Shown: piece by piece, positions 1 through 64,000 of the stretch | Layout of the letters: every line of letters starts with the position of its first letter | How positions within the stretch are numbered: position 1 is the stretch's first letter | Assembly (NCBI RefSeq): GCF_004353825.1 | Contig: NZ_SMNA01000013.1 | Coordinates: 62,001-126,000, forward strand | DNA from: Occultella glacieicola | GTDB lineage: Bacteria > Actinomycetota > Actinomycetes > Actinomycetales > Beutenbergiaceae | Direction: 5' to 3' | Length of the DNA stretch: 64,000 nucleotides | The notes under the pieces: model-generated | The model's database searches: none | Told to the model about the DNA's origin: nothing | Seen by the model: only the letters and a program-made list of their open reading frames with translations | Program-made: the position numbers and the translations under genes

Positions 1-248
1 AGGCCACCGCGAAGGCGCTGCTGGTGGACCGGGAGGCCCTGAAGGTCGCCCAGGCCAGCGGCGACGTGCTCGGCGCGAACGGCCTGCTCATGGACGCCTA
101 CAACACCGACGTCCGCCCGCTCCTCGCGCAGGTGCGCGAGGACCAGGGCCTGGCTGCCGACCCCATCGCCGCCTACCGCGCGTCCGGGTACGGCGAGAAG
201 ATCATCGCCGAGCGCGTCGGCGGCACCCAGGCCGGATGGGGCGCCTGA
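1..248 (+). CDS. rhaI: L-rhamnose isomerase, C-terminal part (cut by window edge)
   Basis: Only the last 81 or so codons are present, read in the frame that opens at base 3. The visible end ([20 protein letters not shown], then [20 protein letters not shown] and a final GTQAGWGA) matches the C-terminal end of the actinobacterial/pseudomonad-type L-rhamnose isomerase, which interconverts L-rhamnose and L-rhamnulose in the cytoplasm. The next genes are the aldolase/dehydrogenase and rhamnulokinase of the same pathway, 67 nt downstream and on the same strand, which strongly supports the call. The N-terminal (beta/alpha)8 barrel and metal ligands are outside the window, so completeness cannot be judged. 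Confidence 0.82.
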
Positions 249-315
249 CCTCCCGCCGCACCGGCGCCCGCAACCGGAACCGACTCCTACCACCCACGAG
301 AGTGAAGGCTCTTCC

Positions 316-2352
316 ATGACCAACCCGGCCGTCGCCGACCTCATCGCCCGGTCCAACCGCCTCGGCGCGGACCCGCGCAACACCAACTACGCCGGCGGGA
401 ACACCTCCGCCAAGGGCACCGAGATCGACCCGGTCACCGGGGAGTCCGTGGAGCTGTGCTGGGTGAAGGGCTCCGGCGGAGACCTCGGCACCCTGAAGGA
501 GTCCGGCCTGGCGGTGCTGCGTCTGGACCGGCTGCGCGCCCTGACCGGCGTGTACCCGGGCGTGGACCGCGAGGACGAGATGGTCGCCGCGTTCGACTAC
601 TGCCTGCACGGCAAGGGCGGGGCCGCGCCGAGCATCGACACCGCGATGCACGGGCTCGTCGACGCCGCCCACGTGGACCACCTCCACCCCGACTCCGGCA
701 TCGCGATCGCCACCGCCGCCGACGGCGAGCAGCTCACCGCCACGATCTTCGGCGACCGGGTGGTCTGGGTCCCGTGGCGTCGCCCCGGCTTCCAGCTCGG
801 CCTGGACATCGCCGCCATCAAGGAGGCGAACCCGGCCGCGATCGGCTGCATCCTCGGCGGCCACGGCATCACCGCCTGGGGGGAGACCTCCGAGCAGGCC
901 GAGGCGAACTCCCTCGAGATCATCGCCACGGCCGAGGCCTACATCGCCGACCACGGCACGGCGAACCCATTCGGCGCCGTCGTGCCCGGCTACGAGGCGC
1001 TGCCCGAGACCGAGCGCCGCGCGAAGGCCGCCGCCCTGGCCCCCGCGATCCGGGGCATCGCCTCCGCCGACGCCCCCCAGGTGGGCCACTTCACCGACGC
1101 ACCCGAGGTCCTGGACTTCCTCGCCAGCGAGAAGCTCGGTCCGCTCGCGGCGCTGGGCACGTCCTGCCCGGACCACTTCCTGCGCACCAAGGTCAAGCCG
1201 CTCGTGGTCGACCTGCCCGCGGCCGCCCCCGTCGAGGACGTGCTCGCCCGCCTGGCCGAGCTGCACGAGGCCTACCGCGCCGACTACGCCGCCTACTACG
1301 ACCGGCACGCCACGCCGGACAGCCCGGCGATGAGGGGCGCCGACCCGGCGATCGTGCTGGTGCCGGGCGTCGGCATGTTCTCCTTCGGGAAGAACAAGCA
1401 GACCGCGCGCGTGGCCGGCGAGTTCTACGTCAACGCGATCAATGTGATGCGCGGCGCCGAGGCGCTGTCCAGCTACGCCCCGATCGAGGAGTCCGAGAAG
1501 TTCCGGATCGAGTACTGGGCCCTCGAGGAGGCCAAGCTCGCCCGGATGCCCAGGCCGAAGGCGCTCGCCACCCGGGTGGCCCTGGTCACCGGCGCCGGCT
1601 CTGGCATCGGCCGCGCGATCGCCGAGCGGCTCGCCGCCGAGGGTGCCTGCGTCGTCATCGCCGACCTCAACCTCGAGGGCGCGCAGGCCGTCGCCGCCGA
1701 GCTCGGCGGGCCGGACGTGGCCGTGGCCGTTCAGTGCGACGTCACCAGCGAGGAGCAGGTGTCCGCGCTCATCGACGCGGCGGCGCTCGCGTTCGGGGGC
1801 GTGGACCTGGTGGTCAACAACGCCGGCCTGTCCATCTCGAAGCCGCTGCTGGAGACCACGGTCAAGGACTGGGACATCCAGCACGACGTGATGGCCCGTG
1901 GCTCGTTCCTGGTGGCCCGCGAGGCCGCCCGCGCGCTGATCGCCCAGAAGCTCGGCGGCGACATCGTCTACATCGCGAGCAAGAACTCCCTGTTCGCCGG
2001 CCCGAACAACATCGCCTACTCCGCGACCAAGGCGGACCAGGCCCACCAGGTGCGGCTGCTCGCGGCCGAGCTCGGGGAGCACGGCGTGCGGGTCAACGGC
2101 ATCAACCCCGACGGCGTGGTGCGCGGTTCCGGCATCTTCGCCGGCGGGTGGGGCGCCAAGCGGGCCGCCGTGTACGGCGTCGAGGAGTCCGAGCTCGGCG
2201 CGTACTACGCGCAGCGCACGCTGCTCAAGCGTGAGGTGCTGCCCGAGCACGTGGCCGCCGCGGTGTTCGCCCTCGCCGGCGGCGACCTGAGCCAGACGAC
2301 CGGTCTGCACATCCCGGTCGACTCCGGGGTCGCGGCCGCGTTCCTGCGCTGA
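316..2352 (+). CDS. rhaEW: Bifunctional rhamnulose-1-phosphate aldolase / short-chain dehydrogenase
   Basis: The 678-residue protein is a fusion. Residues about 1-400 are a class II (zinc) aldolase domain; His residues in DHLHPDSG and GGHGITAWG are the likely metal ligands. Residues about 416-678 are a Rossmann short-chain dehydrogenase with the TGAGSGIG nucleotide motif near 424-431, an NNAG motif and the catalytic pair Tyr568/Lys572 (YSATK). In this known fusion family the aldolase splits L-rhamnulose-1-phosphate into dihydroxyacetone phosphate and L-lactaldehyde, and the dehydrogenase oxidises lactaldehyde to lactate. It sits between rhaI and rhaB, only 10 nt before the latter, so one operon is likely. 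The ATG is preceded by a purine-rich GAGAGTGAAGG stretch. Length is typical for the fusion (about 670-690 residues). Confidence 0.93.
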   Translation: MTNPAVADLIARSNRLGADPRNTNYAGGNTSAKGTEIDPVTGESVELCWVKGSGGDLGTLKESGLAVLRLDRLRALTGVYPGVDREDEMVAAFDYCLHGKGGAAPSIDTAMHGLVDAAHVDHLHPDSGIAIATAADGEQLTATIFGDRVVWVPWRRPGFQLGLDIAAIKEANPAAIGCILGGHGITAWGETSEQAEANSLEIIATAEAYIADHGTANPFGAVVPGYEALPETERRAKAAALAPAIRGIASADAPQVGHFTDAPEVLDFLASEKLGPLAALGTSCPDHFLRTKVKPLVVDLPAAAPVEDVLARLAELHEAYRADYAAYYDRHATPDSPAMRGADPAIVLVPGVGMFSFGKNKQTARVAGEFYVNAINVMRGAEALSSYAPIEESEKFRIEYWALEEAKLARMPRPKALATRVALVTGAGSGIGRAIAERLAAEGACVVIADLNLEGAQAVAAELGGPDVAVAVQCDVTSEEQVSALIDAAALAFGGVDLVVNNAGLSISKPLLETTVKDWDIQHDVMARGSFLVAREAARALIAQKLGGDIVYIASKNSLFAGPNNIAYSATKADQAHQVRLLAAELGEHGVRVNGINPDGVVRGSGIFAGGWGAKRAAVYGVEESELGAYYAQRTLLKREVLPEHVAAAVFALAGGDLSQTTGLHIPVDSGVAAAFLR

Positions 2353-2362
2353 TGGGGCGCCG

Positions 2363-3874
2363 GTGACCGCGTTCGCCGCCGTCGACCTGGGCGCCTCCTC
2401 GGGGCGGGTGATCCGCGCCGAGGTAGTGCAGGTCGACGGCGAGCCGCGCATCGTTCTCGAAGAGGTAGCCCGGTTCTCCAACGGCGCGGTGCCTGATCAA
2501 AACGGGGTGCCCGACGGCGCAGGCACGTTGCGCTGGGACCTCACCGGGCTCTTCGGTGAGATAGTGCAGGGGCTGCGCGCCGCTGCGCGGCGCGGCCCGC
2601 TCGCCGGGATCGGCATCGACACCTGGGCCGTGGACTACGGGCTGATCGGCGCCGACGGCGCACTGCTCGCCGAGCCCGTCGCCTACCGCGACGAGCGGAC
2701 GGCGACCGTCATCGAGAACGTGCACTCCGCCGTCGGGCCGGAGGAGCTGTACGCGATCGCGGGCATGCAGCACCTGCCGTTCAACACGATCTACCAGCTC
2801 GCGGCCGAGCGGGACGCCGGCAGCCTCGACGGGGTGGCGCGGGCGCTGCTGATCCCGGACCTGCTCGCGTACCTGCTCACCGGCAACGAGGTGAGCGAGT
2901 TGACGAACGCGTCCACCACGGCCCTGCTCGACCAGCGGACCCGGACCTGGTCCGTCGACCTGCTGCGGCGGCTCGGGTTGCCGGCGGGGCTGTTCCCGGA
3001 CGTCGTCGAACCGGGACACGTGATCGGCACCCTGTCCGGGCCGGTGCGGGAGGCGACCGGTCTCGGCGACGTGCCCGTGATCGCCGTCGGCTCCCACGAC
3101 ACCGCGTCCGCGGTCGCGGGCATCCCGGCCACGGGCGACGACTTCGCGTACGTCTCCTGCGGCACCTGGTCCCTGGTGGGTGTCGAGCTCACCGAACCGG
3201 TGCTCACCGAGGCCTCGCGGGCGGCGAACTTCACGAACGAGCTCGGCGTCGACGGCACCGTGCGGTACCTGCGGAACGTGATGGGGCTGTGGCTGCTCCA
3301 GGAGTCCCAGCGCACCTGGCGCGAGGCCGGGGACCCCGACCTCGAGATCACGACATTGCTGGACGCGGCGGCGCGGGTTCCGGCCCGGCGGACCCTCGTG
3401 GACGTCGACCACCCGGACTTCCTGCCGCCGGGGGACATGCCCGCCCGGATCGCCGCGCACGCCCGCGCGGGCGGCCAGCCGGTCCCGGTCGGCCCGGCCG
3501 AGGTGACCCGGTGCATCCTGGACTCCCTCGCCGTGGCCTACCGGCGGGCGGTCCGTGATGCCACCGACCTGTCCGGCCACCCGGTGCGGGTGCTGCACAT
3601 CGTCGGCGGTGGGTCCAGGAACGCGCTGCTGTGCCAGGCCGCGGCGGACGCCACCGGCCTGCCGGTGGTCGCCGGGCCGGACGAGAGCACCGCCCTGGGG
3701 AACGTGCTCGTCCAGGCCCGTGCCGTCGGGGCCGTCACCGGCGATCTGGCCGGCCTGCGCGCGATCGCCGCCCGCGGGCTGCACCTGACCCGGTACCGGC
3801 CGGACCCGGCCGAGCGGGACGCCTGGGCCCTCGCCGAGGAGCGCGTGCACGGCGCCCGCGCCGACCTGGTGTGA
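2363..3874 (+). CDS. rhaB: Rhamnulokinase (FGGY family)
   Basis: The 503-residue FGGY carbohydrate kinase phosphorylates L-rhamnulose at O1 using ATP. The N-terminus has the phosphate-binding AAVDLGASSGRV motif; the middle has GIGIDTWAVDYGL and SHDTASAVAGIP; the C-terminal half has the adenosine-binding VGGGSRNALLCQ. These fit RhaB rather than xylulokinase, and the position directly after the rhaEW fusion settles the substrate. The start is GTG, 10 nt after the rhaEW stop, with a GGGGCG stretch in front. The last four bases overlap the next start (GTGA), implying translational coupling to the DUF1961 gene. Confidence 0.92.
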   Translation: MTAFAAVDLGASSGRVIRAEVVQVDGEPRIVLEEVARFSNGAVPDQNGVPDGAGTLRWDLTGLFGEIVQGLRAAARRGPLAGIGIDTWAVDYGLIGADGALLAEPVAYRDERTATVIENVHSAVGPEELYAIAGMQHLPFNTIYQLAAERDAGSLDGVARALLIPDLLAYLLTGNEVSELTNASTTALLDQRTRTWSVDLLRRLGLPAGLFPDVVEPGHVIGTLSGPVREATGLGDVPVIAVGSHDTASAVAGIPATGDDFAYVSCGTWSLVGVELTEPVLTEASRAANFTNELGVDGTVRYLRNVMGLWLLQESQRTWREAGDPDLEITTLLDAAARVPARRTLVDVDHPDFLPPGDMPARIAAHARAGGQPVPVGPAEVTRCILDSLAVAYRRAVRDATDLSGHPVRVLHIVGGGSRNALLCQAAADATGLPVVAGPDESTALGNVLVQARAVGAVTGDLAGLRAIAARGLHLTRYRPDPAERDAWALAEERVHGARADLV

Positions 3875-4524
3875 GCGGCTACCGGAACCCGCTCGCCGGG
3901 CCGGCGGACGTAGCCGACTGGGTCCTCGAGGGCGACGGCGCGGTGACGTTTCCGCAGGGCCGGATGCGGCTGGAGTCCACCCGCGACCCCGCCGAGGGAC
4001 AGGCCGCGAACCTGGTGTTCTGGTGCCCGGTCGAGGTGTCCGACGGCGTGGCGATCAGCTGGGACTTCTGGCCGGTCCACGAACCGGGGCTGTGCATCCT
4101 GTTCTTCGCGGCCACCGGGCACGGCGGGCTCGACTTGTTCGACCCGGCCCTGCCGGCCCGGACCGGTGAGTACGAGCAGTACCACCACGGCGCCCTGGAC
4201 GCCTACCACGTGTCCTACTTCCGGCGCCGCTGGCCGGACGAGCGGGCCCTGCACACCTGCAACCTGCGCAAGTCCCACGGCTTCCACCTGGTGGCATCCG
4301 GTCCCGACCCGCTGCCGGGGGTGCCGGACGCCCGCGGGCCCTACCGGGTCCGGCTCACCCTCTCCCGCGGCGCCGTGACGTTCTCGATCAACGACGTCGA
4401 GTCCTTCCGGTGGGTCGACGACGGCTCGGTGGGCGGGCCGCCGCTGGGGTCGGGCCGGATCGGGTTCCGGCAGATGGCCCCGATGATCGCCGAGTACGCG
4501 AACCTGCGGATCGAGCCGATCTGA
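3871..4524 (+). CDS. DUF1961 family protein (YesU-like), coupled to rhaB
   Basis: This 217-residue protein starts at a GTG that overlaps the rhaB stop codon (GTGA), so the frame is fixed by coupling. It is a beta-rich single domain with no signal peptide or membrane segment; motifs such as WDFWPVHEPGL, HTCNLRKSHGFH and the final GRIGFRQMAPM are those of the DUF1961 (YesU-like) jelly-roll family. Relatives lie beside rhamnogalacturonan and other plant-polysaccharide genes, which suits its place as last gene of a rhamnose operon. The biochemical role is not established; an intracellular lyase or glycan-binding role is inference. It converges on the next gene with a 22-nt gap. Confidence 0.75.
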   Translation: MSGYRNPLAGPADVADWVLEGDGAVTFPQGRMRLESTRDPAEGQAANLVFWCPVEVSDGVAISWDFWPVHEPGLCILFFAATGHGGLDLFDPALPARTGEYEQYHHGALDAYHVSYFRRRWPDERALHTCNLRKSHGFHLVASGPDPLPGVPDARGPYRVRLTLSRGAVTFSINDVESFRWVDDGSVGGPPLGSGRIGFRQMAPMIAEYANLRIEPI

Positions 4525-4546
4525 CGACCGTGGGGTCCGCCGCCGG

Positions 4547-4888
4547 TCAGCCAGCGAGCCAGATCGCGGTCAGCAGGAGCGCCCAGAAGCCGACCACCAC
4601 GTAGCCGAGCACCAGCGCCGCCATGGCAAGGCCCCGGCCGCGCATCAGGTTGTTCCGGGTCTGGACCACGCCGATGTGCCCGAAGACGATCGCGAGCAGC
4701 GCGGGCACCGACAGCACCACACCGAGCAGGGCGAACACGAGGGCGAGGGTCGCCCAGACCGAGGACTTCGGCGGTGGCGTGAAGTAGCCGGGACCGGAGA
4801 ACGTCTCGGCGTAGGAGGGTAGCGGCCGGGTGTAGCCGTTCACGAACGGCGAGACGCCGTACTGGGCGGTCGCCTGCCAGGGCCGCAT
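4547..4888 (-). CDS. DUF4190 domain membrane protein
   Basis: From the ATG used here the protein has 113 residues: a short Pro/Tyr-rich cytoplasmic N-terminus, then two membrane segments (WATLALVFALLGVVLSVPAL and MAALVLGYVVVGFWALLLTA) separated by FGHIGVVQTRNNLMRGRG, the usual DUF4190 hairpin. A GTG at 4975 in the same frame would add 29 residues, but that stretch overlaps a copy of the GCCCGACGGCG intergenic element and lacks a ribosome site, whereas GGGGTGA precedes the ATG. Function is unknown. It lies downstream of the LytR_C gene on the same strand, so co-transcription is likely. Confidence 0.7.
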   Translation of the reverse strand: MRPWQATAQYGVSPFVNGYTRPLPSYAETFSGPGYFTPPPKSSVWATLALVFALLGVVLSVPALLAIVFGHIGVVQTRNNLMRGRGLAMAALVLGYVVVGFWALLLTAIWLAG

Positions 4889-4978
4889 GGGCTCACCCCG
4901 GGGTTCGGGCTGACCCGCCCCCGGCACCGGGGCGCGAACCGTGCCGAGCGTTGCGAAACCGGCGCCGTCGGGCACGAC

Positions 4979-5584
4979 TCAGCCGGTCGCCGTCGGGAGT
5001 GGTTCGCAGCCCTGCGGAGCAGGGATCACGACGGTCGGATCGAGGAGCACCTCGTCGGCGGGGAGCAGCATCTCGAACGTGCCGCCGAGCACCACGTCGA
5101 CGGTGGCGTCCGCACGCTCGTCGAGCACGATGGTGGACTCGGGGAAGAGCAGCGCCACGCTGTACGCCTGGCCGAGGCCGGTGGGGCCGGCGACGAGCCG
5201 GACCACCCCCGCGTAGCTGGACTCGGCGTTGGCCTGGCTCGCGACGACGATGCCGCGGGCCTGCAGTTCGGCCGCGGTGGTGCCGGCGAGACCGGCCCGG
5301 GAGGTGCCGTTCAGGACGTTCGTGGTGATCTCGGCGAAGTTGACGTAGGTCTGCCCCTCGGGCGGGCACGGGCCGGGCGGGGCCGTCGCCTCGGTGGGCT
5401 CGGGGGAGTTGATCGGGATGTTCACGGGCGTCGGGAGGATCCCGACCCACATGGCACCCGCGGTCAGCGCGATCACCAGCAGCGCCGCGATCAGGGCCCC
5501 GAACACGACGGTCTGACGCTGCTGCAGGTGCCGGCGCCGGGCCAGCCGGGCCTCGGCGGCCGCGCGGTTGCCGTTCGTGCTCAC
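4979..5584 (-). CDS. LytR C-terminal domain (LytR_C) membrane-anchored protein
   Basis: The 201-residue protein has a basic cytoplasmic start (AEARLARRRHLQQRQ), one membrane segment (residues about 28-50, VVFGALIAALLVIALTAGAM), a Pro/Thr linker and an extracellular LytR_C domain beginning at about 80 with the hallmark VLNGTSRAGLAGTTAAEL. LytR_C occurs at the end of LytR-CpsA-Psr cell-wall ligases but here stands alone without the catalytic LCP domain, as is common in actinobacteria. A role at the cell wall is inferred. The upstream neighbour on the same strand is the small VapB-like gene 45 nt away, an arrangement I recall from many actinobacteria. Confidence 0.8.
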   Translation of the reverse strand: MSTNGNRAAAEARLARRRHLQQRQTVVFGALIAALLVIALTAGAMWVGILPTPVNIPINSPEPTEATAPPGPCPPEGQTYVNFAEITTNVLNGTSRAGLAGTTAAELQARGIVVASQANAESSYAGVVRLVAGPTGLGQAYSVALLFPESTIVLDERADATVDVVLGGTFEMLLPADEVLLDPTVVIPAPQGCEPLPTATG

Positions 5585-5629
5585 GGAAGGAACCTAGCGG
5601 ATGCCCGGACCACGGCGGTGCTCATGGCG

Positions 5630-5923
5630 TCAGATCTCCAGGACCCGGGCATGCAGCACGTTGCGCTGCTGCAGCGCGGTACGCAGGGCGCGGTGCAGGC
5701 CGTCCTCGAGGTAGAGCACCCCGCGCCAGGACACCACGTGGGCGAACAGGTCGCCGTAGAACGTGGAGTCCTCCGACAGCAGGCTGTGCAGGTCGAGGGT
5801 GGCCTTGGTGGTGACCAGTTCGTCCAGGTGCACCTGCCGCGGGGGGATCTCCGACCAGTCCTTGGGCGTGGTCAGCCCGTGGTCCGGGTAGGGGCGCTCA
5901 TCGCCGACGGCCTTGAAGATCAC
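5630..5923 (-). CDS. Small conserved actinobacterial protein (often named VapB-family antitoxin)
   Basis: The 97-residue soluble protein contains the conserved stretches RPYPDHGLTTPKDWSEIPPR, VHLDELVTTKATLDL and STFYGDLFAHVV. Homologues directly upstream of LytR_C genes are widespread in actinobacteria and are usually annotated as type II toxin-antitoxin VapB-family antitoxins. No PIN-domain toxin or other small partner lies next to it, so a toxin-antitoxin role is not supported by context; a core housekeeping role is at least as likely. No membrane segment or obvious DNA-binding motif is visible. Confidence 0.65.
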   Translation of the reverse strand: MIFKAVGDERPYPDHGLTTPKDWSEIPPRQVHLDELVTTKATLDLHSLLSEDSTFYGDLFAHVVSWRGVLYLEDGLHRALRTALQQRNVLHARVLEI

Positions 5924-5998
5924 CAGATGATCCTAAGTGAGGTAGCGGCCTGCCCCTACCGACCCACCATCACGGTTGGGAAATCCACTCTGTGGGAG

Positions 5999-6004
5999 TA
6001 GCAT
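5999..6004 (+). promoter_or_regulatory. Putative -10 box of a leaderless transcript
   Basis: TAGCAT lies 8 nt before the ATG at 6013. Transcription would begin at or within a base or two of the start codon, so this supports 6013 over the in-frame GTG at 5992, which would lie upstream of the -10 box. No convincing -35 hexamer is seen. Confidence 0.35.
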
Positions 6005-6012
6005 CCATTCGC

Positions 6013-7200
6013 ATGCCGTCCGACGCGCCACCCGCTCTGGCCACGATGTCCTGGACCGACCTCGACGGCGCCCGCGGGGCGTTGCGGGAGGGATCGGCCC
6101 GAGGGTCGCTGCGGAGCGCGCGGGACGGGCTCCTGGCTCGGGCGCGGACGCTGTCGGTCCTCGCTCCGGTGGCCGTCACGGACAAGCCGGAACCGGGACC
6201 GTCGGGGCAGATCCGCGACTTCTACGCGATCGGCAAGTACGCCTGGCCCGACCCGGACCGACCGGACGGGATGCCGTACCAGCGCCGCGACTGCCTGATC
6301 AACCCCGACTCGAACTCGGCCCGCTATGACAAGGCGCGCTATGACGAGATGGTCGAACGGGTCCGGGTGCTCACCCTCGGCGCGTTCCTCGGCGACGACG
6401 CCGAGCTCGGCGCGGCCGCCGCTGCGGTGCTGCGGACCTGGTTCGTGGACCCTGCCACGTCGATGACACCGCACCTGCGTCACGCGGCCGTGCTGCCGGG
6501 GGTCAACGACGGCGCGGCGATCGGCATCATCGAGGGTGCCGTGCTCGTCGAGGTGCTCGACCACGTGCGCCTCCTCGAGGCGGACGGCCACTGGAGCGGC
6601 GCGGACCGCGACGGTCTGCGGGTCTGGATGGCCGAGTACGCCCGGTGGCTGCGGACGAGCGAGTTCGGCACCACCGAGGGCCGGATGGTGAACAACCATG
6701 GCTCGTTCTGGCTCGCACAGGTGGCCGCGGCCGCCGGCTATGCGGGCACCGCGACACCCGAGGTGATCGCCGACCTGGCCGGGCTCGGCCGCACGCACCT
6801 CGAGCACCAGCTCGGCCCGGACGGCTCACTGCCGGAGGAGATGGCCCGCCCGGACGCGTGGCAGTACGCGACCTACGGGTTGCGCGCGCTCGCCACCGAG
6901 GCCCAGGTCCTCGCCGGGCTCGGGGTGGACCAGTGGGCGTACGAGACGAGCGACGGGCGAAGCCTGCGCCTCGCCTACGAGTTCCTCCTGCCCTACCTGG
7001 GTGGTGCCGAATGGCCCTATGCCCGGGTGGACCAGGACGAGGACAACCACGCCGCCGACCACGCGATCGCCGCGGCCCGGATGGGAGCGATCGGACTCGC
7101 CGACCCGCGCGCGGTCGAGGCGCACCGCCGCATGGCCGCCAGCGGCGAGCCGAGGCACGTGGTGCTGGCCGGCGACGTTCGCCAGGGTGTGGACGCCTAG
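6013..7200 (+). CDS. Alginate lyase family protein
   Basis: From the ATG used here the protein has 395 residues and is predicted to be all-alpha. It shows the (alpha/alpha)-barrel signatures of the Alginate_lyase family: a DFYAIGKYAWPDP segment near residue 65, TWFVDPATSMTPHLRHA, and the catalytic-type NNHGSFW about two thirds through. Family members cleave uronic-acid polysaccharides by beta-elimination; the real substrate here is unknown. There is no signal peptide, so it would act on imported oligosaccharides, which fits the nearby rhamnose operon and DUF1961 gene, though linkage to them is inference. An in-frame GTG at 5992 would add seven residues. Its stop overlaps the stop of the convergent GNAT gene by four bases. 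Confidence 0.75.
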   Translation: MPSDAPPALATMSWTDLDGARGALREGSARGSLRSARDGLLARARTLSVLAPVAVTDKPEPGPSGQIRDFYAIGKYAWPDPDRPDGMPYQRRDCLINPDSNSARYDKARYDEMVERVRVLTLGAFLGDDAELGAAAAAVLRTWFVDPATSMTPHLRHAAVLPGVNDGAAIGIIEGAVLVEVLDHVRLLEADGHWSGADRDGLRVWMAEYARWLRTSEFGTTEGRMVNNHGSFWLAQVAAAAGYAGTATPEVIADLAGLGRTHLEHQLGPDGSLPEEMARPDAWQYATYGLRALATEAQVLAGLGVDQWAYETSDGRSLRLAYEFLLPYLGGAEWPYARVDQDEDNHAADHAIAAARMGAIGLADPRAVEAHRRMAASGEPRHVVLAGDVRQGVDA

Positions 7201-7802
7201 GAGTAGGCAAGATAGCGGCCGGGCTTGCCCGGATTCTCGACCGTGAACCGCAGTTGCAGGTCGGTCTGACCGATCAGGCCGACCTGCTGGGTGAACTGTT
7301 CGTTGGTGACGAAGAGGTGCCCGTGCAGGCTCCAGTCCTGCGCGAGCCAGGTCCGAAGTGCCTCGAGCAGCGCCCGATCCGTCTCCGTCGCCAGTCGGGA
7401 CCGGCGCACCCAGAAGTACACCGCGGCCTCGTAGGAGTCCCAGCGTTGGTCGCCCACCGCGGTGATGCGCGCGCCGTTGAACGAGCGCCCATCGGTCGCC
7501 ATGAGGTAGACGCACCCGAGACACTCCGTGCCGGACGGGTCTGTCACGGTGTAGGTGAACGCCCGGCGGTCGGCGTGCCGCTCCTCCAGCCCCACCAGGT
7601 CCTTGCGGTTCGCTTCGACCGTGAAGTCGTCCGCCGGCCACGTCGACTGCTCCCAGGTGCGCAGGTAGTCTCGGCTCTCCATCACGGCCGCGTAGTCCAA
7701 CTCGGCGTCGTCGGCCATGATCGGGCGGAGGATGAACTCGGCGGTTGCCAATCCCTCAGGGATGGATTCCAGGTTCGTGAAGGGCACGTCGTGCTCCCGC
7801 AT
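7197..7802 (-). CDS. GNAT-family N-acetyltransferase-like protein
   Basis: The 201-residue cytoplasmic protein has the layout of a GNAT acetyltransferase: an N-terminal ATAEFILRPIMADDAELDYA strand-helix, FTYTVTDPSGTECLGCVYL in the middle and YEAAVYFWVRRSRLATETDR, corresponding to the strand carrying the acyl-CoA pocket. The pyrophosphate loop (Q/RxxGxG/A) is not obvious, so catalysis is uncertain and the acceptor is unknown. It converges on the alginate-lyase-like gene and is divergent from the AMIN-like gene across a 95-nt gap that contains a copy of the GCCCGACGGCG element. Confidence 0.65.
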   Translation of the reverse strand: MREHDVPFTNLESIPEGLATAEFILRPIMADDAELDYAAVMESRDYLRTWEQSTWPADDFTVEANRKDLVGLEERHADRRAFTYTVTDPSGTECLGCVYLMATDGRSFNGARITAVGDQRWDSYEAAVYFWVRRSRLATETDRALLEALRTWLAQDWSLHGHLFVTNEQFTQQVGLIGQTDLQLRFTVENPGKPGRYLAYS

Positions 7803-7897
7803 GTCGGTGGCTCTCGGTTCACGGTAACGACTCCTCCGGGAGCCTCAAGCGAATATGCCCGACGGCGCCCGGGCGCGTCGCCCTACTCTGGGCTCTC

Positions 7898-8482
7898 ATG
7901 GGGCGACGTCGCAGCGCAGGGCTGGTGGTGGCCGTGGCGCTCCTGGGAAGCGGCACCTCCTGCACGGACCCGTCGCCGACGCCGTCCACGGAATCATCGG
8001 TGACACCGTGTGACATCGCGGCTCCCGACGCCGCATTTCTGCCGCCGGACTTCTCAGGGGAGATCCAGCATCAGGCCGATGGGTTCGGGGGCTTGTTGTT
8101 CGAGTCGCTCGAATCGGCCGTATGTGACGGCTTCGAGAGGGTACTTGTCGAGCTCGGCTCCTACCGCGGTGAGGACCCCGGTCAACCCGGCCTGTGGGCC
8201 GAGTGGGTCGATCAGGTCACGCTCGACAGCGGAGAGATCGTGCCCATCGAGGGTTCGCAGATCTTGGTGCTCAGCATCATCGGCGCCACCTGGCAGCCCG
8301 ACACCGGCGGCACTCATGGTGTCTCCGGTCCTACCGGCGACCCGATCGCCGAGGCCCAGTACCAGGAGCAGTCGGGAGGTTCGGCCGGGCTGTTCGTGGG
8401 GCTCATCGAACGTTCGGAGTTCCGCGCCTTCACCCTGGCTGACCCTTACCGGGTCGTGGTGGACGTCCGGTCGCCTTCCTGA
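7898..8482 (+). CDS. Secreted AMIN-like domain protein
   Basis: The 194-residue protein begins with an Arg-rich, hydrophobic export signal (MGRRRSAGLVVAVALLGSGT) followed by a cysteine; the site before it (GTSC) is a poor lipobox, so lipid anchoring is only possible. After a Ser/Thr/Pro linker, residues about 60-194 form the AMIN-like domain, recognisable from CDGFERVLVELGSY, ERSEFRAFTLADPYRVVVDV and the terminal acidic-polar end. Such domains are found in actinobacterial envelope proteins and probably bind cell-wall glycan. TACTCT at 7884-7889 is a possible -10 box 8 nt before the ATG. The last 37 bp overlap the convergent MFS gene. Confidence 0.68.
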   Translation: MGRRRSAGLVVAVALLGSGTSCTDPSPTPSTESSVTPCDIAAPDAAFLPPDFSGEIQHQADGFGGLLFESLESAVCDGFERVLVELGSYRGEDPGQPGLWAEWVDQVTLDSGEIVPIEGSQILVLSIIGATWQPDTGGTHGVSGPTGDPIAEAQYQEQSGGSAGLFVGLIERSEFRAFTLADPYRVVVDVRSPS

Positions 8483-9699
8483 GCCGCTCGGTGTCCGACG
8501 AGCCGGTTGAGTCGCTCGGACATGAGTAGACCCAGTGCGGTCAGCACGGCGAGGAACAGCGGAAGGATCCACATTCCCGTCCAGGTCGAGATCGCGCCGA
8601 ACAGCGGGGGCGCGAGGGTGGAGCCGGTGTAGGCGGCGGCCATCTGGATGCCGATGATCGCCTGGGAGTTGCGGCGGCCGAAGTTCACCGGTGTGGAGTG
8701 GATGATGGCGGGGTAGATCGGCGCGGATCCGAGCCCGGCGACCACGAGCCCGACGAGCGCGAGCACATTCGTCTCCAGCGGAAGCGCCAGCATCACCACG
8801 CCGATCCCGACGCTCAGGAAGCCGCCACGGATCAGTAGCCGGTCCCCGATCCGGTCGGCGAAGAAGCCGGCCAGGAACCGCCCGGCGGTGATGCCCAGCA
8901 GGAAGAGCGAGGCGAACGCGGCCGCCGTGGCGGGCGCGACTCCGCGATCGGTGACGAGGTACGTCGACGCCCAGAGGATCGACGTGCTCTCGAGCGCGCA
9001 GTAGGCGAAGAAGGCGGTCAGGATCAGGGCGACGCCCGGGATCCGCAGGGCGCGCGCGAGGGGGACGTGGGTGCTGCCCTGTCCCGACGGTCCGGGCCCG
9101 GCCTCATGAGCCTCGTGGGGTTCGGCGGCGTGCCCGTCCGGGATGACGGAGTTGACCCTGCCCCAGAGCGGGAGGCTGACGAGCAGCAGGAACGTGAGGG
9201 CGGCCTGGATCGTGCCGACGATGAGGTAGGCGTTGGACCACCCCAGGCCGGAGGTGATGGCGTAGCTCATGATGAACGGGCTGATCGACGCACCGACACC
9301 CCAGAAGCTGTGCAGCCAGTTCATGTGTCGTGCCGCGTAGTGCAGGGCCACGTAGTTGTTGAGAGCCGCGTCGACCGCGCCGGCTCCCAGGCCGTAGGGG
9401 ATCGCCCACAGGCACAACATCCAGAACGAGTCGGAGAAGGAGAACCCCACGAGGGCGGCCGCGGTCATCCCGACGCTGACGGCCGTGACCAGGCCGGCGC
9501 CGAACCGGCGGGTGACCCGCTCGGAGGCGAGGCTCGATGCGATGGTGCCGCCGGCGATGATCATGGTGATGATGCCGGCGAAGGCCACGGGAACGCCGAG
9601 GTCCTGATGCATGACCGGCCAGCCGGCACCCACCAGGGAGTCGGGGAGCCCGAGGCTGACGAAGGCGACGTAGATGATGGCGAGGAGGAGCGAGTACAC
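8446..9699 (-). CDS. MFS transporter (major facilitator superfamily)
   Basis: The 417-residue inner-membrane protein has about 12 hydrophobic segments in two halves separated by a charged loop (VNSVIPDGHAAEPHEAHEAG, near residue 190-205). The SERVTRRFGAGLVTAVSVG loop after the second segment is an MFS motif A relative, and FLAGFFADRIGDRLLIRGG is the matching loop in the second half. The sequence resembles fucose-permease-like and drug-exporter MFS proteins; substrate unknown. It is divergent from a TetR-type regulator across a strong palindrome, the standard layout for an efflux pump controlled by its own ligand-binding repressor. Its 3' end overlaps the convergent AMIN-like gene by 37 bp. 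Confidence 0.85.
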   Translation of the reverse strand: MYSLLLAIIYVAFVSLGLPDSLVGAGWPVMHQDLGVPVAFAGIITMIIAGGTIASSLASERVTRRFGAGLVTAVSVGMTAAALVGFSFSDSFWMLCLWAIPYGLGAGAVDAALNNYVALHYAARHMNWLHSFWGVGASISPFIMSYAITSGLGWSNAYLIVGTIQAALTFLLLVSLPLWGRVNSVIPDGHAAEPHEAHEAGPGPSGQGSTHVPLARALRIPGVALILTAFFAYCALESTSILWASTYLVTDRGVAPATAAAFASLFLLGITAGRFLAGFFADRIGDRLLIRGGFLSVGIGVVMLALPLETNVLALVGLVVAGLGSAPIYPAIIHSTPVNFGRRNSQAIIGIQMAAAYTGSTLAPPLFGAISTWTGMWILPLFLAVLTALGLLMSERLNRLVGHRAAQEGDRTSTTTR

Positions 9700-9759
9700 G
9701 GCTTGGCGAACTGCCTTTCACGGGGCGTGGCGATCACGACGCAGCACCGCCGCGCACGG

Positions 9760-9790
9760 ACGAGCGTACACAATGTGTGTGCACGCTCGT
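9760..9790. promoter_or_regulatory. Palindromic operator between MFS and TetR genes
   Basis: The 31-bp inverted repeat has 13-bp arms, ACGAGCGTACACA and TGTGCACGCTCGT, matching at 12 of 13 positions around a 5-bp centre (ATGTG). A third partial arm, CGTACACA, follows at 9788-9795. It lies between the divergent starts of the MFS gene (9699) and the TetR gene (9815), the usual position of a TetR-family autoregulatory operator. No other palindrome of this quality is in the gap. Confidence 0.75.
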
Positions 9791-9814
9791 ACACATAGAG
9801 GTAGATTCGCGAGC

Positions 9815-10447
9815 ATGGTGGCAACCCAGCCCGCGGCCTCCGCAGGACCGAGCGATCCGATGCCCGACCACAAGCGCGCCGCGGGCACACGGCTCGGTCG
9901 CCGGAACGACCCCGACCGGCGCGACCGGATCATCGACGCCTGCATCGAGGTCGTCTCACGCGCCGGTGTCGCCGGCACCTCCCACCGGAAGGTCGCTGCC
10001 CAGGCCGCCGTCCCGCTCGGCGCGATGACGTACTACTTCGACGGCATGGACGACCTCCTGCGAGAGGCCTTCACTAGGTTCGCCACGACGATCAGCGACA
10101 GGTTCGAACGCCGCATGGCCGCGGCCCCCGATGCCGACGCCGCACGGGAGGCCGTGATCGCGATCATCCTCGAGGACGTCTTCGGCGATGACCGCGAACT
10201 CGTGTTGTCGCACGAGCTCTACACGCTCGCCGCCCGCGACCGGTCCTACCGCTCGATCACCGCCGACTGGATGGCACGCAGCCGCGCCGCCCTCGAGCGC
10301 CACTTCGATCCCGAAACCGCGCGCATGCTCGACGCGCTCATCGAGGGGCTCACCATCCACCGTGCGCTCGACTCACAGCCTCGCGACCCTCGCGAGGTCG
10401 AGATCGCCGTCACCCGCATCCTGACCCGTGGCGGCGAAGCTCGATAG
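9815..10447 (+). CDS. TetR/AcrR family transcriptional regulator
   Basis: From the ATG used here the protein has 210 residues. Residues about 30-80 form the TetR helix-turn-helix: RRDRIIDACIEVVSRAGVAG, then TSHRKVAAQAAVPLGAMTYY and FDGMDDLLREAF. The remainder is an all-alpha ligand-binding domain with no family-specific motif I recognise. The reading frame is open for 47 codons further upstream, but that stretch runs through the palindromic operator and has no coding character. It most likely represses the divergent MFS gene and itself. Confidence 0.85.
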   Translation: MVATQPAASAGPSDPMPDHKRAAGTRLGRRNDPDRRDRIIDACIEVVSRAGVAGTSHRKVAAQAAVPLGAMTYYFDGMDDLLREAFTRFATTISDRFERRMAAAPDADAAREAVIAIILEDVFGDDRELVLSHELYTLAARDRSYRSITADWMARSRAALERHFDPETARMLDALIEGLTIHRALDSQPRDPREVEIAVTRILTRGGEAR

Positions 10448-10504
10448 GCATCGGGGTCATCCCCACGGGGTGCGAAGGCCCGCAGGCGGGCATAGCGTGC
10501 GGAA

Positions 10505-11128
10505 ATGAACGCCAATGAACCCGGCTCACTGTCCGCCGTGATGCTCAACTGCACGCTGAGTCCTTCTCCGGCCGATTCGAGCACCGACGTGCTGGGCCGG
10601 CAGGTGCTCGACTCTCTTGCCGAGCACGGGGTTTCCGGCTCTCAGGTGCGCGTCGTCGACCGCGACGTGCGTCCCGGCGTCGAACTCGACATGGGGGAGG
10701 GGGATGAGTGGCCGGCGATCCGCGAGCAGATCATGGACTCGGACATCCTTATTCTGGCCACGCCCACGTGGATGGGGCAACAGTCGAGCGTCGCGCAGCG
10801 GGTCTTCGAGCGGCTCGATGCGGAACTGTCCGAGACCGATGACGAGGGCCGGCTCCTGACGTTCGGCAAGGTGGCGGTCGTGGTGGTGGTCGGCAACGAG
10901 GACGGTGCTCACCACATCTCCGCGGTGGCGTACCAGTGCCTCAACGATGTCGGCTTCACCATCCCGGCGCAGGGCGTGACCTACTGGAACGGTGAGGCCA
11001 TGCACACGGTCGACTACAAGGAGCTCGAGCAGGTCCCGGAGGGAACCGCATCGGCGACGGCGACGCTGGCCGCCAATGCCGCCCACCTTGCCCGGCTGCT
11101 GCGCCGAGACGGCTACCCGGCAGCCTGA
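10505..11128 (+). CDS. Flavodoxin / NAD(P)H-dependent FMN reductase family protein
   Basis: The 207-residue protein has a flavodoxin-like fold: a first strand ending in the flavin phosphate loop (VMLNCTLSPSPADSSTDVLG, near 12-31), SDILILATPTWMGQQSSVAQ near 80-99 (the second FMN-binding loop), and FGKVAVVVVVGNEDGAHHIS around 125-142. It is cytoplasmic and probably reduces quinones or other small acceptors with NAD(P)H. TAGCGT at 10493-10498 could be a -10 box for a leaderless or nearly leaderless start; GGAA directly before the ATG is too close to serve well as a ribosome site. The next gene follows after 6 nt. Confidence 0.75.
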   Translation: MNANEPGSLSAVMLNCTLSPSPADSSTDVLGRQVLDSLAEHGVSGSQVRVVDRDVRPGVELDMGEGDEWPAIREQIMDSDILILATPTWMGQQSSVAQRVFERLDAELSETDDEGRLLTFGKVAVVVVVGNEDGAHHISAVAYQCLNDVGFTIPAQGVTYWNGEAMHTVDYKELEQVPEGTASATATLAANAAHLARLLRRDGYPAA

Positions 11129-11134
11129 CGTTCG

Positions 11135-11971
11135 GTGACGCCCAGCCTCGACCTGCTCCTGCCCGTCGGGCCGCAACCCTTCGCGCCGGCCGAACAACGA
11201 CGGGTCCGTGCGGCCGTTGACGAAGGGTTGGCAGACGGGCTGTGGGTCCGGGACCTGCCGTGCGTACCGTTCGGCGACCAGGACGCCGGACAGGGTGGCG
11301 ACCCGTTCGCCCACCTGGCCTTCCTCGCGGGCGCGGGGCTCGACCGCGGGCTGCGCCATCTGGGAACGGCCGCCATCATCCTGGGCCTGCGCCATCCGCT
11401 CGTCGTCGCACGTGCGGTCACCGGCCTGCAGTCGCAGGCCAGTTGCCGTCTCGTCCTGGGCGTCGGCACCGGCGGCAAACCTGCGATGAACGACGCGCTC
11501 GGCATCTCCGGTCGGTCGATGCGTGACTTCGCCGGGCAGTGGGACCAACTGCGTGAGGCGCTCCTCCGCCCGGGCGACGGCGCGGCGACGACGTTCGTGG
11601 TCCCCGGGGACTACCGCCCCCCGGACATGCAGCTGGCCACCTCGAACATCGCCAGGTGGGAGGCGATCGAGGGCAGGGCGGAGGGCTGGCAGACATTCCT
11701 CACCACGCCCGAGGACTACCTGACAGCGCTGGACGCCGTGCTGACCGTGCACAACGGACCGCTCCGGGTCTGCGTCCGCGCCGATGTCACCCTGACCAGC
11801 GACGCACCGGCGTCCCCGCAGGTCGGCGAGCGGGGACGAGTCACCTGCAACCCACAGCAGCTCGCCGGGCTCCTGCGCCCCTGGGTCCAGCTGCCCGTCG
11901 ATCACCTGCTCCTGAGTCTGCGCGGAGCCGACCCGCTCGCGACCCTGCGACTGGTTCGCGAGTCCCTGTGA
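11135..11971 (+). CDS. Luciferase-like (LLM class) flavin-dependent oxidoreductase
   Basis: The 278-residue protein starts with GTG 6 nt after the flavodoxin-like gene, so the two are probably co-transcribed. LGTAAIILGLRHPLVVARAV and SCRLVLGVGTGGKPAMNDAL are the conserved strand-loop elements of bacterial-luciferase-like (beta/alpha)8 monooxygenases that use F420 or FMNH2. The C-terminal VDHLLLSLRGADPLATLRL fits the usual last barrel strand and helix. The family normally runs to 290-350 residues, so this one is slightly short. Pairing with an FMN reductase-like protein could mean that neighbour supplies reduced flavin (inference). Confidence 0.72.
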   Translation: MTPSLDLLLPVGPQPFAPAEQRRVRAAVDEGLADGLWVRDLPCVPFGDQDAGQGGDPFAHLAFLAGAGLDRGLRHLGTAAIILGLRHPLVVARAVTGLQSQASCRLVLGVGTGGKPAMNDALGISGRSMRDFAGQWDQLREALLRPGDGAATTFVVPGDYRPPDMQLATSNIARWEAIEGRAEGWQTFLTTPEDYLTALDAVLTVHNGPLRVCVRADVTLTSDAPASPQVGERGRVTCNPQQLAGLLRPWVQLPVDHLLLSLRGADPLATLRLVRESL

Positions 11972-12119
11972 CCCGGCGTGGCCTGGGGCCAGCGCCGGCG
12001 GAAACCAAAGGTCGCACTGGATCCGCTGGCCCGGGTCATGAGCCGTGCGCGTGGCCGAGTCCGGCGGCAAGTAGTACGCCGCAACTCACGGACCCGGTGC
12101 TTCAGAACCGTGAACCACC

Positions 12120-12311
12120 CGCACCTACCCCCAATCCCGCTCAGGCAATCACCGTCGCCGGCATTCGCGGATACGTGTGCAACAACTCCCGGATCGCAGG
12201 CTCCGCCGCGTGCACGACCGAGCCTTTCGCCGCCCGCGCATGCTTCGGCGGCGATTCGCGCGCCAGCGCCCGGTGCAGCCTGCGGATCTACGCCCAGTCC
12301 TCCACGGTCAT
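12120..12311 (-). pseudogene. istA: IS21-family transposase IstA, decayed N-terminal remnant
   Basis: Reading the minus strand from the ATG at 12311 gives MTVEDWA, an in-frame TAG where IstA has Glu, then IRRLHRA; next come ESPPKHARAAKGSVVHAAEP and IRELLHTYPRMPATVIA. These are the first conserved blocks of IS21-type IstA. The roughly 20-25 residue helix-turn-helix segment normally between RRLHRA and the PPK block is deleted, and after ATVIA an extra T (GCC-T-GAG) breaks the frame where family members have ERIG. A good ribosome site (GGAGAG) is retained. There is no catalytic domain and no IstB, so this is a dead fragment. Confidence 0.72.
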
Positions 12312-12387
12312 CACTCTCCTCGGCTTGGCCGAGGGGTCTGAATTCGGCCGTCGCTACGGGGTGAGTCTTCAGGCGTCGTCGACACCC

Positions 12388-12829
12388 CTAATTGTCTGGA
12401 ACGTTCCCCTTTCGTTCAGATGCCGCACGCGTGCTGGAAGCACGGTGCCTCAACCGCCTCCGCAACTGACTCTTGAACCGTCGTTGCGCCGTCTCAAGCA
12501 TCACGAAGCGCGGGTCGTTCGCGCCCTCGAAGTAGGAGTTCTCAGCGGCGTCGCGGCCACCGTCGGCCTCGATGACCCGAGCCAGGCTTTCCCGCATCGG
12601 CGGTCCGTCAGAGAACTTTCTGGCCCACGCGGCCTTCGGCGTCTCCGGCCCGGTCCCTCCTTCGGTTATGAATCCAAGGCCGACGTCTACCTGCTCGCGC
12701 AACGCTTCGGCTAGGGACGCCCTTATCAAGCAGGCGAAAGCGCTCGATGCGGGATTCGACCTTCACGGACTGGGCGAGCGAGATCGGCTAGAGGGCCTGG
12801 GACAGCCGTACGTCGCTGGCGGTGCTCAT
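12388..12829 (-). pseudogene. Unidentified decayed gene coupled to the histidine phosphatase gene
   Basis: An ATG at 12829 overlaps the stop codon of the histidine phosphatase gene (ATGA), the usual sign of a coupled downstream gene. Its frame reads MSTASDVRLSQAL, then TAG, then continues as convincing coding sequence (PISLAQSVKVESRIERFRLL). About 20 codons later the good reading moves to another frame, which is open from 12729 to 12388 and contains SLAEALREQVDVGLGFITEG, NSYFEGANDPRFVMLETAQR and a basic tail. I read this as one gene of about 140-150 codons broken by a nonsense mutation and a frameshift. I do not recognise the family. Confidence 0.45.
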
Positions 12830-13524
12830 GTCGAAACGAGGTCCTCGCTCAGGTGCGGCATCCAGTCGATGGCGCGCGCGGTCATGGTCGTGAGATCGGT
12901 CAGTGGCTCGTCAGCGAACAGGCTGATCGCGGTGTTGTGCTTGGTGACCCAGCCGGTCATGGCCGTGATGCCGAGGAACGAGCGAAACAGGTGCTGGAAG
13001 AACGCCCCGTGCGTGAGAAGGGCGACCACGTCGGTCGCCTGGTGCTGCTCGCGAAGCCCCTCGATCAGGATGCGCGCACGTTCGGCGCGCGCCTGATGGT
13101 CGTGCTCGTAGGGCTTGACGTACCAGCCGTTCGGTCCGGCGCCGGCTGGTAGCACCAGCCGTGAGCTGACCGCCTGGAGCGCGTCTGCCGTCGCGCCGGG
13201 GTGTGTCCTGGGCATGCCGTCCTCACCGTCGATGAAGACGCCGGCCGTCTCGTAGGCGTCGAGGTGGCCAAGCAGCGGGAGGTCGACGGCGTCCGCGAGT
13301 GGCGCGGCGGTCTGCACCGCGCGTGTCATCAGGCTGGTGTGGATGTGGGTGAGTTGCCAGGGCAGCACCCCGGCCGCGACCGCCTGAGCCAGCAAAGCGG
13401 CCTGGGTGTGGCCGAGGTCGGTCAACTCGGGGTCGTGGTGACGGCCGATGGAGGCGCCGGTCTGGGACTCGAGGAGGTTGTTGGCCGACTGGCCGTGTCT
13501 GATCACTACGAAGCGCACAGGCAC
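12826..13524 (-). CDS. Histidine phosphatase superfamily protein
   Basis: The 232-residue protein starts MPVRFVVIRHGQSANN: the RHG at residues 9-11 carries the catalytic phospho-histidine. Other family landmarks are LTDLGHTQAALLAQAV (about 35-50), SLMTRAVQTAAPLAD with the second Arg (about 64-78), and the late VALLTHGAFF with the second catalytic His. Substrates range from sugar phosphates to nucleotides and cannot be told from sequence. It lies inside a segment of decayed genes but appears intact. Its stop is overlapped by the start of the broken gene described at 12388-12829. Confidence 0.82.
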   Translation of the reverse strand: MPVRFVVIRHGQSANNLLESQTGASIGRHHDPELTDLGHTQAALLAQAVAAGVLPWQLTHIHTSLMTRAVQTAAPLADAVDLPLLGHLDAYETAGVFIDGEDGMPRTHPGATADALQAVSSRLVLPAGAGPNGWYVKPYEHDHQARAERARILIEGLREQHQATDVVALLTHGAFFQHLFRSFLGITAMTGWVTKHNTAISLFADEPLTDLTTMTARAIDWMPHLSEDLVST

Positions 13525-13587
13525 ATTCTTCCCGAGACTCGGCCAGTCCGGTGCGCGGCGAAGCCGTTCACCCGCGGTGACGACGGT

Positions 13588-14128
13588 TCAGGCATCCGGA
13601 AACGGTCGATCGTGGTCGATCATTGCTGCCAGGCCCTCGTTGAGTCCCTGTGCACGTGTGCCTTCGCAGACCGGAGCGGGGTTCTCGTGGCACAGGGCCG
13701 CCAGATCGATCCCTGGGTCGATGGACTCCGCACCGGTCAGTCCCACAGCGCCTGGATGGAGCATGAGCGTTTCGACCCAATCTGTGACGTTCGTGCACGT
13801 TGTCACGGTGGCCCGGATGGCTGTTTTCTCCGCTCCTCCCGTCCGCGTCATTTCCTCATCGGCGGCCTCATTGCCTCGACGCAAGCCGCTGAAATGGCGC
13901 GGCACTGGGGGCCGCGGTCGCGGATGGTGCTAGTACGTCCGTGGTCGTGGCGCGCGCTCTGGCCGCAGGAGGCGTCGGGTCGCCAGTCTCAGCAGTGCAC
14001 GAGGTAAGTACCAGCGCGAGCAGGCCGATGATGGTCCGACGAGCGAGTGTGTCAGCGTGCGACGATCTCAGCCGGCTGCTAGAGGGGCCCGGGTCGGCTC
14101 CGCTCTCGGCTTCCGCAACCTGACCCAC
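13588..14128 (-). pseudogene. Possible lipoprotein gene split by a frameshift
   Basis: The upstream part (GTG at 14128, 86 codons) has a basic-hydrophobic signal with a good lipobox (RRTIIGLLALVLTSC) and a Thr/Ala/Pro linker ending SATAAPSAAP, then stops at 13868. A second frame, open from about 13905 to 13588, gives a 105-residue polar segment with three cysteines (VTTCTNVTDWVETLMLHPGA, AALCHENPAPVC). Joined near 13900 they would make a lipoprotein of about 180 residues. Neither half has a clear ribosome site and the n-region before the signal is unusually long, so the 5' end may be damaged too. No family recognised. Confidence 0.35.
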
Positions 14129-14272
14129 TACATCGCCCGATCACTCCTGGAAGCAGGCGGCTTCAGACGGCTGCTACACCCCATCTGCGATGAGCCCCGA
14201 ATCGCCCCACTTCGGTGGTGCGGAAACCACTAGGCTCCGACGCAAGCGGAGTTTCCGACAAAGGGGTGCAGA

Positions 14273-15364
14273 ATGGATATCGGCGAGCGGCTGGCGTCAC
14301 TTGCGACGAAGATCGAGCAGCAGAAGGCGTCCATCGGGACTGAGGAAGCGACGAAGAACGCCTTCGTTATGCCGTTCATTTCCCTGGTCCTTGGGTATGA
14401 CGTGTTCAACCCGAGCGAGGTGATCCCGGAGTTCACTGCAGACGTCGGGACGAAGAAAGGCGAGAAGATTGACTACGCCATCGTCAAGGGCGGCGAACTC
14501 CAGATGCTCATCGAGGCCAAGACGGTCGGCTCCTCGCTCAGCCTGAACCACGCCTCGCAGCTGTTTCGCTACTTCGCGACAACGAACGCACGCATCGCGA
14601 TCCTGACCAACGGGCAGCACTTCCACTTCTTCACCGACCTCGACAAGCCCAACCGGATGGACGAGAAGCCGTTCCTCCAGTTGGACTTGCTCGACCTCGA
14701 CGAGACGCTCATCCCGGAGGTCCAGAAACTCACCAAGGACGCGTTCGACCTTGATTCGATCGTCAGCGCCGCCGAGGAGCTCAAGTACATCGGCGCGCTC
14801 AAGCGGGCGCTGGCCGCCCAGTTCCGTGAGCCGGACGACGAGTGGGTCAAGGCACTGACGAACCAGGTCTACGACGGTTCGTTCACCCAGAAGGTCAAGG
14901 AGCAGTTCCGCGTCCTAGTGCCCAAGGCCATGAAGCAGTTCCTCGCCGACCAGGTCAACGACCGCCTCAAGGCAGCGCTCGGTGGCCAGACCTACGCCGA
15001 CACGACCGTGCCGATGACGGGGGCCGAGGCGGCCGTGGAGAGCGTCGCTGAGGCCAAGGCGTCCGATGAACGTGGCATCGAGACCACGCTCGAGGAGGTC
15101 GAGGGTTACCAGATCGTGCGCGCTATCGCCTGCAGCGAGATCACGCCAGCGCGGATCATGCACCGCGACACCAAGAGCTACATGGGCATCCTGCTCGACG
15201 ATAACAACCGCAAGCCGATCGCCCGCCTGCACTTCAACACCGGCCAGAAGTACCTTGGCCTGTTCGACGAGGACAAGGCCGAGACACGACACCCGATCAC
15301 CTCGCTCGATGAGATCTACGAGCACGCCGAGCACATCCGCAAGACCGTGCACAACTACCTCTGA
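14273..15364 (+). CDS. Orphan HsdR_N-type (type I restriction R-subunit N-terminal) nuclease-domain protein
   Basis: The 363-residue protein carries the HsdR_N fold: a TEEATKNAFVMPFISLVLGY helix with Glu24/25, then a PD-(D/E)xK core with Asp67 (EKIDYAIV), Glu81 and Lys83 (MLIEAKTV), and a Gln in NHASQLFRYF (motif QxxxY-like). After a linker, residues about 265-360 form a small C-terminal domain (YQIVRAIACSEI, RDTKSYMGILLDD) seen in standalone members. No helicase domain follows and no HsdM or HsdS gene is nearby, so it is not a working type I system by itself. A ribosome site (AAGGGG) precedes the ATG. It adjoins tRNA-Ser. Role in defence or mobile-element biology is inference. Confidence 0.78.
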   Translation: MDIGERLASLATKIEQQKASIGTEEATKNAFVMPFISLVLGYDVFNPSEVIPEFTADVGTKKGEKIDYAIVKGGELQMLIEAKTVGSSLSLNHASQLFRYFATTNARIAILTNGQHFHFFTDLDKPNRMDEKPFLQLDLLDLDETLIPEVQKLTKDAFDLDSIVSAAEELKYIGALKRALAAQFREPDDEWVKALTNQVYDGSFTQKVKEQFRVLVPKAMKQFLADQVNDRLKAALGGQTYADTTVPMTGAEAAVESVAEAKASDERGIETTLEEVEGYQIVRAIACSEITPARIMHRDTKSYMGILLDDNNRKPIARLHFNTGQKYLGLFDEDKAETRHPITSLDEIYEHAEHIRKTVHNYL

Positions 15365-15510
15365 GCACCATCGCCGCGCTTGGCGCCGGATCAGGTTGTG
15401 TGCCGCCGTTACCGCGCGGGTACCGCCGAGGGTGTCGAGGACGCCGAGGGCGTGGGTGTGCCGTTGACGATCTTCGTGCCCACTACTGCACATCGCGGCT
15501 CGGGCAAGAA

Positions 15511-15549
15511 CAACAGAATCCCGCCGAAAACTGGTGTTTCTGGCGGGAT
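15511..15549 (-). terminator. Intrinsic terminator of tRNA-Ser
   Basis: On the minus strand, ATCCCGCC and GGCGGGAT form an 8-bp perfect stem (15549-15542 with 15525-15518), followed by TCTGTTGTTCTT. It starts 17 nt past the tRNA 3' end, which fits a tRNA transcript terminator. Confidence 0.65.
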
Positions 15550-15565
15550 CCTGGAGACTGCTGGG

Positions 15566-15650
15566 CGGAGGATGGGGGATTCGAACCCCCGAGGGCTTGC
15601 ACCCAACACGCTTTCCAAGCGTGCGCCATAGGCCACTAGGCGAATCCTCC
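15566..15650 (-). tRNA. tRNA-Ser (anticodon GGA)
   Basis: The 85-nt sequence folds as a class II tRNA: the acceptor arms GGAGGAT and ATCCTCC pair, the T arm is GGGGGTTCGAATCCCCC, the anticodon stem-loop is CGCTTGGAAAGCG with GGA in the loop, and there is a variable arm (TGTTGGGTGCAAGCCCTC region). CCA is not encoded. The gene points toward the decayed 12-15.5 kb segment, so its 3' end is the side on which an integrating element would have inserted. Confidence 0.95.
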
Positions 15651-15836
15651 TGGTCAGGCGTCCACGAGGATACCCGAGTTGGGCGGCGGTTCCGAACCGG
15701 CTGCCGTGACCCGCCACACAGCGCGTCGGTTGCGCCGACCGTGGCCCAGACGGTTGCATGGTGATATGGACGACCCTCCGCATAGACCCGCCCGACTGCG
15801 ACGCGCCGCCGAGCCGCCCGCCGGAACGGCCCGCTG

Positions 15837-17174
15837 ATGGACGGCGGCACGCTCGTCAGCATCGGCCTCGTGCTGCTGTTCATCCTCATCGGAGGGGTCT
15901 TCGCGGCCACCGAGATCGCGCTCGTGTCGCTGCGCGAGAGCCAGATCGACCAGATCGCCGAGAAGAGCGAACGGGGTGCCCGGGTGGCCGCCGTGGCCCG
16001 CGACCCGAACCGGTTCCTGGCCGCCGTCCAGATCGGTGTGACGGTCGCCGGGTTCTTCTCCGCGGCGTACGGGGCGTCCACGATCGCCCCCGACTTCGTC
16101 CCGATCCTGGTCGGCTGGGGGATGCCGGAGTCCGCCGCGAGCACGGTGGCCCTGATCGTGATGACGCTGCTGATCGCGTATCTGTCCCTGGTGCTCGGCG
16201 AGCTCGTGCCGAAGCGGTTCGCGCTGCAGCGCTCCACCGGGGTCGCCCTCGGCGTCGGCCCGCTACTGGACCGGTTCTCGACCCTGATGCGGCCGGTGAT
16301 CTGGCTGCTCTCGGTGTCCACGAACGCCGTCGTGCGGCTGTTCGGCGGCGATCCGAACGCCACGAACGAGGAGATCACCGACGAGGAGTTGCGTGGCCTG
16401 GTCATCGCCCACGAGGGCCTGCCCGAGGACGAGCGGCAGATCCTGCGGGACGTGTTCGACGCGGGCGAACGCTCGGTCAGCGAGGTGATGCGCCCCCGGC
16501 ACGAGGTCGCGTTCCTCGACGGCGACCTCGGCATCCGCGAGGCGACCCGGTTCATCGCGGACCAGCCGTACTCCCGGTACCCGGTCATCGGTGAGGACTT
16601 CGACGACATCCTCGGCTTCGTGCACGTCCGGGACCTCTTCCTCGCCGACGTCGCCACCCTCGCCCCGGACGACGAGGTGCCCCCGACCGTGCACCCGGGC
16701 ACGTCCGCGCAGAAGGTCCGGGACCTGGCCCGCGAGATCGTGGTGCTGCCCTCCACGAACGCGCTGCTGCCCTCGATGTCCATCATGCGGCGGGCCCGGA
16801 TCCACATCGCGGTCGTCATCGACGAGTACGGTGGCACGGACGGGATCGTGACGCTGGAGGACCTCGTCGAGGAGCTCGTCGGCGAGATCCACGACGAGCA
16901 TGACGTCGAGCTCGTCGGGGACGCGTCACCGGCCGAGGACGACGGCCTGATCGACGCCGGCCTCAACCTCGAGGACTTCGCCGACCGGGTCGGGTTCGAG
17001 CTGGTGGACGAGGGCGACTACGAGACCGTCGGCGGCTACTTCCTGGACCGGCTGGGCCGGGTCGCGCAGGTCGGCGACGTGGTGCCGGCGGGCGACCACG
17101 TCCTCGAGGCGGTCGAGATCGACGGGCACCGGATCGTCACGGTGCGGGTGCACCGGACCGAGACCGGCAGCTGA
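15837..17174 (+). CDS. CorC/HlyC-type membrane protein with CBS pair (CNNM family)
   Basis: The 445-residue protein has a DUF21/CNNM transmembrane domain at residues 1-180 (ISIGLVLLFILIGGVFAATE at the N-terminus, then two more membrane segments and LVLGELVPKRFALQ), a tandem CBS region at about 205-330 (SEVMRPRHEVAFLDGD, YSRYPVIGEDFDDILGFVHV, RIHIAVVIDEYGGTDGIVTL, EDLVEELVGEI) and a C-terminal CorC_HlyC domain (VGGYFLDRLGRVAQVGD). Such proteins are implicated in Mg2+/Co2+ handling; the older name is hemolysin. The ATG starts a bare hydrophobic N-terminus. It reads toward the SRP RNA gene and dnaX. Confidence 0.9.
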   Translation: MDGGTLVSIGLVLLFILIGGVFAATEIALVSLRESQIDQIAEKSERGARVAAVARDPNRFLAAVQIGVTVAGFFSAAYGASTIAPDFVPILVGWGMPESAASTVALIVMTLLIAYLSLVLGELVPKRFALQRSTGVALGVGPLLDRFSTLMRPVIWLLSVSTNAVVRLFGGDPNATNEEITDEELRGLVIAHEGLPEDERQILRDVFDAGERSVSEVMRPRHEVAFLDGDLGIREATRFIADQPYSRYPVIGEDFDDILGFVHVRDLFLADVATLAPDDEVPPTVHPGTSAQKVRDLAREIVVLPSTNALLPSMSIMRRARIHIAVVIDEYGGTDGIVTLEDLVEELVGEIHDEHDVELVGDASPAEDDGLIDAGLNLEDFADRVGFELVDEGDYETVGGYFLDRLGRVAQVGDVVPAGDHVLEAVEIDGHRIVTVRVHRTETGS

Positions 17175-17190
17175 AGCCGCCGATTGGGCA

Positions 17191-17261
17191 TGCCCGACGG
17201 CGGATGGTCGCCGTCGTGGTCGGTGCCGGCTTCGTCCCGTGCCCGACGGCGGATGCTCGCC
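17191..17261. repeat. Two near-identical copies of a 22-bp intergenic element
   Basis: TGCCCGACGGCGGATGGTCG plus CC (17191-17212) and TGCCCGACGGCGGATGCTCG plus CC (17240-17261) differ at one base. Related copies with the same GCCCGACGGCG core lie in other intergenic gaps (about 7857, 43110, 44401, 44467 and 56846). Here they fill the gap between the CorC gene and the SRP RNA promoter. Confidence 0.6.
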
Positions 17262-17299
17262 TCGGGTGGTCGGCGCACCTGTGCGCGCTGGTCGGCCGG

Positions 17300-17329
17300 T
17301 TCGAACCTGTCCGAACGCCCGGTTAGTAT
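17300..17329 (+). promoter_or_regulatory. Putative promoter of the SRP RNA gene
   Basis: TAGTAT at 17324-17329 is a good -10 hexamer placed 6-7 nt before the expected RNA 5' end; TTCGAA at 17300-17305, 18 nt upstream, is a weak -35 candidate. Confidence 0.45.
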
Positions 17330-17335
17330 GGACGG

Positions 17336-17428
17336 CAGACCCCCCGTGTGGCGTCATCCCGCTGAACCCCCCCAGGGCCGGAAGGCAGCAAGGGCAGGTG
17401 GGCTCTGATGGGTACGCGGGGGGTCCTT
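17336..17428 (+). ncRNA. ffs: Signal recognition particle RNA, bacterial small (4.5S) type
   Basis: The conserved apical hairpin is present: AGGGCCGGAAGGCAGCAAGG followed by GCAGGTGGGCTCT, with the GGAA tetraloop and the AGCA/AGG internal loops that bind Ffh. The outer ends pair (GACCCCCCGTG at 17338 with CGCGGGGGGTC ending 17425), closing a single long hairpin of about 90 nt. The location between the upstream gene and dnaX is the one seen in many actinobacteria. The RNA binds the GTPase Ffh to target membrane proteins. Exact ends are estimated from the pairing and the -10 box. Confidence 0.92.
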
Positions 17429-17531
17429 CATGCCCGCCTCTGCCCGGTCGGCGGCGGCCGCAGCCGGGGCTTCGCGGCCGGAGCGCACCGGCGACTGGGG
17501 CAACGTCGGTGCTGCCGCCTATTGTGATCGG

Positions 17532-20414
17532 GTGAGCACCGCGCTGTATCGCCGCTACCGGCCAGAGACGTTCGCCGACGTGATCGGGCAGGAGCACGTC
17601 ACCGAGCCGCTGATGGCTGCCCTGCGGGCGAACCGGGTGACGCACGCGTACCTGTTCTCCGGGCCCCGCGGCTGCGGCAAGACCACCTCCGCCCGGATCC
17701 TGGCCCGCTGCCTCAACTGCGCGCAGGGCCCGACCGATACCCCGTGCGGCACCTGCGACAGCTGCGTGGAGCTGGCCCGCGGCGGCCCCGGCAGCCTCGA
17801 CGTCGTGGAGATCGACGCGGCCAGCCACAACGGTGTCGACGACGCCCGTGAGCTGCGTGAGCGGGCCGCGTTCGCCCCGGCCCGGGACCGGTACAAGATC
17901 TTCATCCTCGACGAGGCGCACATGGTCACCACGCAGGGCTTCAACGCCCTGCTCAAGCTCGTCGAGGAACCGCCGGCGCACGTGAAGTTCGTGTTCGCCA
18001 CCACCGAGCCGGACAAGGTGATCGGCACGATCCGGTCCCGGACCCACCACTACCCGTTCCGACTCGTCCCGCCGGAGCAGCTCACCGCCTACCTGGACCG
18101 GCTCGCCGTCGCCGAGGAGATCTCGGTGGCCTCGGGTGTGCTGCCGCTCGTGGTCCGCGCCGGTGGCGGCTCGGTGCGGGACTCCCTCTCGGTGCTCGAC
18201 CAGCTGATCGCCGGCGCGGACGCCGGTGAGGTCACCTACGAGCGGGCGGTCGCGCTGCTCGGGTTCACCCACGGCGCGCTGCTCGACGACGCGATCGACG
18301 CCCTCGCCGCGCGGGACGGCGCCAGCCTCTTCCGGGTCGTGGAGCGGGTCATCGACTCCGGGCACGCGCCGCGCCGGTTCGTCGAGGACCTGCTGGAGCG
18401 GATGCGGGACCTGATCGTGGTGCTCGCGGCCGGGGAGCAGGCGGGCACGGTGCTGCGGGCCGTCCCCGAGGACCAGCTCGAGCGGATGCGGGTGCAGTCC
18501 CAGCACCTCGGGCTCGGCGCCCTGTCCCGGGCCGCGGACCTGGTGAACCTCGCGCTCACCGAGATGGTCGGAGCGACGTCGCCCCGGCTGCAACTGGAAC
18601 TGCTCTGCGCGCGCCTCCTGCTGCCCGCCGCGGATGACGGGGTGGACGGCTTCAACGCGCGCCTGGACCGGCTCGAGGGGGCCCTCAGCGGCGCCGCGCC
18701 ACTGTCCCCGCGCTCGCCGGTGGCGGTGCCCCCGGCGCCCACCTCCACGGTGCCGCCGGCCCCCGTCCCCGCGGGGGCCGAGCCTGCTCCGTCCGCCGAG
18801 CCGGCCGAGCAGGTCCCGCCAGCCGGGCACGCTGCGCCCCCTGCGGCAACCGAGCACGCCGAACCGCCTGCGGCGTCGGAGGGCGCCGACCCCCGCGCGG
18901 CAGCCGAGCGCACCGAGCCCGGTGTGCCGTCGGAGCGCGCTGAGAACCCGGTGCCGACCGAGCGCATCGAGCCGCCCGCCGCGGCCAAGCCCGCAGCGCC
19001 CGATCCGGTCGCGCCGTCGGGCGGCGCCGGTGGGATGACCGCGGAGCAAGTGCGTCGGCGCTGGCCCGAGGTCCTGGAGACGCTGACCAGGATCAAGCGC
19101 ACCACGTGGGCGCTCATCTCCCAGGACGCTCAGGTCGTCGACCTGACCGCGACCAACCTCGCGCTCGGGTTCTCGACCTCCGGGCTCGCCTCCGCGTTCC
19201 GCAACGGCCCTCACGGCGAGCACCTGCAGCGAGCACTGTCGGAGACCCTCGGCCTGAACGTGCGCATCGACGCCGTCGTCGCCGACGGCAGCGCTCCGGC
19301 CGGGCAGTCCGAGCCAACGGCTGATCGCGACGGCGGCTCCGGCCCGGATGCGGCCGGTGCCAGCGGCGGCGCTCAGGCTTCCGTGAACGATGCGGTCAGC
19401 CGGGCCGAGGCCGACTGGGGCCGGCCGGCCGCGCCGGCGGGTACGGCACCGCGATCGACCGCTCCGGAGCAGGCCCCGCGGCCGCAGGCGGCCGAACCCG
19501 CACACGAGGTTTCGTCCGAGGTCCGGCCCGAGCCGGCACACCGGCCGACGCAGTCCTCGACGCGGTCGGCGTCACCGACGGGCAACGCGGACGCCGGCGC
19601 GGCCGACGCCGAGGACCCCGAGCCGGCGGGAGCCACGGCCACCGGAACGCCAGCCGCGGACGACGACTTCCCACCGCCGCCGTGGGACATCCCCGAGGAC
19701 CCGCCCGCACCGACCACCGGCGAGGACCCGCCCTCCGGCGGCGTGCGCCGCGAGGGGAGTCCGGGTGACCGGCCCGGCCCCATGGGCGGAGCCCGTGGTG
19801 AGTCGGGCGGGGGCGACGGGCCGACCCCCAGGGGTGGAGCGGGTGGTGAGTCGGACGGGGGCGACCGGCCGACCGCCAGGGGCGGAGCCCGCGGTGAGTC
19901 GGACGGGGGCGACCGGCCGACCGCCAGGCGTGGAGCCGGTGGTGAGTCCGATGGGGGCGACCGGCCGACCCCGACAGATGGAGCCGGCGGTGCGTCGAGC
20001 CAGGGTGGCCGGCCCGGATCGTCGGCCGGTGCGCGCCCACCGGTGCCGGAGGACGACATCCCGCCGGCGGAACCGCCGGACTTCGACGACGGTCCCGCAC
20101 CCGACCGGTTCCGGGGGGGCCCGGCCGGGGCGTCCCGAGCGGCAGCACCCCGCGGCTCCGCGCTCGCGGACCGCCCGTCGTCCGCGTCCGCCCGCGACGC
20201 CGCGTTCGCGGCCGCCCGCGCCCACACCAGCGGCGCCGGCAGCCGCGGTGGCGACCGGACGCCGTCGGGCCCCGGTCCGGTACCGATGGACGAACCCGAC
20301 ATGTCCGACCCGGACATCGAGTCCTCGTCCCTGATCGGGGCGCCGCTGGTGGCCCGCCTGCTCGGCGGCACCGTGATCGATGAGATCACCGAGACCACGG
20401 ACGGAGCGCCCTGA
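17532..20414 (+). CDS. dnaX: DNA polymerase III subunit gamma/tau
   Basis: The start is the GTG giving [20 protein letters not shown]; the frame is open upstream, but that stretch belongs to the SRP RNA region. Of 960 residues, the first 220 or so are the AAA+ clamp-loader ATPase: Walker A GPRGCGKT (44-51), a four-cysteine zinc site (CLNC, then CGTCDSC), Walker B ILDEAHM and sensor FATTEP. Domain III follows to about 370. A Pro/Ala/Glu linker leads to a second folded segment ([20 protein letters not shown], about 500-580). The rest is disordered and includes five 16-residue repeats (752-831). At 960 residues it is longer than most actinobacterial DnaX proteins. It overlaps recR by one base. 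No A-rich slippery site for a short gamma form is seen. Confidence 0.95.
19785..20024 (+). repeat. Five tandem 48-bp repeats inside dnaX (16-residue units)
   Basis: Each 48-bp unit encodes a variant of [16 protein letters not shown]. Units 2 and 3 are nearly identical, unit 1 and unit 4 differ at a few codons, and unit 5 ([16 protein letters not shown]) is degenerate. The period is a multiple of three, so the array expands or contracts in frame within the disordered tail of DnaX. Confidence 0.9.
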
Positions 20415-21019
20415 TGGCCGCGTACGAGGGGATCATCGCCGACCTGATCGAGGAACTGGGCCGGCTGCCCGGGGTGGGCCCGAAGAGCGCCCAGCGGATC
20501 GCGTTCCACATCCTCGCGGCCGACCCGGCCGAGGTGCAGCGGCTGGCGGCCGTGCTCACCGAGGTCAAGAGCAAGGTCCGGTTCTGTGAGATCTGCGGCA
20601 ACGTCTCCGAGGACGTCCAGTGCCGGATCTGCCGCGACCCACGCCGCGACCCGTCGATCCTGTGTGTGGTCGAGGAGGCGAAGGACGTCGTCGCGATCGA
20701 GCGCACCCGGGAGTTCCGCGGCCGCTACCACGTGCTCGGCGGGGCCATCAACCCGATCGACGGGGTCGGCCCGGACGACCTGCGGATCCGGGAGCTGATG
20801 ACCCGGCTGGCCGACGGCGCCGTGCAGGAGATCATCATCGCCACCGACCCGAACGTGGAGGGCGAGGCCACGGCCACCTACCTGGCCCGGATGCTGCGGC
20901 CGATGGGGTTGACCATCTCGCGGCTGGCCTCCGGTCTGCCGGTGGGTGGAGACTTGGAGTACGCGGACGAGATCACCCTCGGCCGGGCGTTCGAGGGACG
21001 GAGGAGCATCGATGTCTGA
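20414..21019 (+). CDS. recR: Recombination mediator protein RecR
   Basis: The 201-residue protein has the full RecR layout: an N-terminal helix-hairpin-helix ([20 protein letters not shown], 16-35), a four-cysteine zinc finger (CEICGN at about 58, CRIC at about 70), the Toprim domain ([17 protein letters not shown], then [20 protein letters not shown]) and a C-terminal Walker-like end ([20 protein letters not shown]). It acts with RecO and RecF in loading RecA at gaps. The start ATG shares one base with the dnaX stop (TGATG), and the 3' end overlaps the DUF5063 gene by 8 nt; dnaX-recR is a classic pair. Confidence 0.97.
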
Positions 21020-21590
21020 GAGCCACGGACTGGACAATGACCTGCTGGTGCTGGCCACCGCGACCGCCGGGGTCGCCGAACGCTACCTGGACACGGTCCG
21101 CGAGGTCGCTGCCGGGGTGAGCCCGGACGCCTCCATCCCGCTGCTCCTGCTCGCCGTCTCCGACCTCAGCGCCGCCGGCGCCCGCCTGGGCGCCATCGTG
21201 GACATCGTGCCCTCCGAACGGTTCGAGCCCGACGACGGCCCCGAGGGCGACCTCGAACCGCTGCGGGTGTCCCTGGCGAACGTGCTCGAGGGGATCGACG
21301 AGTACACCGAGGTCGCCGACCCGCTGGTCAGCCCCGAGGTCAGCGCCGGTGCGCTCAGCAACGACCTGTCCGACGTCGCCCAGGCCCTGAGCGTCGGCCT
21401 GCAGCACCACCGGGCCGGGAACCCTTCGGAGGCCCTGTGGTGGTGGCAGTTCTCCTACCTGTCGGCCTGGGGTGAGCGCGCGGCCAGCGCGATGCGGGTC
21501 CTGCTCAGCCTGATCTCGCACCTGCGCCTGGACGTGGACGACGACATCGCCGGGGAGGCCGAGTTCGACGCGCTGCACGGCGGCGCCTGA
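21012..21590 (+). CDS. DUF5063 domain-containing protein
   Basis: The 192-residue protein begins at the ATG inside the end of recR, 5 nt after a strong GAGGAG ribosome site at 21001-21006. It is acidic, soluble and mostly helical: [60 protein letters not shown] and [20 protein letters not shown]. These are the conserved helices of DUF5063, a family that follows recR in many actinobacteria. No catalytic residues are evident and function is unknown; the overlap suggests it is made together with RecR. Confidence 0.85.
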
Positions 21591-21646
21591 ACCCCGGTGA
21601 CGGCGTGTGAGAGCCGCGGCCCGGCGGCCGCGCCGGCAGCCCGCGG

Positions 21647-22741
21647 TTACGCGACCCGGGTGCCGCCCGGCAGCGTGCGGTAGGGCACCCTGAGCCGGCG
21701 GATCGCGACCGCGAGCCCGACCGCCCCGAGCAGCAGGTTCGCCGCGAGGCCCCACGGCCAGATCGGCGCCGCGTCATCGACCGTCGGCGGCGGCGCGCTG
21801 TCCAGCCAGCACTCCTGATGCACGTCCGGTGGGCCGCTGCGCACCTGGTTCGTGGCCGAGCGGATCGCCTCGAACGGGCCGGAGTCCCGCGGGTCCAGGC
21901 CCGGTTGGGCGCCGGTGTCGGCGAGGATCACGAACGGGTTGATCGCGAGCAGCCACCAGGTCCGCTCCGTGTGGGTGACCTCGCGCTGGGCCGTGAACGT
22001 CTCGCACTCGTAGGTCTGGTCACCGGCCATGGCCTCCTCGCTGACGCCGTAGACCTCGACCTCCTCCGTGGTGGTCACCAGCGGCGCGGTCAGCGCGAAC
22101 AGGATCAGCGAGATCACGGTGAGCGAGGCGACGGCCACATAGGTGAGTACGCTCGATCCGGCCGTGCGGGCGGTCAGCGCGGAGAACCCGAGCCCGATCG
22201 CGCAGACCACCCCGAGCAGCAGCGCGAGCACCACGATGGAGAGGAAGAACCCGGCCACGGTGGTGCCGCCGAGCAGTGCGCTCCAGATCAGGAACGGCAG
22301 CGAAACCGCGAGGAACGCGAGCGCCGCGGCCCAGCCGGCGAGCAGCTTCCCGACGGCGATGTCCGCCGGGGAGAGCAGCGTCACCTGCAGGATCGCGAGG
22401 GTTCCCGCGTTGCGGTCGCCGTTGATGGCGGTGGACGCGAGCGTCGGCGCCACCACCAGGCCGAGTCCGAGCACGAACATCAGGACCAGCCCGAAGGACC
22501 AGGTCGGGTCACCGCCGAGAGCGGCGAACGCCCCGCCGATCAGGATGCTGACCAGGCCGACGAGCGCGAACCAGACCGCCAGGGCGACCCGCCAGCGGGT
22601 CGACCGGATCCGTTGCCGCAGTTCCAGGACGGCGATCGTGCGGACGCCCTGCCAGGAGATCGCCCTGGCGGAGGTGTCGGGCCCGGGCGGCGCCGGGTCC
22701 AAGGGGTGGCCGGGCTCCAAAGGCACGTCGAAGGTCGTCAT
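21647..22741 (-). CDS. ABC transporter permease (ABC-2 type)
   Basis: The 364-residue inner-membrane protein has a cytoplasmic N-terminus (about 45 residues ending QRIRSTRWRVALAVWFALVG), then about five to six membrane segments to residue 220. A large loop of about 100 residues rich in charged and cysteine residues (about 225-330) follows, then one final C-terminal segment. Motifs of ABC-2 exporters are visible: TLASTAINGDRNAGTLAILQ and TLLSPADIAVGKLLAGWAAA. Its ATG overlaps the stop of the ATPase gene upstream (ATGA), so the two form one exporter. Substrate unknown. Confidence 0.85.
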   Translation of the reverse strand: MTTFDVPLEPGHPLDPAPPGPDTSARAISWQGVRTIAVLELRQRIRSTRWRVALAVWFALVGLVSILIGGAFAALGGDPTWSFGLVLMFVLGLGLVVAPTLASTAINGDRNAGTLAILQVTLLSPADIAVGKLLAGWAAALAFLAVSLPFLIWSALLGGTTVAGFFLSIVVLALLLGVVCAIGLGFSALTARTAGSSVLTYVAVASLTVISLILFALTAPLVTTTEEVEVYGVSEEAMAGDQTYECETFTAQREVTHTERTWWLLAINPFVILADTGAQPGLDPRDSGPFEAIRSATNQVRSGPPDVHQECWLDSAPPPTVDDAAPIWPWGLAANLLLGAVGLAVAIRRLRVPYRTLPGGTRVA

Positions 22742-23703
22742 CGTCGCTCCGTATCCAGGGAGAGGTAGGCCTGCTCGAGCCGGCCGCTGACGGGAGCGAG
22801 CGAGACCACCGGAACCCCGGCCCCGACCGCTGCGGCGAGCAGCGCGGCCGCAGCCGCGTCATCGGTGAGATCGACGAGGACCGAGCCGGCACCGTCGGGC
22901 GCGTCGGTGTCCGGGTGCAGGGTGACCCGGGCCGCGGACGCCCACCGCTGCAGCGCCGGACCGTCGAGCGTGCGCAGCCGCCACCGGCGCTCGGTGACGC
23001 CCACGCGCAGCTGTTCGGAGCTGACCGTGCGGCCGCGGGAGAGGAACACGGCGTCGTCGACCATCTCGTCCAGCTCGGCCAGCACGTGGGAGGAGATCAG
23101 CACGGTGGTGCCGGCGGCGGCCAGGCCGCGCAGCAGCGAGCGCATCTCGATCCTCGAGCGGGGATCGAGCCCGGACGCGGGTTCGTCCAGCAGCAGCACC
23201 TCGGGGGAGTTGATCAGCGCCCGGGCCATCCCCAGGCGCTGCTTCTGCCCGCGGGAGAGGGTGTGCGCGGGTGCGGCGGCCAGGTCGTCGAGGTGCACCG
23301 TCCGCAGGAGCTCCCAGGCCCGCGCCCGGCCCTGCCCGGCCGGCAGCCGGTAGGCGCCGGCCATCGTGGTGAGCACCTCGACCGCGGTCAGGGAGTCCCA
23401 GGTGCCGAACGCGTCGGGCATCCAGCCGACCCGGGACCGGGCGGTCGCCGACGACCCGGGGTCGGCGCCGGCCACCAGCACGGAGCCGTGGTCCGGGGCG
23501 AGGAGTCCCGCCAGGATGAGCAGCAGGGTCGTCTTGCCGGAGCCGTTCGGGCCGACCAGCGCGGTCACCGAGCCGCGCCGCACGGTCAGGTCCACCCCGG
23601 CCACCGCCCGGACGGTGCCGAACGAGCGGTGCAGGTCCCGCGCGAGGATCCCCGGCGGCGGGTCGGGCGGGGCGCCGGGCCCCGCCGGCTGAGGTGTCGA
23701 CAT
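22738..23703 (-). CDS. ABC transporter ATP-binding protein
   Basis: From the ATG used here the protein has 321 residues. The nucleotide-binding domain (about 20-235) shows Walker A GPNGSGKT, the signature LSRGQKQRLGMARAL (Arg in place of the usual second Gly of LSGGQ), Walker B VLLLDEPASGLD, and the switch His in ISSHVLAELD. A C-terminal 85-residue regulatory extension ends SGRLEQAYLSLDTERR. It energises the permease encoded by the overlapping gene. The frame is open further upstream, but that part is not coding-like, and CAT at 23701-23703 gives a start followed by a Pro-rich head typical of this group. Confidence 0.88.
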   Translation of the reverse strand: MSTPQPAGPGAPPDPPPGILARDLHRSFGTVRAVAGVDLTVRRGSVTALVGPNGSGKTTLLLILAGLLAPDHGSVLVAGADPGSSATARSRVGWMPDAFGTWDSLTAVEVLTTMAGAYRLPAGQGRARAWELLRTVHLDDLAAAPAHTLSRGQKQRLGMARALINSPEVLLLDEPASGLDPRSRIEMRSLLRGLAAAGTTVLISSHVLAELDEMVDDAVFLSRGRTVSSEQLRVGVTERRWRLRTLDGPALQRWASAARVTLHPDTDAPDGAGSVLVDLTDDAAAAALLAAAVGAGVPVVSLAPVSGRLEQAYLSLDTERR

Positions 23704-23842
23704 GACCCACACGGTAGGGCCGGCTCCCCACCTTCGGGCTGGTTCCGGCCGGTGCGGCCTGCGTGGATCCTGTGGCCGTCCCGTGTGCCTCACGGTCCGG
23801 ATCCGTTCGGCGTCGAGCCCGGTGAGGTGGTAGACCTGCTCG

Positions 23843-24676
23843 GTGCCCCACGCCCCGATGCTCGCCGACGCCACGATCACCCTCCCGGGGACCGGCGGCA
23901 TCGAGCTGACGCTCGGCGTGATCGCCCTGATCCTGCTGGCCGGGTTCGCGGCGGGCTGGGTCGACGCCGTCGTGGGCGGCGGCGGGCTGATCCAGCTGCC
24001 CGCCCTGCTGGTGCTGGTCCCGGACATCACCGCGGTGCAGGCCCTGGCCACGAACAAGGTCGGGTCCATCATGGGCACCTCCACGAGTTCCCTGACCTAC
24101 TACCGGCGGATCCATCCGGACCTGCGCACGGCCGCGCCGATGGCGATCGCGGCCTTCCTCGCGGCCGTCGGCGGCGCGGCGCTGGCCTCGAACATCCCGG
24201 AGTCCGCCCTGCGCCCGATCATCATCGTGGTGCTCGTCCTGGTCGCGGTGTACACGGCGGCCAGGCCGCGGCTCGGGGCGGTCACCGACCTGCGCTGGAG
24301 CGGGAACCGGCACTACGGCGCGGCCGCCGGCATCGGCCTAGCGATCGGGGCCTACGACGGGCTGCTCGGCCCCGGGACCGGCAGCTTCCTGGTCATCGCC
24401 CTGGTCAGCGTGCTGGGGTATGCGTTCCTGCCCGCCAGCGCGCTCGCGAAGATCGTGAACTTCGCCACGAACCTCGGTGCGCTGGTGTTCTTCGTGCCGT
24501 ACGGCGCCGTGCTCTGGGGGATCGGGATCGGGGTCGGTGCCGCGAACATCCTCGGCGCCTACATCGGGGCGCGGATGGCGGTGGCCCGGGGCAGCGGCTT
24601 CATCCGGGTCGCGTTCCTGGTGGTGGTCGCCGCCCTCATCGTGAAGCTCACCTGGGACGTCGTCAGCGGCAACTGA
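23843..24676 (+). CDS. TauE/SafE family sulfite exporter-like permease (TSUP)
   Basis: The 277-residue membrane protein has about eight hydrophobic segments in two repeats. Each repeat carries the family motif: FAAGWVDAVVGGGGLIQLPA near residue 32-51 and IGLAIGAYDGLLGPGTGSFL near 165-184. The conserved ATNKVGSIMGTSTS and LPASALAKIVNFATNLGALV follow each of these. Family members move sulfite, sulfoacetate or related organosulfur anions; substrate unknown. The start is GTG; an in-frame ATG five codons in is an alternative. It is divergent from the ABC exporter genes. Confidence 0.85.
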   Translation: MPHAPMLADATITLPGTGGIELTLGVIALILLAGFAAGWVDAVVGGGGLIQLPALLVLVPDITAVQALATNKVGSIMGTSTSSLTYYRRIHPDLRTAAPMAIAAFLAAVGGAALASNIPESALRPIIIVVLVLVAVYTAARPRLGAVTDLRWSGNRHYGAAAGIGLAIGAYDGLLGPGTGSFLVIALVSVLGYAFLPASALAKIVNFATNLGALVFFVPYGAVLWGIGIGVGAANILGAYIGARMAVARGSGFIRVAFLVVVAALIVKLTWDVVSGN

Positions 24677-24743
24677 TCCGCGGCGGGCCCGGACGACAGG
24701 TTTCGCGATGCGGACCGCGCCGTGTCCACGGACTGGTCCGCTC

Positions 24744-24749
24744 TAGAAT
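24744..24749 (+). promoter_or_regulatory. Putative -10 box of lysC-asd
   Basis: TAGAAT lies 37 nt before the lysC GTG in the short gap after the TSUP gene. No clear -35 hexamer is seen. GGAG at 24777-24780, 5 nt before the GTG, is the ribosome site. Confidence 0.4.
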
Positions 24750-24785
24750 CAGACGTTCCATTTTCCCCACCCCATCGGAGCCTCC

Positions 24786-27094
<2,309 letters not shown>

Positions 27095-27101
27095 AGGGTC
27101 C

Positions 27102-28970
27102 TCAGCCGGCCGGCAGATGCCGGGTGACGAACTCCAGTTCGGCCCGCATCTGCCGGATCCGCTCGTGGTCCACGTAGGACCCGTGTCCGGCGTCGTAGGT
27201 GTAGGTCTCCACCACCGCACCCCGGCCGCGCAGCGCGGTCACGTAGTTCTCGATCTGCCGGTACGGGCACCTCGGGTCGTTCTGACCCGCGAGGATCAAC
27301 ACCGGGGCCCGGACCGCGTCGACGTAGGTCAGCGGTGAGGAGACCCGGTAGGCCTCCGGCACCTCCTCCGGCGAACCGCCGAACAGGGACCGGTCGAACG
27401 CCTTCAGGCTGTCCATCTCGTCGGCGTAGGCGGCGACGTAGTCGGCGACCGGAACGCCGGCGATGCCGAGGGACCACCGTTCCGGCTGGGTGCCGAGCCC
27501 GAGCAGGGTCAGGTACCCGCCCCAGGACGCCCCGGCCAGCACCGACCGGTTCGCATCGAGGGTCCCGTCCGCCACCAGGGCCTCGTGCACGGCGGCGATG
27601 TCCGCGAGCTCGGTGAACCCGACCTTCGCCTCGAGGGCGTCCCGCCAGGCCGAGCCGTACCCCGTGGAGCCCCGGTAGTTGACCTTCAGGACCGCGAACC
27701 CGTGGTCGGACCACGCGGCCGCGTACGGGTCGAAGGAGTCCGAGTCGTGCCACGTCGGGCCGCCGTGCACGTCCACGATCACCGGGTAGGGGGCGGACCC
27801 GGTCGCCGGGCGGCGGAGCAGGCCGTGGATGCGCCCACCCGGGCCGTCCGCCCAGACGTCCTCCACGGGCACGGACGTGGGCGGCCGCTTCCCGCCGAGC
27901 GTGATCAGGGATGCCCCGCTCGCGGCCGAGACCACGTCCCGGGGTTCAGCCGCGGACGAGCGCGCGATCCAGACGTCACCGTCCGGCCGGGGCGTTGCCC
28001 CGGAGACCGTCCCGACGGCGGAGCCCACCTGCCGTACGGAGCCGTCCTGGAGGTCGTAGCGGAACAGGAGGGTGCGCGCCTCGTGGTCCTGGGCGATGAG
28101 CAGGGCGCGCCCGTCCGGGTAGAAGTCCGCGTCCGAGACGTCGCCCGGCAGGCCCGGCTCGATCGGACGGATCAGCCCGGTCCGCACGTCCCAGATCAGC
28201 AGCCGGTTGGCGCCGGACCGCTCGTGCCGGACCAGGAGCCGCGAGTCGGCGGCGTGTGGTGCGAACGCGATCGCCCACAGGCCCAGACCGGGCCCGTCGT
28301 CCAGGTCCGCGACCGCGGCGCCGTTGTCGACCGAGAGGACCCGGATCGCCGGGTGCCGGTTGTCGCCGCGCTCGCTGTGCTCGACGGCCACCAGGTTGCC
28401 GTCCCGGCTCAGGGCAGCCGCCTCCGCGTCCTGGGCGTGCCGGTACAGCGGCACGGGCACGGCATCGGGGTATCCGGCCCGGACGGCGTGGATCTGGGTT
28501 CCGTAACTCTCATCGCTGCGCCCGATCACGGCCGTGCCGTCGTCGTGGAGCAGCAGCCCGGCGGAGTAGGCAGGCGGCAGGTTGATCGGGTGCTCAGGCC
28601 GGCGGGTCACGGTGGAGCCGAACGGTTGCCGCCGCCAGGTACCGAACTCGTCGCCGTCGTGGTCGTCGAACCACCAGATCCACGCCCCGGTCGGGTCGAT
28701 CGTGGCGTCCGTGGTGCCGTGCGGGCGGTCGGTCGCGCGCACCAGCGCACCGGTGGAGACGGTCCAGGAGTGCACCTGCTGCGCCCCACCCGCGGTGGCG
28801 ATCACCACCGCGCGGTCCGGGTTGGCGTGCGCCCACTCGGGCAGACCGACCCGGCGGGCCCGGAAGCGCTCCTCCCAGGGCGGCGGCGGCCAGGTCTCGA
28901 CGTCCGCGCCGGGTCGGGCGGAGCGGTCGGTGGCCCGGTGGGTGCGGCCGGTGACGCGATCGATCGGCAT
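27102..28970 (-). CDS. Prolyl oligopeptidase family (S9) serine peptidase
   Basis: The 622-residue cytoplasmic protein has an N-terminal beta-propeller (about 40-365; repeated strands such as AHANPDRAVVIATAGGAQQV and SDADFYPDGRALLIAQDHEA) and a C-terminal alpha/beta hydrolase domain (about 370-620). The nucleophile is Ser482 in GASWGGY; Asp in ILAGQNDPRCPYRQ and His in YTYDAGHGSYVDHE complete the triad. It probably cleaves short peptides or acylated residues (dipeptidyl-aminopeptidase/acylaminoacyl-peptidase-like). No signal peptide. It converges on asd with a 7-nt gap and is divergent from the GntR gene. Confidence 0.9.
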   Translation of the reverse strand: MPIDRVTGRTHRATDRSARPGADVETWPPPPWEERFRARRVGLPEWAHANPDRAVVIATAGGAQQVHSWTVSTGALVRATDRPHGTTDATIDPTGAWIWWFDDHDGDEFGTWRRQPFGSTVTRRPEHPINLPPAYSAGLLLHDDGTAVIGRSDESYGTQIHAVRAGYPDAVPVPLYRHAQDAEAAALSRDGNLVAVEHSERGDNRHPAIRVLSVDNGAAVADLDDGPGLGLWAIAFAPHAADSRLLVRHERSGANRLLIWDVRTGLIRPIEPGLPGDVSDADFYPDGRALLIAQDHEARTLLFRYDLQDGSVRQVGSAVGTVSGATPRPDGDVWIARSSAAEPRDVVSAASGASLITLGGKRPPTSVPVEDVWADGPGGRIHGLLRRPATGSAPYPVIVDVHGGPTWHDSDSFDPYAAAWSDHGFAVLKVNYRGSTGYGSAWRDALEAKVGFTELADIAAVHEALVADGTLDANRSVLAGASWGGYLTLLGLGTQPERWSLGIAGVPVADYVAAYADEMDSLKAFDRSLFGGSPEEVPEAYRVSSPLTYVDAVRAPVLILAGQNDPRCPYRQIENYVTALRGRGAVVETYTYDAGHGSYVDHERIRQMRAELEFVTRHLPAG

Positions 28971-29076
28971 GTCGGCAGCCTACGACCACCGCGCCGACCG
29001 CGGTGCCGGGTGTTCGACGAGCGCCCGTGGCCGACGCGGTCGTGGTGATCCGGCGTGCCCACCCGGTGCGTCGAAA

Positions 29077-29136
29077 TGTATACACGCGAGGCTGATTCCG
29101 GACGGAACTGGTCAGAACGAGGGATTGGTGTATACG
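29077..29136. promoter_or_regulatory. Paired GTATAC operators upstream of the methylcitrate operon
   Basis: TGTATACA (29077-29084) is a perfect 8-bp palindrome and TGTATACG (29129-29136) matches it at 7 of 8 positions; their centres are 52 bp apart, close to five helical turns. TGTATAC-type palindromes are typical of FadR-subfamily GntR regulators, and the next gene encodes one. A further inverted repeat, GGTCAAGATCTGACC, lies at 29141-29155, just before the ribosome site. Confidence 0.65.
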
Positions 29137-29171
29137 CTGGGGTCAAGATCTGACCAAGGCAGGTGAATCTG

Positions 29172-29888
29172 ATGCGGGCTGGTTCGCGGGCCTACCACGC
29201 CCTGCGCGAGGACATCCTCGAGTGGCGGCTGCCGCCCGGTACACCCCTGGGCGAGGTGGAGCAGGCGCAACGGCTCGGCGTCTCCCGCACCCCGGTCCGG
29301 GAGGCGCTCGCCCGGCTCGCCGCCGACGGACTCGTGCGTGGCACCGGCGCCCGGGGCGCCGTCGTCGCCGATCTCTCGCCCGCGGACGTGCGCGACCTGT
29401 TCGACCTGCGGATCGCCGTCGAGACCCGGCTCGCCCGGCTCGCGGCGCAGCGACGCGACCCCGGACCCTTCCGGGCCCTCGCCGCGGACCTGGGCGCCGC
29501 CGTCGACCTGGATCTGGGCGCACCCGGGGACCGGGCCTCCTACTACGACCTGGTGCAGCGACTCGACGACGCGATCGACACGGCGGCCGCGAGCCGGCTG
29601 CTGTCCCAGGCCCTCGACGGGGTCCGGCTGCACCTGAGGCGGCTGCGACGGGTAGCCCGGGACCACCCCGACCGGTTGCGGGAGTCGGCCAGCGAGCACC
29701 TGAGCGTGACCCGCGCCATCCTGGACTCCGACGCCGAACTGGCGGCTGCCGCGACCCTCGTGCACCTGCGCGCGAGCCTCGGCCACATCCTGCACACCTA
29801 CGAGGACGACCCCGCACGACCGCTGCCGACGGCGCCGACGGCGCTCTCGGCCGACGAACCCACCGCGCGAATCGGAGAGGCCCCATGA
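29172..29888 (+). CDS. GntR family regulator (FadR/FCD type), probable prp operon regulator
   Basis: The 238-residue protein has a winged helix-turn-helix at 1-65 ([20 protein letters not shown], then [20 protein letters not shown] and [11 protein letters not shown]) and an all-alpha FCD ligand domain (about 80-215; [36 protein letters not shown]). FCD domains bind organic acids, often through a metal held by Asp/His residues. The ATG at 29172 is preferred to the GTG at 29163 because GGCAGGTGA sits 7-8 nt before it. Its stop overlaps the prpD start (ATGA), so it is the first gene of the methylcitrate operon and likely controls it through the operators at 29077-29136. Confidence 0.87.
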
Positions 29889-31399
29889 TCACCCACCAGG
29901 TACGCACCCACCGCAGCGACGAGGACCTACCCCGCACGCAGCAACTCGCCTGGAGTCTCGCCGAGCTCGCCACCGACCCGGTGCCGGTGACCCCCGAGGT
30001 CACCGAGATGATCATCAACCGGGTCATCGACAACGCGGCCGTGGCGACGGCGTCCCTGCTGCGGGCGCCGGTGGTGGCGGCCCGTTCGCAGGCGCTCGCT
30101 CACCCGTACACGCCCGGGGCGACCGTGTTCGGTCGCAGCCCGGACCTGCGGGTCAGCCCCGAGTGGGCCGCCTGGGCGAACGGGGTCGCGGTCCGCGAGC
30201 TCGACTACCACGACACGTTCCTGGCCGCGGAGTACTCCCACCCGGGCGACAACATCCCGCCGATCCTCGCCGTCGCCCAGCACACCGGCGCCTCCGGTGC
30301 GGACCTGGTCCGGGGCATCACCACCGGGTACGAGATCCAGGTCGACCTGGTCCGGGCGATCAGCCTGCACAAGCACAAGATCGACCACGTGGCCCACCTC
30401 GGGCCGAGCGCGGCCGCCGGCATCGGCACCCTGCTCCGGCTGGACGCCGAGACGGTCTTCCAGGCCATCGGGCAGGCGCTGCACACCACCACCGCGACCC
30501 GGCAGTCCCGCAAGGGGCAGATCTCGACGTGGAAGGCGTACGCGCCCGCCCTGGCCGGCAAGCTCGCCATCGAGGCCGTCGACCGGGCGATGCGCGGGCA
30601 GACGTCCCCCGAGCCGATCTACGAGGGCGAGGACGGCGTGATCGCCTGGCTCCTGGACGGGCCGGACGCGACCTACGACGTGCCGCTGCCGGGCCCGGGG
30701 GAGCCGCGCACCGGGATCCTCGACACGTACACGAAGGAGCACTCCGCGGAGTACCAGTCGCAGGCGCTCATCGATCTGGCCCGGCGGCTGCACCGGACCC
30801 GCCCGGAACTGGCCGAGCCGGGCCGGATCGAATCCATCGTCATCCACACCAGCCACCACACCCACTACGTGATCGGCTCCGGCGCGAACGACCCGCAGAA
30901 GTACTCCCCGTCCGCCACCCGGGAGACGCTCGACCACTCGATCCCGTACATCGTCGCGGTCGCGCTGCAGGACGGCACCTGGCACCACGAACGCTCGTAT
31001 GCCCCGGAGCGGGCGGGCCGCCCGGACACCGTGGCCCTGTGGCAGAAGATCACCACCGCCGAGGACCCCGAGTGGACCCGCCGCTACCACTCCACGGACC
31101 CGGCCGAGAAGGCGTTCGGGGGCCGGATGGAGATCACCACCACCGACGGGCAGCGGATCGTGGAGGAGATCGCCGTGGCCGACGCCCACCCCCTCGGGGC
31201 CCGCCCGTTCGAGCGCGCGCAGTACGTCGAGAAGTTCCGCACCCTGGCCGACGGCGTCCTCGAGCCGGCCGAGATCGACCGGTTCCTCACGGTCGCGGCA
31301 CGGCTGCCGGAGCTCGAACCGGGGGAGCTGTCCCAGCTCACCGTGGTGGCCCGGCCCGGGCTGCTCGGCACGGTGCGCTCACCCAAGGGCCTGTTCTGA
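29885..31399 (+). CDS. prpD: 2-methylcitrate dehydratase (MmgE/PrpD family)
   Basis: The 504-residue cytoplasmic enzyme dehydrates 2-methylcitrate in propionyl-CoA breakdown. Family blocks include [60 protein letters not shown] and [20 protein letters not shown]; the C-terminal half has [20 protein letters not shown] and [20 protein letters not shown]. The length is typical of the PrpD branch (about 480-505). The start overlaps the GntR stop by four bases and the stop shares a base with the prpB start (TGATG), so the three genes are translationally coupled. Confidence 0.94.
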
Positions 31400-32292
31400 T
31401 GCTGCACGCCCCGGCGAGTGCGGCGGCCAAACGGCGCGGGCTGCGCGAGGCTCTCGCGGGCCCGGACCTGCTTCGCTTCCCCGGGGCGTTCAACCCGCTC
31501 TCGGCCCGGCTGATCGAGGAGAAGGGCTTCGAGGGGGTCTACATCTCCGGGGCCGTGCTCTCCGCCGACCTCGGTCTGCCGGACATCGGCCTGACCACCC
31601 TCACCGAGGTGGCGGCCCGGTCCGGACAGATCGCCCGGATGACGAACCTGCCGGCGATCGTGGACGCGGACACCGGGTTCGGAGAACCGATGAACGTGGC
31701 CCGCACCATCCAGGTCCTCGAGGACGCCGGGCTCGCCGGCGCCCACATCGAGGACCAGGTGAACCCCAAGCGGTGCGGGCACCTGGACGGCAAGTCCGTG
31801 GTGGGGCTCGGTGACGCGGTCAAACGGATCCGCGCCGCCGCCGACGCCCGCCGGGACCCGGACTTCCTGATCATGGCGCGCACCGACGTGCGCGCCCTCG
31901 AGGGGCTGCCCGCGGCCGTCGACCGGGCCCGGGCGCTCGTGGACGCCGGAGCGGACGCGATCTTCCCCGAGGCGATGGCGGACCTGCGCGAGTTCGAGGC
32001 CGTCGCCTCCGCGGTGGAGGTCCCGGTGCTGGCGAACATGACCGAGTTCGGCAAGTCCGAGCTGTTCACGACGGCGCTACTCGCCTCCGCCGGGGTCCGG
32101 ATCGTCATCTATCCGGTCACCCTGCTCCGGCTGGCGATGGGGGAGGCCGAGCGGGGCCTGGACGAGATCGTCGCCGCCGGCACCCAGGCGGGGGTGGTGC
32201 CCCGGATGCAGACCCGGGCCCGGCTCTACGAACTGCTCGACTACGCCGCGTACAACGAGTTCGACTCCGAGATCTTCACCTACCGGCCCTGA
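31399..32292 (+). CDS. prpB: 2-methylisocitrate lyase
   Basis: The 297-residue enzyme of the isocitrate lyase/PEP mutase family cleaves 2-methylisocitrate to pyruvate and succinate. The catalytic loop KRCGH is at residues 124-128 with Cys126; metal-binding acidic residues lie in IVDADTGFGEPMNVARTI and GAHIEDQVNP. FPGAFNPLSARLIEEKGFEG and IIYPVTLLRLAMGE-like segments (here VIYPVTLLRLAMGEAERGLD) fit PrpB rather than isocitrate lyase, which is much longer. The ATG overlaps the prpD stop by one base. Confidence 0.95.
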   Translation: MLHAPASAAAKRRGLREALAGPDLLRFPGAFNPLSARLIEEKGFEGVYISGAVLSADLGLPDIGLTTLTEVAARSGQIARMTNLPAIVDADTGFGEPMNVARTIQVLEDAGLAGAHIEDQVNPKRCGHLDGKSVVGLGDAVKRIRAAADARRDPDFLIMARTDVRALEGLPAAVDRARALVDAGADAIFPEAMADLREFEAVASAVEVPVLANMTEFGKSELFTTALLASAGVRIVIYPVTLLRLAMGEAERGLDEIVAAGTQAGVVPRMQTRARLYELLDYAAYNEFDSEIFTYRP

Positions 32293-32333
32293 ACCGGCAC
32301 CCGAAGCGATCCACCGACGATGGAGGACACACC

Positions 32334-33455
32334 ATGACCGAGACGGACATCAAGAAGGGGCTGGCCGGGGTCGTCGTCGACGTCACGGCCATCTCCAAGG
32401 TCAACCCCGAGACCAACTCGCTGCTCTACCGCGGCTACCCGGTGCAGGACCTCGCCGCGCACTGCTCGTTCGAGGAGGTCGCCCACCTGCTCTGGCACGG
32501 CGAGCTGCCCACGCCCGAGGAACTGGCGGCCCAGAACGAGGCCGAGCGCGCCCAGCGCGCCCTGCCCGACGGCGTCGTCGACGTCGTCTCGGCCCTGCCG
32601 ACCACCTGCCACCCGATGGACGTGTGCCGCACCGCCGTGTCGGTGATCGGCGCGCACGACCCGGCCGCCGAGGACCCCTCACCCGAGGCGAGCCTCGCGA
32701 AGTCTCTGCGCCTGTTCGCCCAGCTCCCCGCCGTCGTCGCCTTCGACCAGCGCCGACGCCGCGGCCAGGAACTCGTGCCCCCGCGCGCGGACCTCGGCTA
32801 CGCCGAGAACTTCCTGTACATGACGTACGGCGAGGTCCCCGAGCCGGAGGTGGTGCGGGCGTTCGAGGTGTCGATGGTGCTCTACGCCGAGCACTCCTTC
32901 AACGCCTCCACGTTCACGGCCCGGGTGATCACCTCGACGCTGGCGGACCTGCACTCGGCCGTGGTCGGCGCGATCGGCGCGCTCAAGGGGCCGCTGCACG
33001 GCGGCGCGAACGAGGCCGTGATGGCGACCTTCGAACAGATCGGATCGGCCGAGAACGCCGAGGCCTGGCTGGACGACGCGCTCGCGAACAAGAAGAAGAT
33101 CATGGGCTTCGGGCACCGGGTCTACAAGAACGGCGACTCCCGGGTGCCGACCATGAAGTCGGTCCTGGACGACCTGGTCGCCCACTACGACCGGCCCGAC
33201 CTCGGCGCGCTCTACGCTGCGCTCGAGAAGGCCATGGGGGACCGCAAGAACATCAAGCCGAACCTCGACTACCCGGCCGGGCCCGCCTACCACCTGATGG
33301 GCTTCGACACCCCGACCTTCACCCCGCTGTTCGTCGCCTCCCGGGTCACCGGGTGGACCGCGCACATCATGGAGCAGGCTGCCTCGAACGCTCTGATCCG
33401 GCCGCTCAGCGAGTACGTCGGTCCGGACCAGCGCGAGGTGCCCCGGCGCGGCTGA
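32334..33455 (+). CDS. prpC: 2-methylcitrate synthase / citrate synthase
   Basis: The 373-residue enzyme condenses propionyl-CoA (or acetyl-CoA) with oxaloacetate. It shows the citrate synthase signatures LLYRGYPVQDLAAHCSFEEV near residue 25, LYAEHSFNASTFTARVITST with an active-site His, GPLHGGANEAVMATFEQIGS with the second active-site His, and KIMGFGHRVYKNGDSRVPTM. The short N-terminus and lack of a NADH-binding domain fit the PrpC type. A strong GGAGGA ribosome site precedes the ATG, 41 nt after prpB. It completes the operon and ends at a strong hairpin. Confidence 0.95.
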   Translation: MTETDIKKGLAGVVVDVTAISKVNPETNSLLYRGYPVQDLAAHCSFEEVAHLLWHGELPTPEELAAQNEAERAQRALPDGVVDVVSALPTTCHPMDVCRTAVSVIGAHDPAAEDPSPEASLAKSLRLFAQLPAVVAFDQRRRRGQELVPPRADLGYAENFLYMTYGEVPEPEVVRAFEVSMVLYAEHSFNASTFTARVITSTLADLHSAVVGAIGALKGPLHGGANEAVMATFEQIGSAENAEAWLDDALANKKKIMGFGHRVYKNGDSRVPTMKSVLDDLVAHYDRPDLGALYAALEKAMGDRKNIKPNLDYPAGPAYHLMGFDTPTFTPLFVASRVTGWTAHIMEQAASNALIRPLSEYVGPDQREVPRRG

Positions 33456-33460
33456 CGCAC

Positions 33461-33505
33461 CGCGCTGCGCCACTGACCCGCGGGACGGGTCAGTGGCGCA
33501 GCGCG
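33461..33505. terminator. Bidirectional hairpin terminator between prpC and the SDR gene
   Basis: A perfect 20-bp stem (33461-33480 with 33486-33505, core CTGCGCCACTGACCCG) closes a 5-nt loop (CGGGA). It lies between two convergent genes and has no long T run, so it may work with Rho or as a barrier to both transcripts. Confidence 0.75.
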
Positions 33506-33552
33506 CGCGTCGGGCAGGGCCTCCCGCCGACTGCCGCAGCGCCGGGCCGGGC

Positions 33553-34311
33553 TCAGACGGCCGTGTAGCCGCCGTCGACCAGGTGGTAGCTGCCGGTGAT
33601 GAAGCTGGCCCGCTCGGACAGCAGGAAGCAGACCAGCGCCGAGACCTCCTCGGGTCGCCCGAGACGCCCGAGCGGGTGCCGCCCGATCAGCGCGTCCCGG
33701 AACTCCTCGGGCAGCCCGGCCAACAGCGGGGTGTCGATGTAGGCCGGGCCGACGGAGTTGATCCGCAGGCCGGCCGGGCCGTACTCCGCGGCGGCATTCT
33801 TGGTGAGCCCGACGACGGCGTGCTTGGCGGCCGTGTAGGCGCCGTTGCCGATCGCCGCCACGGTGCCGTGGATCGAGGCCATGTTCACGATCGCGCTGCG
33901 CCGGGGATCCTTGAGCAGCTCCGGGATCTGGTACCGCATCCCGTACAGGACGCCGTTGAGGTTGATGTCGATGACCCGGTCCCAGTCGGCCAGGTCGACC
34001 TCGCCGGCCGGCGCCTGCGCACCGCCGATCCCGGCGTTGTTCACGGCCAGGTGCAGTCCGCCGTACGTCGCCACGGCGTGCTCGACGAGCGCACGCGAGG
34101 ACTCCGCGTCGGCCACGTCCTGCGCGAACGGGGACGCGGTGCCACCGGCCGCCACGATCTCCTCCGCGACCCGGGTCGCGCCGTCCAGGTTCAGGTCGCT
34201 GACCACCACCGCCGCCCCGCCGTCGGCGAGCTCCTTCGCGATCGCCTCGCCGAGACCGGAGCCGCCCCCGGTCACGATCGCCACCTTGTCGTCGAATCGG
34301 AAGTCCGCCAT
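33553..34311 (-). CDS. Short-chain dehydrogenase/reductase (SDR) family oxidoreductase
   Basis: The 252-residue classical SDR has the cofactor motif TGGGSGLGEAIAKEL near residue 14, NNAG at about 92, the catalytic Ser in VNMASIHGTVAAIGNGAYTA and Tyr-x3-Lys in YTAAKHAVVG. It ends in LVDGGYTAV as do most family members. Asp-Leu-Asn after the second strand (VVVSDLNLDGA) indicates a preference for NAD(H). The substrate is unknown; it is transcribed on its own toward prpC and is divergent from the ABC importer operon. Confidence 0.9.
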   Translation of the reverse strand: MADFRFDDKVAIVTGGGSGLGEAIAKELADGGAAVVVSDLNLDGATRVAEEIVAAGGTASPFAQDVADAESSRALVEHAVATYGGLHLAVNNAGIGGAQAPAGEVDLADWDRVIDINLNGVLYGMRYQIPELLKDPRRSAIVNMASIHGTVAAIGNGAYTAAKHAVVGLTKNAAAEYGPAGLRINSVGPAYIDTPLLAGLPEEFRDALIGRHPLGRLGRPEEVSALVCFLLSERASFITGSYHLVDGGYTAV

Positions 34312-34448
34312 CGCCGTCTCCTGTCGCTGAGGTTGCTGAGGTTGCTGTGCCTTCAGCGTAGGCGTGGGACCGGCGGCCCGCCTGGGCCCTCGGTCCCACG
34401 ACGCCGGAGCGGAGACCGAGCCCGCTCCGGCGGGATCCGATCACCCCC

Positions 34449-34478
34449 TTGACGCCTTCCGGGACTCCCGCCTATGGT
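34449..34478 (+). promoter_or_regulatory. Putative promoter of the ABC importer operon
   Basis: TTGACG (34449-34454) and TATGGT (34473-34478) are separated by 18 bp, a good housekeeping-type promoter. Transcription would begin near 34485, leaving an approximately 115-nt leader. The leader contains the short symmetric ATACGTAG region, but no convincing LacI-type palindrome was found. Confidence 0.5.
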
Positions 34479-34599
34479 CTGCGCATACGTAGTACCGCCT
34501 CGTGCGGAAATTCTCGTGCCACGATGGGCATACGAATGACCATCCCGGAGAACCATCGCGGCGCATCGACTGATCGACCTCGACGACGAGAGAGTTCTC

Positions 34600-36258
34600 A
34601 TGCGCATCAAGCACACGATCCTGAGGGTTGCCCTCCCGCTGGCGGTCACCGCCGCCCTGGTGGCGGCTTGTTCGCCGAACACCGTGGCGGACCCGGACGG
34701 CACCTCCGACGACAGCGTCCCGGCCCTGGTCTACGGCAATACCGACGGTGGTACGACGTACACGCTCAACTACAACGTGTACTCGCCGGCCACGGACAAG
34801 TCCCCCAACAGCTCGCTCGTCTACGAGCCGCTCGTCCGCATCGACTACAGCGACGGCGGGAACCTCGCCCCGTGGCTGGCCGAGTCCTGGACGTTCTCCC
34901 CGGACGGCACCTCCGTGACGTTCGTGCTGCGGGACGACGTCACGTTCTCCGACGGCGAGCCCATGACGGCGGACGACGTCGCGTTCTCGCTGTCGATCCC
35001 CCTCGAGCACGCCGAGCTGAACGCCACCGGCGCCACCTACGAGTCCGTGGAGGCGGTCTCCGAACACGAGGTCCAGGTGACCTACGCGGCACCGTCCTAC
35101 AGCTCGCTGAACCAGTTCGCCAGCCTGCAGATCGTGCCCGAGCACATCTGGAGCGAGCAGGAGCTGACCACCTGGACCAATCCCGAACCGGTGGGCACCG
35201 GTGGCTTCACGGTGGCGGACTTCTCGCCGCAGCAGGTGACCTTCGAGGCCCGTGACGACTACTGGGGCGGCACCTTCGAGGTGCAGACGTTCAAGGTGGT
35301 TCCGGTCACCCAGGACACCGTGAAGGCACAGCTGCTCAGCGGTGACGTCCACTGGGGCACGGTCTCCTGGGCGAACGGTGAGGAGGAGTTCGTAGCCCTC
35401 GACCCCGAGGCGAACCACTACCAGCTCTATGCCACGGGTGGCGCGTTCTCGGCGATCTTCAACACCGGCCGCGCCCCGTTCGACGACGTCCACCTGCGCC
35501 GGGCCCTCGCGATGACCATTCCGCGGTCGGACATCGTGGCGACGCTGAACCGGCCGGGCACCGAGGCCGGCCCCACCGGACTGGTCGACGGCGTCTACGC
35601 CGACTGGCTGCGGCCCGAGTACCAGGGCCTGGTGCAGGAGGTCGACGCCGAGGGAGCGTTGGCCGAGCTGGCCCAGTCCGGCTTCACGGTCGAAGGCGGC
35701 GCCCTCGTGCGGGACGGGCAGGTCTACAACCCGACGATCTCCTTCAACACGGACTTCGGGTGGGAGGCCTACGCGGACATCATGATCAACAGCTGGCGCG
35801 AGCACCTCGGCCTCGAGGTCGCACCGGCCGGGGCGCCGGGCGCCGCGTTGTTCGAACAGCAGCAGCTCGGCCAGTTCGACATCACGATCAACGCCACCGG
35901 AGGGGCGGGCGTGTACGGGGTCTACAGCGGCCTGAGCTCGCAGTACCTGGCTCCCGAGGGCGAGCAGGCGGCCATCAACTACGGCCGCTGGAACGACCCC
36001 GCCACCGACGAGGTGATCGCCCAGATGGCGTCCACCGCGGACCCCGAGGAACTGCGCGAACTCGGACAGGAGATGCAACAGATCGTCGTGGAGGGTGTCC
36101 CGTACAGCCCGATCTACACCAGCTACTGGTTCATCGACATCAACGCGAGCGAATGGACCGGTTGGCCGACCCCCGAGGACTTCAGCTACGTACCGTCGCC
36201 GCAGCAGAGCACGGACAACACGCTGACCCTGCTCGGCCTCGAGCGGGCGGAGTCGTGA
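34600..36258 (+). CDS. ABC transporter substrate-binding lipoprotein (SBP_bac_5 family)
   Basis: The 552-residue protein has a lipoprotein signal (ILRVALPLAVTAALVAAC, lipobox VAAC with Cys at about 26), then a large extracytoplasmic binding domain of the oligopeptide/dipeptide-binding family: LVYEPLVRIDYSDGGNLAPW, DDVTFSDGEPMTADDVAFSL, and late VEGVPYSPIYTSYWFIDINA. Members bind peptides, nickel, or in many actinobacteria and thermophiles oligosaccharides. Because a LacI regulator sits in the same operon, a sugar ligand is plausible (inference). It is the first gene of the operon, 28 nt before the first permease. Confidence 0.9.
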   Translation: MRIKHTILRVALPLAVTAALVAACSPNTVADPDGTSDDSVPALVYGNTDGGTTYTLNYNVYSPATDKSPNSSLVYEPLVRIDYSDGGNLAPWLAESWTFSPDGTSVTFVLRDDVTFSDGEPMTADDVAFSLSIPLEHAELNATGATYESVEAVSEHEVQVTYAAPSYSSLNQFASLQIVPEHIWSEQELTTWTNPEPVGTGGFTVADFSPQQVTFEARDDYWGGTFEVQTFKVVPVTQDTVKAQLLSGDVHWGTVSWANGEEEFVALDPEANHYQLYATGGAFSAIFNTGRAPFDDVHLRRALAMTIPRSDIVATLNRPGTEAGPTGLVDGVYADWLRPEYQGLVQEVDAEGALAELAQSGFTVEGGALVRDGQVYNPTISFNTDFGWEAYADIMINSWREHLGLEVAPAGAPGAALFEQQQLGQFDITINATGGAGVYGVYSGLSSQYLAPEGEQAAINYGRWNDPATDEVIAQMASTADPEELRELGQEMQQIVVEGVPYSPIYTSYWFIDINASEWTGWPTPEDFSYVPSPQQSTDNTLTLLGLERAES

Positions 36259-36286
36259 CGGCGGGCCCTCGGCCCGGGGAAGCGCC

Positions 36287-37336
36287 ATGACCGTCGTCAC
36301 CGACGTGTCGGCGCCGGCGGCACCGACCACGCGGCTCCGGGTGCCGAGCCGGTGGGCCTTCCTGGCCCGCCGGCTGGGGTTCTACCTGACCGCCGCGTGG
36401 GCGGCGATCACGCTGAACTTCCTGCTCCCGCGGCTGATGCCCGGTGACCCGTCGGTCGCGATCGTGGACCAGCTGCAGCGGGTCAGCGGGCGTCAGCTGC
36501 CGCCCGAGACCCTGGTCTCGATCCAGACGCTCTTCGGCGATCCGGACGCGAACCTGGCCGAGCAGTACCTCGCCTACCTCGGCCAGCTCGCCAGGTTCGA
36601 CCTGGGCATCTCGATCTCCCGCTTCCCGACCCCGGTCGCGGACCTGGTCGCCTCCGGGCTGCCGTGGACGCTGATGCTGGTGGGCACCACCACCGTGCTG
36701 GCCTTCGTGATCGGGACCGGCCTGGGGGTGCTGACCGGCTGGAAGGCGGGCGGCCGCTTCGACGCGATCGTCACCCCCGCCTCGACCTTCATCTCGTCCG
36801 TCCCGTACTTCTGGGTGGCGCTGATCGCGCTGTGGGTGTTCGCGTTCGAACTGCGCTGGCTCCCGTCCTCCGGTGGCTACGACCCGGATCTCGAGGGCCC
36901 CGCGTTCTGGCTGAGCGCGCTGCGCTACGGCATCCTCCCGGCGGCCACGATCGTGTTCTCCGCGTTCGGCGGCTGGCTGCTGGGGATGCGCAACATGACC
37001 GTCACCACCGTCCGGGAGGAGTACGTGCTGCTCGCCCAGGCGAAGGGGCTGTCCCCGTCCCGGGTGGTCCTGCGCTACGCGGCCCGCAACGCCATGCTGC
37101 CCAGCTTCACGGGATTCGCACTGGCACTGGGCGGGGTGATCGGGGGCGCCCTGCTCACCGAGATCGTGTTCAGCTACCCGGGCATCGGCTACCTGCTCTA
37201 CGACTCGCTGACCAAGCGCGACTACCCCGTGATGCAGGGCGTGTTCCTGCTGATCGCGCTGACCGTCCTGTTGGCGAACCTGATCGCCGACTCCGTCTAC
37301 GTGTTCGTGGACCCCCGGGTCCGCGAGCAGGGGTGA
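36287..37336 (+). CDS. ABC transporter permease (DppB/OppB type)
   Basis: The 349-residue protein has six membrane segments, beginning at about residue 28 (FYLTAAWAAITLNFLLPRLM; the LPRLMPGDP motif is typical of OppB-type permeases). A long external loop follows, and the EAA cytoplasmic loop EYVLLAQAKGLSPSRVVLRY sits at about 247-266, which docks on the ATPase. GALLTEIVFSYPGIGYLLYD is a further family block. It forms the membrane channel with the next gene product. Confidence 0.92.
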   Translation: MTVVTDVSAPAAPTTRLRVPSRWAFLARRLGFYLTAAWAAITLNFLLPRLMPGDPSVAIVDQLQRVSGRQLPPETLVSIQTLFGDPDANLAEQYLAYLGQLARFDLGISISRFPTPVADLVASGLPWTLMLVGTTTVLAFVIGTGLGVLTGWKAGGRFDAIVTPASTFISSVPYFWVALIALWVFAFELRWLPSSGGYDPDLEGPAFWLSALRYGILPAATIVFSAFGGWLLGMRNMTVTTVREEYVLLAQAKGLSPSRVVLRYAARNAMLPSFTGFALALGGVIGGALLTEIVFSYPGIGYLLYDSLTKRDYPVMQGVFLLIALTVLLANLIADSVYVFVDPRVREQG

Positions 37337-37343
37337 GGCCGAC

Positions 37344-38255
37344 ATGAACTCGTCCTTCGGGTCCAACCCCAAGGTCCGCTTCGGACTCGTGGTGGTGACC
37401 TTCTTCGCCGCCCTGGCGATCCTCGGCCCGTGGCTGACGGGCACCGTGATGGGCATCGACCCGCGCGCGAACGACATCTCGGCGATCGCCTCCCCGCCGA
37501 GCTCGGAGCACTGGCTCGGCACCACCCAGTTCGGGCAGGACGTCCTCGCCCAGCTGATCGCGGGTGCCCGAGGCTCGATGTTCGTGGGCGTGCTCGCGGC
37601 CCTCATCGGCACCGTTCTGGCGATCGTGTTCGGTGTCACGGCCGGCTACTTCGGCGGCCGCACCGACCACGTCCTGAACTTCGTCACGAACATCTTCATG
37701 GTGATGCCGGTCCTCCCGCTGATCTTCATCGTCTCCGGCTACCTGCGCGGCACGGGTCTGTGGATGATCGCGATCATCATCGGGGTGTTCGGCTGGGCCG
37801 GCGGGGCCCGCACCCTGCGGGCGCAGACGATGAGCGTGCGCAACCGCGACTTCGTGCTCGCCATGCGCATGCTCGGGGAGTCGAACCCGCGCCTGATCGG
37901 CTCCGAGGTGCTCCCGCACTTGGGTGGCTGGGTCGCCTCGATGTTCCTGTCCGCGATGATCGGGGCGATCCTGGCCGAGGCCGGTCTGGCGTTCCTCGGG
38001 ATCTCCGACTCCGGGGCGATCAGCTGGGGGTCGATGATCCAGGCAGCCCAGTCCCAGAGCGCGGTGCTGCGCGGACTCTGGTGGTGGTTCGTGCCGCCCG
38101 GCCTGTGCATCGCCCTGATCGGCACGGCCGCGGCCATGCTGAACTTCGGCGTGGACGAGCTGTCCAACCCGAAGCTGCGCTCGGCGACCCGCAAGGTCGT
38201 GCGTCGCACCCGTCGGGTGGAGCGAGCCGTGGCGGCCGAGACGAGGACGGCATGA
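37344..38255 (+). CDS. ABC transporter permease (DppC/OppC type)
   Basis: The 303-residue partner permease shows the OppC pattern: one N-terminal membrane segment, a periplasmic HWLGTTQFGQDVLAQLIAGA block (about 52-71), then five more segments with the EAA loop RNRDFVLAMRMLGESNPRLI at about 168-187. It begins 7 nt after the first permease and ends with an ATGA overlap to the first ATPase gene. A basic tail (TRKVVRRTRRVERA) extends into the cytoplasm. Confidence 0.92.
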   Translation: MNSSFGSNPKVRFGLVVVTFFAALAILGPWLTGTVMGIDPRANDISAIASPPSSEHWLGTTQFGQDVLAQLIAGARGSMFVGVLAALIGTVLAIVFGVTAGYFGGRTDHVLNFVTNIFMVMPVLPLIFIVSGYLRGTGLWMIAIIIGVFGWAGGARTLRAQTMSVRNRDFVLAMRMLGESNPRLIGSEVLPHLGGWVASMFLSAMIGAILAEAGLAFLGISDSGAISWGSMIQAAQSQSAVLRGLWWWFVPPGLCIALIGTAAAMLNFGVDELSNPKLRSATRKVVRRTRRVERAVAAETRTA

Positions 38256-39292
38256 GCGCCCCCGCCCGCACCGAGACCCGGACCCTCACCCGGAGCAGCC
38301 CCCACGAGGCGGTGCTCGAGGTGCGTGACCTCACCGTCGACTACATCGGGCCCGACGGCGCCGTGACGGCGTGCAAGGACGTCACCCTCTCGCTTCGGCG
38401 TGGTGAGATCCTCGGCATCGCCGGTGAGTCCGGCTCCGGCAAGTCCACGCTGATCACGGCCCTGACCCGGTTGCAACGGCCGCCCGCCGCGACCACCTCC
38501 GGCAGCATCACGTTCCATCCGCGGGACGGCCGGGCCGGGATCGACCTGGTCGGTCTCTCCCCGCGGGAGCTCCGCCGGCTGCGGTGGTCCACGATGTCGA
38601 TCGTGCTGCAGAGCGCGATGGACGCCCTGAACCCGGTGATGCGCCTCGGCGACCAGTTCGCCGACGTGCTGCGCACCCACTACCGGGATCTGGACCGCAG
38701 CGGCGCCAGGGACCGGACCACCGAGCTGCTCGCGATGGTGGGCATATCCGCGGACCGGGCCCGGAGCTTCCCGCACGAGATGTCCGGCGGGATGCGCCAA
38801 CGCGCCACCATCGCCCTCGCCCTCGCGTGCGAGCCGGAACTGGTGGTGATGGACGAGCCGACCACCGCCGTCGACGTGGTCATGCAACGGCAGATCCTCG
38901 CCCAAGTGCTGCGGCTACGACGCGAACTGGGCTTCGCCGTCGTGATCGTCACGCACGACCTGTCCCTGCTCCTGGAGGTGGCCGACCGGATCGCGATCAT
39001 GTACGCCGGACGCATCGTGGAGGTGGGCACGGCCAGCGCCCTGTACCGGGACCCGGCCCACCCGTACACCCGCGGGCTGCGGGACTCCTTCCCACCACTG
39101 CACGCGCCGTTGCGGGAACTCCGGGGGATCCCGGGGACGCCACCGGACCTGCGCCGCCCGCCGAGCGGGTGCCCGTTCCATCCCCGGTGCCCGGTGCGCG
39201 TCGAAGCCTGCCAGAGCACCCTGCCCGCGCTCGTACCCTTGCCCGAACAGGAGGCCGCGTGCCTGCTGCTGACCTCGGAGGAGAACCCATGA
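38252..39292 (+). CDS. ABC transporter ATP-binding protein (DppD/OppD type)
   Basis: The 346-residue ATPase has Walker A GESGSGKST, the signature MSGGMRQR, Walker B LVVMDEPTTAVD and switch His VIVTHDLSLL. The C-terminal oligopeptide-transport domain carries CPFHPRCPVRVEACQ, a four-cysteine cluster typical of Opp/Dpp ATPases. The start ATG overlaps the preceding permease stop (ATGA) and the stop overlaps the next ATPase start in the same way. Confidence 0.93.
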   Translation: MSAPARTETRTLTRSSPHEAVLEVRDLTVDYIGPDGAVTACKDVTLSLRRGEILGIAGESGSGKSTLITALTRLQRPPAATTSGSITFHPRDGRAGIDLVGLSPRELRRLRWSTMSIVLQSAMDALNPVMRLGDQFADVLRTHYRDLDRSGARDRTTELLAMVGISADRARSFPHEMSGGMRQRATIALALACEPELVVMDEPTTAVDVVMQRQILAQVLRLRRELGFAVVIVTHDLSLLLEVADRIAIMYAGRIVEVGTASALYRDPAHPYTRGLRDSFPPLHAPLRELRGIPGTPPDLRRPPSGCPFHPRCPVRVEACQSTLPALVPLPEQEAACLLLTSEENP

Positions 39293-40389
39293 CACGCCAC
39301 GACGGCGCACCGGCGGACACGGCCGACCACGAGGTTGCGGTCCTGTCCGCGGTGGACGTGAGCAAGCACTTCGTGGTGCGCAACGCCGTCGGGAACTCCT
39401 CGGTGGTGCGTGCCGTGGAGCACGCCTCGGTGGACCTGCACGCCGGACGGATCGTCGCCGTCGTCGGGGAGAGCGGCAGCGGTAAGACCACGCTGGCCCG
39501 GCTGCTGGCCCGGTTCTACGAGCCGACGCAGGGACAGATCCGCCTCGACGGCGCCCCGGTCGCCAAGGGGTCGGCCGCCCGCGGCTACCACCAGCAGGTC
39601 CAGCTGATCTTCCAGGACCCGTTCGGGTCGCTGAACCCGGTGCACCGGGTCCGGCACAACCTCGACCGGGCCCTGCGCATCCACGACCGCCGTCTCGGCC
39701 GGGCGGAGCGACGCAGGCGTGCCGTCGAGCTGCTGGAGCGGGTCAGCCTCACCCCTGGCGAGGACTTCCTGGACAAGTTCCCGCACGAGCTCTCCGGAGG
39801 CCAGCGGCAGAGGGTGGTGATCGCGCGGGCGCTGGCGGTGGCGCCGAAGGTCCTGCTGGGCGACGAGCCGATCTCGATGCTGGACGTCTCGATCCGGCTC
39901 GAGATGCTCAACCTGCTCGGTCGGCTCAGCCGCGAGGAGGGGCTGGCCATGCTCTACATCACGCATGACATCGCCAGCGCCCGTTACGTCTGCGACGACG
40001 TGGTGGTGATGTACGCCGGGCAGATGACCGAGGGGGGCCCCAAGGACCGGGTCATCGGCGCCCCGGCGCACCCGTACACGAAGCTGCTCGTGGAGTCCTC
40101 ACCGGATCCGGACCGGGTGGGCACCACCTCAAGGGACGACCAGTTCGCCGACGCCGAGGCGCTCGGCGAGCCGCCGAGCCTGATCGAGCCACCGACCGGC
40201 TGCCGGTTCCACCCGCGGTGCCCGTTCGCGATGAGCCGGTGCGCCGAGGAGGAGCCGCCCCGCACCGACCTCGGGGACGGGCACTGGTCCCGGTGCTGGC
40301 TGCACCAGGTGGGCCGCGCGGACGAGATCGGTGCGGACACCTACTCGGCGGCGCTGGCCCGGCGCGACCCGGCCGAGGTGGCGTCGTGA
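39289..40389 (+). CDS. ABC transporter ATP-binding protein (DppF/OppF type)
   Basis: The 366-residue ATPase pairs with the preceding one. It has Walker [11 protein letters not shown]-loop [15 protein letters not shown], signature [15 protein letters not shown], Walker [13 protein letters not shown] (the usual hydrophobic residue before Asp is Gly) and switch [15 protein letters not shown]. The C-terminal [20 protein letters not shown] with its cysteine cluster is standard for the family. It is joined by four-base overlaps on both sides. Confidence 0.93.
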
Positions 40390-41441
40390 CAGCCGTGCGC
40401 CGGGACCGGCCGGTGCGGCAGTCCGACGTGGCGCGCCTGGCCGGGGTCTCCCAGTCGGCCGTGTCGCGCGTGGTGAGCGGGGACCTCGCCCGCATCCCCG
40501 CGGCCACGGCGGAACGCATCCGGGAGGCCGTCCGGGAACTCGGCTACGTGCCGAACCCGGCGGCTCGCAGCCTACGGGGGCGGCGGAACTCGCTCCTGGG
40601 GGTGCACGCGTTCGAACCACTGTTCCAGTGGGCCCGGGACGGGTTCTACCTGGACTTCCTGCTCGGCATCGAGGAACGCGCCGAGGAGACCGGCAACGAC
40701 CTGGTCCTGTTCACCTCCGCCACCGGCCGGCACGGGTCGGGCACCGTGTACACCTCGGAGATGAACCGTCTCGGCATGGCGGACGGCAGCATCCTGCTGG
40801 GTGTCGCCTCGGACCCGCACGAGCTCGCCCGCCTCGCCGGCGACGGCTACCCGTTCGTGCACGTCGGTCGCCGGGACGTCCCCGGCGTCGAGATCTCGTG
40901 TGTGATCCCGGACTACCGCACCGCGTCCGTGGAGGTGGTCACCCGGCTGGCCGAGCTCGGCCACCGCACCCTCACCTACCTGCGGGACCCGAACGAGAAC
41001 GAGCCCTACCAGGATCGGCGCGCCGGGTACCAGGCGGCGCTCGCCGAGCTCGGGCTGGAGGACGACTCGCCCGGTGCCGCCGGCCGGTCGGGCTTCGACG
41101 ACTCCTCGGTCGAGGACCTGCTGCGACGTGGGTCCACCGCGGTGGTGGCCGAGAGCGTGTGGCTGGCCGAGCAGATGATGGCCGCGCTGACCGCCCGGGG
41201 CCTGACCGTGCCCACCGACGTCTCCGTCGCGGTCCTCGAGACCCGTTCTCCGGACTCGGCGGTCGAGTGGGACTGCCTCGTGATCCCCCGGCTCGAGGTC
41301 GGCCGCCGGGCCGTGGACCAGCTGATCGAACTCGTCGAGGATCCCCGGACCCCTCCGACCCAGACCTGGGTGCCGTGCTCCATGGCGCCGGGCACCACCA
41401 TCACCATCGCGAAGACGAGCCAACGGAAGGTCGAGCCATGA
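40386..41441 (+). CDS. LacI family transcriptional regulator
   Basis: The 351-residue protein starts at a GTG overlapping the ATPase stop (GTGA). Residues about 11-60 are the LacI helix-turn-helix and hinge: SDVARLAGVSQSAVSRVVSG, then AAVRELGY-like VRELGYVPNPAARSLRGRR. The rest is a periplasmic-binding-protein-like sugar domain (LLGIEERAEETGNDLVLFTS, TLTYLRDPNENEPYQDRRAG, VPTDVSVAVLETRSPDSAVE). LacI members usually respond to a sugar or its derivative, which suggests the importer brings in a carbohydrate. It is unusual to be placed within the operon and coupled on both sides. Confidence 0.92.
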   Translation: MTAVRRDRPVRQSDVARLAGVSQSAVSRVVSGDLARIPAATAERIREAVRELGYVPNPAARSLRGRRNSLLGVHAFEPLFQWARDGFYLDFLLGIEERAEETGNDLVLFTSATGRHGSGTVYTSEMNRLGMADGSILLGVASDPHELARLAGDGYPFVHVGRRDVPGVEISCVIPDYRTASVEVVTRLAELGHRTLTYLRDPNENEPYQDRRAGYQAALAELGLEDDSPGAAGRSGFDDSSVEDLLRRGSTAVVAESVWLAEQMMAALTARGLTVPTDVSVAVLETRSPDSAVEWDCLVIPRLEVGRRAVDQLIELVEDPRTPPTQTWVPCSMAPGTTITIAKTSQRKVEP

Positions 41442-43039
41442 CAGAACGTCGAACCGAGATCCTGGTGGTCGGGGGTGGGCTCGGCGGCGTCGCCGCGGCC
41501 CTGACCGCGGCCCGCCTGGGCCGGAAGGTGATCCTCACCGAGGAGACCGACTGGCTCGGGGGACAGCTGACCGCCCAGCTCGTGCCACCGGACGAGCACG
41601 CCTGGATCGAGTCCGACCTGGTCTCCCCGACCTACGCCGAGCTGCGGCGCCGGATCCGTGACTACTACCGGCGCAACTACCCGCTGTTGCCCGCCGCCGC
41701 CGAGAACCCGACCCTGAACCCCGGGCTCGGCTGGGTCTCCCGGCTCTGCCACGAGCCCCGCGTCGCGGTCGCCGCGATCGAGGAGATGCTCGCGCCGTGG
41801 CGCGCCTCCGGCGCGATCGAGGTCCTCCTCGAGCATGTCCCGACGGCGGTGCACACGGGCGGCGACGTGATCGACGCGGTGACGCTGAGCGACCGGCGCA
41901 CGGGGGACGAGCTGACCGTCGCCGCGGACTTCGTGGTGGACGCCACCGAGCTGGGTGACCTGCTCGAGCTCGGCGGGGTCGAGCACGTCATCGGAACCGA
42001 GTCGCGGGAGGACACCGGGGAGCTGCACGCTCCGGAACGGGCGGACCCGCTCGACCAGCAGGCCGTCTCCTGGTGCTACGCCCTGGAGCACCGGGAGGGG
42101 GAGGACCACACCATCGACCGGCCCGCGAGCTACCAGCACTGGGCCACGAAGGTGGACGACTTCTGGCCCGGACCGCAGCTGTCCTGGGTGGACGTGGAGC
42201 CGGTGTATCTGGGCAGGCGGGACCGGCCGATCTTCATGTCCGAGCCGACGCCGGGGGTGCCCTTCGACCTGTGGGACTACCGCCGGATCCTCGCCGCCGA
42301 GCAGTTCGACCCGGCCGCGGGCCTGCGCGACGTCTCCGCGGTGAACTGGCCGCAGATCGACTACTGGGAGGCGCCGCTGCTCGGTGTCGACGCCGCCGCG
42401 AAGGAGCGGGCCCTCGCCCGCAGCCGGGAGCTGTCCCTCTCCTTCCTGTACTGGATGCAGACCGACGCACCCCGGGAGGACGGCGGCACCGGCTACCCCG
42501 GGTTGCGGCTGCGGCCGGACGTGGCCGGCACCGCGGACGGGCTGGCCAAGACCGCCTACATCCGCGAGTCACGCCGGATCGCGGCCGAGTTCACCGTGCT
42601 CGAGCAACACGTCGGCGTCGAGGCCCGTGGCGTGGAGGCGGGCTCCGCCGTGTTCGACGACGCCGTGGGGATCGGCCACTACCGGATCGATCTGCATCCC
42701 TCCACGGCCGGCCGCACCTACGTGGACATCGAGTGCTTCCCGTTCCAGATCCCGCTCGGGGCCCTGCTCCCGGTCCGGGTGGACAACCTGCTGCCGGCGT
42801 GCAAGAACATCGGCACCACCCACATCACGAACGGGAGCTACCGCCTGCACCCGGTCGAGTGGTCGATCGGTGAGGCGGTCGGGGCGCTGGTCGCGTTCTG
42901 CCTCGACCGCGGCGTGGTGCCCCGCAAGGTGCGCGCCGACTCCGCCAGCCGCTCCGACTACCAGGAACTGCTGCGCGGTCGGCTCGGGGTGACCACGGCC
43001 TGGCCGGACGAGGTCCGGCGCACCCGACCCGGCCACTGA
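41438..43039 (+). CDS. FAD-dependent oxidoreductase
   Basis: The 533-residue protein opens with a Rossmann FAD motif (EILVVGGGLGGVAAALTAAR, GxGxxG at about 11-16) followed by TEETDWLGGQLTAQ. It has the internal DFVVDATELGDLLELGG and a C-terminal FAD block (LLPVRVDNLLPACKNIGTTH, YRLHPVEWSIGEAVGALVAF), the layout of the FAD_oxidored family. Relatives often lie in polysaccharide-use loci, but their reactions are largely undefined. No signal peptide, so it acts in the cytoplasm, presumably on the imported compound. The ATG overlaps the LacI stop (ATGA), making it the final gene of the operon. Confidence 0.88.
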   Translation: MTERRTEILVVGGGLGGVAAALTAARLGRKVILTEETDWLGGQLTAQLVPPDEHAWIESDLVSPTYAELRRRIRDYYRRNYPLLPAAAENPTLNPGLGWVSRLCHEPRVAVAAIEEMLAPWRASGAIEVLLEHVPTAVHTGGDVIDAVTLSDRRTGDELTVAADFVVDATELGDLLELGGVEHVIGTESREDTGELHAPERADPLDQQAVSWCYALEHREGEDHTIDRPASYQHWATKVDDFWPGPQLSWVDVEPVYLGRRDRPIFMSEPTPGVPFDLWDYRRILAAEQFDPAAGLRDVSAVNWPQIDYWEAPLLGVDAAAKERALARSRELSLSFLYWMQTDAPREDGGTGYPGLRLRPDVAGTADGLAKTAYIRESRRIAAEFTVLEQHVGVEARGVEAGSAVFDDAVGIGHYRIDLHPSTAGRTYVDIECFPFQIPLGALLPVRVDNLLPACKNIGTTHITNGSYRLHPVEWSIGEAVGALVAFCLDRGVVPRKVRADSASRSDYQELLRGRLGVTTAWPDEVRRTRPGH

Positions 43040-43138
43040 CCGCGGCCGGCGCCGTCGGGCGGGCCGGTGCGGCTCGGGGACAGTTGGTCCCCGGTCCCGC
43101 ATGCAGAGACGCCCGACGGCGCCCGCTCGCCGGGTGTG

Positions 43139-43144
43139 TAGTCT
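43139..43144 (+). promoter_or_regulatory. Putative -10 box of the DAHP synthase leader
   Basis: TAGTCT, preceded by TGTG, lies 6 nt before the leader ATG, so the transcript would start at the A of the start codon and be leaderless. No ribosome site precedes the ATG. A -35 hexamer is not evident in the GC-rich upstream sequence. Confidence 0.5.
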
Positions 43145-43150
43145 CCCCTT

Positions 43151-43213
43151 ATGCGTTGCGCACCCAGGTATTGGTTTAGCGTGTCGGCCCCGGCCGTCGC
43201 GCTCAGCCTCTGA
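43151..43213 (+). CDS. Aromatic amino acid leader peptide of the DAHP synthase gene
   Basis: The 20-codon frame reads MRCAPRYWFSVSAPAVALSL and stop. Codons 7-9 are Tyr-Trp-Phe, the three end products of the pathway whose first enzyme is encoded 114 nt downstream, and the Tyr and Phe codons are the A/T-ending TAT and TTT, which are rare in this GC-rich genome. The frame starts 6 nt after a -10 box. A ribosome waiting at these codons would cover the left arm of the hairpin at 43181. All this fits ribosome-mediated attenuation; I found no alternative reading of the gap. Direct evidence of translation is lacking. Confidence 0.72.
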   Translation: MRCAPRYWFSVSAPAVALSL

Positions 43214-43288
43214 CGCGCGCAACCGGAGCCGACACAGGGCGTGGACCAACGGGGTCCGCGCCCTTCGCCATTGAGGCGGGCGCTCCGG
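43181..43288 (+). promoter_or_regulatory. Candidate transcription attenuator of the DAHP synthase gene
   Basis: GTGTCGGCCCCGG (43181-43193, within the leader frame) pairs with CCGGAGCCGACAC (43223-43235) at 12 of 13 positions. Immediately after, GGGCGTGGACC (43237-43247) pairs with GGTCCGCGCCC (43253-43263) with one G-U pair, followed by TTCGCC, a weak terminator tail. CCGGAGC (43223-43229) can alternatively pair with GCTCCGG (43282-43288), which would span and could compete with the second hairpin. The set resembles the arms of an amino-acid attenuator, though which fold means 'on' is inferred. Confidence 0.6.
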
Positions 43289-43326
43289 GAGCTGGGGTGA
43301 TCCGCCCGGACCCGGAAGGACCAGCC

Positions 43327-44394
43327 GTGGATCTCACCCAGACCGAACGCACCAACGACCTGCGCGTGTTGCGCATGGAGCCGCTGCCGACCCCGAGCGA
43401 GGTGCTCGCCGAGCTGCCGCTGCCGGACGCCTCCGCCGAGCTCGTGGCCCGCTCGCGGGCGCACACCCAGGACATCCTGGCCGGCCGTGACCACCGGCTG
43501 CTCGTGGTGGTCGGCCCGTGCTCGGTGCACGATCCCGTGGCCGGTGTGGAGTACGCGCACCGGCTGTCCGCGCTCGCGGCCGAGCTGAGCGACGACCTGC
43601 ACGTCGTGATGCGCGTCTACTTCGAGAAGCCGCGCACCACCACCGGCTGGAAGGGCCTCATCAACGACCCCGGGCTGGACGGCAGCTACGACATCCCGCG
43701 GGGTCTGCGTCTGGCCCGGACCGTGCTGCTGGACGTGCTGGCCGAGGGCGTGAGCGCCGGGTGCGAGTTCCTCGAGACGACCTCGCCGCAGTACATCGCG
43801 GACACGGTCAGCTACGGAGCGATCGGGGCGCGAACGGTCGAGTCCCAGGTGCACCGGCAACTGGCCTCCGGGCTGTCCATGCCGATCGGGTTCAAGAACT
43901 CCTCCGACGGCGACGTCCAGGTGGCCGCGGACGCGTGCGTGGCCGCGGCCTCGCCACAGACGTTCCTCGGCGTGGATGCCCGCGGCCGGGCCGCGGTCGT
44001 CGACACCGCCGGCAACCCGGACTCCCACGTGATCCTGCGCGGCGGCCGCCGTGGCCCGAACTACGCACCGCCGGCGCTCACCGCCGCGCTGGACGTGCTC
44101 GAGCGGTCCGGCCTGGCCCGCCGCCTGGTCGTGGACGCCAGTCACGGCAACAGCGGCAAGGACCACGTCCGGCAGGCCGAGGTGGCCCGGGAGATCGCCG
44201 AACAGGTCGCCACCGGCGAGCACGGGATCGCCGGGGTGATGCTGGAGAGCTTCCTGGTGGCCGGGCGGCAGGAACCGGCGCCGACGGGACTCACCTACGG
44301 CCAGTCGGTCACGGACGCGTGCCTGTCCTGGGACACGACCGAGTCGGCGATGCGGAACCTGGCCACCGCGGCGGCGCGGCGACGCGCGAACTGA
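43327..44394 (+). CDS. aroG: 3-deoxy-7-phosphoheptulonate (DAHP) synthase, class I
   Basis: The 355-residue enzyme condenses phosphoenolpyruvate and erythrose-4-phosphate, the first step to Phe, Tyr and Trp. Class I (AroFGH) signatures are LLVVVGPCSVHDPVAGVEYA, VMRVYFEKPRTTTGWKGLIN, GARTVESQVHRQLASGLSMP, IGFKNSSDGDVQVAADA and LVVDASHGNSGKDH. The start is the GTG at 43327, 6 nt after a GGAAGGA ribosome site; ten upstream in-frame codons are not supported. The N-terminal extension of about 40 residues is where class I enzymes bind the inhibitory amino acid. Expression is probably also controlled by the leader upstream. Confidence 0.95.
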   Translation: MDLTQTERTNDLRVLRMEPLPTPSEVLAELPLPDASAELVARSRAHTQDILAGRDHRLLVVVGPCSVHDPVAGVEYAHRLSALAAELSDDLHVVMRVYFEKPRTTTGWKGLINDPGLDGSYDIPRGLRLARTVLLDVLAEGVSAGCEFLETTSPQYIADTVSYGAIGARTVESQVHRQLASGLSMPIGFKNSSDGDVQVAADACVAAASPQTFLGVDARGRAAVVDTAGNPDSHVILRGGRRGPNYAPPALTAALDVLERSGLARRLVVDASHGNSGKDHVRQAEVAREIAEQVATGEHGIAGVMLESFLVAGRQEPAPTGLTYGQSVTDACLSWDTTESAMRNLATAAARRRAN

Positions 44395-44463
44395 CGTTGC
44401 GCCGTCGGGCGGAGCGACGAGGAGCAGCCGGCGCCCTGGCGCGGTGACCGACCGGACCGGGCT

Positions 44464-44494
44464 GACGCCGTCGGGCACCACCGGCGACGGCGTC
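44464..44494. terminator. Hairpin between DAHP synthase and NUDIX genes
   Basis: GACGCCGTCG and CGACGGCGTC form a perfect 10-bp stem around an 11-nt loop, between two convergent genes. The left arm overlaps a copy of the CGCCGTCGGGC element. No T run follows. Confidence 0.55.
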
Positions 44495-44497
44495 GCC

Positions 44498-44983
44498 TCA
44501 CCGCTCGAAGGCGGGTCCGGCGGACGGGTCGGACCGGAAGGCGAGCGTGTCCGCGATCCGCTGGGCGGTGGTGTCCGCGAGCGGCGCCGGCAGCGCGTCG
44601 GTCGCGAACCAGCCGACCTCGAGCGACTCGTCGTCGCCGACGCGGGCCTCACCGCCCGTGTGCCGGCACCAGAACGTCAGGTCCAGGTACTGCGCCCGGT
44701 CGCCGTTCGGGTAGGTGATCACGTCGCCGGTGCGGACCGCCGTCAGCGCCTCCACCCGTGCGCTCACGCCGGTCTCCTCGGCGACCTCGCGCAGCGCGGC
44801 GCGGGCGGGCTGCTCGCCGGGGTCGAGGATGCCACTGATCACCGCCCAGGCGCCGGTGTCGCTGCGGCGCCCGAGCAGGACCCGGTCGGCGGCGTCGAAC
44901 ACCACCGCGCTCACCCCCGAGAGCCACAGGAGCTCGGTGCCGACGTGCCGGCGCAGGTCCGTCACGAACTCGGGGATCGGCAT
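44498..44983 (-). CDS. NUDIX hydrolase
   Basis: The 161-residue protein has a complete Nudix box, GILDPGEQPARAALREVAEE followed by TGV (about residues 51-73), with the catalytic REVAEETG core. Upstream LLWLSGVSAVVFDAADRVLL and downstream AQYLDLTFWCRHTGGEARVG complete the fold. Such small members hydrolyse nucleoside diphosphate derivatives, often oxidised dNTPs or ADP-ribose; the substrate is unknown. It converges on the DAHP synthase gene. Confidence 0.9.
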   Translation of the reverse strand: MPIPEFVTDLRRHVGTELLWLSGVSAVVFDAADRVLLGRRSDTGAWAVISGILDPGEQPARAALREVAEETGVSARVEALTAVRTGDVITYPNGDRAQYLDLTFWCRHTGGEARVGDDESLEVGWFATDALPAPLADTTAQRIADTLAFRSDPSAGPAFER

Positions 44984-45083
44984 GGCATCGATCCTGCCAC
45001 GGGCGGCGGACGGCCGGTCCCGACGTCGCCGCTACGATGCCGGACGGGCCCCGGCCGGTGGCCCGAACAGATGAGGAGCATCC

Positions 45084-46376
45084 GTGCAGGGTTGGACGTT
45101 GTATCGAGACGGCAGGACGATCAGGCCGGGCGAGGTGGTCGGGCCCGGGCAGCGGCTGTCCTGGCCGCGCACGATCGGCATCGGCGCCCAGCACGTGGTC
45201 GCGATGTTCGGCGCCACGTTCCTGGTGCCGCTGATCACCGGGTTCCCACCCTCGACCACGCTGTTCTTCTCCGCGATCGGGACGTTCGGCTTCCTGCTGA
45301 TCACCGGCAACCGGCTGCCCAGCTACCTCGGGTCCAGCTTCGCGTTCATCGCTCCGATCGGTGCGGTGATGGGCACGCACGGGATGTCGACGGCGTTGGG
45401 TGGCATCCTCGTGGTGGGGGTGCTGCTGGCGCTCGTGGGCGTGGTGGTGCACGTGGCCGGCGCGCGCTGGATCGACCTCGTGATGCCACCGGTCGTGACC
45501 GGCACCATCGTGGCCCTGATCGGCTTCAACCTCGCCCCGGCGGCGTGGGGCAACGTGTCCGAAGCGCCCGTGACCGCCATCGTCACGATCGCGGCGATCG
45601 TGCTGATCACGGTGCTGTTCCGGGGGATCCTGGGGCGGCTCGCGGTCCTGCTCGGGGTGCTCGTGGGGTACGCGGTGGCCGCCTGGCGCGGCGAGGTCGA
45701 CTTCACGAAGGTGGGGGAGGCGGACTGGATCGGGCTGCCGCAGTTCACGACCCCGTCGTTCGACCTCGCGACGCTGGGGCTGTTCATCCCGGTGGTCCTG
45801 GTGCTGATCGCGGAGAACGTCGGGCACGTGAAGTCCGTGGCCGCGATGACCGGTGACAACTACGACGCGATCACCGGCCGGGCGCTGATCGCCGACGGTG
45901 TCGCGACCACCCTGGCCGGGGCCGGCGGCGGGTCCGGCACCACGACCTACGCGGAGAACATCGGCGTGATGGCCGCCACCCGCGTGTACTCGACCGCCGC
46001 CTACGCGACGGCGGCGGCCTTCGCGCTGGTGCTGAGCCTGTCCCCGAAGTTCGGCGAGGTCATCAACACGGTGCCGGCGGGCGTGCTCGGCGGCGCGGCC
46101 ACCGTGCTCTACGGGATGATCGGGGTGCTCGGCGCCCGGATCTGGGTCCAGGCCAAGGTCGACTTCTCCGACCCGGTGAACCTGACCACGGCCGGGATCG
46201 CGCTGATCGTCGGGATCGCGAACTACACCTGGGTGGCCGGCGCCCTCAAGTTCGAGGGCATCGCGCTCGGTACCGCGTCCGCGCTGATCGTCTACCACGC
46301 GATGCGCGCCATCTCCCGGTGGCGGGGGACCGCGGTGGAGCCGGTGGGTGCGGGCACGCCCGTCGACGGCGACTGA
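45084..46376 (+). CDS. Uracil/xanthine permease family protein (NCS2)
   Basis: The 430-residue membrane protein has about 12-14 hydrophobic segments. NCS2 signatures are IGIGAQHVVAMFGATFLVPL at the N-terminus, LPSYLGSSFAFIAPIGAVMG, PVVLVLIAENVGHVKSVAAM (the conserved ENxGH) and TTLAGAGGGSGTTTYAENIG (the second substrate-site motif). The QHxxxMFGAT and GGxxGTTTYxEN forms favour uracil (UraA-like) over xanthine. GAGGAG before the GTG start is the ribosome site, and TACGAT at 45033-45038 is a possible -10 box. A strong hairpin follows the stop. Confidence 0.88.
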   Translation: MQGWTLYRDGRTIRPGEVVGPGQRLSWPRTIGIGAQHVVAMFGATFLVPLITGFPPSTTLFFSAIGTFGFLLITGNRLPSYLGSSFAFIAPIGAVMGTHGMSTALGGILVVGVLLALVGVVVHVAGARWIDLVMPPVVTGTIVALIGFNLAPAAWGNVSEAPVTAIVTIAAIVLITVLFRGILGRLAVLLGVLVGYAVAAWRGEVDFTKVGEADWIGLPQFTTPSFDLATLGLFIPVVLVLIAENVGHVKSVAAMTGDNYDAITGRALIADGVATTLAGAGGGSGTTTYAENIGVMAATRVYSTAAYATAAAFALVLSLSPKFGEVINTVPAGVLGGAATVLYGMIGVLGARIWVQAKVDFSDPVNLTTAGIALIVGIANYTWVAGALKFEGIALGTASALIVYHAMRAISRWRGTAVEPVGAGTPVDGD

Positions 46377-46398
46377 CGCCGCACCTCGGACCACATGC

Positions 46399-46434
46399 GA
46401 AACAGGCCGGCCCCGTGAGGGACCGGCCTGTTTC
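46399..46434. terminator. Bidirectional terminator between the NCS2 gene and tRNA-Pro
   Basis: GAAACAGGCCGG (46399-46410) pairs perfectly with CCGGCCTGTTTC (46423-46434) around a 12-nt loop. The A/T ends of the stem make it work in both directions, serving the permease gene on the plus strand and the tRNA on the minus strand. Confidence 0.8.
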
Positions 46435-46459
46435 GTGTTGCTCTCCGAGCGACAATCTT

Positions 46460-46534
<75 letters not shown>

Positions 46535-46619
46535 GGGAGCCTCGTCAGGATAGCGGAGTCCGGGGCCCAGAGTGAAACCGGGTCGGTGTGCGGAGTCTCA
46601 CACGGGCGGGCGGGACCGC

Positions 46620-47585
46620 TCAGTCGGCCGAGGTCAACGTGAGCAGTGTCGCCTCGGGGCGGCAGGCGAACCGGACCGGTGTGAACGGGGACGTGCCCAG
46701 CCCCGCACTCACGTGCAGCCAGGTCGAGCCGGAAGCGCCGCCGTCGACGTCCGGGCGCGCGCCCGGCCAGCCGTGCAGGCCGCTGGCGCGCCCGGTGTCG
46801 AGGTCGCAGTTCGTGACCAGTGCGCCGTATCCGGGGACGCACAACTGGCCGCCGTGGGTGTGCCCCGCGAGGATCAGCCCGCAGCCGTCATCGCGCATGG
46901 CGTCGAGGACCCGGACGTAGGGGGCGTGGGACACGCCCACGTGCAGCGCGGGTTCGTTCTGACGAGGTGCGCCCCGACCGAGCGCGCTCCCATTGTCGAG
47001 GTGAGCGCCGCCGTCGCCGGTCGGGGACGGGAAGCGGTCCCGCTCCAGGTGCGGGTCGTCGACCCCGACGAACGAGAACGTGACGCCGCCGGCGCGGACC
47101 TGCGCGCGCGTGTTGGTCAGATCCGCCCACCCCGCGGACACGAACGCCTGACCGAGCGCGCGGGCCGGCAGGGACGGAGCCTTCGGGGCGTTCGGATTGC
47201 GGGGGTCGTCGCGCAGGTAGCGGGCGGGATTGCGCAGCACGGGCTCGTAGTAGTCGTTCGAGCCCATCACGAAGACGCCGGGAACCTTCAGCAGCGGCGC
47301 CAGGGCCTCCAGGACCGCCGGCATCGAGTTCTGGTGGGCCATGTTGTCGCCGGTGTTGACGACCAGGTCCGGCCGCAACCCGGCGAGGGCCCGCACCCAC
47401 TCGATCTTGCGCCGTTGGCTGGGCAGCAGGTGCAGGTCGGAGATGTGCAGGACCCGCACGTCCGGTGCCCCCGCGGGCAGCACCGGCACGGTGACCCGGC
47501 GCACCGTGTACGCCTGGGCCTCCAGCAGGGCCCACCCGAGGCCGGTGGCGGCGCCGAGCACGCCGATCCCGATGGCGCGGCGCAC
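46620..47585 (-). CDS. Metallophosphoesterase
   Basis: The 321-residue protein starts with a membrane-anchor or signal segment (AIGIGVLGAATGLGWALLEA) and has all metallophosphoesterase motifs: VLHISDLHLLPSQRRKIEWV (DxH), LVVNTGDNMAH (GDN), VFVMGSNDYYEP (GNxE/D-like), VGVSHAPYVRV and LILAGHTHGGQLCVPGYGAL (GHTHGGQ). Two metal ions are expected at this site; the substrate is unknown. It is 57 nt downstream of the penicillin-binding protein gene on the same strand, the same order as Rv3683 beside ponA2 in Mycobacterium tuberculosis, suggesting a cell-wall link. Confidence 0.9.
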   Translation of the reverse strand: MRRAIGIGVLGAATGLGWALLEAQAYTVRRVTVPVLPAGAPDVRVLHISDLHLLPSQRRKIEWVRALAGLRPDLVVNTGDNMAHQNSMPAVLEALAPLLKVPGVFVMGSNDYYEPVLRNPARYLRDDPRNPNAPKAPSLPARALGQAFVSAGWADLTNTRAQVRAGGVTFSFVGVDDPHLERDRFPSPTGDGGAHLDNGSALGRGAPRQNEPALHVGVSHAPYVRVLDAMRDDGCGLILAGHTHGGQLCVPGYGALVTNCDLDTGRASGLHGWPGARPDVDGGASGSTWLHVSAGLGTSPFTPVRFACRPEATLLTLTSAD

Positions 47586-47642
47586 GACCGCGCCGGTGCT
47601 GTTCAGGGTGTCCCCGACCCGACCACGGGGCGTGGGCGTCGA

Positions 47643-50087
47643 TCAGTCGTCACGACCGCCACCGCCCCCGTTGCCGGGACCGCCGCCGCCGTTGCCGCCG
47701 CCGTTCCCGTTGCCGTTGCCGTTGTCAGCGTCGGGGCTCGCCGGGGGTTCGGCCGCGGGGCCGCCGCTGATCACGATCGTGACGGCGCTGCCCGGTGTCA
47801 GCCGGCTGCCCGGGCCCGGGGAGGTGCCGATCACGGACCCGGCCGGCACGCTGTCATGGTTCTCCGTGGACCCGGTCCGGACCGTGAAGCCGGCCCCCTC
47901 GATGGTGGAGGTGGCGTCCGCCACCGAACGCCCGCTCACGTCGGGCACCGCACGGCGTTCACCGTAGATCTCGCGATCGCCCGCTGCCGCGAAGGTCTCC
48001 ACCGGCAGCCCCTCGACCGCCTGGCTCATGTAGTCCTGCCAGATCGGCGCGGCCATCGCGCCACCGTAGACCCACCGGTGGTAGCGGCCGTTGATCGTGA
48101 TCCGCTGCATGGGCTCGGTGCCCTCGGAGAAACCGACCCACACGGCCGAGGCGAGCTGCGGCACGTACCCCACGAACCAGGCCGCGGTGTCGTCGTTCGC
48201 GGTCCCGGTCTTGCCCGCGGACGGGCGGTCCAGCCGGCTCGGCCGGCCGGTGCCGTCCGCGACGACCTGACCGAGCGCGTAGTTCATCGCGTTCGCGATG
48301 TGCGGCTCGAGGGCCTGCGAACAGGTCTGCGGCGGCACCGGGAGGTCCTCACCGTTCGAGTTCTGGATCGACAGGATCGCGATCGGCTCGCAGTAGACGC
48401 CGCCGGCGGCATAGGTCGCGAACGCGGCGGCCATCGTCAGCGGGGCCAGCTCATTCGTGCCGAGTGCCATGGACGGGATCACCGAGAGCTCGTAACCGTT
48501 GTCGAACGTGGAGCCGGGTGCGAGCGTTGCGTGGTGCACGCCCATCGCCTGTGCGGTGTTCGCGAGATCGCAGAGGTTCATCTGGTTCGCCAGGTTCACG
48601 AACGCGGTGTTCACCGACTGCTCGGTGGCGGCGAGCACGCTCATCCGACCGGTCCCGATGCCCTCGAGGTTCTTCGGTTCGTAGGGGTCGCTGGAGATGT
48701 ACTCGGGCAGACATGTGTCCCAGGATCTCCGCGGGAAACTCTGCCCCTGGGAGCCGTCGACCGAGTCGTTGAGGGAGTGTCCGTCGATCAGCCACTGGGT
48801 CAGCACGAACGCCTTGAACGTCGAGCCGGTCTGGAAGCCGCTGGAACCCCCGTATCGGGAATCGGCGTTGAAGTTCACCTCGGTGGTTCTCGCCGCGCCC
48901 TCGGTGGGCTTGCCGTACAGGGTGTTCTGCGCCATCGCCATGATGTGCCCGGTGCCGGGCTCGACGGTCGAGGTGGCGGTCGAGACGCCGGACGGGTCGT
49001 CGACCGGGATCGCGTCGACCAGTGCCGCGTAGGCCTCGGCCTGCATCTCGAGGTCGATCGTGGTGTTGATGGTCAGGCCACCGCGCACGAGGAGCTGGTA
49101 CCGCTCGGCCTGGGTCTCCCCGAAGATCGGGTTGTTCAGGATCTCGGACTTGACGTAGTCACAGAAGTACGCGGCCGTGCCCGCGGCCGAGCAGCCCACC
49201 GGGGTGGTCGAGACGTTCAGCATGTCCTCGATCGGCTGCGCGGCGGCGACGTCGTGCTCCTCCTGCGTGATGACGCCCTGGGAGAGCATCAGTGCGAGCA
49301 CCGTGTTCCGGCCGGAGAGGGCGTTCTCCGGGTTCGTCACCGGGTTCCACTTGGCCGGGCTCTGCGTGATCCGGGCGAGCATCGCGGACTGCCCGAGGCT
49401 GAGCTCGGCGGCACTGATCGAGAAGAAGTACTGGGAGGCGGCCTCGACCCCGTACTGGGACGGGCCGAACTGCGCGATGTTGAGGTAGCCCTCGAGGATC
49501 TCGTCCTTGGTGCGGACCTGCTCCAGCGCGATCGCCAGCTTCGCCTCGCGGAGCTTGCGGCCGAGCGTGGTCTCGGTCGCGGCCTCGATGGCCTCCGGGT
49601 CGTTCGCGTTCCGCCCGGCCTCGATGAGGACGTTCTTCACGTACTGCTGGGTCAGCGTCGAGCCACCCTGGTTGCTCTGCCCGGTGATGTTCTGGAAGGC
49701 GGCCCGCATGAGGCCCTCGGGGTCCACCCCACCGTGGTCGTAGAAGCGCCGGTCCTCCACCGCGACCACGGCCGCAGCCACGTACGGCGAGATCTCGGAC
49801 AGCGGCACGACGATCCGGTTCTCCAGGAAGAACGTGGCCAGCCGGGTGCCGTCGGAGGAGTTCATGACCGTCTGCTCGGACAGGTCCTCCGAACCCAGTT
49901 CCGTGGGCAACTCGTCGAAGAGCCGCGTCGATGCCTCCGTGGTCGCCCCGACGGCGGTCACGAAGGGCATCATGAAGCCCGCCGAAAGTACGCCACCGAC
50001 GCCCGCGACCAGGAGGAACGCGAGGAACAGGGAGACGAGTTGCGCCGCGTTGACGGCGCGCGAAGTCGACCGGGAGGGAGGAGCCAT
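47643..50087 (-). CDS. ponA2: Bifunctional penicillin-binding protein (transglycosylase/transpeptidase, PonA2 type)
   Basis: The 814-residue class A PBP polymerises and cross-links peptidoglycan. It has one membrane anchor (LVSLFLAFLLVAGVGGVLSA), a GT51 domain (VVAVEDRRFYDHGGVDPEGL, GGSTLTQQYVKN), and a transpeptidase domain with Ser422-x-x-Lys425 (TGSTFKAF), SVN (TEQSVNTAFVNLAN) and KTGT (SAGKTGTANDDT). A single PASTA domain (about 705-770; VPDVSGRSVADATSTIEGAG) and an Asn/Gly-rich tail end it. The ATG at 50087 is 8 nt after TATCCT (50095-50100 on this strand), consistent with a leaderless mRNA. A longer open frame upstream is not coding-like. It is divergent from the whiB gene. Confidence 0.93.
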   Translation of the reverse strand: MAPPSRSTSRAVNAAQLVSLFLAFLLVAGVGGVLSAGFMMPFVTAVGATTEASTRLFDELPTELGSEDLSEQTVMNSSDGTRLATFFLENRIVVPLSEISPYVAAAVVAVEDRRFYDHGGVDPEGLMRAAFQNITGQSNQGGSTLTQQYVKNVLIEAGRNANDPEAIEAATETTLGRKLREAKLAIALEQVRTKDEILEGYLNIAQFGPSQYGVEAASQYFFSISAAELSLGQSAMLARITQSPAKWNPVTNPENALSGRNTVLALMLSQGVITQEEHDVAAAQPIEDMLNVSTTPVGCSAAGTAAYFCDYVKSEILNNPIFGETQAERYQLLVRGGLTINTTIDLEMQAEAYAALVDAIPVDDPSGVSTATSTVEPGTGHIMAMAQNTLYGKPTEGAARTTEVNFNADSRYGGSSGFQTGSTFKAFVLTQWLIDGHSLNDSVDGSQGQSFPRRSWDTCLPEYISSDPYEPKNLEGIGTGRMSVLAATEQSVNTAFVNLANQMNLCDLANTAQAMGVHHATLAPGSTFDNGYELSVIPSMALGTNELAPLTMAAAFATYAAGGVYCEPIAILSIQNSNGEDLPVPPQTCSQALEPHIANAMNYALGQVVADGTGRPSRLDRPSAGKTGTANDDTAAWFVGYVPQLASAVWVGFSEGTEPMQRITINGRYHRWVYGGAMAAPIWQDYMSQAVEGLPVETFAAAGDREIYGERRAVPDVSGRSVADATSTIEGAGFTVRTGSTENHDSVPAGSVIGTSPGPGSRLTPGSAVTIVISGGPAAEPPASPDADNGNGNGNGGGNGGGGPGNGGGGGRDD

Positions 50088-50465
50088 ACCCCATAGGATA
50101 CGTTGTCGTCCGGTTGCACCCACGCTCCGGCGCCGGCGGCGTGCGTCCGGCCGCGAGACCTCGTTCGTGCGGGACGGTCCGGTGAGCGCGCGGCGAACGC
50201 CCGACGAACCGGACACCAGCCGCCGGTCGTTGCCCGGGCCGAGCCCGATCGCCTCTGACGGCGCCGGTTTCACGGGCCGGGACGGATCCGGACAGCCCGC
50301 GGAGGAGGGGCCGCCGGGAGCCAGATTCCGGCGCCGCTGTCTTTTGTCGGCGCGGAGGTGTATAACTCCGCTCATAGGAGGAGCGCTCGAGCCGATGTAT
50401 TTCCTGAGGCCGAGTCAACTCCTCTGGATTGACTGGGGCAGGGCAATCTCGTCGTGGAGGTCAAG
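50088..50465. promoter_or_regulatory. Divergent control region of ponA2 and whiB
   Basis: This 378-bp gap holds no gene I can support. At the ponA2 end is the -10 box TATCCT (minus strand). At 50352-50371 an inverted repeat, GCGGAG and CTCCGC, flanks a TATAAC hexamer (50361-50366), which could be the whiB -10 box inside an operator. GGAGG at 50456-50460 is the whiB ribosome site. Confidence 0.5.
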
Positions 50466-50813
50466 GTGGACGTACGATTCGATGAAAGTTGGACGTTGCA
50501 GGCGGCGTGTGCGCAGAAGGCACCCGACGACCTCTTCGTCCAGGGCGCGGCGCAGCGGCAGGCTCGGGAGGTCTGCTTCTCGTGCACGGTGCGCCTGGAG
50601 TGTCTGGTGGACGCCCTCGACAACCGGATCCAGTTCGGGGTCTGGGGTGGCATGACCGAGCGGGAGCGTCGCGCACTGCTGCGCCGGGCGCCCACGGTCG
50701 AGTCGTGGCGGATGGCGCTGGCGGACACGGACCGCAATGCCATCAACGAGCTGATCAGCCAGAAGTGGCCGGCGACGAAGCCGCGCCGAGGGGCTGACCC
50801 GCGCAACAACTGA
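50466..50813 (+). CDS. whiB4: WhiB-family iron-sulfur transcription factor (WhiB4/WblA type)
   Basis: The 115-residue protein has the four [4Fe-4S] ligands Cys15, Cys37, Cys40 and Cys46 (C-x21-C-x2-C-x5-C), then the GVWGG turn at 58-62 (QFGVWGGMTERERRALLRR) and a basic C-terminus for DNA binding. The GTG at 50466 is 5 nt after GGAGG and is preferred to the GTG at 50454. Divergence from ponA2 is the arrangement of whiB4 in mycobacteria and wblA in Streptomyces, regulators tied to redox stress and development; the assignment rests on that synteny. DUF4177 and ridA follow on the same strand. Confidence 0.88.
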   Translation: MDVRFDESWTLQAACAQKAPDDLFVQGAAQRQAREVCFSCTVRLECLVDALDNRIQFGVWGGMTERERRALLRRAPTVESWRMALADTDRNAINELISQKWPATKPRRGADPRNN

Positions 50814-50830
50814 AGCCATAGGATCACTGC

Positions 50831-50986
50831 ATGGCTACTTGGGAGTACGCGACGATTCCGCTGATCATCCACTCGACGAAGGCGATCCTGGACCAGTGGG
50901 GCGCCGACGGGTGGGAGCTCGTGCAGGTGGTGCCCGGGCCCGACGGTCAGGGTCTGGTCGCCTACCTCAAGCGGGAGAAGGCGTGA
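50831..50986 (+). CDS. DUF4177-like small protein
   Basis: The 51-residue protein reads MATWEYATIPLIIHSTKAIL, DQWGADGWELVQVVPGP and a basic end (YLKREKA). The W/YEY...LN..G..GWELV pattern is that of DUF4177, a small beta-rich cytoplasmic family. It starts 17 nt after the whiB stop, and its last four bases overlap the ridA start (GTGA). A gene of this size in this place is conserved between whiB4 and ridA in other actinobacteria. Function unknown. Confidence 0.8.
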   Translation: MATWEYATIPLIIHSTKAILDQWGADGWELVQVVPGPDGQGLVAYLKREKA

Positions 50987-51456
50987 GTGCATCGGCGCGT
51001 CTCGCCGAACTAGGGATCGCCCTGCCCGACGTGGTCCCGCCGGTCGCGTCCTACGTGCCGGCCCTGCGTCAGGGTGACCTCGTGCACACCTCCGGGCAAC
51101 TGCCGATGGTGGACGGCACGATGGCCCACACCGGCAAGGTGGGCGACGGTGACGGCCTCGTCAGCCCCACGGACGCGACCGCCCTCGCCCGGGTCGCGGC
51201 CCTGAACGGGCTCGCCGCGGTCTCGGCGCTGGTCGGTGGGGTGGACCGGATCGTCCGGGTGGTCAAGGTGCTCGGCTTCGTCGCCTCGGACCCCTCCTTC
51301 ACCGGTCAGCCCGGGGTGATCAACGGGGCCTCGAACGTGCTCCAGGAGATCTTCGGCGACGCGGGCGTGCACGCACGCTCCGCCGTCGGCGTGGCGGTCC
51401 TCCCGCTCGACGCGCCCGTCGAGGTGGAGCTGACCGTCGAGGTCCTGCCGGACTGA
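50983..51456 (+). CDS. RidA family protein
   Basis: The 157-residue protein of the YjgF/YER057c/UK114 family has VPPVASYVPALRQGDLVHTS, GQLPM, ALNGLAAVSALVGGVDRIVR and VGVAVLPLDAPVEVELTVEV. It belongs to the longer RidA branch (about 150 residues) rather than the 128-residue canonical RidA, and the catalytic Arg of true imine deaminases is not clear here, so deaminase activity is uncertain. The GTG start overlaps the DUF4177 stop. A terminator follows before the convergent crp gene. Confidence 0.85.
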   Translation: MSASARLAELGIALPDVVPPVASYVPALRQGDLVHTSGQLPMVDGTMAHTGKVGDGDGLVSPTDATALARVAALNGLAAVSALVGGVDRIVRVVKVLGFVASDPSFTGQPGVINGASNVLQEIFGDAGVHARSAVGVAVLPLDAPVEVELTVEVLPD

Positions 51457-51527
51457 CGACAGGCCGGCCGGCGCACCCGCGCCGGCCCTGCGGCGTCGCC
51501 TCGGTCGAGCGCGCTGTTGCCCCTACG

Positions 51528-51552
51528 CCCCCGGCCAGTTGACCGGGGGTTT
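51528..51552 (+). terminator. Intrinsic terminator after ridA
   Basis: CCCCCGG (51528-51534) pairs with CCGGGGG (51543-51549), followed by TTT. A second, upstream hairpin, GGCCGGCGC with GCGCCGGCC (51466-51487), lies nearer the ridA stop. Both are between convergent ridA and crp. Confidence 0.65.
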
Positions 51553-51578
51553 CCGCGCGCTCGGCGGGGGCCAGAGGG

Positions 51579-52256
51579 TTAGCGGCCCCGGCGGGCGAGG
51601 CGGTCGACGTCGAGGAGGATGACGGACCGGCCCTGCAGTTGCAGCCAGCCCCGGGAGGAGAACTCGGCGAGGGCCTTGTTCACCGTCTCCCGGGTCGCGC
51701 CGACGAGTTGGGCCAGTTCCTCCTGGGTGAGGTCGTGGGTGACCTTCAGGCCGGCGTCGGTGCGTTCCCCGAACCGGCGGCCCAGGTCCAGCAGGGCCTT
51801 GGCGACCCGGCCGGGCACGTCGGAGAAGATCAGGTCCGCGACCTTGTCGTTCGTGCGTCGCAACCGCAGCGCCAGGGAGCGGAGCAGGTGCTGGGACACC
51901 TCCGGGCGGGCGTCGAGGATCTTCAGCAGCCCCTGGTGGCTCAGTTCGACGAGCTCGGTCGTGGCGAGCGCGGTGGCCGTCGCGGTGCGGGGGCCCGGGT
52001 CGTACAGGGAGACCTCGCCGAGGATCTCACCGGGGCCGAGGATGGCCAGCAGGTGCTCCCGGCCGTCCGGGGCGACGTGGCCGAGCTTCACCTTGCCGGA
52101 ACCGAGCACGAACAGGCGGTCCCCGGCCGAGCCCTCGTGGAAGATCTCCTCGCCGCGCCGGAACGTCAGGGATTCCATCCGTTCCCGGACCGCGAGGTAA
52201 CTCTCGTCGCTCAGCTCCGCGAAGAGTGGTGCGTTACGGACCACGGTCTCGTTCAT
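51579..52256 (-). CDS. crp: Crp/Fnr family transcriptional regulator (Crp/GlxR type)
   Basis: The 225-residue protein has an N-terminal cyclic-nucleotide domain (FRRGEEIFHEGSAGDRLFVL, then PGEILGEVSLYDPGPRTATA with the Glu and Arg that hold the cyclic phosphate) and a C-terminal winged helix-turn-helix (LTQEELAQLVGATRETVNKA). Length and sequence match actinobacterial Crp/GlxR, a global cAMP-responsive regulator of carbon metabolism, including acs in relatives. The ATG at 52256 has AGGGAGAA in front; the frame is open upstream, but into the neighbouring gene's antisense. Its position beside ridA and an ephE-like gene mirrors Rv3676 in mycobacteria. Confidence 0.93.
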   Translation of the reverse strand: MNETVVRNAPLFAELSDESYLAVRERMESLTFRRGEEIFHEGSAGDRLFVLGSGKVKLGHVAPDGREHLLAILGPGEILGEVSLYDPGPRTATATALATTELVELSHQGLLKILDARPEVSQHLLRSLALRLRRTNDKVADLIFSDVPGRVAKALLDLGRRFGERTDAGLKVTHDLTQEELAQLVGATRETVNKALAEFSSRGWLQLQGRSVILLDVDRLARRGR

Positions 52257-52380
52257 CGATTCTCCCTGTTCGGTGCCCAACGGGGCAGGCGTGTGAGGCA
52301 AGCCACAGTCTGCCACCCACCCGGGCTTCGGGCAGACCGTGACAGGCCCGAACGCGGCCCGGACCCGGGCGCCGGGGCGC

Positions 52381-53289
52381 TCACGGCAGTTCGGCGAGCC
52401 AGGCGAGCAGCAACCCACCCACCTCCTGTGGTGCCTCCTCCGACAAGAAGTGACCTGCGCCGTCGAGCACCACCCGGCTGTACCGCGCGGTGACCATCTC
52501 GCCGTCGCGGCGGCAGGAGCGCGGCGGCAGGTTCCCGTCCGCGGAGCCGTGCAGGGACAGGACCGGCACCGTGACCGGGTCCGAGACGGCGGCCCGGAAC
52601 CGGCGACCGTCGCTGCGGGGGGTGGAGCGCACGAGCCAGCGGATCTGCTCCATCGCGCTGTGGGCGACGAACGGCAGCCGCATCGCGTCGGTGTAGAGCT
52701 CGACGTCGGGGCTCCGCCAGCCGGACGCGCCCCACGCGTGCAGCAACCGGGCGACCTGGTCGCCGCGGATGAGTGAGCGCTCCGGGAACCACGGCAGCTG
52801 GAACTGGGCCAGCCGAGCGATCGTGCCCGCCGGCGCCGCCCGGTGTGACACCGAGTGCAGGAACACCGGGTGCGGCGCGGCCAGCACGCCGATGGCCCGG
52901 GTGACCCGGGGCGCCATGGCCGGCATCGACCAGGCCACCTGCCCGCCGATGCCATGCCCGACCACGACCGCCTCGGTGGCGCCGAGGGAGCGGATCACCC
53001 CGCTGACGTCGGCGACCATCGAGGGGGTGTCGTGGCCGACCGGCGGCTTGTCCGAGCCGGCGAACCCGCGCAGGTCCATGGCCGCGACCCGGTAGCCGGC
53101 GTCCGCCAGCATCGGGATCTGCGCCCGCCACGCCCACCAGAATTGGGGAAAGCCGTGCAGGAGCACCACCAGCGGGGCGTCGCCGTCGTCGGGGCCGGCG
53201 AGCGCCACGTGGAACCGGCCACCGTTCGCGGCGACCATCCGGTGGGTCCACGGGCCATCGCCGAGGATGATCGAGGGGTCGACGGTCAC
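52381..53289 (-). CDS. Alpha/beta fold hydrolase (EphE-like), nucleophile apparently missing
   Basis: From the GTG used here the protein has 302 residues (an alternative GTG at 53331 would add 14). The fold is clear: LVVLLHGFPQFWWAWRAQIP (oxyanion HGFP), VAAMDLRGFAGSDKPPVGHD, and a C-terminal LDGAGHFLSEEAPQEV with the catalytic-type His. Epoxide hydrolases of this branch have Asp in GHDxGG. Here the sequence is VVGHGIGGQVAW, with Gly113 where the nucleophile should be, so it may not be catalytic or may use another residue. It lies between crp and acs, as does ephE (Rv3670) near crp in mycobacteria. Confidence 0.8.
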   Translation of the reverse strand: MTVDPSIILGDGPWTHRMVAANGGRFHVALAGPDDGDAPLVVLLHGFPQFWWAWRAQIPMLADAGYRVAAMDLRGFAGSDKPPVGHDTPSMVADVSGVIRSLGATEAVVVGHGIGGQVAWSMPAMAPRVTRAIGVLAAPHPVFLHSVSHRAAPAGTIARLAQFQLPWFPERSLIRGDQVARLLHAWGASGWRSPDVELYTDAMRLPFVAHSAMEQIRWLVRSTPRSDGRRFRAAVSDPVTVPVLSLHGSADGNLPPRSCRRDGEMVTARYSRVVLDGAGHFLSEEAPQEVGGLLLAWLAELP

Positions 53290-53359
53290 GGGACCCGAGG
53301 CTACCCCCCAACCCCCGGCGTACCCCGGCACCGCCGTGCCCGGGGTACGCCCGGACCGG

Positions 53360-55351
53360 TCAGTCGGCGGCTGGTGCGGCGTTCAGGCCGGAGGAGATCA
53401 GGTCCATGACGGAGGTGTCGGCGAGGGTGGTGACGTCTCCGACGGGGCGGTGCTCGGCGACGTCGCGCAGGAGACGGCGCATGATCTTGCCGGATCGGGT
53501 CTTGGGGAGTTCGGCGACGACGAGGATCGATCGGGGTTTGGCGATGGGGCCGATCTCCTTGGCGACGTGGTTGCGTAGTTCGGCGACGACGTCGTGGCCC
53601 TCGCCGGCTTCGTCGGCACGTTCGACGGCTTCCCCGCGCAGGATCACGAACGCGACGACGGCTTGGCCGGTGGTGTCGTCGGAGGCACCCACGACCGCGG
53701 CCTCGGCGACCCAGTCGTGGGAGACCAGGGCGGACTCGATCTCGGTGGTGGACAGGCGGTGGCCGGAGACGTTCATGACATCGTCGACACGGCCGAGGAG
53801 CCAGATGTTGCCGTCCTCGTCGTACTTGGCGCCGTCGCCGGCGAAGTAGGTGCCGGGGAACCGGGACCAGTAGGTGTCCTTGAAGCGTTCGGGGTCGCCC
53901 CAGATGCCGCGCAGCATGGAGGGCCAGGGCTCGTCCAGGACGAGGTAGCCGCCGCCGCCCTTGCCGACGGGTTCGCCGGCGTCGTTCCAGATGTCGGCGC
54001 TGATGCCCGGCAGTGGGGTCTGCGCCGAGCCGGGCCTGGCGGCGGTGACGCCGGGCAGCGGGGAGATCATGATGGCGCCGGTCTCGGTCTGCCACCAGGT
54101 GTCCACGATCGGGGTGCGGTCGGCGCCGATGACGCGGCGGTACCACATCCAGGCCTCGGGGTTGATCGGTTCACCGACGCTGCCGAGGACCCGCAGCGAG
54201 CTGAGGTCGAACTCGGCCGGGACCTGTTCGCCCCACTTCATGCAGGTGCGGATCGCCGTCGGTGCGGTGTAGAGGATGGTGACCTGGTACTTGGCGACGA
54301 TCTCCCACCAGCGGCCCTTGTGCGGGGTGTCCGGGGTGCCCTCGTAGAGGACCTGGGTGGCGCCGTTGATCAGCGGCCCGTAGGTGACGTAGGAGTGGCC
54401 GGTGACCCAGCCGACGTCGGCGGTGCACCAGTACACATCCGTCTCGGGTTTGAGGTCGAAGACCACCGAGTGGGTGTAGGCGCACTGGGTCAGGTAGCCG
54501 CCGGTGGTGTGCAGGATGCCCTTCGGCTTCCCGGTGGTGCCGGAGGTGTACAGGATGAACAGGGGGTGCTCGGCGTCCACCGGCACCGGGGTGTGCTCGG
54601 TCGAGGCGCCCGCGAGGGCCTCGTGCCACCACACGTCCCGCCCGTCGGTCCAGGCCACGTCCTGTTCGGTGCGGGCGACCACGAGCACGTTGGTCACGTT
54701 CGTGGCGCCCTTGGTCAGGGCCTCGTCGACGGCCGGCTTGAGGGCGCTGGGCTTGCCGCGGCGGTAGCCGCCGTCGGCGGTGATGACGAGCTTGGCGTCG
54801 GCGTCGGTGATCCGGGAGAACAGGGCCTCGGCCGAGAACCCACCGAACACCACCGAGTGGGTGGCCCCGATCCGCGCGCAGGCGAGCATCGCGATGACCG
54901 CCTCGGGGATCATCGGCAGGTAGATCGCGACCCGGTCACCGGTGCTGACCCCGAGCGCGCCGAGAGCGTTCGCCGCGCGGGACACCTCGTCCTTGAGGTC
55001 GGCGTAGGTCAGGGAGCGGGTGTCGCCCGGCTCGCCCTCGAACAGGATCGCGACCCGGTCCCCGTGACCGGCCTCGACATGCCGGTCGACCGCGTTGTAC
55101 GCGGCGTTCAGCTGCCCGTCGGCGAACCAGCGCGCCGTCGGTGCCCCGGAGAAGTCGAGGACCTCGGTGAACGGCTTGGACCAGGTCAGGTAGTTCCGGG
55201 CCTGATCGGCCCAGAACCCGAGCCGATCCGCGGCCGCACGCTCGTACAACTCCGGCTGGGCATTCGCCCGTGCCGCGAACTCCGCACTGGGCGGGAACGA
55301 CCGCGTCTCTGAGAGCAGGTTCTCCAACGCGGGGCTGTGCTGGTCCGTCAC
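53360..55351 (-). CDS. acs: Acetate--CoA ligase (acetyl-CoA synthetase)
   Basis: The 663-residue AMP-forming ligase activates acetate to acetyl-CoA. Landmarks are the N-terminal ACAS_N block ([20 protein letters not shown]), [20 protein letters not shown], the P-loop [40 protein letters not shown] and the C-terminal [20 protein letters not shown]. Lys622 in [11 protein letters not shown] is the catalytic lysine that is acetylated in regulated Acs proteins. The GTG at 55351 has GGAGGA 4-5 nt upstream and is preferred to the ATG at 55369. Crp control is plausible from family knowledge. The upstream region carries the 10-bp repeat array. Confidence 0.95.
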
Positions 55352-55420
55352 GGTTCCTCCGAGCAGCATCGACGGTGCATAGATTTCGCTGGTCAGCCTA
55401 TGCCCATCGGCCGGACCCGT

Positions 55421-55470
55421 GAGGACACGTGAGGACACGTGAGGACACGTGAAGACACGTGAGGACCCGG
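55421..55470. repeat. Tandem 10-bp repeats with CACGTG centres, upstream of acs
   Basis: GAGGACACGT occurs at 55421, 55431 and 55441, GAAGACACGT at 55451 and a degenerate GAGGACCCGG at 55461. Every junction creates a palindromic CACGTG core, so four such cores lie exactly one helical turn apart, 70-110 bp upstream of the acs start codon. Confidence 0.85.
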
Positions 55471-55544
55471 TCGGCACGAGGGACGACGACGAACGGGGCG
55501 GCCCGGCGCTCATGCGCCGGACCGCCCCGTCCCGGGTCGTGGAC

Positions 55545-56747
55545 TCACTCGAGCCCGACGGCGGCCTTGCGTCGTTCTTCCCGCCGGCCCTGGCGCCGAG
55601 CGCCGTGGGAGACGATGCCCGTGAAGATCAGGACGACGCCGTAGACCAGCAGCCGGCCGGTCTGGCCGTCGGACAGCAGGTGGTCGTAGATGTTCGTGCC
55701 GAACTGGTCGAGCCGCTCGAACACCGGCGCGGCCTGCTCGTCCAGGAAGTCCAGCACGACGCGGGGCACGGCGAGGAACGCGGCGCCGATGAGGGCACCG
55801 ACCGAGCCCATCACGATCGAGCCCACCGAGGACCAGCGGGCCGCGACGAAGAGCGCGACGAGCGCGAGGATGCCCCCGCCGAGCTCGATGAACCCGGCCA
55901 CGTTGATCTGGTCGAGGTTGGTGGTCTGCGCGTGCTGGATCCGGTCACCGCCGTCGGCGATCAGGAACCAGGAGACCGGGGTGAACACCAGGGCGATGAG
56001 GATGGCCCACCAGTGGGCGGCGGTGCGGGACTGCGGGCCTTCGTCCCAGTCCTCGAACGGGTCGTCCTCCCCGCGTGTGGCCGTCCGGTCGGCCACCGGG
56101 GCGTCGGCCCGGGCGTCGCCGGTCCCGGCCGCGACGGCGGCCGCACCGGCTCCCGGTCCCGGGTCCGGTTCTGCCGTGGTCGTCTCGGGCGCGGAGCCCA
56201 CGGCCGTGGTGCCGGCCGTGCTCGTGCCGGCCGCCGTGGTTCCGGCCGCTGCTCCGGCCTCCTCGGCGGAGGCGGCGCTCTCTCCGGACGGACGGCCGAA
56301 CCGGCGCGCACGCTCGGCGCGGATCGCCTCGTCCTCCTCGCGGGTGGGGGCAGGGGGCACGTCGTCCTCCAGGGGGTCGTCGGCGTCGAGGGCCTGGGGG
56401 GTGTCCTCGACGGGGCGGGTCGTGGGTCGCTCGGTCGCCGGCAGGTCGCTGCCTGCCGTGGTCACCGGCGCGGCAGGGAGGTCGGTGCCGGCCGCCGTGG
56501 GTTCGTCGGCGACGTCGGACTCGGAGACCGGCTCGATGGGGTCGGCGGGTTCATCCGGGGGGCCGGCCGTCTCGACGATCGGGTCCGGCGCCACGGCGGG
56601 CTCGGTCGGCACGGCGGCGCCGGTGTCCGTCGACGGGGTGGGCAGCACGCCGCCCTGCGTGGGCGCGTTTGGAGTCGCGGCGGTGTCGTCGGCGGGTGCG
56701 GGGTTCACCTCGTCCTTGTCACCTGCGCGGGGCGGGTCGGTACTCAC
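55545..56747 (-). CDS. Membrane protein with long disordered acidic N-terminus
   Basis: The 400-residue protein starts at a GTG with GGAGGA 5 nt in front. Residues 1-230 are low complexity (Asp, Glu, Pro, Ala, Thr) with one ordered patch ([20 protein letters not shown]). Residues about 240-390 hold four membrane segments: [60 protein letters not shown] and [21 protein letters not shown] recognise no named family; similar proteins with a disordered head and four-segment tail occur next to acs or tad genes in related actinobacteria. Function unknown. Confidence 0.75.
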
Positions 56748-57162
56748 TGGATCCTCCAAGATCGTCGTGTGGAGTCACCGTAGCGAGGCGGGCCGTGCAC
56801 ATCCGAGGGGCGCGCCGAACCGGCCCGGCACCGAAAACACGCAACGACGGCGCCCGTCGGGCGCCGTCGTCACCTTCAGTGGCGTACGAGCGATCAAGCG
56901 TGCACATCCGGTTCGGGTCGCTACGGGACGGATCCCGGTCGCCCGGTCCTATTCGTGGACCTATCGCGCGTGGGTACTCGCCGCTGCTGGAGTTGTTCTC
57001 CATGTCTACTCCTTCTGGCTGGGGTTGGGAAGAGGACCAACGTCCCGGCTCCGCGCCCGTGTCCACAGGAGGAGCCCGATCCATCACCGTCCACAGCGGG
57101 CCCGGCGCGGCCGTGGACGGGCCGGGCCCCGTGGGCATGCTCAAGGCCCGACCCGAGGAGTC
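56748..57162. other. Intergenic region with perfect hairpin
   Basis: No gene is supported in these 415 bp between two divergent genes. ACGACGGCGCCC (56844-56855) and GGGCGCCGTCGT (56859-56870) form a perfect 12-bp stem with a 3-nt loop, unexpected between divergent genes; the arms contain the GACGGCGCCCG variant of the dispersed element. GAGGAG just before 57163 is the ssd ribosome site. Confidence 0.55.
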
Positions 57163-58182
57163 ATGGTGTCCCTGGAGCAACCGTTCATCGCCCTGCGTTC
57201 GGCCGACGCCACCCTGATCGAGGCGGTGCGGGCGGTCACCTCCCTCGCCGGCGTGCCGCTGGCCATCCACCCACCGGCCGCCGGCCCCCCGGAGGCGGGG
57301 CTGCTCTTGGACAGCGCCACCGAGTGGGGTCCGCAGGACCCGTCGTGGACGGAGCTACGGCACCGTTCCGCGTGGGTCAGTGCCGTGCCGGAGGCACAAG
57401 CGCCCGACGGCGGAGCGTGCCTGGTTCTCCCGGGTGACGCCGAGCAGGTGCTCGCCAGGGCCAGGGCCGGCACCCGGACCCGGCGCGCGCAGGTGGTCGG
57501 CGTGGTCGGGGCGCGCGGTGGCGTGGGCACGTCCGCGCTGGCCACCGCGCTCGCTCGGGCGTGCGCGGACGCCGGTCTTGGCGTGGCCCTCGCCGACCTG
57601 GACGTGACCGGGGCCGGCGTGGAACTCCTTCTGGGCATCGAGCACGAGGGCGGGGTCCGGTGGGCCGACCTGGCCGGGGGCCGCGGCGCCTACGACGCCG
57701 AGTCCATCTCGGTGGCACTACCGGTCTGGCACGGCGTACACGTGCTCTCCGCGGACTGGCGGGGCGGCCCGGCGCCCGGCGCCGAGACCCCGGTCCTGGA
57801 CGCCCTCGCCGCTGCCCATGACGTGCTGGTCCTCGACCTCGCGCGGGGTCCGGCGGAGCCTGGGCAGGAGAACGCGGCCGCCTTCTGCGACGTGGTCCTG
57901 GTGCTCGCGACCTGTGACGTCGCCTCCGCCGCAGGCGCCCAGGTGGTGGCGCGCGCGGTGACCGGCGCGGACGTGCGCCTGGTGGTGCGGGGGCCGGCGC
58001 CCGGTGGGCTGACGGCGGAGGAGATCGCGCAGACCTGCGACCTGCCGTTGGAGCTGACGATGCGTCCCGAGCGGTCCCTCGCCGCCGCCGTCGAACGTGG
58101 CGTCGCGCCCGGGGAGCAGCGCCGCGGGCCGTTGATCCGAGGGGCGCGCACCCTCGTGGGCCGACTCGGTCTCGCGGACTGA
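57163..58182 (+). CDS. ssd: Septum site-determining protein Ssd (CpaE/MinD-like)
   Basis: The 339-residue protein starts at an ATG with GAGGAG in front. An N-terminal receiver-like region (1-105) is followed by a MinD/ParA-like ATPase domain: VVGVVGARGGVGTSALATAL is the P-loop, but both lysines of the deviant Walker A (KGGxGKT) are replaced (Arg and Thr), as I recall for Ssd of mycobacteria. ALADLDVTGAGVELLLGIEH and VLVLDLARGP are the switch and Walker B equivalents. Ssd influences septum placement in mycobacteria, and it heads the tad locus here as in Rv3660c, where a CpaE-like pilus-localising role is also suspected. Confidence 0.87.
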   Translation: MVSLEQPFIALRSADATLIEAVRAVTSLAGVPLAIHPPAAGPPEAGLLLDSATEWGPQDPSWTELRHRSAWVSAVPEAQAPDGGACLVLPGDAEQVLARARAGTRTRRAQVVGVVGARGGVGTSALATALARACADAGLGVALADLDVTGAGVELLLGIEHEGGVRWADLAGGRGAYDAESISVALPVWHGVHVLSADWRGGPAPGAETPVLDALAAAHDVLVLDLARGPAEPGQENAAAFCDVVLVLATCDVASAAGAQVVARAVTGADVRLVVRGPAPGGLTAEEIAQTCDLPLELTMRPERSLAAAVERGVAPGEQRRGPLIRGARTLVGRLGLAD

Positions 58183-58193
58183 CCGGCGCGACC

Positions 58194-59345
58194 GTGACGA
58201 ACCCCGGCATCACCGGAGTGCGCGACCGCCTTCTCGCGGGCGACCGGGCCGCGAGCGCGGACCCGGGGCAGGTCGCCCGAGCGGTCCGGGAGACGTCCTC
58301 CACGCAGGGGGACCGGGACCTGATCGCCCTGGCCCGGGACGCCCGCGCCGAACTCCTCGGCGCCGGGCCGGTGCTGCAGCCGCTCCTCGACGACCCGCTC
58401 GTGACCGACGTCCTGGTCAACGCCGACCAGGGCGTCTGGACGGACCGTGGCGACGGCCTGCGGCGCGTGCCCGCGGCCGGACTCGGCGACACCCGGGCGC
58501 TGGCGACCCGGCTCGCGGCGGTCGCCGGGCAGCGACTGGATGACGCGGCGCCGGTGGCCGAGGGGCGCCTGCCGGACGGCACCCGGCTGCACGCCGTGCT
58601 CGCCCCACTCAGCGCCGAAGGTGCGCTGATCTCCCTACGTACCGTCCGCCGTCAGGCATTCCGCCTCCCCGAACTCGTGGCCGGCGGCTTCCTCGACGAC
58701 CGGGCCGCCCAGATCCTCGCCCAGCTCGTGCGGGTCCGTGCGAACGTCCTGGTCAGCGGCGCGACCGGCAGCGGGAAGACCACGCTGCTCGCGAGCATGC
58801 TCTCGATCGTGCCGGCGGACGAACGGATCGTGTGCATCGAGGAGGCCGCCGAGCTCGCCCCCGACCACCCGCACGTGGTGCATCTGCAGGTGCGGCGGCC
58901 GAACGTCCAGGGCGTCGGCGGGATCGGGCTGGACTACCTGGTGCGGACGGCCATGCGGATGCGCCCGGACCGGTTGGTGCTGGGGGAGTGCCGCGGAGCG
59001 GAGGTGCGGGAGGTGCTCGGTGCCCTGAACACCGGGCACGACGGCGGCTGGGCCACCGTGCATGCGAACGCCGCGACCGACGTCCCGGCCCGCCTGGCGG
59101 CGCTCGGGTCCCTCGCCGGACTCAGTCCCGCGGCCGTCGCGGTCCAGGCGCTCAGCGCCGTCGACGCGGTCGTGCATCTGCGCCGGACGGAGGGGCGACG
59201 CCACGTCGACCAGATCGCCGTCCTCGAGCCCGACGGCGATGGCGGCATGCGCTGTGAGGTTGCCATGGGCGGGGACGGCCACGGCGGCTGGTGGTGGGGC
59301 CCGGGCTGGCCGGCGCTCGCCGAGCGTCTGGACTCGGCGCGATGA
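58194..59345 (+). CDS. tadA: TadA/CpaF family pilus-assembly ATPase
   Basis: The 383-residue type II/IV secretion ATPase drives Flp pilus assembly. It has an N-terminal helical domain, LLDDPLVTDVLVNADQGVWT near residue 63, Walker A GATGSGKT at 189-196 with Lys195, the Asp box IVCIEEAAELAPDHPHVVHL, Walker B LVLGECRGAEVREVLGALNT and the His box GHDGGWATVHANAATDVPAR. It starts with GTG 11 nt after ssd and overlaps the next gene by four bases (ATGA). Confidence 0.93.
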   Translation: MTNPGITGVRDRLLAGDRAASADPGQVARAVRETSSTQGDRDLIALARDARAELLGAGPVLQPLLDDPLVTDVLVNADQGVWTDRGDGLRRVPAAGLGDTRALATRLAAVAGQRLDDAAPVAEGRLPDGTRLHAVLAPLSAEGALISLRTVRRQAFRLPELVAGGFLDDRAAQILAQLVRVRANVLVSGATGSGKTTLLASMLSIVPADERIVCIEEAAELAPDHPHVVHLQVRRPNVQGVGGIGLDYLVRTAMRMRPDRLVLGECRGAEVREVLGALNTGHDGGWATVHANAATDVPARLAALGSLAGLSPAAVAVQALSAVDAVVHLRRTEGRRHVDQIAVLEPDGDGGMRCEVAMGGDGHGGWWWGPGWPALAERLDSAR

Positions 59346-60157
59346 GTGGCGCGGCCGTACTGGCGGCCCTGCTCGGCGTGGTCGCCGTGTGGCTGCTGAC
59401 GGCGTCCGGTCACCGGGGCCCGCCGACCAGCCGGCGCCGGCCCGGGCCGGGTACCGATCGCCGCCGCCCGGGCGGCCGGACTCGTGGGTGGGGCCGGCGG
59501 CGGACGGAGTCGCAGCTGCGGATCGGGGAGGTACTCGTGGAGGTTGCCGCGAGGCTACGGTCCGGTTCCGACGTCGGGTCCGCATGGCAGAAGGCGCTCA
59601 CCGGCTCCGGCACGGAGGGCCCGTTGTCCGCCGTGAGTGCGACCGACCCGGCGCCGGAGCGGATGCCGACGTCCGTGGCGGGGCCGAGGGCTCCTGCCGT
59701 GCGACGTCCGCCACCGGTCCCCGGCGCAGCGCCCGAGGCACGCGATGCTGCTCCCGGTGTCCCCGCTCCACTGGCCGAACTCGCCAGCCGGGTGGGTGCC
59801 GGCCCGGACGCCGCCCAGGTGGCCGGCGCGATCGCCGCCTGCCGGGTCGCCCATCGTGTCGGCACGCCTTTGGCGGACGTGCTCGAGCGTTGCGCCGGCG
59901 GCTTGGTGGAGTCGGCGGAGGCGGCGTCGGCGCGGCGCACGGCGCTGGCGGGCCCGAGGTCGACGGCGCGCCTGCTCGCCTGGCTGCCGCTGGCCGGGGT
60001 GCTGCTCGGGACCGCACTGGGTGCCGACCCGGTCGGCGTGCTGCTCGGCGGTGGGGTCGGCGGGCTGTGCCTCGTGCTCGGCGGCGCGTTCCTGATCGTC
60101 GGCCGGCGTTGGGTCGCCGCCCTGGTGCATCGGGCCGAACGGGCCGGTGGCGCATGA
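59342..60157 (+). CDS. tadB: TadB-like type II secretion system F family protein
   Basis: The 271-residue membrane protein has an N-terminal membrane segment (AAVLAALLGVVAVWLLTASG), a basic Arg/Pro linker, a cytoplasmic helical T2SSF domain (RIGEVLVEVAARLRSGSDVG, ACRVAHRVGTPLADVLERCA) and two C-terminal segments (LLAWLPLAGVLLGTALGADP, GVGGLCLVLGGAFLIVGR). It forms the inner-membrane platform of the pilus with the TadC-like protein. The start overlaps the tadA stop. Confidence 0.82.
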   Translation: MSGAAVLAALLGVVAVWLLTASGHRGPPTSRRRPGPGTDRRRPGGRTRGWGRRRTESQLRIGEVLVEVAARLRSGSDVGSAWQKALTGSGTEGPLSAVSATDPAPERMPTSVAGPRAPAVRRPPPVPGAAPEARDAAPGVPAPLAELASRVGAGPDAAQVAGAIAACRVAHRVGTPLADVLERCAGGLVESAEAASARRTALAGPRSTARLLAWLPLAGVLLGTALGADPVGVLLGGGVGGLCLVLGGAFLIVGRRWVAALVHRAERAGGA

Positions 60158-60282
60158 GCGGAGCTTCGAGTGGAGCCGGTCGGGTGGGTGTGCGTGGCGG
60201 GTCGGGTCGAACGGACCTGGTCGGTGCGAGATGCGGGTCGGGTCGAACCGGCCGGATCGGCCTGGACGGCGGCTCGGGATGA
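60154..60282 (+). CDS. Possible 42-residue bridging frame between tadB and tadC
   Basis: The frame starts at an ATG overlapping the tadB stop (ATGA) and stops with another ATGA that contains the tadC-like start. The product would be MSGASSGAGRVGVRGGSGRT and a further Gly/Arg/Ser-rich tail, with no similarity I recognise. The DNA is repetitive (GGGTCGAAC motifs). It may be only a translational link that carries ribosomes across a 121-nt gap, or chance. Confidence 0.3.
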   Translation: MSGASSGAGRVGVRGGSGRTDLVGARCGSGRTGRIGLDGGSG

Positions 60283-60878
60283 GTCCGGCCTGGCTCGCCG
60301 CGGCGCTCCTCGTGCTCGCGTCCCTGCCGTGGGCGGTGCGACGCCCACGGGTCGCCCACGCGCCGCCGGCCCGGCCCGGCCCGGCGACCGAGCCCGGCGA
60401 ACGGGGCCGCTTCCGGTGGTGGCGGGGGCAGCGCCGACCGACCGACCCGGTCGTCGATCCCGCCGTGGTGCTCGACCTTCTCGACGCGACCCTCGCGGCG
60501 GGGGTGTCGATCCCGGCGGCCCTCGATGCGCTCGGGCAGGCCCTGCCGGCGACCCAGGGCGAACCGCTCCGGCGGGTCGCCGGTGCCCTCCGGCTCGGTG
60601 CCGACTGGGACCAGGCCTGGCAGGGGACCGACGACTCCTGGGCCGCGGTGTCGCGTGCCCTGGCCCCGGCCTGGTGCGACGGTGTCGCCCCCGGAGCGGG
60701 GCTGCGCCAGGCCGCCGAAGGAATCCGCGCCCGCCGCGGCGCGAGTGCCCGCGAGGCCGCCGCCCGCCTCGGGGTGCAGCTCGTACTCCCACTCGGGCTG
60801 TGCCTGCTCCCGGCGTTCGTGCTGCTCGGGTTGGTTCCGGTGCTGTTGTCCACGGGTGTCGACCTGCTCGGCCCATGA
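60279..60878 (+). CDS. tadC: TadC-like type II secretion system F family protein
   Basis: The 199-residue membrane protein has an N-terminal segment (AWLAAALLVLASLPWAVRRP), an Arg-rich linker, the T2SSF helical domain (DPAVVLDLLDATLAAGVSIP, ALDALGQALPATQGEPLRRV, EGIRARRGASAREAAARLGV) and a C-terminal pair of hydrophobic stretches (LVLPLGLCLLPAFVLLGLVP). It is short for TadC (usually near 300 residues), as in other actinobacterial tad loci. It acts with the TadB-like protein. Confidence 0.82.
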   Translation: MSPAWLAAALLVLASLPWAVRRPRVAHAPPARPGPATEPGERGRFRWWRGQRRPTDPVVDPAVVLDLLDATLAAGVSIPAALDALGQALPATQGEPLRRVAGALRLGADWDQAWQGTDDSWAAVSRALAPAWCDGVAPGAGLRQAAEGIRARRGASAREAAARLGVQLVLPLGLCLLPAFVLLGLVPVLLSTGVDLLGP

Positions 60879-61071
60879 GTCGGTCGTGGGCCGGTCTGGT
60901 CGCGTCGGCCGGGACGTTGAACTGACGTGCCCACTTCGTCGGTGTGCGCCGGCCCGCTCCCGGTCGATGCCGAGCCGTCCACAGGTGCCCCCGGGACCGA
61001 TGCGGCCCGTGGCCGGCGACCTTCACAGTGGAGCCAGGACGGGGTCGATCGATCCCGGCGACGAGAGGAAC

Positions 61072-61353
61072 ATGATGAGAATCTCCATGATGAGAGCCGG
61101 CGCGTGGCGCCGGGTCGTGGTGGGGCTGCGCCGGTCCACCGAGGGAGTGCACCGCAGGGTCGCCACCGGTCTGCACCGCCGCTTCGCGCTGCTGCGGCGC
61201 ACTGCGGAGGCGGGCATGGCCACCGCCGAGTACGCCATCGCGACCCTGGCCGCGGTCGCCTTCGCGGGTCTGCTGCTGGTGATCCTGCGCAGCGACGAGG
61301 TCCGTGGCCTCCTGCTCGGGATCATCCGGCAGGCGCTGTCGGTGGGCGGCTGA
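61072..61353 (+). CDS. DUF4244 domain protein, Flp-type major pilin candidate
   Basis: The 93-residue protein has a basic leader of about 45 residues, a prepilin-type site (EAG followed by MATAEYAIATLAAVAFAGLL, with Glu at +5 and Tyr at +6 after the Gly) and a single hydrophobic helix ending in a short polar tail. This is the DUF4244/Flp pattern, and it lies where the pilin lies in actinobacterial tad loci. AGAGGAA before the first ATG is the ribosome site. No prepilin peptidase gene (tadV/cpaA) is in this locus, so processing must come from elsewhere. Confidence 0.85.
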   Translation: MMRISMMRAGAWRRVVVGLRRSTEGVHRRVATGLHRRFALLRRTAEAGMATAEYAIATLAAVAFAGLLLVILRSDEVRGLLLGIIRQALSVGG

Positions 61354-61358
61354 GTCGG

Positions 61359-61808
61359 GTGCGGGCGCCCGTGGCGCCGCGGCGGGGGTGTACCCGCGCC
61401 CGGCGGTTGCGCGTCGATGCGGCTGTGATCCGCGGCCCGCGCGGCGCCGGATCCGGTCGCGGCATCGATCGTGGCTCCGTCACGGCCGAGTTCGCGATCG
61501 TGCTGCCCGCGGTGGTCCTGGTGCTGGTCGCCGTGCTGCTCGTGGCGGCGGCGGCGGCCACGCAGGTGCGGTGCACTGACGCAGCCCGGGCGGGCGCCCG
61601 CGCTGCCGCGCTCGGCTCCGGTGAGGCCGAGGTCGCCGCGATCGCCTCGGACCTCGCCGGGGAGCAGGCGCGGGTGTCGGTGAGCTCCGCCGACGGCTGG
61701 GTGGTGGTTCGGGTGACCGCGCCCGTGGCCACCGGCCCGTTCGGGGCCGCGGGACTCACGGCCTCCGCGCAGTTCTCCGCGCGCGCCGAACCGGGCAGCG
61801 AGCCATGA
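61359..61808 (+). CDS. tadE: TadE family type IV pilus minor pilin
   Basis: The 149-residue protein has an Arg-rich leader of about 40 residues, then RGSVTAEFAIVLPAVVLVLV, the TadE pseudopilin motif (Gly-Ser-Val-Thr-Ala-Glu-Phe), a hydrophobic helix, and DAARAGARAAALGSGEAEVA. The C-terminal part is a small extracytoplasmic beta domain (VSVSSADGWVVVRVTAPVAT). The start is probably the GTG used here, 5 nt after the pilin stop; an in-frame GTG four codons later is an alternative. Overlap with the next gene is four bases. Confidence 0.83.
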   Translation: MRAPVAPRRGCTRARRLRVDAAVIRGPRGAGSGRGIDRGSVTAEFAIVLPAVVLVLVAVLLVAAAAATQVRCTDAARAGARAAALGSGEAEVAAIASDLAGEQARVSVSSADGWVVVRVTAPVATGPFGAAGLTASAQFSARAEPGSEP

Positions 61809-62266
61809 GCGGGAGCACGGGGGCATTGCACGGTCGGTCGACCGGTCCCGGGCGCGCCGACGAGGACCATCGGCGGACTCCCACCGGCGCGGACCATCGG
61901 TGGACTCCCACCGGTGCCCGGGACCGCGGGTCGGCGACGATCCTGGTGCTCGGCATCGTCGCGTCGGCGCTGGTGCTCGCCGTGCTGCTCGGTGGCCTGG
62001 CCCGGGTCACCGGCGCGCGGGGCCTGGCGCAGGGGGCCGCCGATCTGGCCGCCATCGCCGGTGCGGAGGCAGCAGTCGGCCGTACCGGCGACCCGTGTGC
62101 GGCCGCGGCCACGGTGGCGCGACGCCATGGCGTGACGCTCGACTCCTGCGGCGTGTCGGCGGGTGGCCTGGTGACCGTCGAGGTCGGGGTCGCGGTCACG
62201 CCGCTGCCCGGATGGTCGACCAGGGCCACGGCCCAGGCCCGGGCCGGACCGGTCGGGCTCGGCTGA
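61805..62266 (+). CDS. Rv3654c-family TadE-like protein
   Basis: The 153-residue protein has a low-complexity head of about 40 residues, encoded by a 26-27 bp duplication around 61865-61918 (the GGACCATCGG and CTCCCACCGG blocks occur twice). Then follows DRGSATILVLGIVASALVLA, a pseudopilin-like helix, ARGLAQGAADLAAIAGAEAA and a Cys-containing extracytoplasmic part. This matches the last gene of actinobacterial tad loci (Rv3654c-like). The start overlaps the tadE stop (ATGA). Confidence 0.8.
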   Translation: MSGSTGALHGRSTGPGRADEDHRRTPTGADHRWTPTGARDRGSATILVLGIVASALVLAVLLGGLARVTGARGLAQGAADLAAIAGAEAAVGRTGDPCAAAATVARRHGVTLDSCGVSAGGLVTVEVGVAVTPLPGWSTRATAQARAGPVGLG

Positions 62267-62344
62267 GACCGGTCGCCGGCGCGTGAGCCCGCGGCGCACA
62301 AATCGCCTTGATCCCGGCTGGGTTCCGGGGCAGGGTCGCCTGCG

Positions 62345-63292
62345 ATGACCTCGACACCGAACCACGCCGACGCTCCAGGGACGCCCGACCCGGACGGCGT
62401 CCCCGCCACCGGCGACACCGCCACGTACCCAACCGACATCGGGTCGGCCACCTCGTCGGCGAGCGGTAAGCCCGTGGACCTGGCTGGCGTCAGCGACGAT
62501 GCCGCCTCCCCGGCCGACCGTTCGACCGCGGGGCAGGCAGACGGCTCCGCTCCGCCACCGGCGGGCTCGGGGACCCGGCTGACCTTCAACGCCCCGCTCT
62601 CGGCCGAGCGAGCCCTCCGGCTGGCGACCGACCTCGCCGCGACGAACCCGTCGCTGGTGGTGGACCTCGGCTGCGGGTGGGCCGAGCTTCTGCTGATGAC
62701 GCTGGCCGGAGCGCGGGAGGCGCACGGGGTCGGCGTCGACACCCACGTCCCGGACCTCGCACGCGCACGGGCCACGGCTGCCGCGCGGGGACTCGCCGGC
62801 CGCGTCGACCTGGTCGACGGGGCGGCGGCGGATCACACCGAGGTGGCCGACGTCGTGTTGAACATCGGCGCGTTCCACGCCTTCGGCTCGATCCCCGAGG
62901 CCCTGACGGCACTGCGCGCGCGGGTGCGCGACGGCGGGCGGCTGCTGTTCGGGGTCGAGTACTGGGAGCACCCGCCCACTTCGACCGAGCTCGCGAACCT
63001 CTGGGAGGGCACCACCGTCGACGACTGCCCCTCGCTCGCGGACCTGGTCGATCAGGCCGTCGCCGCCGGGTTCCGCCCGATCCGCACCGAGACCGTCACC
63101 CGGGGCGAGTGGGAGGAGTACGAGTCCGGGCACATGGCCGACCGGGAGCTCTGGCTCGCGGCCAATCCGGACCACCCCGACGCCGAGGCGGTCCGCCACT
63201 CCCTGGACGAACAGCGCTCGATCTGGCTCCGCGGCCACCGGGACGTCCTGGGCTTCGCGTACCTGACGCTCGTGGCCGTGCGGGTACCGTAG
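62345..63292 (+). CDS. Class I SAM-dependent methyltransferase
   Basis: The 315-residue cytoplasmic protein has a disordered N-terminus of about 75 residues (Asp, Thr, Ala, Pro rich), then a Rossmann methyltransferase domain: LVVDLGCGWAELLLMTLAGA (motif I), GVGVDTHVPDLARARATAAA, ADVVLNIGAFHAFGSIPEAL (motif IV) and GGRLLFGVEYWEHPPTSTEL. The C-terminal LREQR-like helix EQRSIWLRGHRDVLGFAYLT closes the fold. The substrate is unknown. It is 78 nt after the tad locus and probably has its own promoter. Confidence 0.85.
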   Translation: MTSTPNHADAPGTPDPDGVPATGDTATYPTDIGSATSSASGKPVDLAGVSDDAASPADRSTAGQADGSAPPPAGSGTRLTFNAPLSAERALRLATDLAATNPSLVVDLGCGWAELLLMTLAGAREAHGVGVDTHVPDLARARATAAARGLAGRVDLVDGAAADHTEVADVVLNIGAFHAFGSIPEALTALRARVRDGGRLLFGVEYWEHPPTSTELANLWEGTTVDDCPSLADLVDQAVAAGFRPIRTETVTRGEWEEYESGHMADRELWLAANPDHPDAEAVRHSLDEQRSIWLRGHRDVLGFAYLTLVAVRVP

Positions 63293-63477
63293 CCGGCGGG
63301 TGACCGAGGCCGCGCTGGCGAACCACGCGTAGGAGTCCGAACCGCAGCGCTCGCCGCGCCTGCACGAGTCGAGCGGTCCGCGCCGCCGGCCACGCGCCGG
63401 ACCGAACCGGACCGCCCCACCGCCGACGAGCGTCCCCGCACCGCCCGGGCCACGAGCCGGACGACCTACCGCGCGGG

Positions 63478-63873
63478 TCAGTCGTCCGCCGCGAACTCGC
63501 CGGTGAACGGGATCGGCTCGATGACGTCGACCAGGACACCGCCGGGCGCGACGACGATGAAGTGCCGCTGCCCGAAGTCCTCCGAACGGAGTTCGAGCGC
63601 GACCCGGACGTCACCACCTGCCGTGAGCCGGGCGTAGGCGTCGTCGACTTGATCCACTTCGATGTTCAGCAGAACCCCGGTGGCGGCGGTGCCGAACCCG
63701 TGGGGAATCGTCGGGTGGTCTGCGGCGACGAACGCCAGTTCCCAGGTGCCCTGGCGCAGCGAGACGTACCAGTCGGCCTCGAACACGGTCTCGAATCCGA
63801 ACCGCTCCGTGAAGAACCTGGCGCTGGCGGCCACGTCCGTGCTCATCAGGACCGGGTAGCTGCTGGTGATCAT
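63478..63873 (-). CDS. VOC (glyoxalase/bleomycin-resistance) family protein
   Basis: The 131-residue protein starts MITSSYPVLMSTDVAASARF and continues FTERFGFETVFEADWYVSLR, the paired beta-alpha-beta-beta-beta units of the VOC fold. The second half has GVLLNIEVDQVDDAYARLTA and FGQRHFIVVAPGGVLVDVIE, where Glu is the usual final metal ligand. Members include dioxygenases, isomerases and drug-binding proteins; no specific one is indicated. It is divergent from a probable regulator across two operator-like repeats. Confidence 0.85.
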   Translation of the reverse strand: MITSSYPVLMSTDVAASARFFTERFGFETVFEADWYVSLRQGTWELAFVAADHPTIPHGFGTAATGVLLNIEVDQVDDAYARLTAGGDVRVALELRSEDFGQRHFIVVAPGGVLVDVIEPIPFTGEFAADD

Positions 63874-63890
63874 GATGCCTCCAGTATAGA

Positions 63891-63940
63891 TACAGACTGT
63901 ATGTATAGAGTGAGGCTAGGATACGTACAGATTGTTTGTA
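63891..63940. promoter_or_regulatory. Repeated operator-like palindromes between VOC and regulator genes
   Basis: ACAGACTGTATGTA (63892-63905) and ACAGATTGTTTGTA (63927-63940) match at 12 of 14 positions and are 35 bp apart. The first lies in TACAGACTGTA, a perfect palindrome around one base; the second keeps TACA and TGTA ends. This is the expected site of a TetR-type regulator controlling both divergent genes. Confidence 0.6.
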
Positions 63941-63952
63941 AAGGGGTTGCTG

Positions 63953-64000
63953 ATGGCGAGAGCGAGCAAGGCTCAGAGCGAGGCGACCGAGCGGCGCCTG
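63953..64000 (+). CDS. Probable TetR-family regulator, first 16 codons (cut by window edge)
   Basis: The ATG is preceded by AAGGGG, and the visible start is MARASKAQSEATERRL, which is typical of the run-up to a TetR helix-turn-helix. Divergence from a VOC gene across repeated palindromes supports a regulator. Nothing beyond the first 16 residues can be judged. Confidence 0.45.
   Translation, partial: MARASKAQSEATERRL

Follow-up and report, generated by a model that had tools for sequence, protein, structure and literature searches.

The window, a stretch of 64,000 nucleotides from the Occultella glacieicola genome, contains a class I 3-deoxy-7-phosphoheptulonate (DAHP) synthase gene, aroG, and an upstream region in which a short leader frame is followed by a series of RNA segments and hairpins (Table 1). 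A FAD-dependent oxidoreductase gene on the same strand ends at 43039, upstream of the leader, and a NUDIX gene lies downstream of aroG on the opposite strand. The host genome has one class I aroG; its second DAHP synthase, of class II (PF01474), is encoded on another contig (G000:C5:110142-111434, locus L149), and the short frames in the 400 bases upstream of that gene include no aromatic cluster of three. The branch point served by DAHP synthase feeds three amino acids, and therefore its control must weigh three signals. A frame rich in codons for these end products directly upstream of a biosynthetic gene is a feature of attenuators, and we consider it likely that the leader is a ribosome-dependent attenuator of aroG; it would be of the kind of aroR of Corynebacterium glutamicum (Phe-Tyr-Phe), in a three-amino-acid form.

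Parts of the aroG upstream region

Table 1. Features of the aroG locus, in window coordinates.
Feature	Position	Strand	Evidence
-10 box TAGTCT of the predicted leaderless promoter	43139..43144	+	sequence; TANNNT box in 60/60 leaders
Leader peptide frame MRCAPRYWFSVSAPAVALSL, 20 codons and stop	43151..43213	+	translation; conserved in genus and family
Control codons TAT-TGG-TTT (Tyr-Trp-Phe)	43169..43177	+	sequence; F, W and Y in 52/60 leaders
Segment 1, within the leader frame, partner of segment 2	43181..43193	+	compensatory changes, columns 19-77, 20-76 and 26-70 of alignment A2
Segment 2, partner of segment 1 or segment 3	43223..43235	+	covariation, complementarity, own-versus-cross pairing
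P2 hairpin, separating segments 2 and 3	43236..43264	+	all five modelled states; own-versus-cross pairing p 5e-5 (inflated by relatedness)
Small hairpin CGCC / GGCG	43266..43278	+	single-sequence folding; sequence mostly kept in family alignment
Segment 3 GGCGGGCGCTCCGG	43275..43288	+	complementary to segment 2 through GCTCCGG 43282-43288 and to segment 4 through GGCGGG
Segment 4 GATCCGCC	43299..43306	+	partner is segment 3, or the aroG start region 43327-43333 in modelled states except the F stall
Shine-Dalgarno GGAAGGA of aroG	43314..43320	+	sequence
aroG, class I 3-deoxy-7-phosphoheptulonate synthase, GTG start	43327..44394	+	TIGR00034 477 bits; PF00793 269 bits

An earlier note on this DNA had proposed a leaderless Tyr-Trp-Phe leader peptide with an attenuator, and most of the parts that it named can be read as described. 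The frame opens with ATG at 43151, 6 nt after TAGTCT, runs for 20 codons that include TAT (43169), TGG (43172) and TTT (43175), and ends with TGA at 43211-43213. Three bases separate TTT from segment 1. The hairpin of segments 1 and 2 lies where the note had placed a 13-bp helix, which is in fact 8 bp, one C-A mismatch and 4 bp (12 of 13 positions) and hence not a perfect 13-mer. The second hairpin, P2, is also present, with 12 bp formed by 43236-43247 and 43253-43264 instead of the limits 43237-43263, and the proposed seven-base alternative partner (43282-43288) is the full complement of 43223-43229 in segment 2.

Several properties of the region stand out within the window. With z -3.2, its fold is more stable than that of any of 200 dinucleotide shuffles, and among 17 ATG or GTG codons (7 on the forward, 10 on the reverse strand) with a TANNNT box ending 5-8 nt upstream, only the one at 43151 starts a short frame that contains an aromatic cluster. 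Of 310 short window frames, 2 have Y, W and F side by side in whatever order, and the aroG leader is one of them. TAT and TTT are rare, as had been claimed, with TAT 15 versus TAC 288 and TTT 4 versus TTC 396 in 37 long window frames picked by G+C at codon positions. A promoter and terminator scan of 43000-43400 called neither a full sigma-70 promoter nor a U-tract terminator.

The element has no Rfam family at gathering score in the window and 20 relatives; the best score over it was 18 bits, for a microRNA model with a cut-off of 70, and the weak Rfam matches, at E up to 10, are probably accidental. Other Rfam calls in the window are a small SRP RNA at 17335-17431 (+) and tRNA genes at 46461-46534 (-) and 15566-15650 (-).

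Conservation of the leader and its helices

The leader was followed through 168 aroG loci, drawn from 80 of at least 591, plus the best 30 per search and 20 extra stretches, and grouped by hand into 128 actinobacterial loci and 40 from other phyla. By a script whose output was checked by eye, an aromatic leader precedes aroG at 95 of the 128 actinobacterial loci. Eight script matches were dropped on inspection (L116, L142, L148, L152, L165, L166, L167 and L169), and the leader of L094 and the gene starts of L006, L098, L102, L103 and L104 were set by hand. The 33 loci at which the script detected no leader comprise 12 in family f35, 11 in f4 (probably Bifidobacteriaceae), one in f38 and nine named ones: two of Nocardiopsis, four of Bifidobacteriaceae, two of Streptosporangiales-type metagenome-assembled genomes and one of Gryllotalpicola. 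Outside the 168, all nine further loci inspected have an aromatic leader (10 were taken from 170 matching genomes).

Closer to the host, QYWF or RYWF is kept in the four Occultella genomes compared. Class I aroG occurs in 17 of 24 genomes of the host family, and an aromatic leader precedes all 17 genes, one of them weak (L094, WRY, detected at a lower threshold only). The family clusters read YWF (four), WYWRF or WYWF (eight), FYW (one), WRYF (two), WYVY (one) and WRY (one). Of the 159 genomes of the order, 33 carry class I aroG; nine of these belong to f4, whose class I aroG genes yielded no such aromatic leader. The loci of f4 and f35 without a detected leader are L105-L107, L110, L116, L118, L140-L148, L152-L154 and L165-L169, and f4 genomes mostly carry two aroG copies close together.

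Leader starts were taken as the in-frame ATG or GTG at most 14 codons before the aromatic cluster, and promoter spacing and codon choice were examined in 60 leaders, namely 47 thinned from 82 of type 1 and all 13 of type 2, unthinned. In the type 2 architecture (YFWF or YWF), segment 2 (GAGCCGG) by eye lies in a hairpin of its own directly after the leader; it occurs in Rhodococcus, Nocardia, Pseudonocardia, Amycolatopsis and others (L014, L026, L028, L030, L033, L035, L039, L041, L054, L076, L160, L162 and L164) and was excluded from the helix statistics. All 60 leaders have a TANNNT box whose end lies 5-8 nt ahead of such a start, against 0-3 of 60 for controls slid by -40 to +50 nt, and a Shine-Dalgarno-like motif precedes only 7 of 60 starts. 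This comparison is strong evidence for a leaderless start, and it supports the arrangement that the earlier note had proposed.

The aromatic cluster holds F, W and Y in 52 of the 60 leaders (four are without F and four without W), so that Trp is found in 56; over all 95 leaders, which the script had chosen for an aromatic cluster so that these counts are conditional on that choice, 77 have all three, four are without F and 14 without W. F is the last aromatic residue in 53 of 60, and the last aromatic codon lies 5 nt before a GGC core in 36 of 47. The control stretches of the 60 leaders use TAT 65 times versus TAC 5, and TTT 54 times versus TTC 15. Tyr and Phe are usually each read by one tRNA species, and therefore the choice of TAT and TTT probably sets decoding speed or leaves the site unpaired.

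Helices were examined in alignment A2, which contains 30 upstream regions: 16 of the 17 family members (L087, which hardly differs from L086, was omitted) together with 14 regions of other families. RNAalifold found helices 1:2 and 3:4 unprompted. In helix 1:2, 28 cells are changed on both sides, a number reached by 0 of 500 shuffles and compared with 0-5 in slid versions; the covariation score is also above all shuffles, and two of five covariation measures fail against shuffles (two-sided pairs 140/500, further pair types 383/500). Helix 3:4 is paired in 99% of cells, with one-sided changes only. Of the 30 sequences, 29 have a segment 3 that is complementary to segment 2 along 6-10 contiguous bp; in the exception, L093, segment 3 no longer matches segment 2 and could instead form about 10 bp with the Shine-Dalgarno region.

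In 47 thinned regions, segments paired better within a species than between species for helix 1:2 (own-versus-cross z -11.2) and helix 2:3 (-4.6), whereas eight other segment pairs ranged from +0.7 to -2.7. In an earlier run the control pair r1/r5 had z -2.5, so small values mean little, and the p values are inflated by relatedness. The result for 3:4 was discarded because the compared regions overlap. An anti-Shine-Dalgarno helix 4:5 was attractive by eye and was dropped for weak statistics (p 0.002 versus 0.007 for a control pair, hardly better, both subject to the same inflation), and competition of segment 2 with the 3' arm of P2 was rejected for lack of covariation (z 0.3). At the level of sequence, these comparisons establish the leader, its promoter spacing and control codons, helix 1:2 and the 2:3 complementarity. 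The two helices of segment 2 are mutually exclusive and the first overlaps the leader frame, as in ribosome-mediated attenuators; their modelled exchange has L089 and L093 among its exceptions.

Searched with a covariance model of the element, R1, the host genome yields a single strong match, at 90.2 bits, with the runner-up at 16.4. In 158 genomes of the order it matched 24 at E < 1e-4, each time just upstream of class I aroG, and these are exactly the genomes outside f4 that have class I aroG, with no other genome among them; the model was built with members of four of the five matched families, and seven genomes of f9 were not in it. Nine more genomes, all without class I aroG, have weak matches (E 0.003 to 0.07).

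Of the checks that the earlier note had proposed, conservation of frame and hairpins in relatives was thus passed by the family leaders, the helix changes and the model matches, and its picture of an attenuator-like leader gains support from the conserved frame, the helices and matches tied to aroG. We give next to no credence to the opposite reading, a chance frame in an ordinary 5' UTR, in favour of which nothing is left after the comparison; it is refuted in its simple form by the promoter spacing in 60 of 60 leaders, the compensatory changes in helix 1:2 and the covariance-model matches specific to aroG.

Ribosome position and the output of the element

As a ribosome-dependent attenuator, the element would work as follows. 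The aroG mRNA would start at the leader ATG or within one base of it, and a ribosome would translate the leader peptide. A pause with the last aromatic codon (Phe) in the A site would place the front edge of the ribosome over segment 1, leaving segment 2 free to pair with segment 3, and aroG expression would rise. With ample charged tRNA the ribosome would be at the stop codon or gone, segment 1 would pair with segment 2, segment 3 would be released to its downstream partners, and aroG expression would fall. That starvation would raise aroG is a direction taken from physiology and from C. glutamicum aroR.

The predicted exchange of 1:2 for 2:3 was modelled by masking 30 nt at each codon, with a default front edge at A site +11, and refolding the RNA. 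In the window, P(1:2) and P(2:3) are 0.98 and 0.00 with the ribosome at the stop, and 0.06 and 0.87 with it on F, the only aromatic codon at which the default edge makes the exchange. The corresponding means over the 30 sequences are 0.97/0.00 with the ribosome three and four codons short of the last aromatic codon, 0.63/0.02 one codon before it, 0.19/0.54 on it and 0.00-0.03/0.68-0.87 for the nine codons after it, returning near the stop to 0.72/0.17 eleven codons on (n=25) and 0.79/0.11 twelve codons on (n=10). The modelled exchange is reversed in L089 (2:3 at the stop, none on F), only 0.33 in L096 and none in L093, and L002 prefers the 2:3 fold when ribosome-free.

With a longer front edge the W codon of the window reaches 0.66 at A site +15, an extension of 2 nt not being enough, and the Y codon reaches 0.11 at the longest edge tried (+17); at +15 the codon before the last also switches in means over 10 picked sequences. 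Since the modelled switch needs the ribosome on the last codon, F, the leader should respond to Phe first. The integration of all three aromatic pools, as the earlier note had it, is therefore only partly upheld: the model speaks against equal integration, its trigger being whichever aromatic codon comes last (Phe in 53 of 60 leaders), with W contributing given a longer footprint and Y hardly at all. Three codons in fixed order offer a system for how one ribosome sums or ranks several shortages, and the same leader raises the question why rare U-ending codons are used.

A stall caused by the nascent chain, with the leader acting as an arrest peptide, is very unlikely. C-terminal APGGA, ALEGPA and SAPAVA are conserved within clades, as such a peptide might require, but these residues are encoded by segment 1 and following bases that covary with segment 2, and because segment 1 bases covary in this way the conserved peptide end is explained by RNA constraint. 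The N-terminal part is variable, and the synonymous choice of TAT and TTT points to decoding speed or RNA and not to the peptide.

How the proposed attenuator would act on aroG is divided between transcription and translation, because there is neither a U-tract after segments 3 and 4 nor a systematic opening of the aroG start at equilibrium in the window and 47 relatives. One possible output, which we hold with less than even confidence, is transcriptional: in the manner of trp-type attenuators, RNA polymerase would stop at P2 or 3:4 whenever 2:3 is not formed. It is consistent with C. glutamicum aroR, where according to the available part of a review aroF transcription rises under Phe limitation (PMC11802643), with the T-rich stretches that follow P2 in some clades (4 of 47 sequences have 7-9 T in 12 nt; the average is 3.8 versus about 2 expected from 16.7% T), and with the proteobacterial aroG leaders, since all 15 that were inspected by eye, out of 19, have a hairpin and T-run. 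A trp-type arrangement, in which a terminator hairpin with its U-tract competes against an antiterminator, is absent from the window: the letters after P2 are TTCGCCATT, no terminator was called, and P2 is formed in all five modelled states. Downstream of segment 3, 43 of 47 sequences have at most 3 T per 8 nt. Segment 3 is made after P2, so that 2:3 cannot prevent termination at P2, and no covariation links segment 2 to the 3' arm of P2 (z 0.3).

A translational output, with segments 3 and 4 governing access to the Shine-Dalgarno and start codon of aroG, is held with the same, less than even confidence. Segment 4 lies just before the Shine-Dalgarno, and the minimum free energy fold of the window, a single sequence, has the GTG start region paired to 43299-43305 in every state except the F stall; the Shine-Dalgarno complementarity of segment 3 over about 10 bp in L093 also fits, and aroR is named a translational regulatory leader in the available part of one engineering paper (PMC7356990). 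Against this, ensemble start accessibility in the window is 0.38 in the stall, stop and free states alike, and the 4:5 complementarity is weak. A first accessibility measure went up in 19 cases and down in 5 between stall and stop, and three later regions were without clear trend among the 47 relatives (Shine-Dalgarno 10 up and 8 down, start 15 and 14, wider region 13 and 7).

Taken whole, the reading of one run of Tyr, Trp and Phe codons, with slow, rare TAT and TTT and with Phe last as the trigger that passes segment 2 from segment 1 to segment 3, in a widespread leaderless actinobacterial element whose output is neither a U-tract terminator nor a simple equilibrium opening of the start, may be correct, and we advance it with reserve.

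Related leaders in Actinobacteria and other phyla

The earlier note could not say whether the YWF type had been described, and had overlooked the related aroR leader before C. glutamicum aroF, a Phe-Tyr-Phe leader already described by Neshat et al. 2014 (via PMC4046766, PMC11802643; also PMC7356990, PMC6892785). As far as the available parts of these papers go, both are short aromatic leaders before a DAHP synthase gene, ribosome-dependent in C. glutamicum (PMC4046766, PMC11802643) and probably so in the aroG leader, with Phe-Tyr-Phe in the former (PMC11802643) and Tyr-Trp-Phe in the latter. Three loci of a Mycobacteriaceae-like genus (g163, which would be Corynebacterium) have RFYF leaders behind which segments 1, 2 and P2 can be recognised by eye, so that aroR and the aroG leader probably belong to one element family, of which FYF is the form already described. 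On that view the present comparison takes aroR beyond Corynebacterium into many families of actinobacteria.

In the available text on C. glutamicum AroR, Phe limitation raises transcription and Tyr limitation does not (PMC11802643), which agrees with the modelled Phe-first response; another paper, also seen in excerpt, reports control of aroF by Phe and Tyr (PMC7356990), with which the low modelled Tyr response contrasts.

The trp, ilv, leu and cys leader attenuators of actinobacteria are likewise short leaders with codons for the end product, going by excerpts of two studies (PMC1262725, PMC8079986), and several of those of Streptomyces lividans are reported as transcribed leaderless (PMC8079986). 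Unlike the element described here, these sets include, in the portions available, no aroF or aroG (PMC1262725) and no DAHP leader (PMC8079986). The mycobacterial leaderless polycysteine uORF attenuators resemble it in that a ribosome-read leaderless frame is involved, there in translation attenuation (Canestrari et al. 2020, as partly quoted in PMC13236596; a candidate polycysteine uORF appears in an excerpt of PMC4633059), and differ in responding to one amino acid and in the genes concerned (PMC13236596).

For the same enzymatic step in other phyla, partial texts suggest attenuation for aroF of Escherichia coli and Shewanella (PMC2659441) and an attenuator before aroF-tyrA of Vibrio (table in PMC1173090), and describe uORFC-13-1 with Phe codons before aroF in Acholeplasma (PMC8632094), a motif that differs further in having a ribosome-binding site and an adjacent terminator. 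None of these systems is described, in the parts available, as a leaderless Tyr-Trp-Phe frame (PMC2659441, PMC1173090, PMC8632094). A literature search found no Tyr-Trp-Phe leader before an actinobacterial DAHP synthase; most subscription papers were outside its scope, so absence is unproven.

Because proteobacterial aroG has parallel Y/F/W leaders with classical terminators, control of DAHP synthase through multi-aromatic leaders suggests itself as a general bacterial strategy, described so far in scattered cases.

Among the 40 loci from other phyla, 22 were script-positive, and 19 were left after three had been dropped by eye (L042, L072 and L074). The 19 leaders, for example FYFWYY and YFWYF, belong to Xanthomonas, Bradyrhizobium, Mesorhizobium, Acidovorax and others (L044, L049, L050, L057-L066, L069, L073, L075, L078, L079 and L081), and the 15 inspected all have, by eye, a G+C-rich hairpin and then a T-run, as in a classical transcription attenuator.
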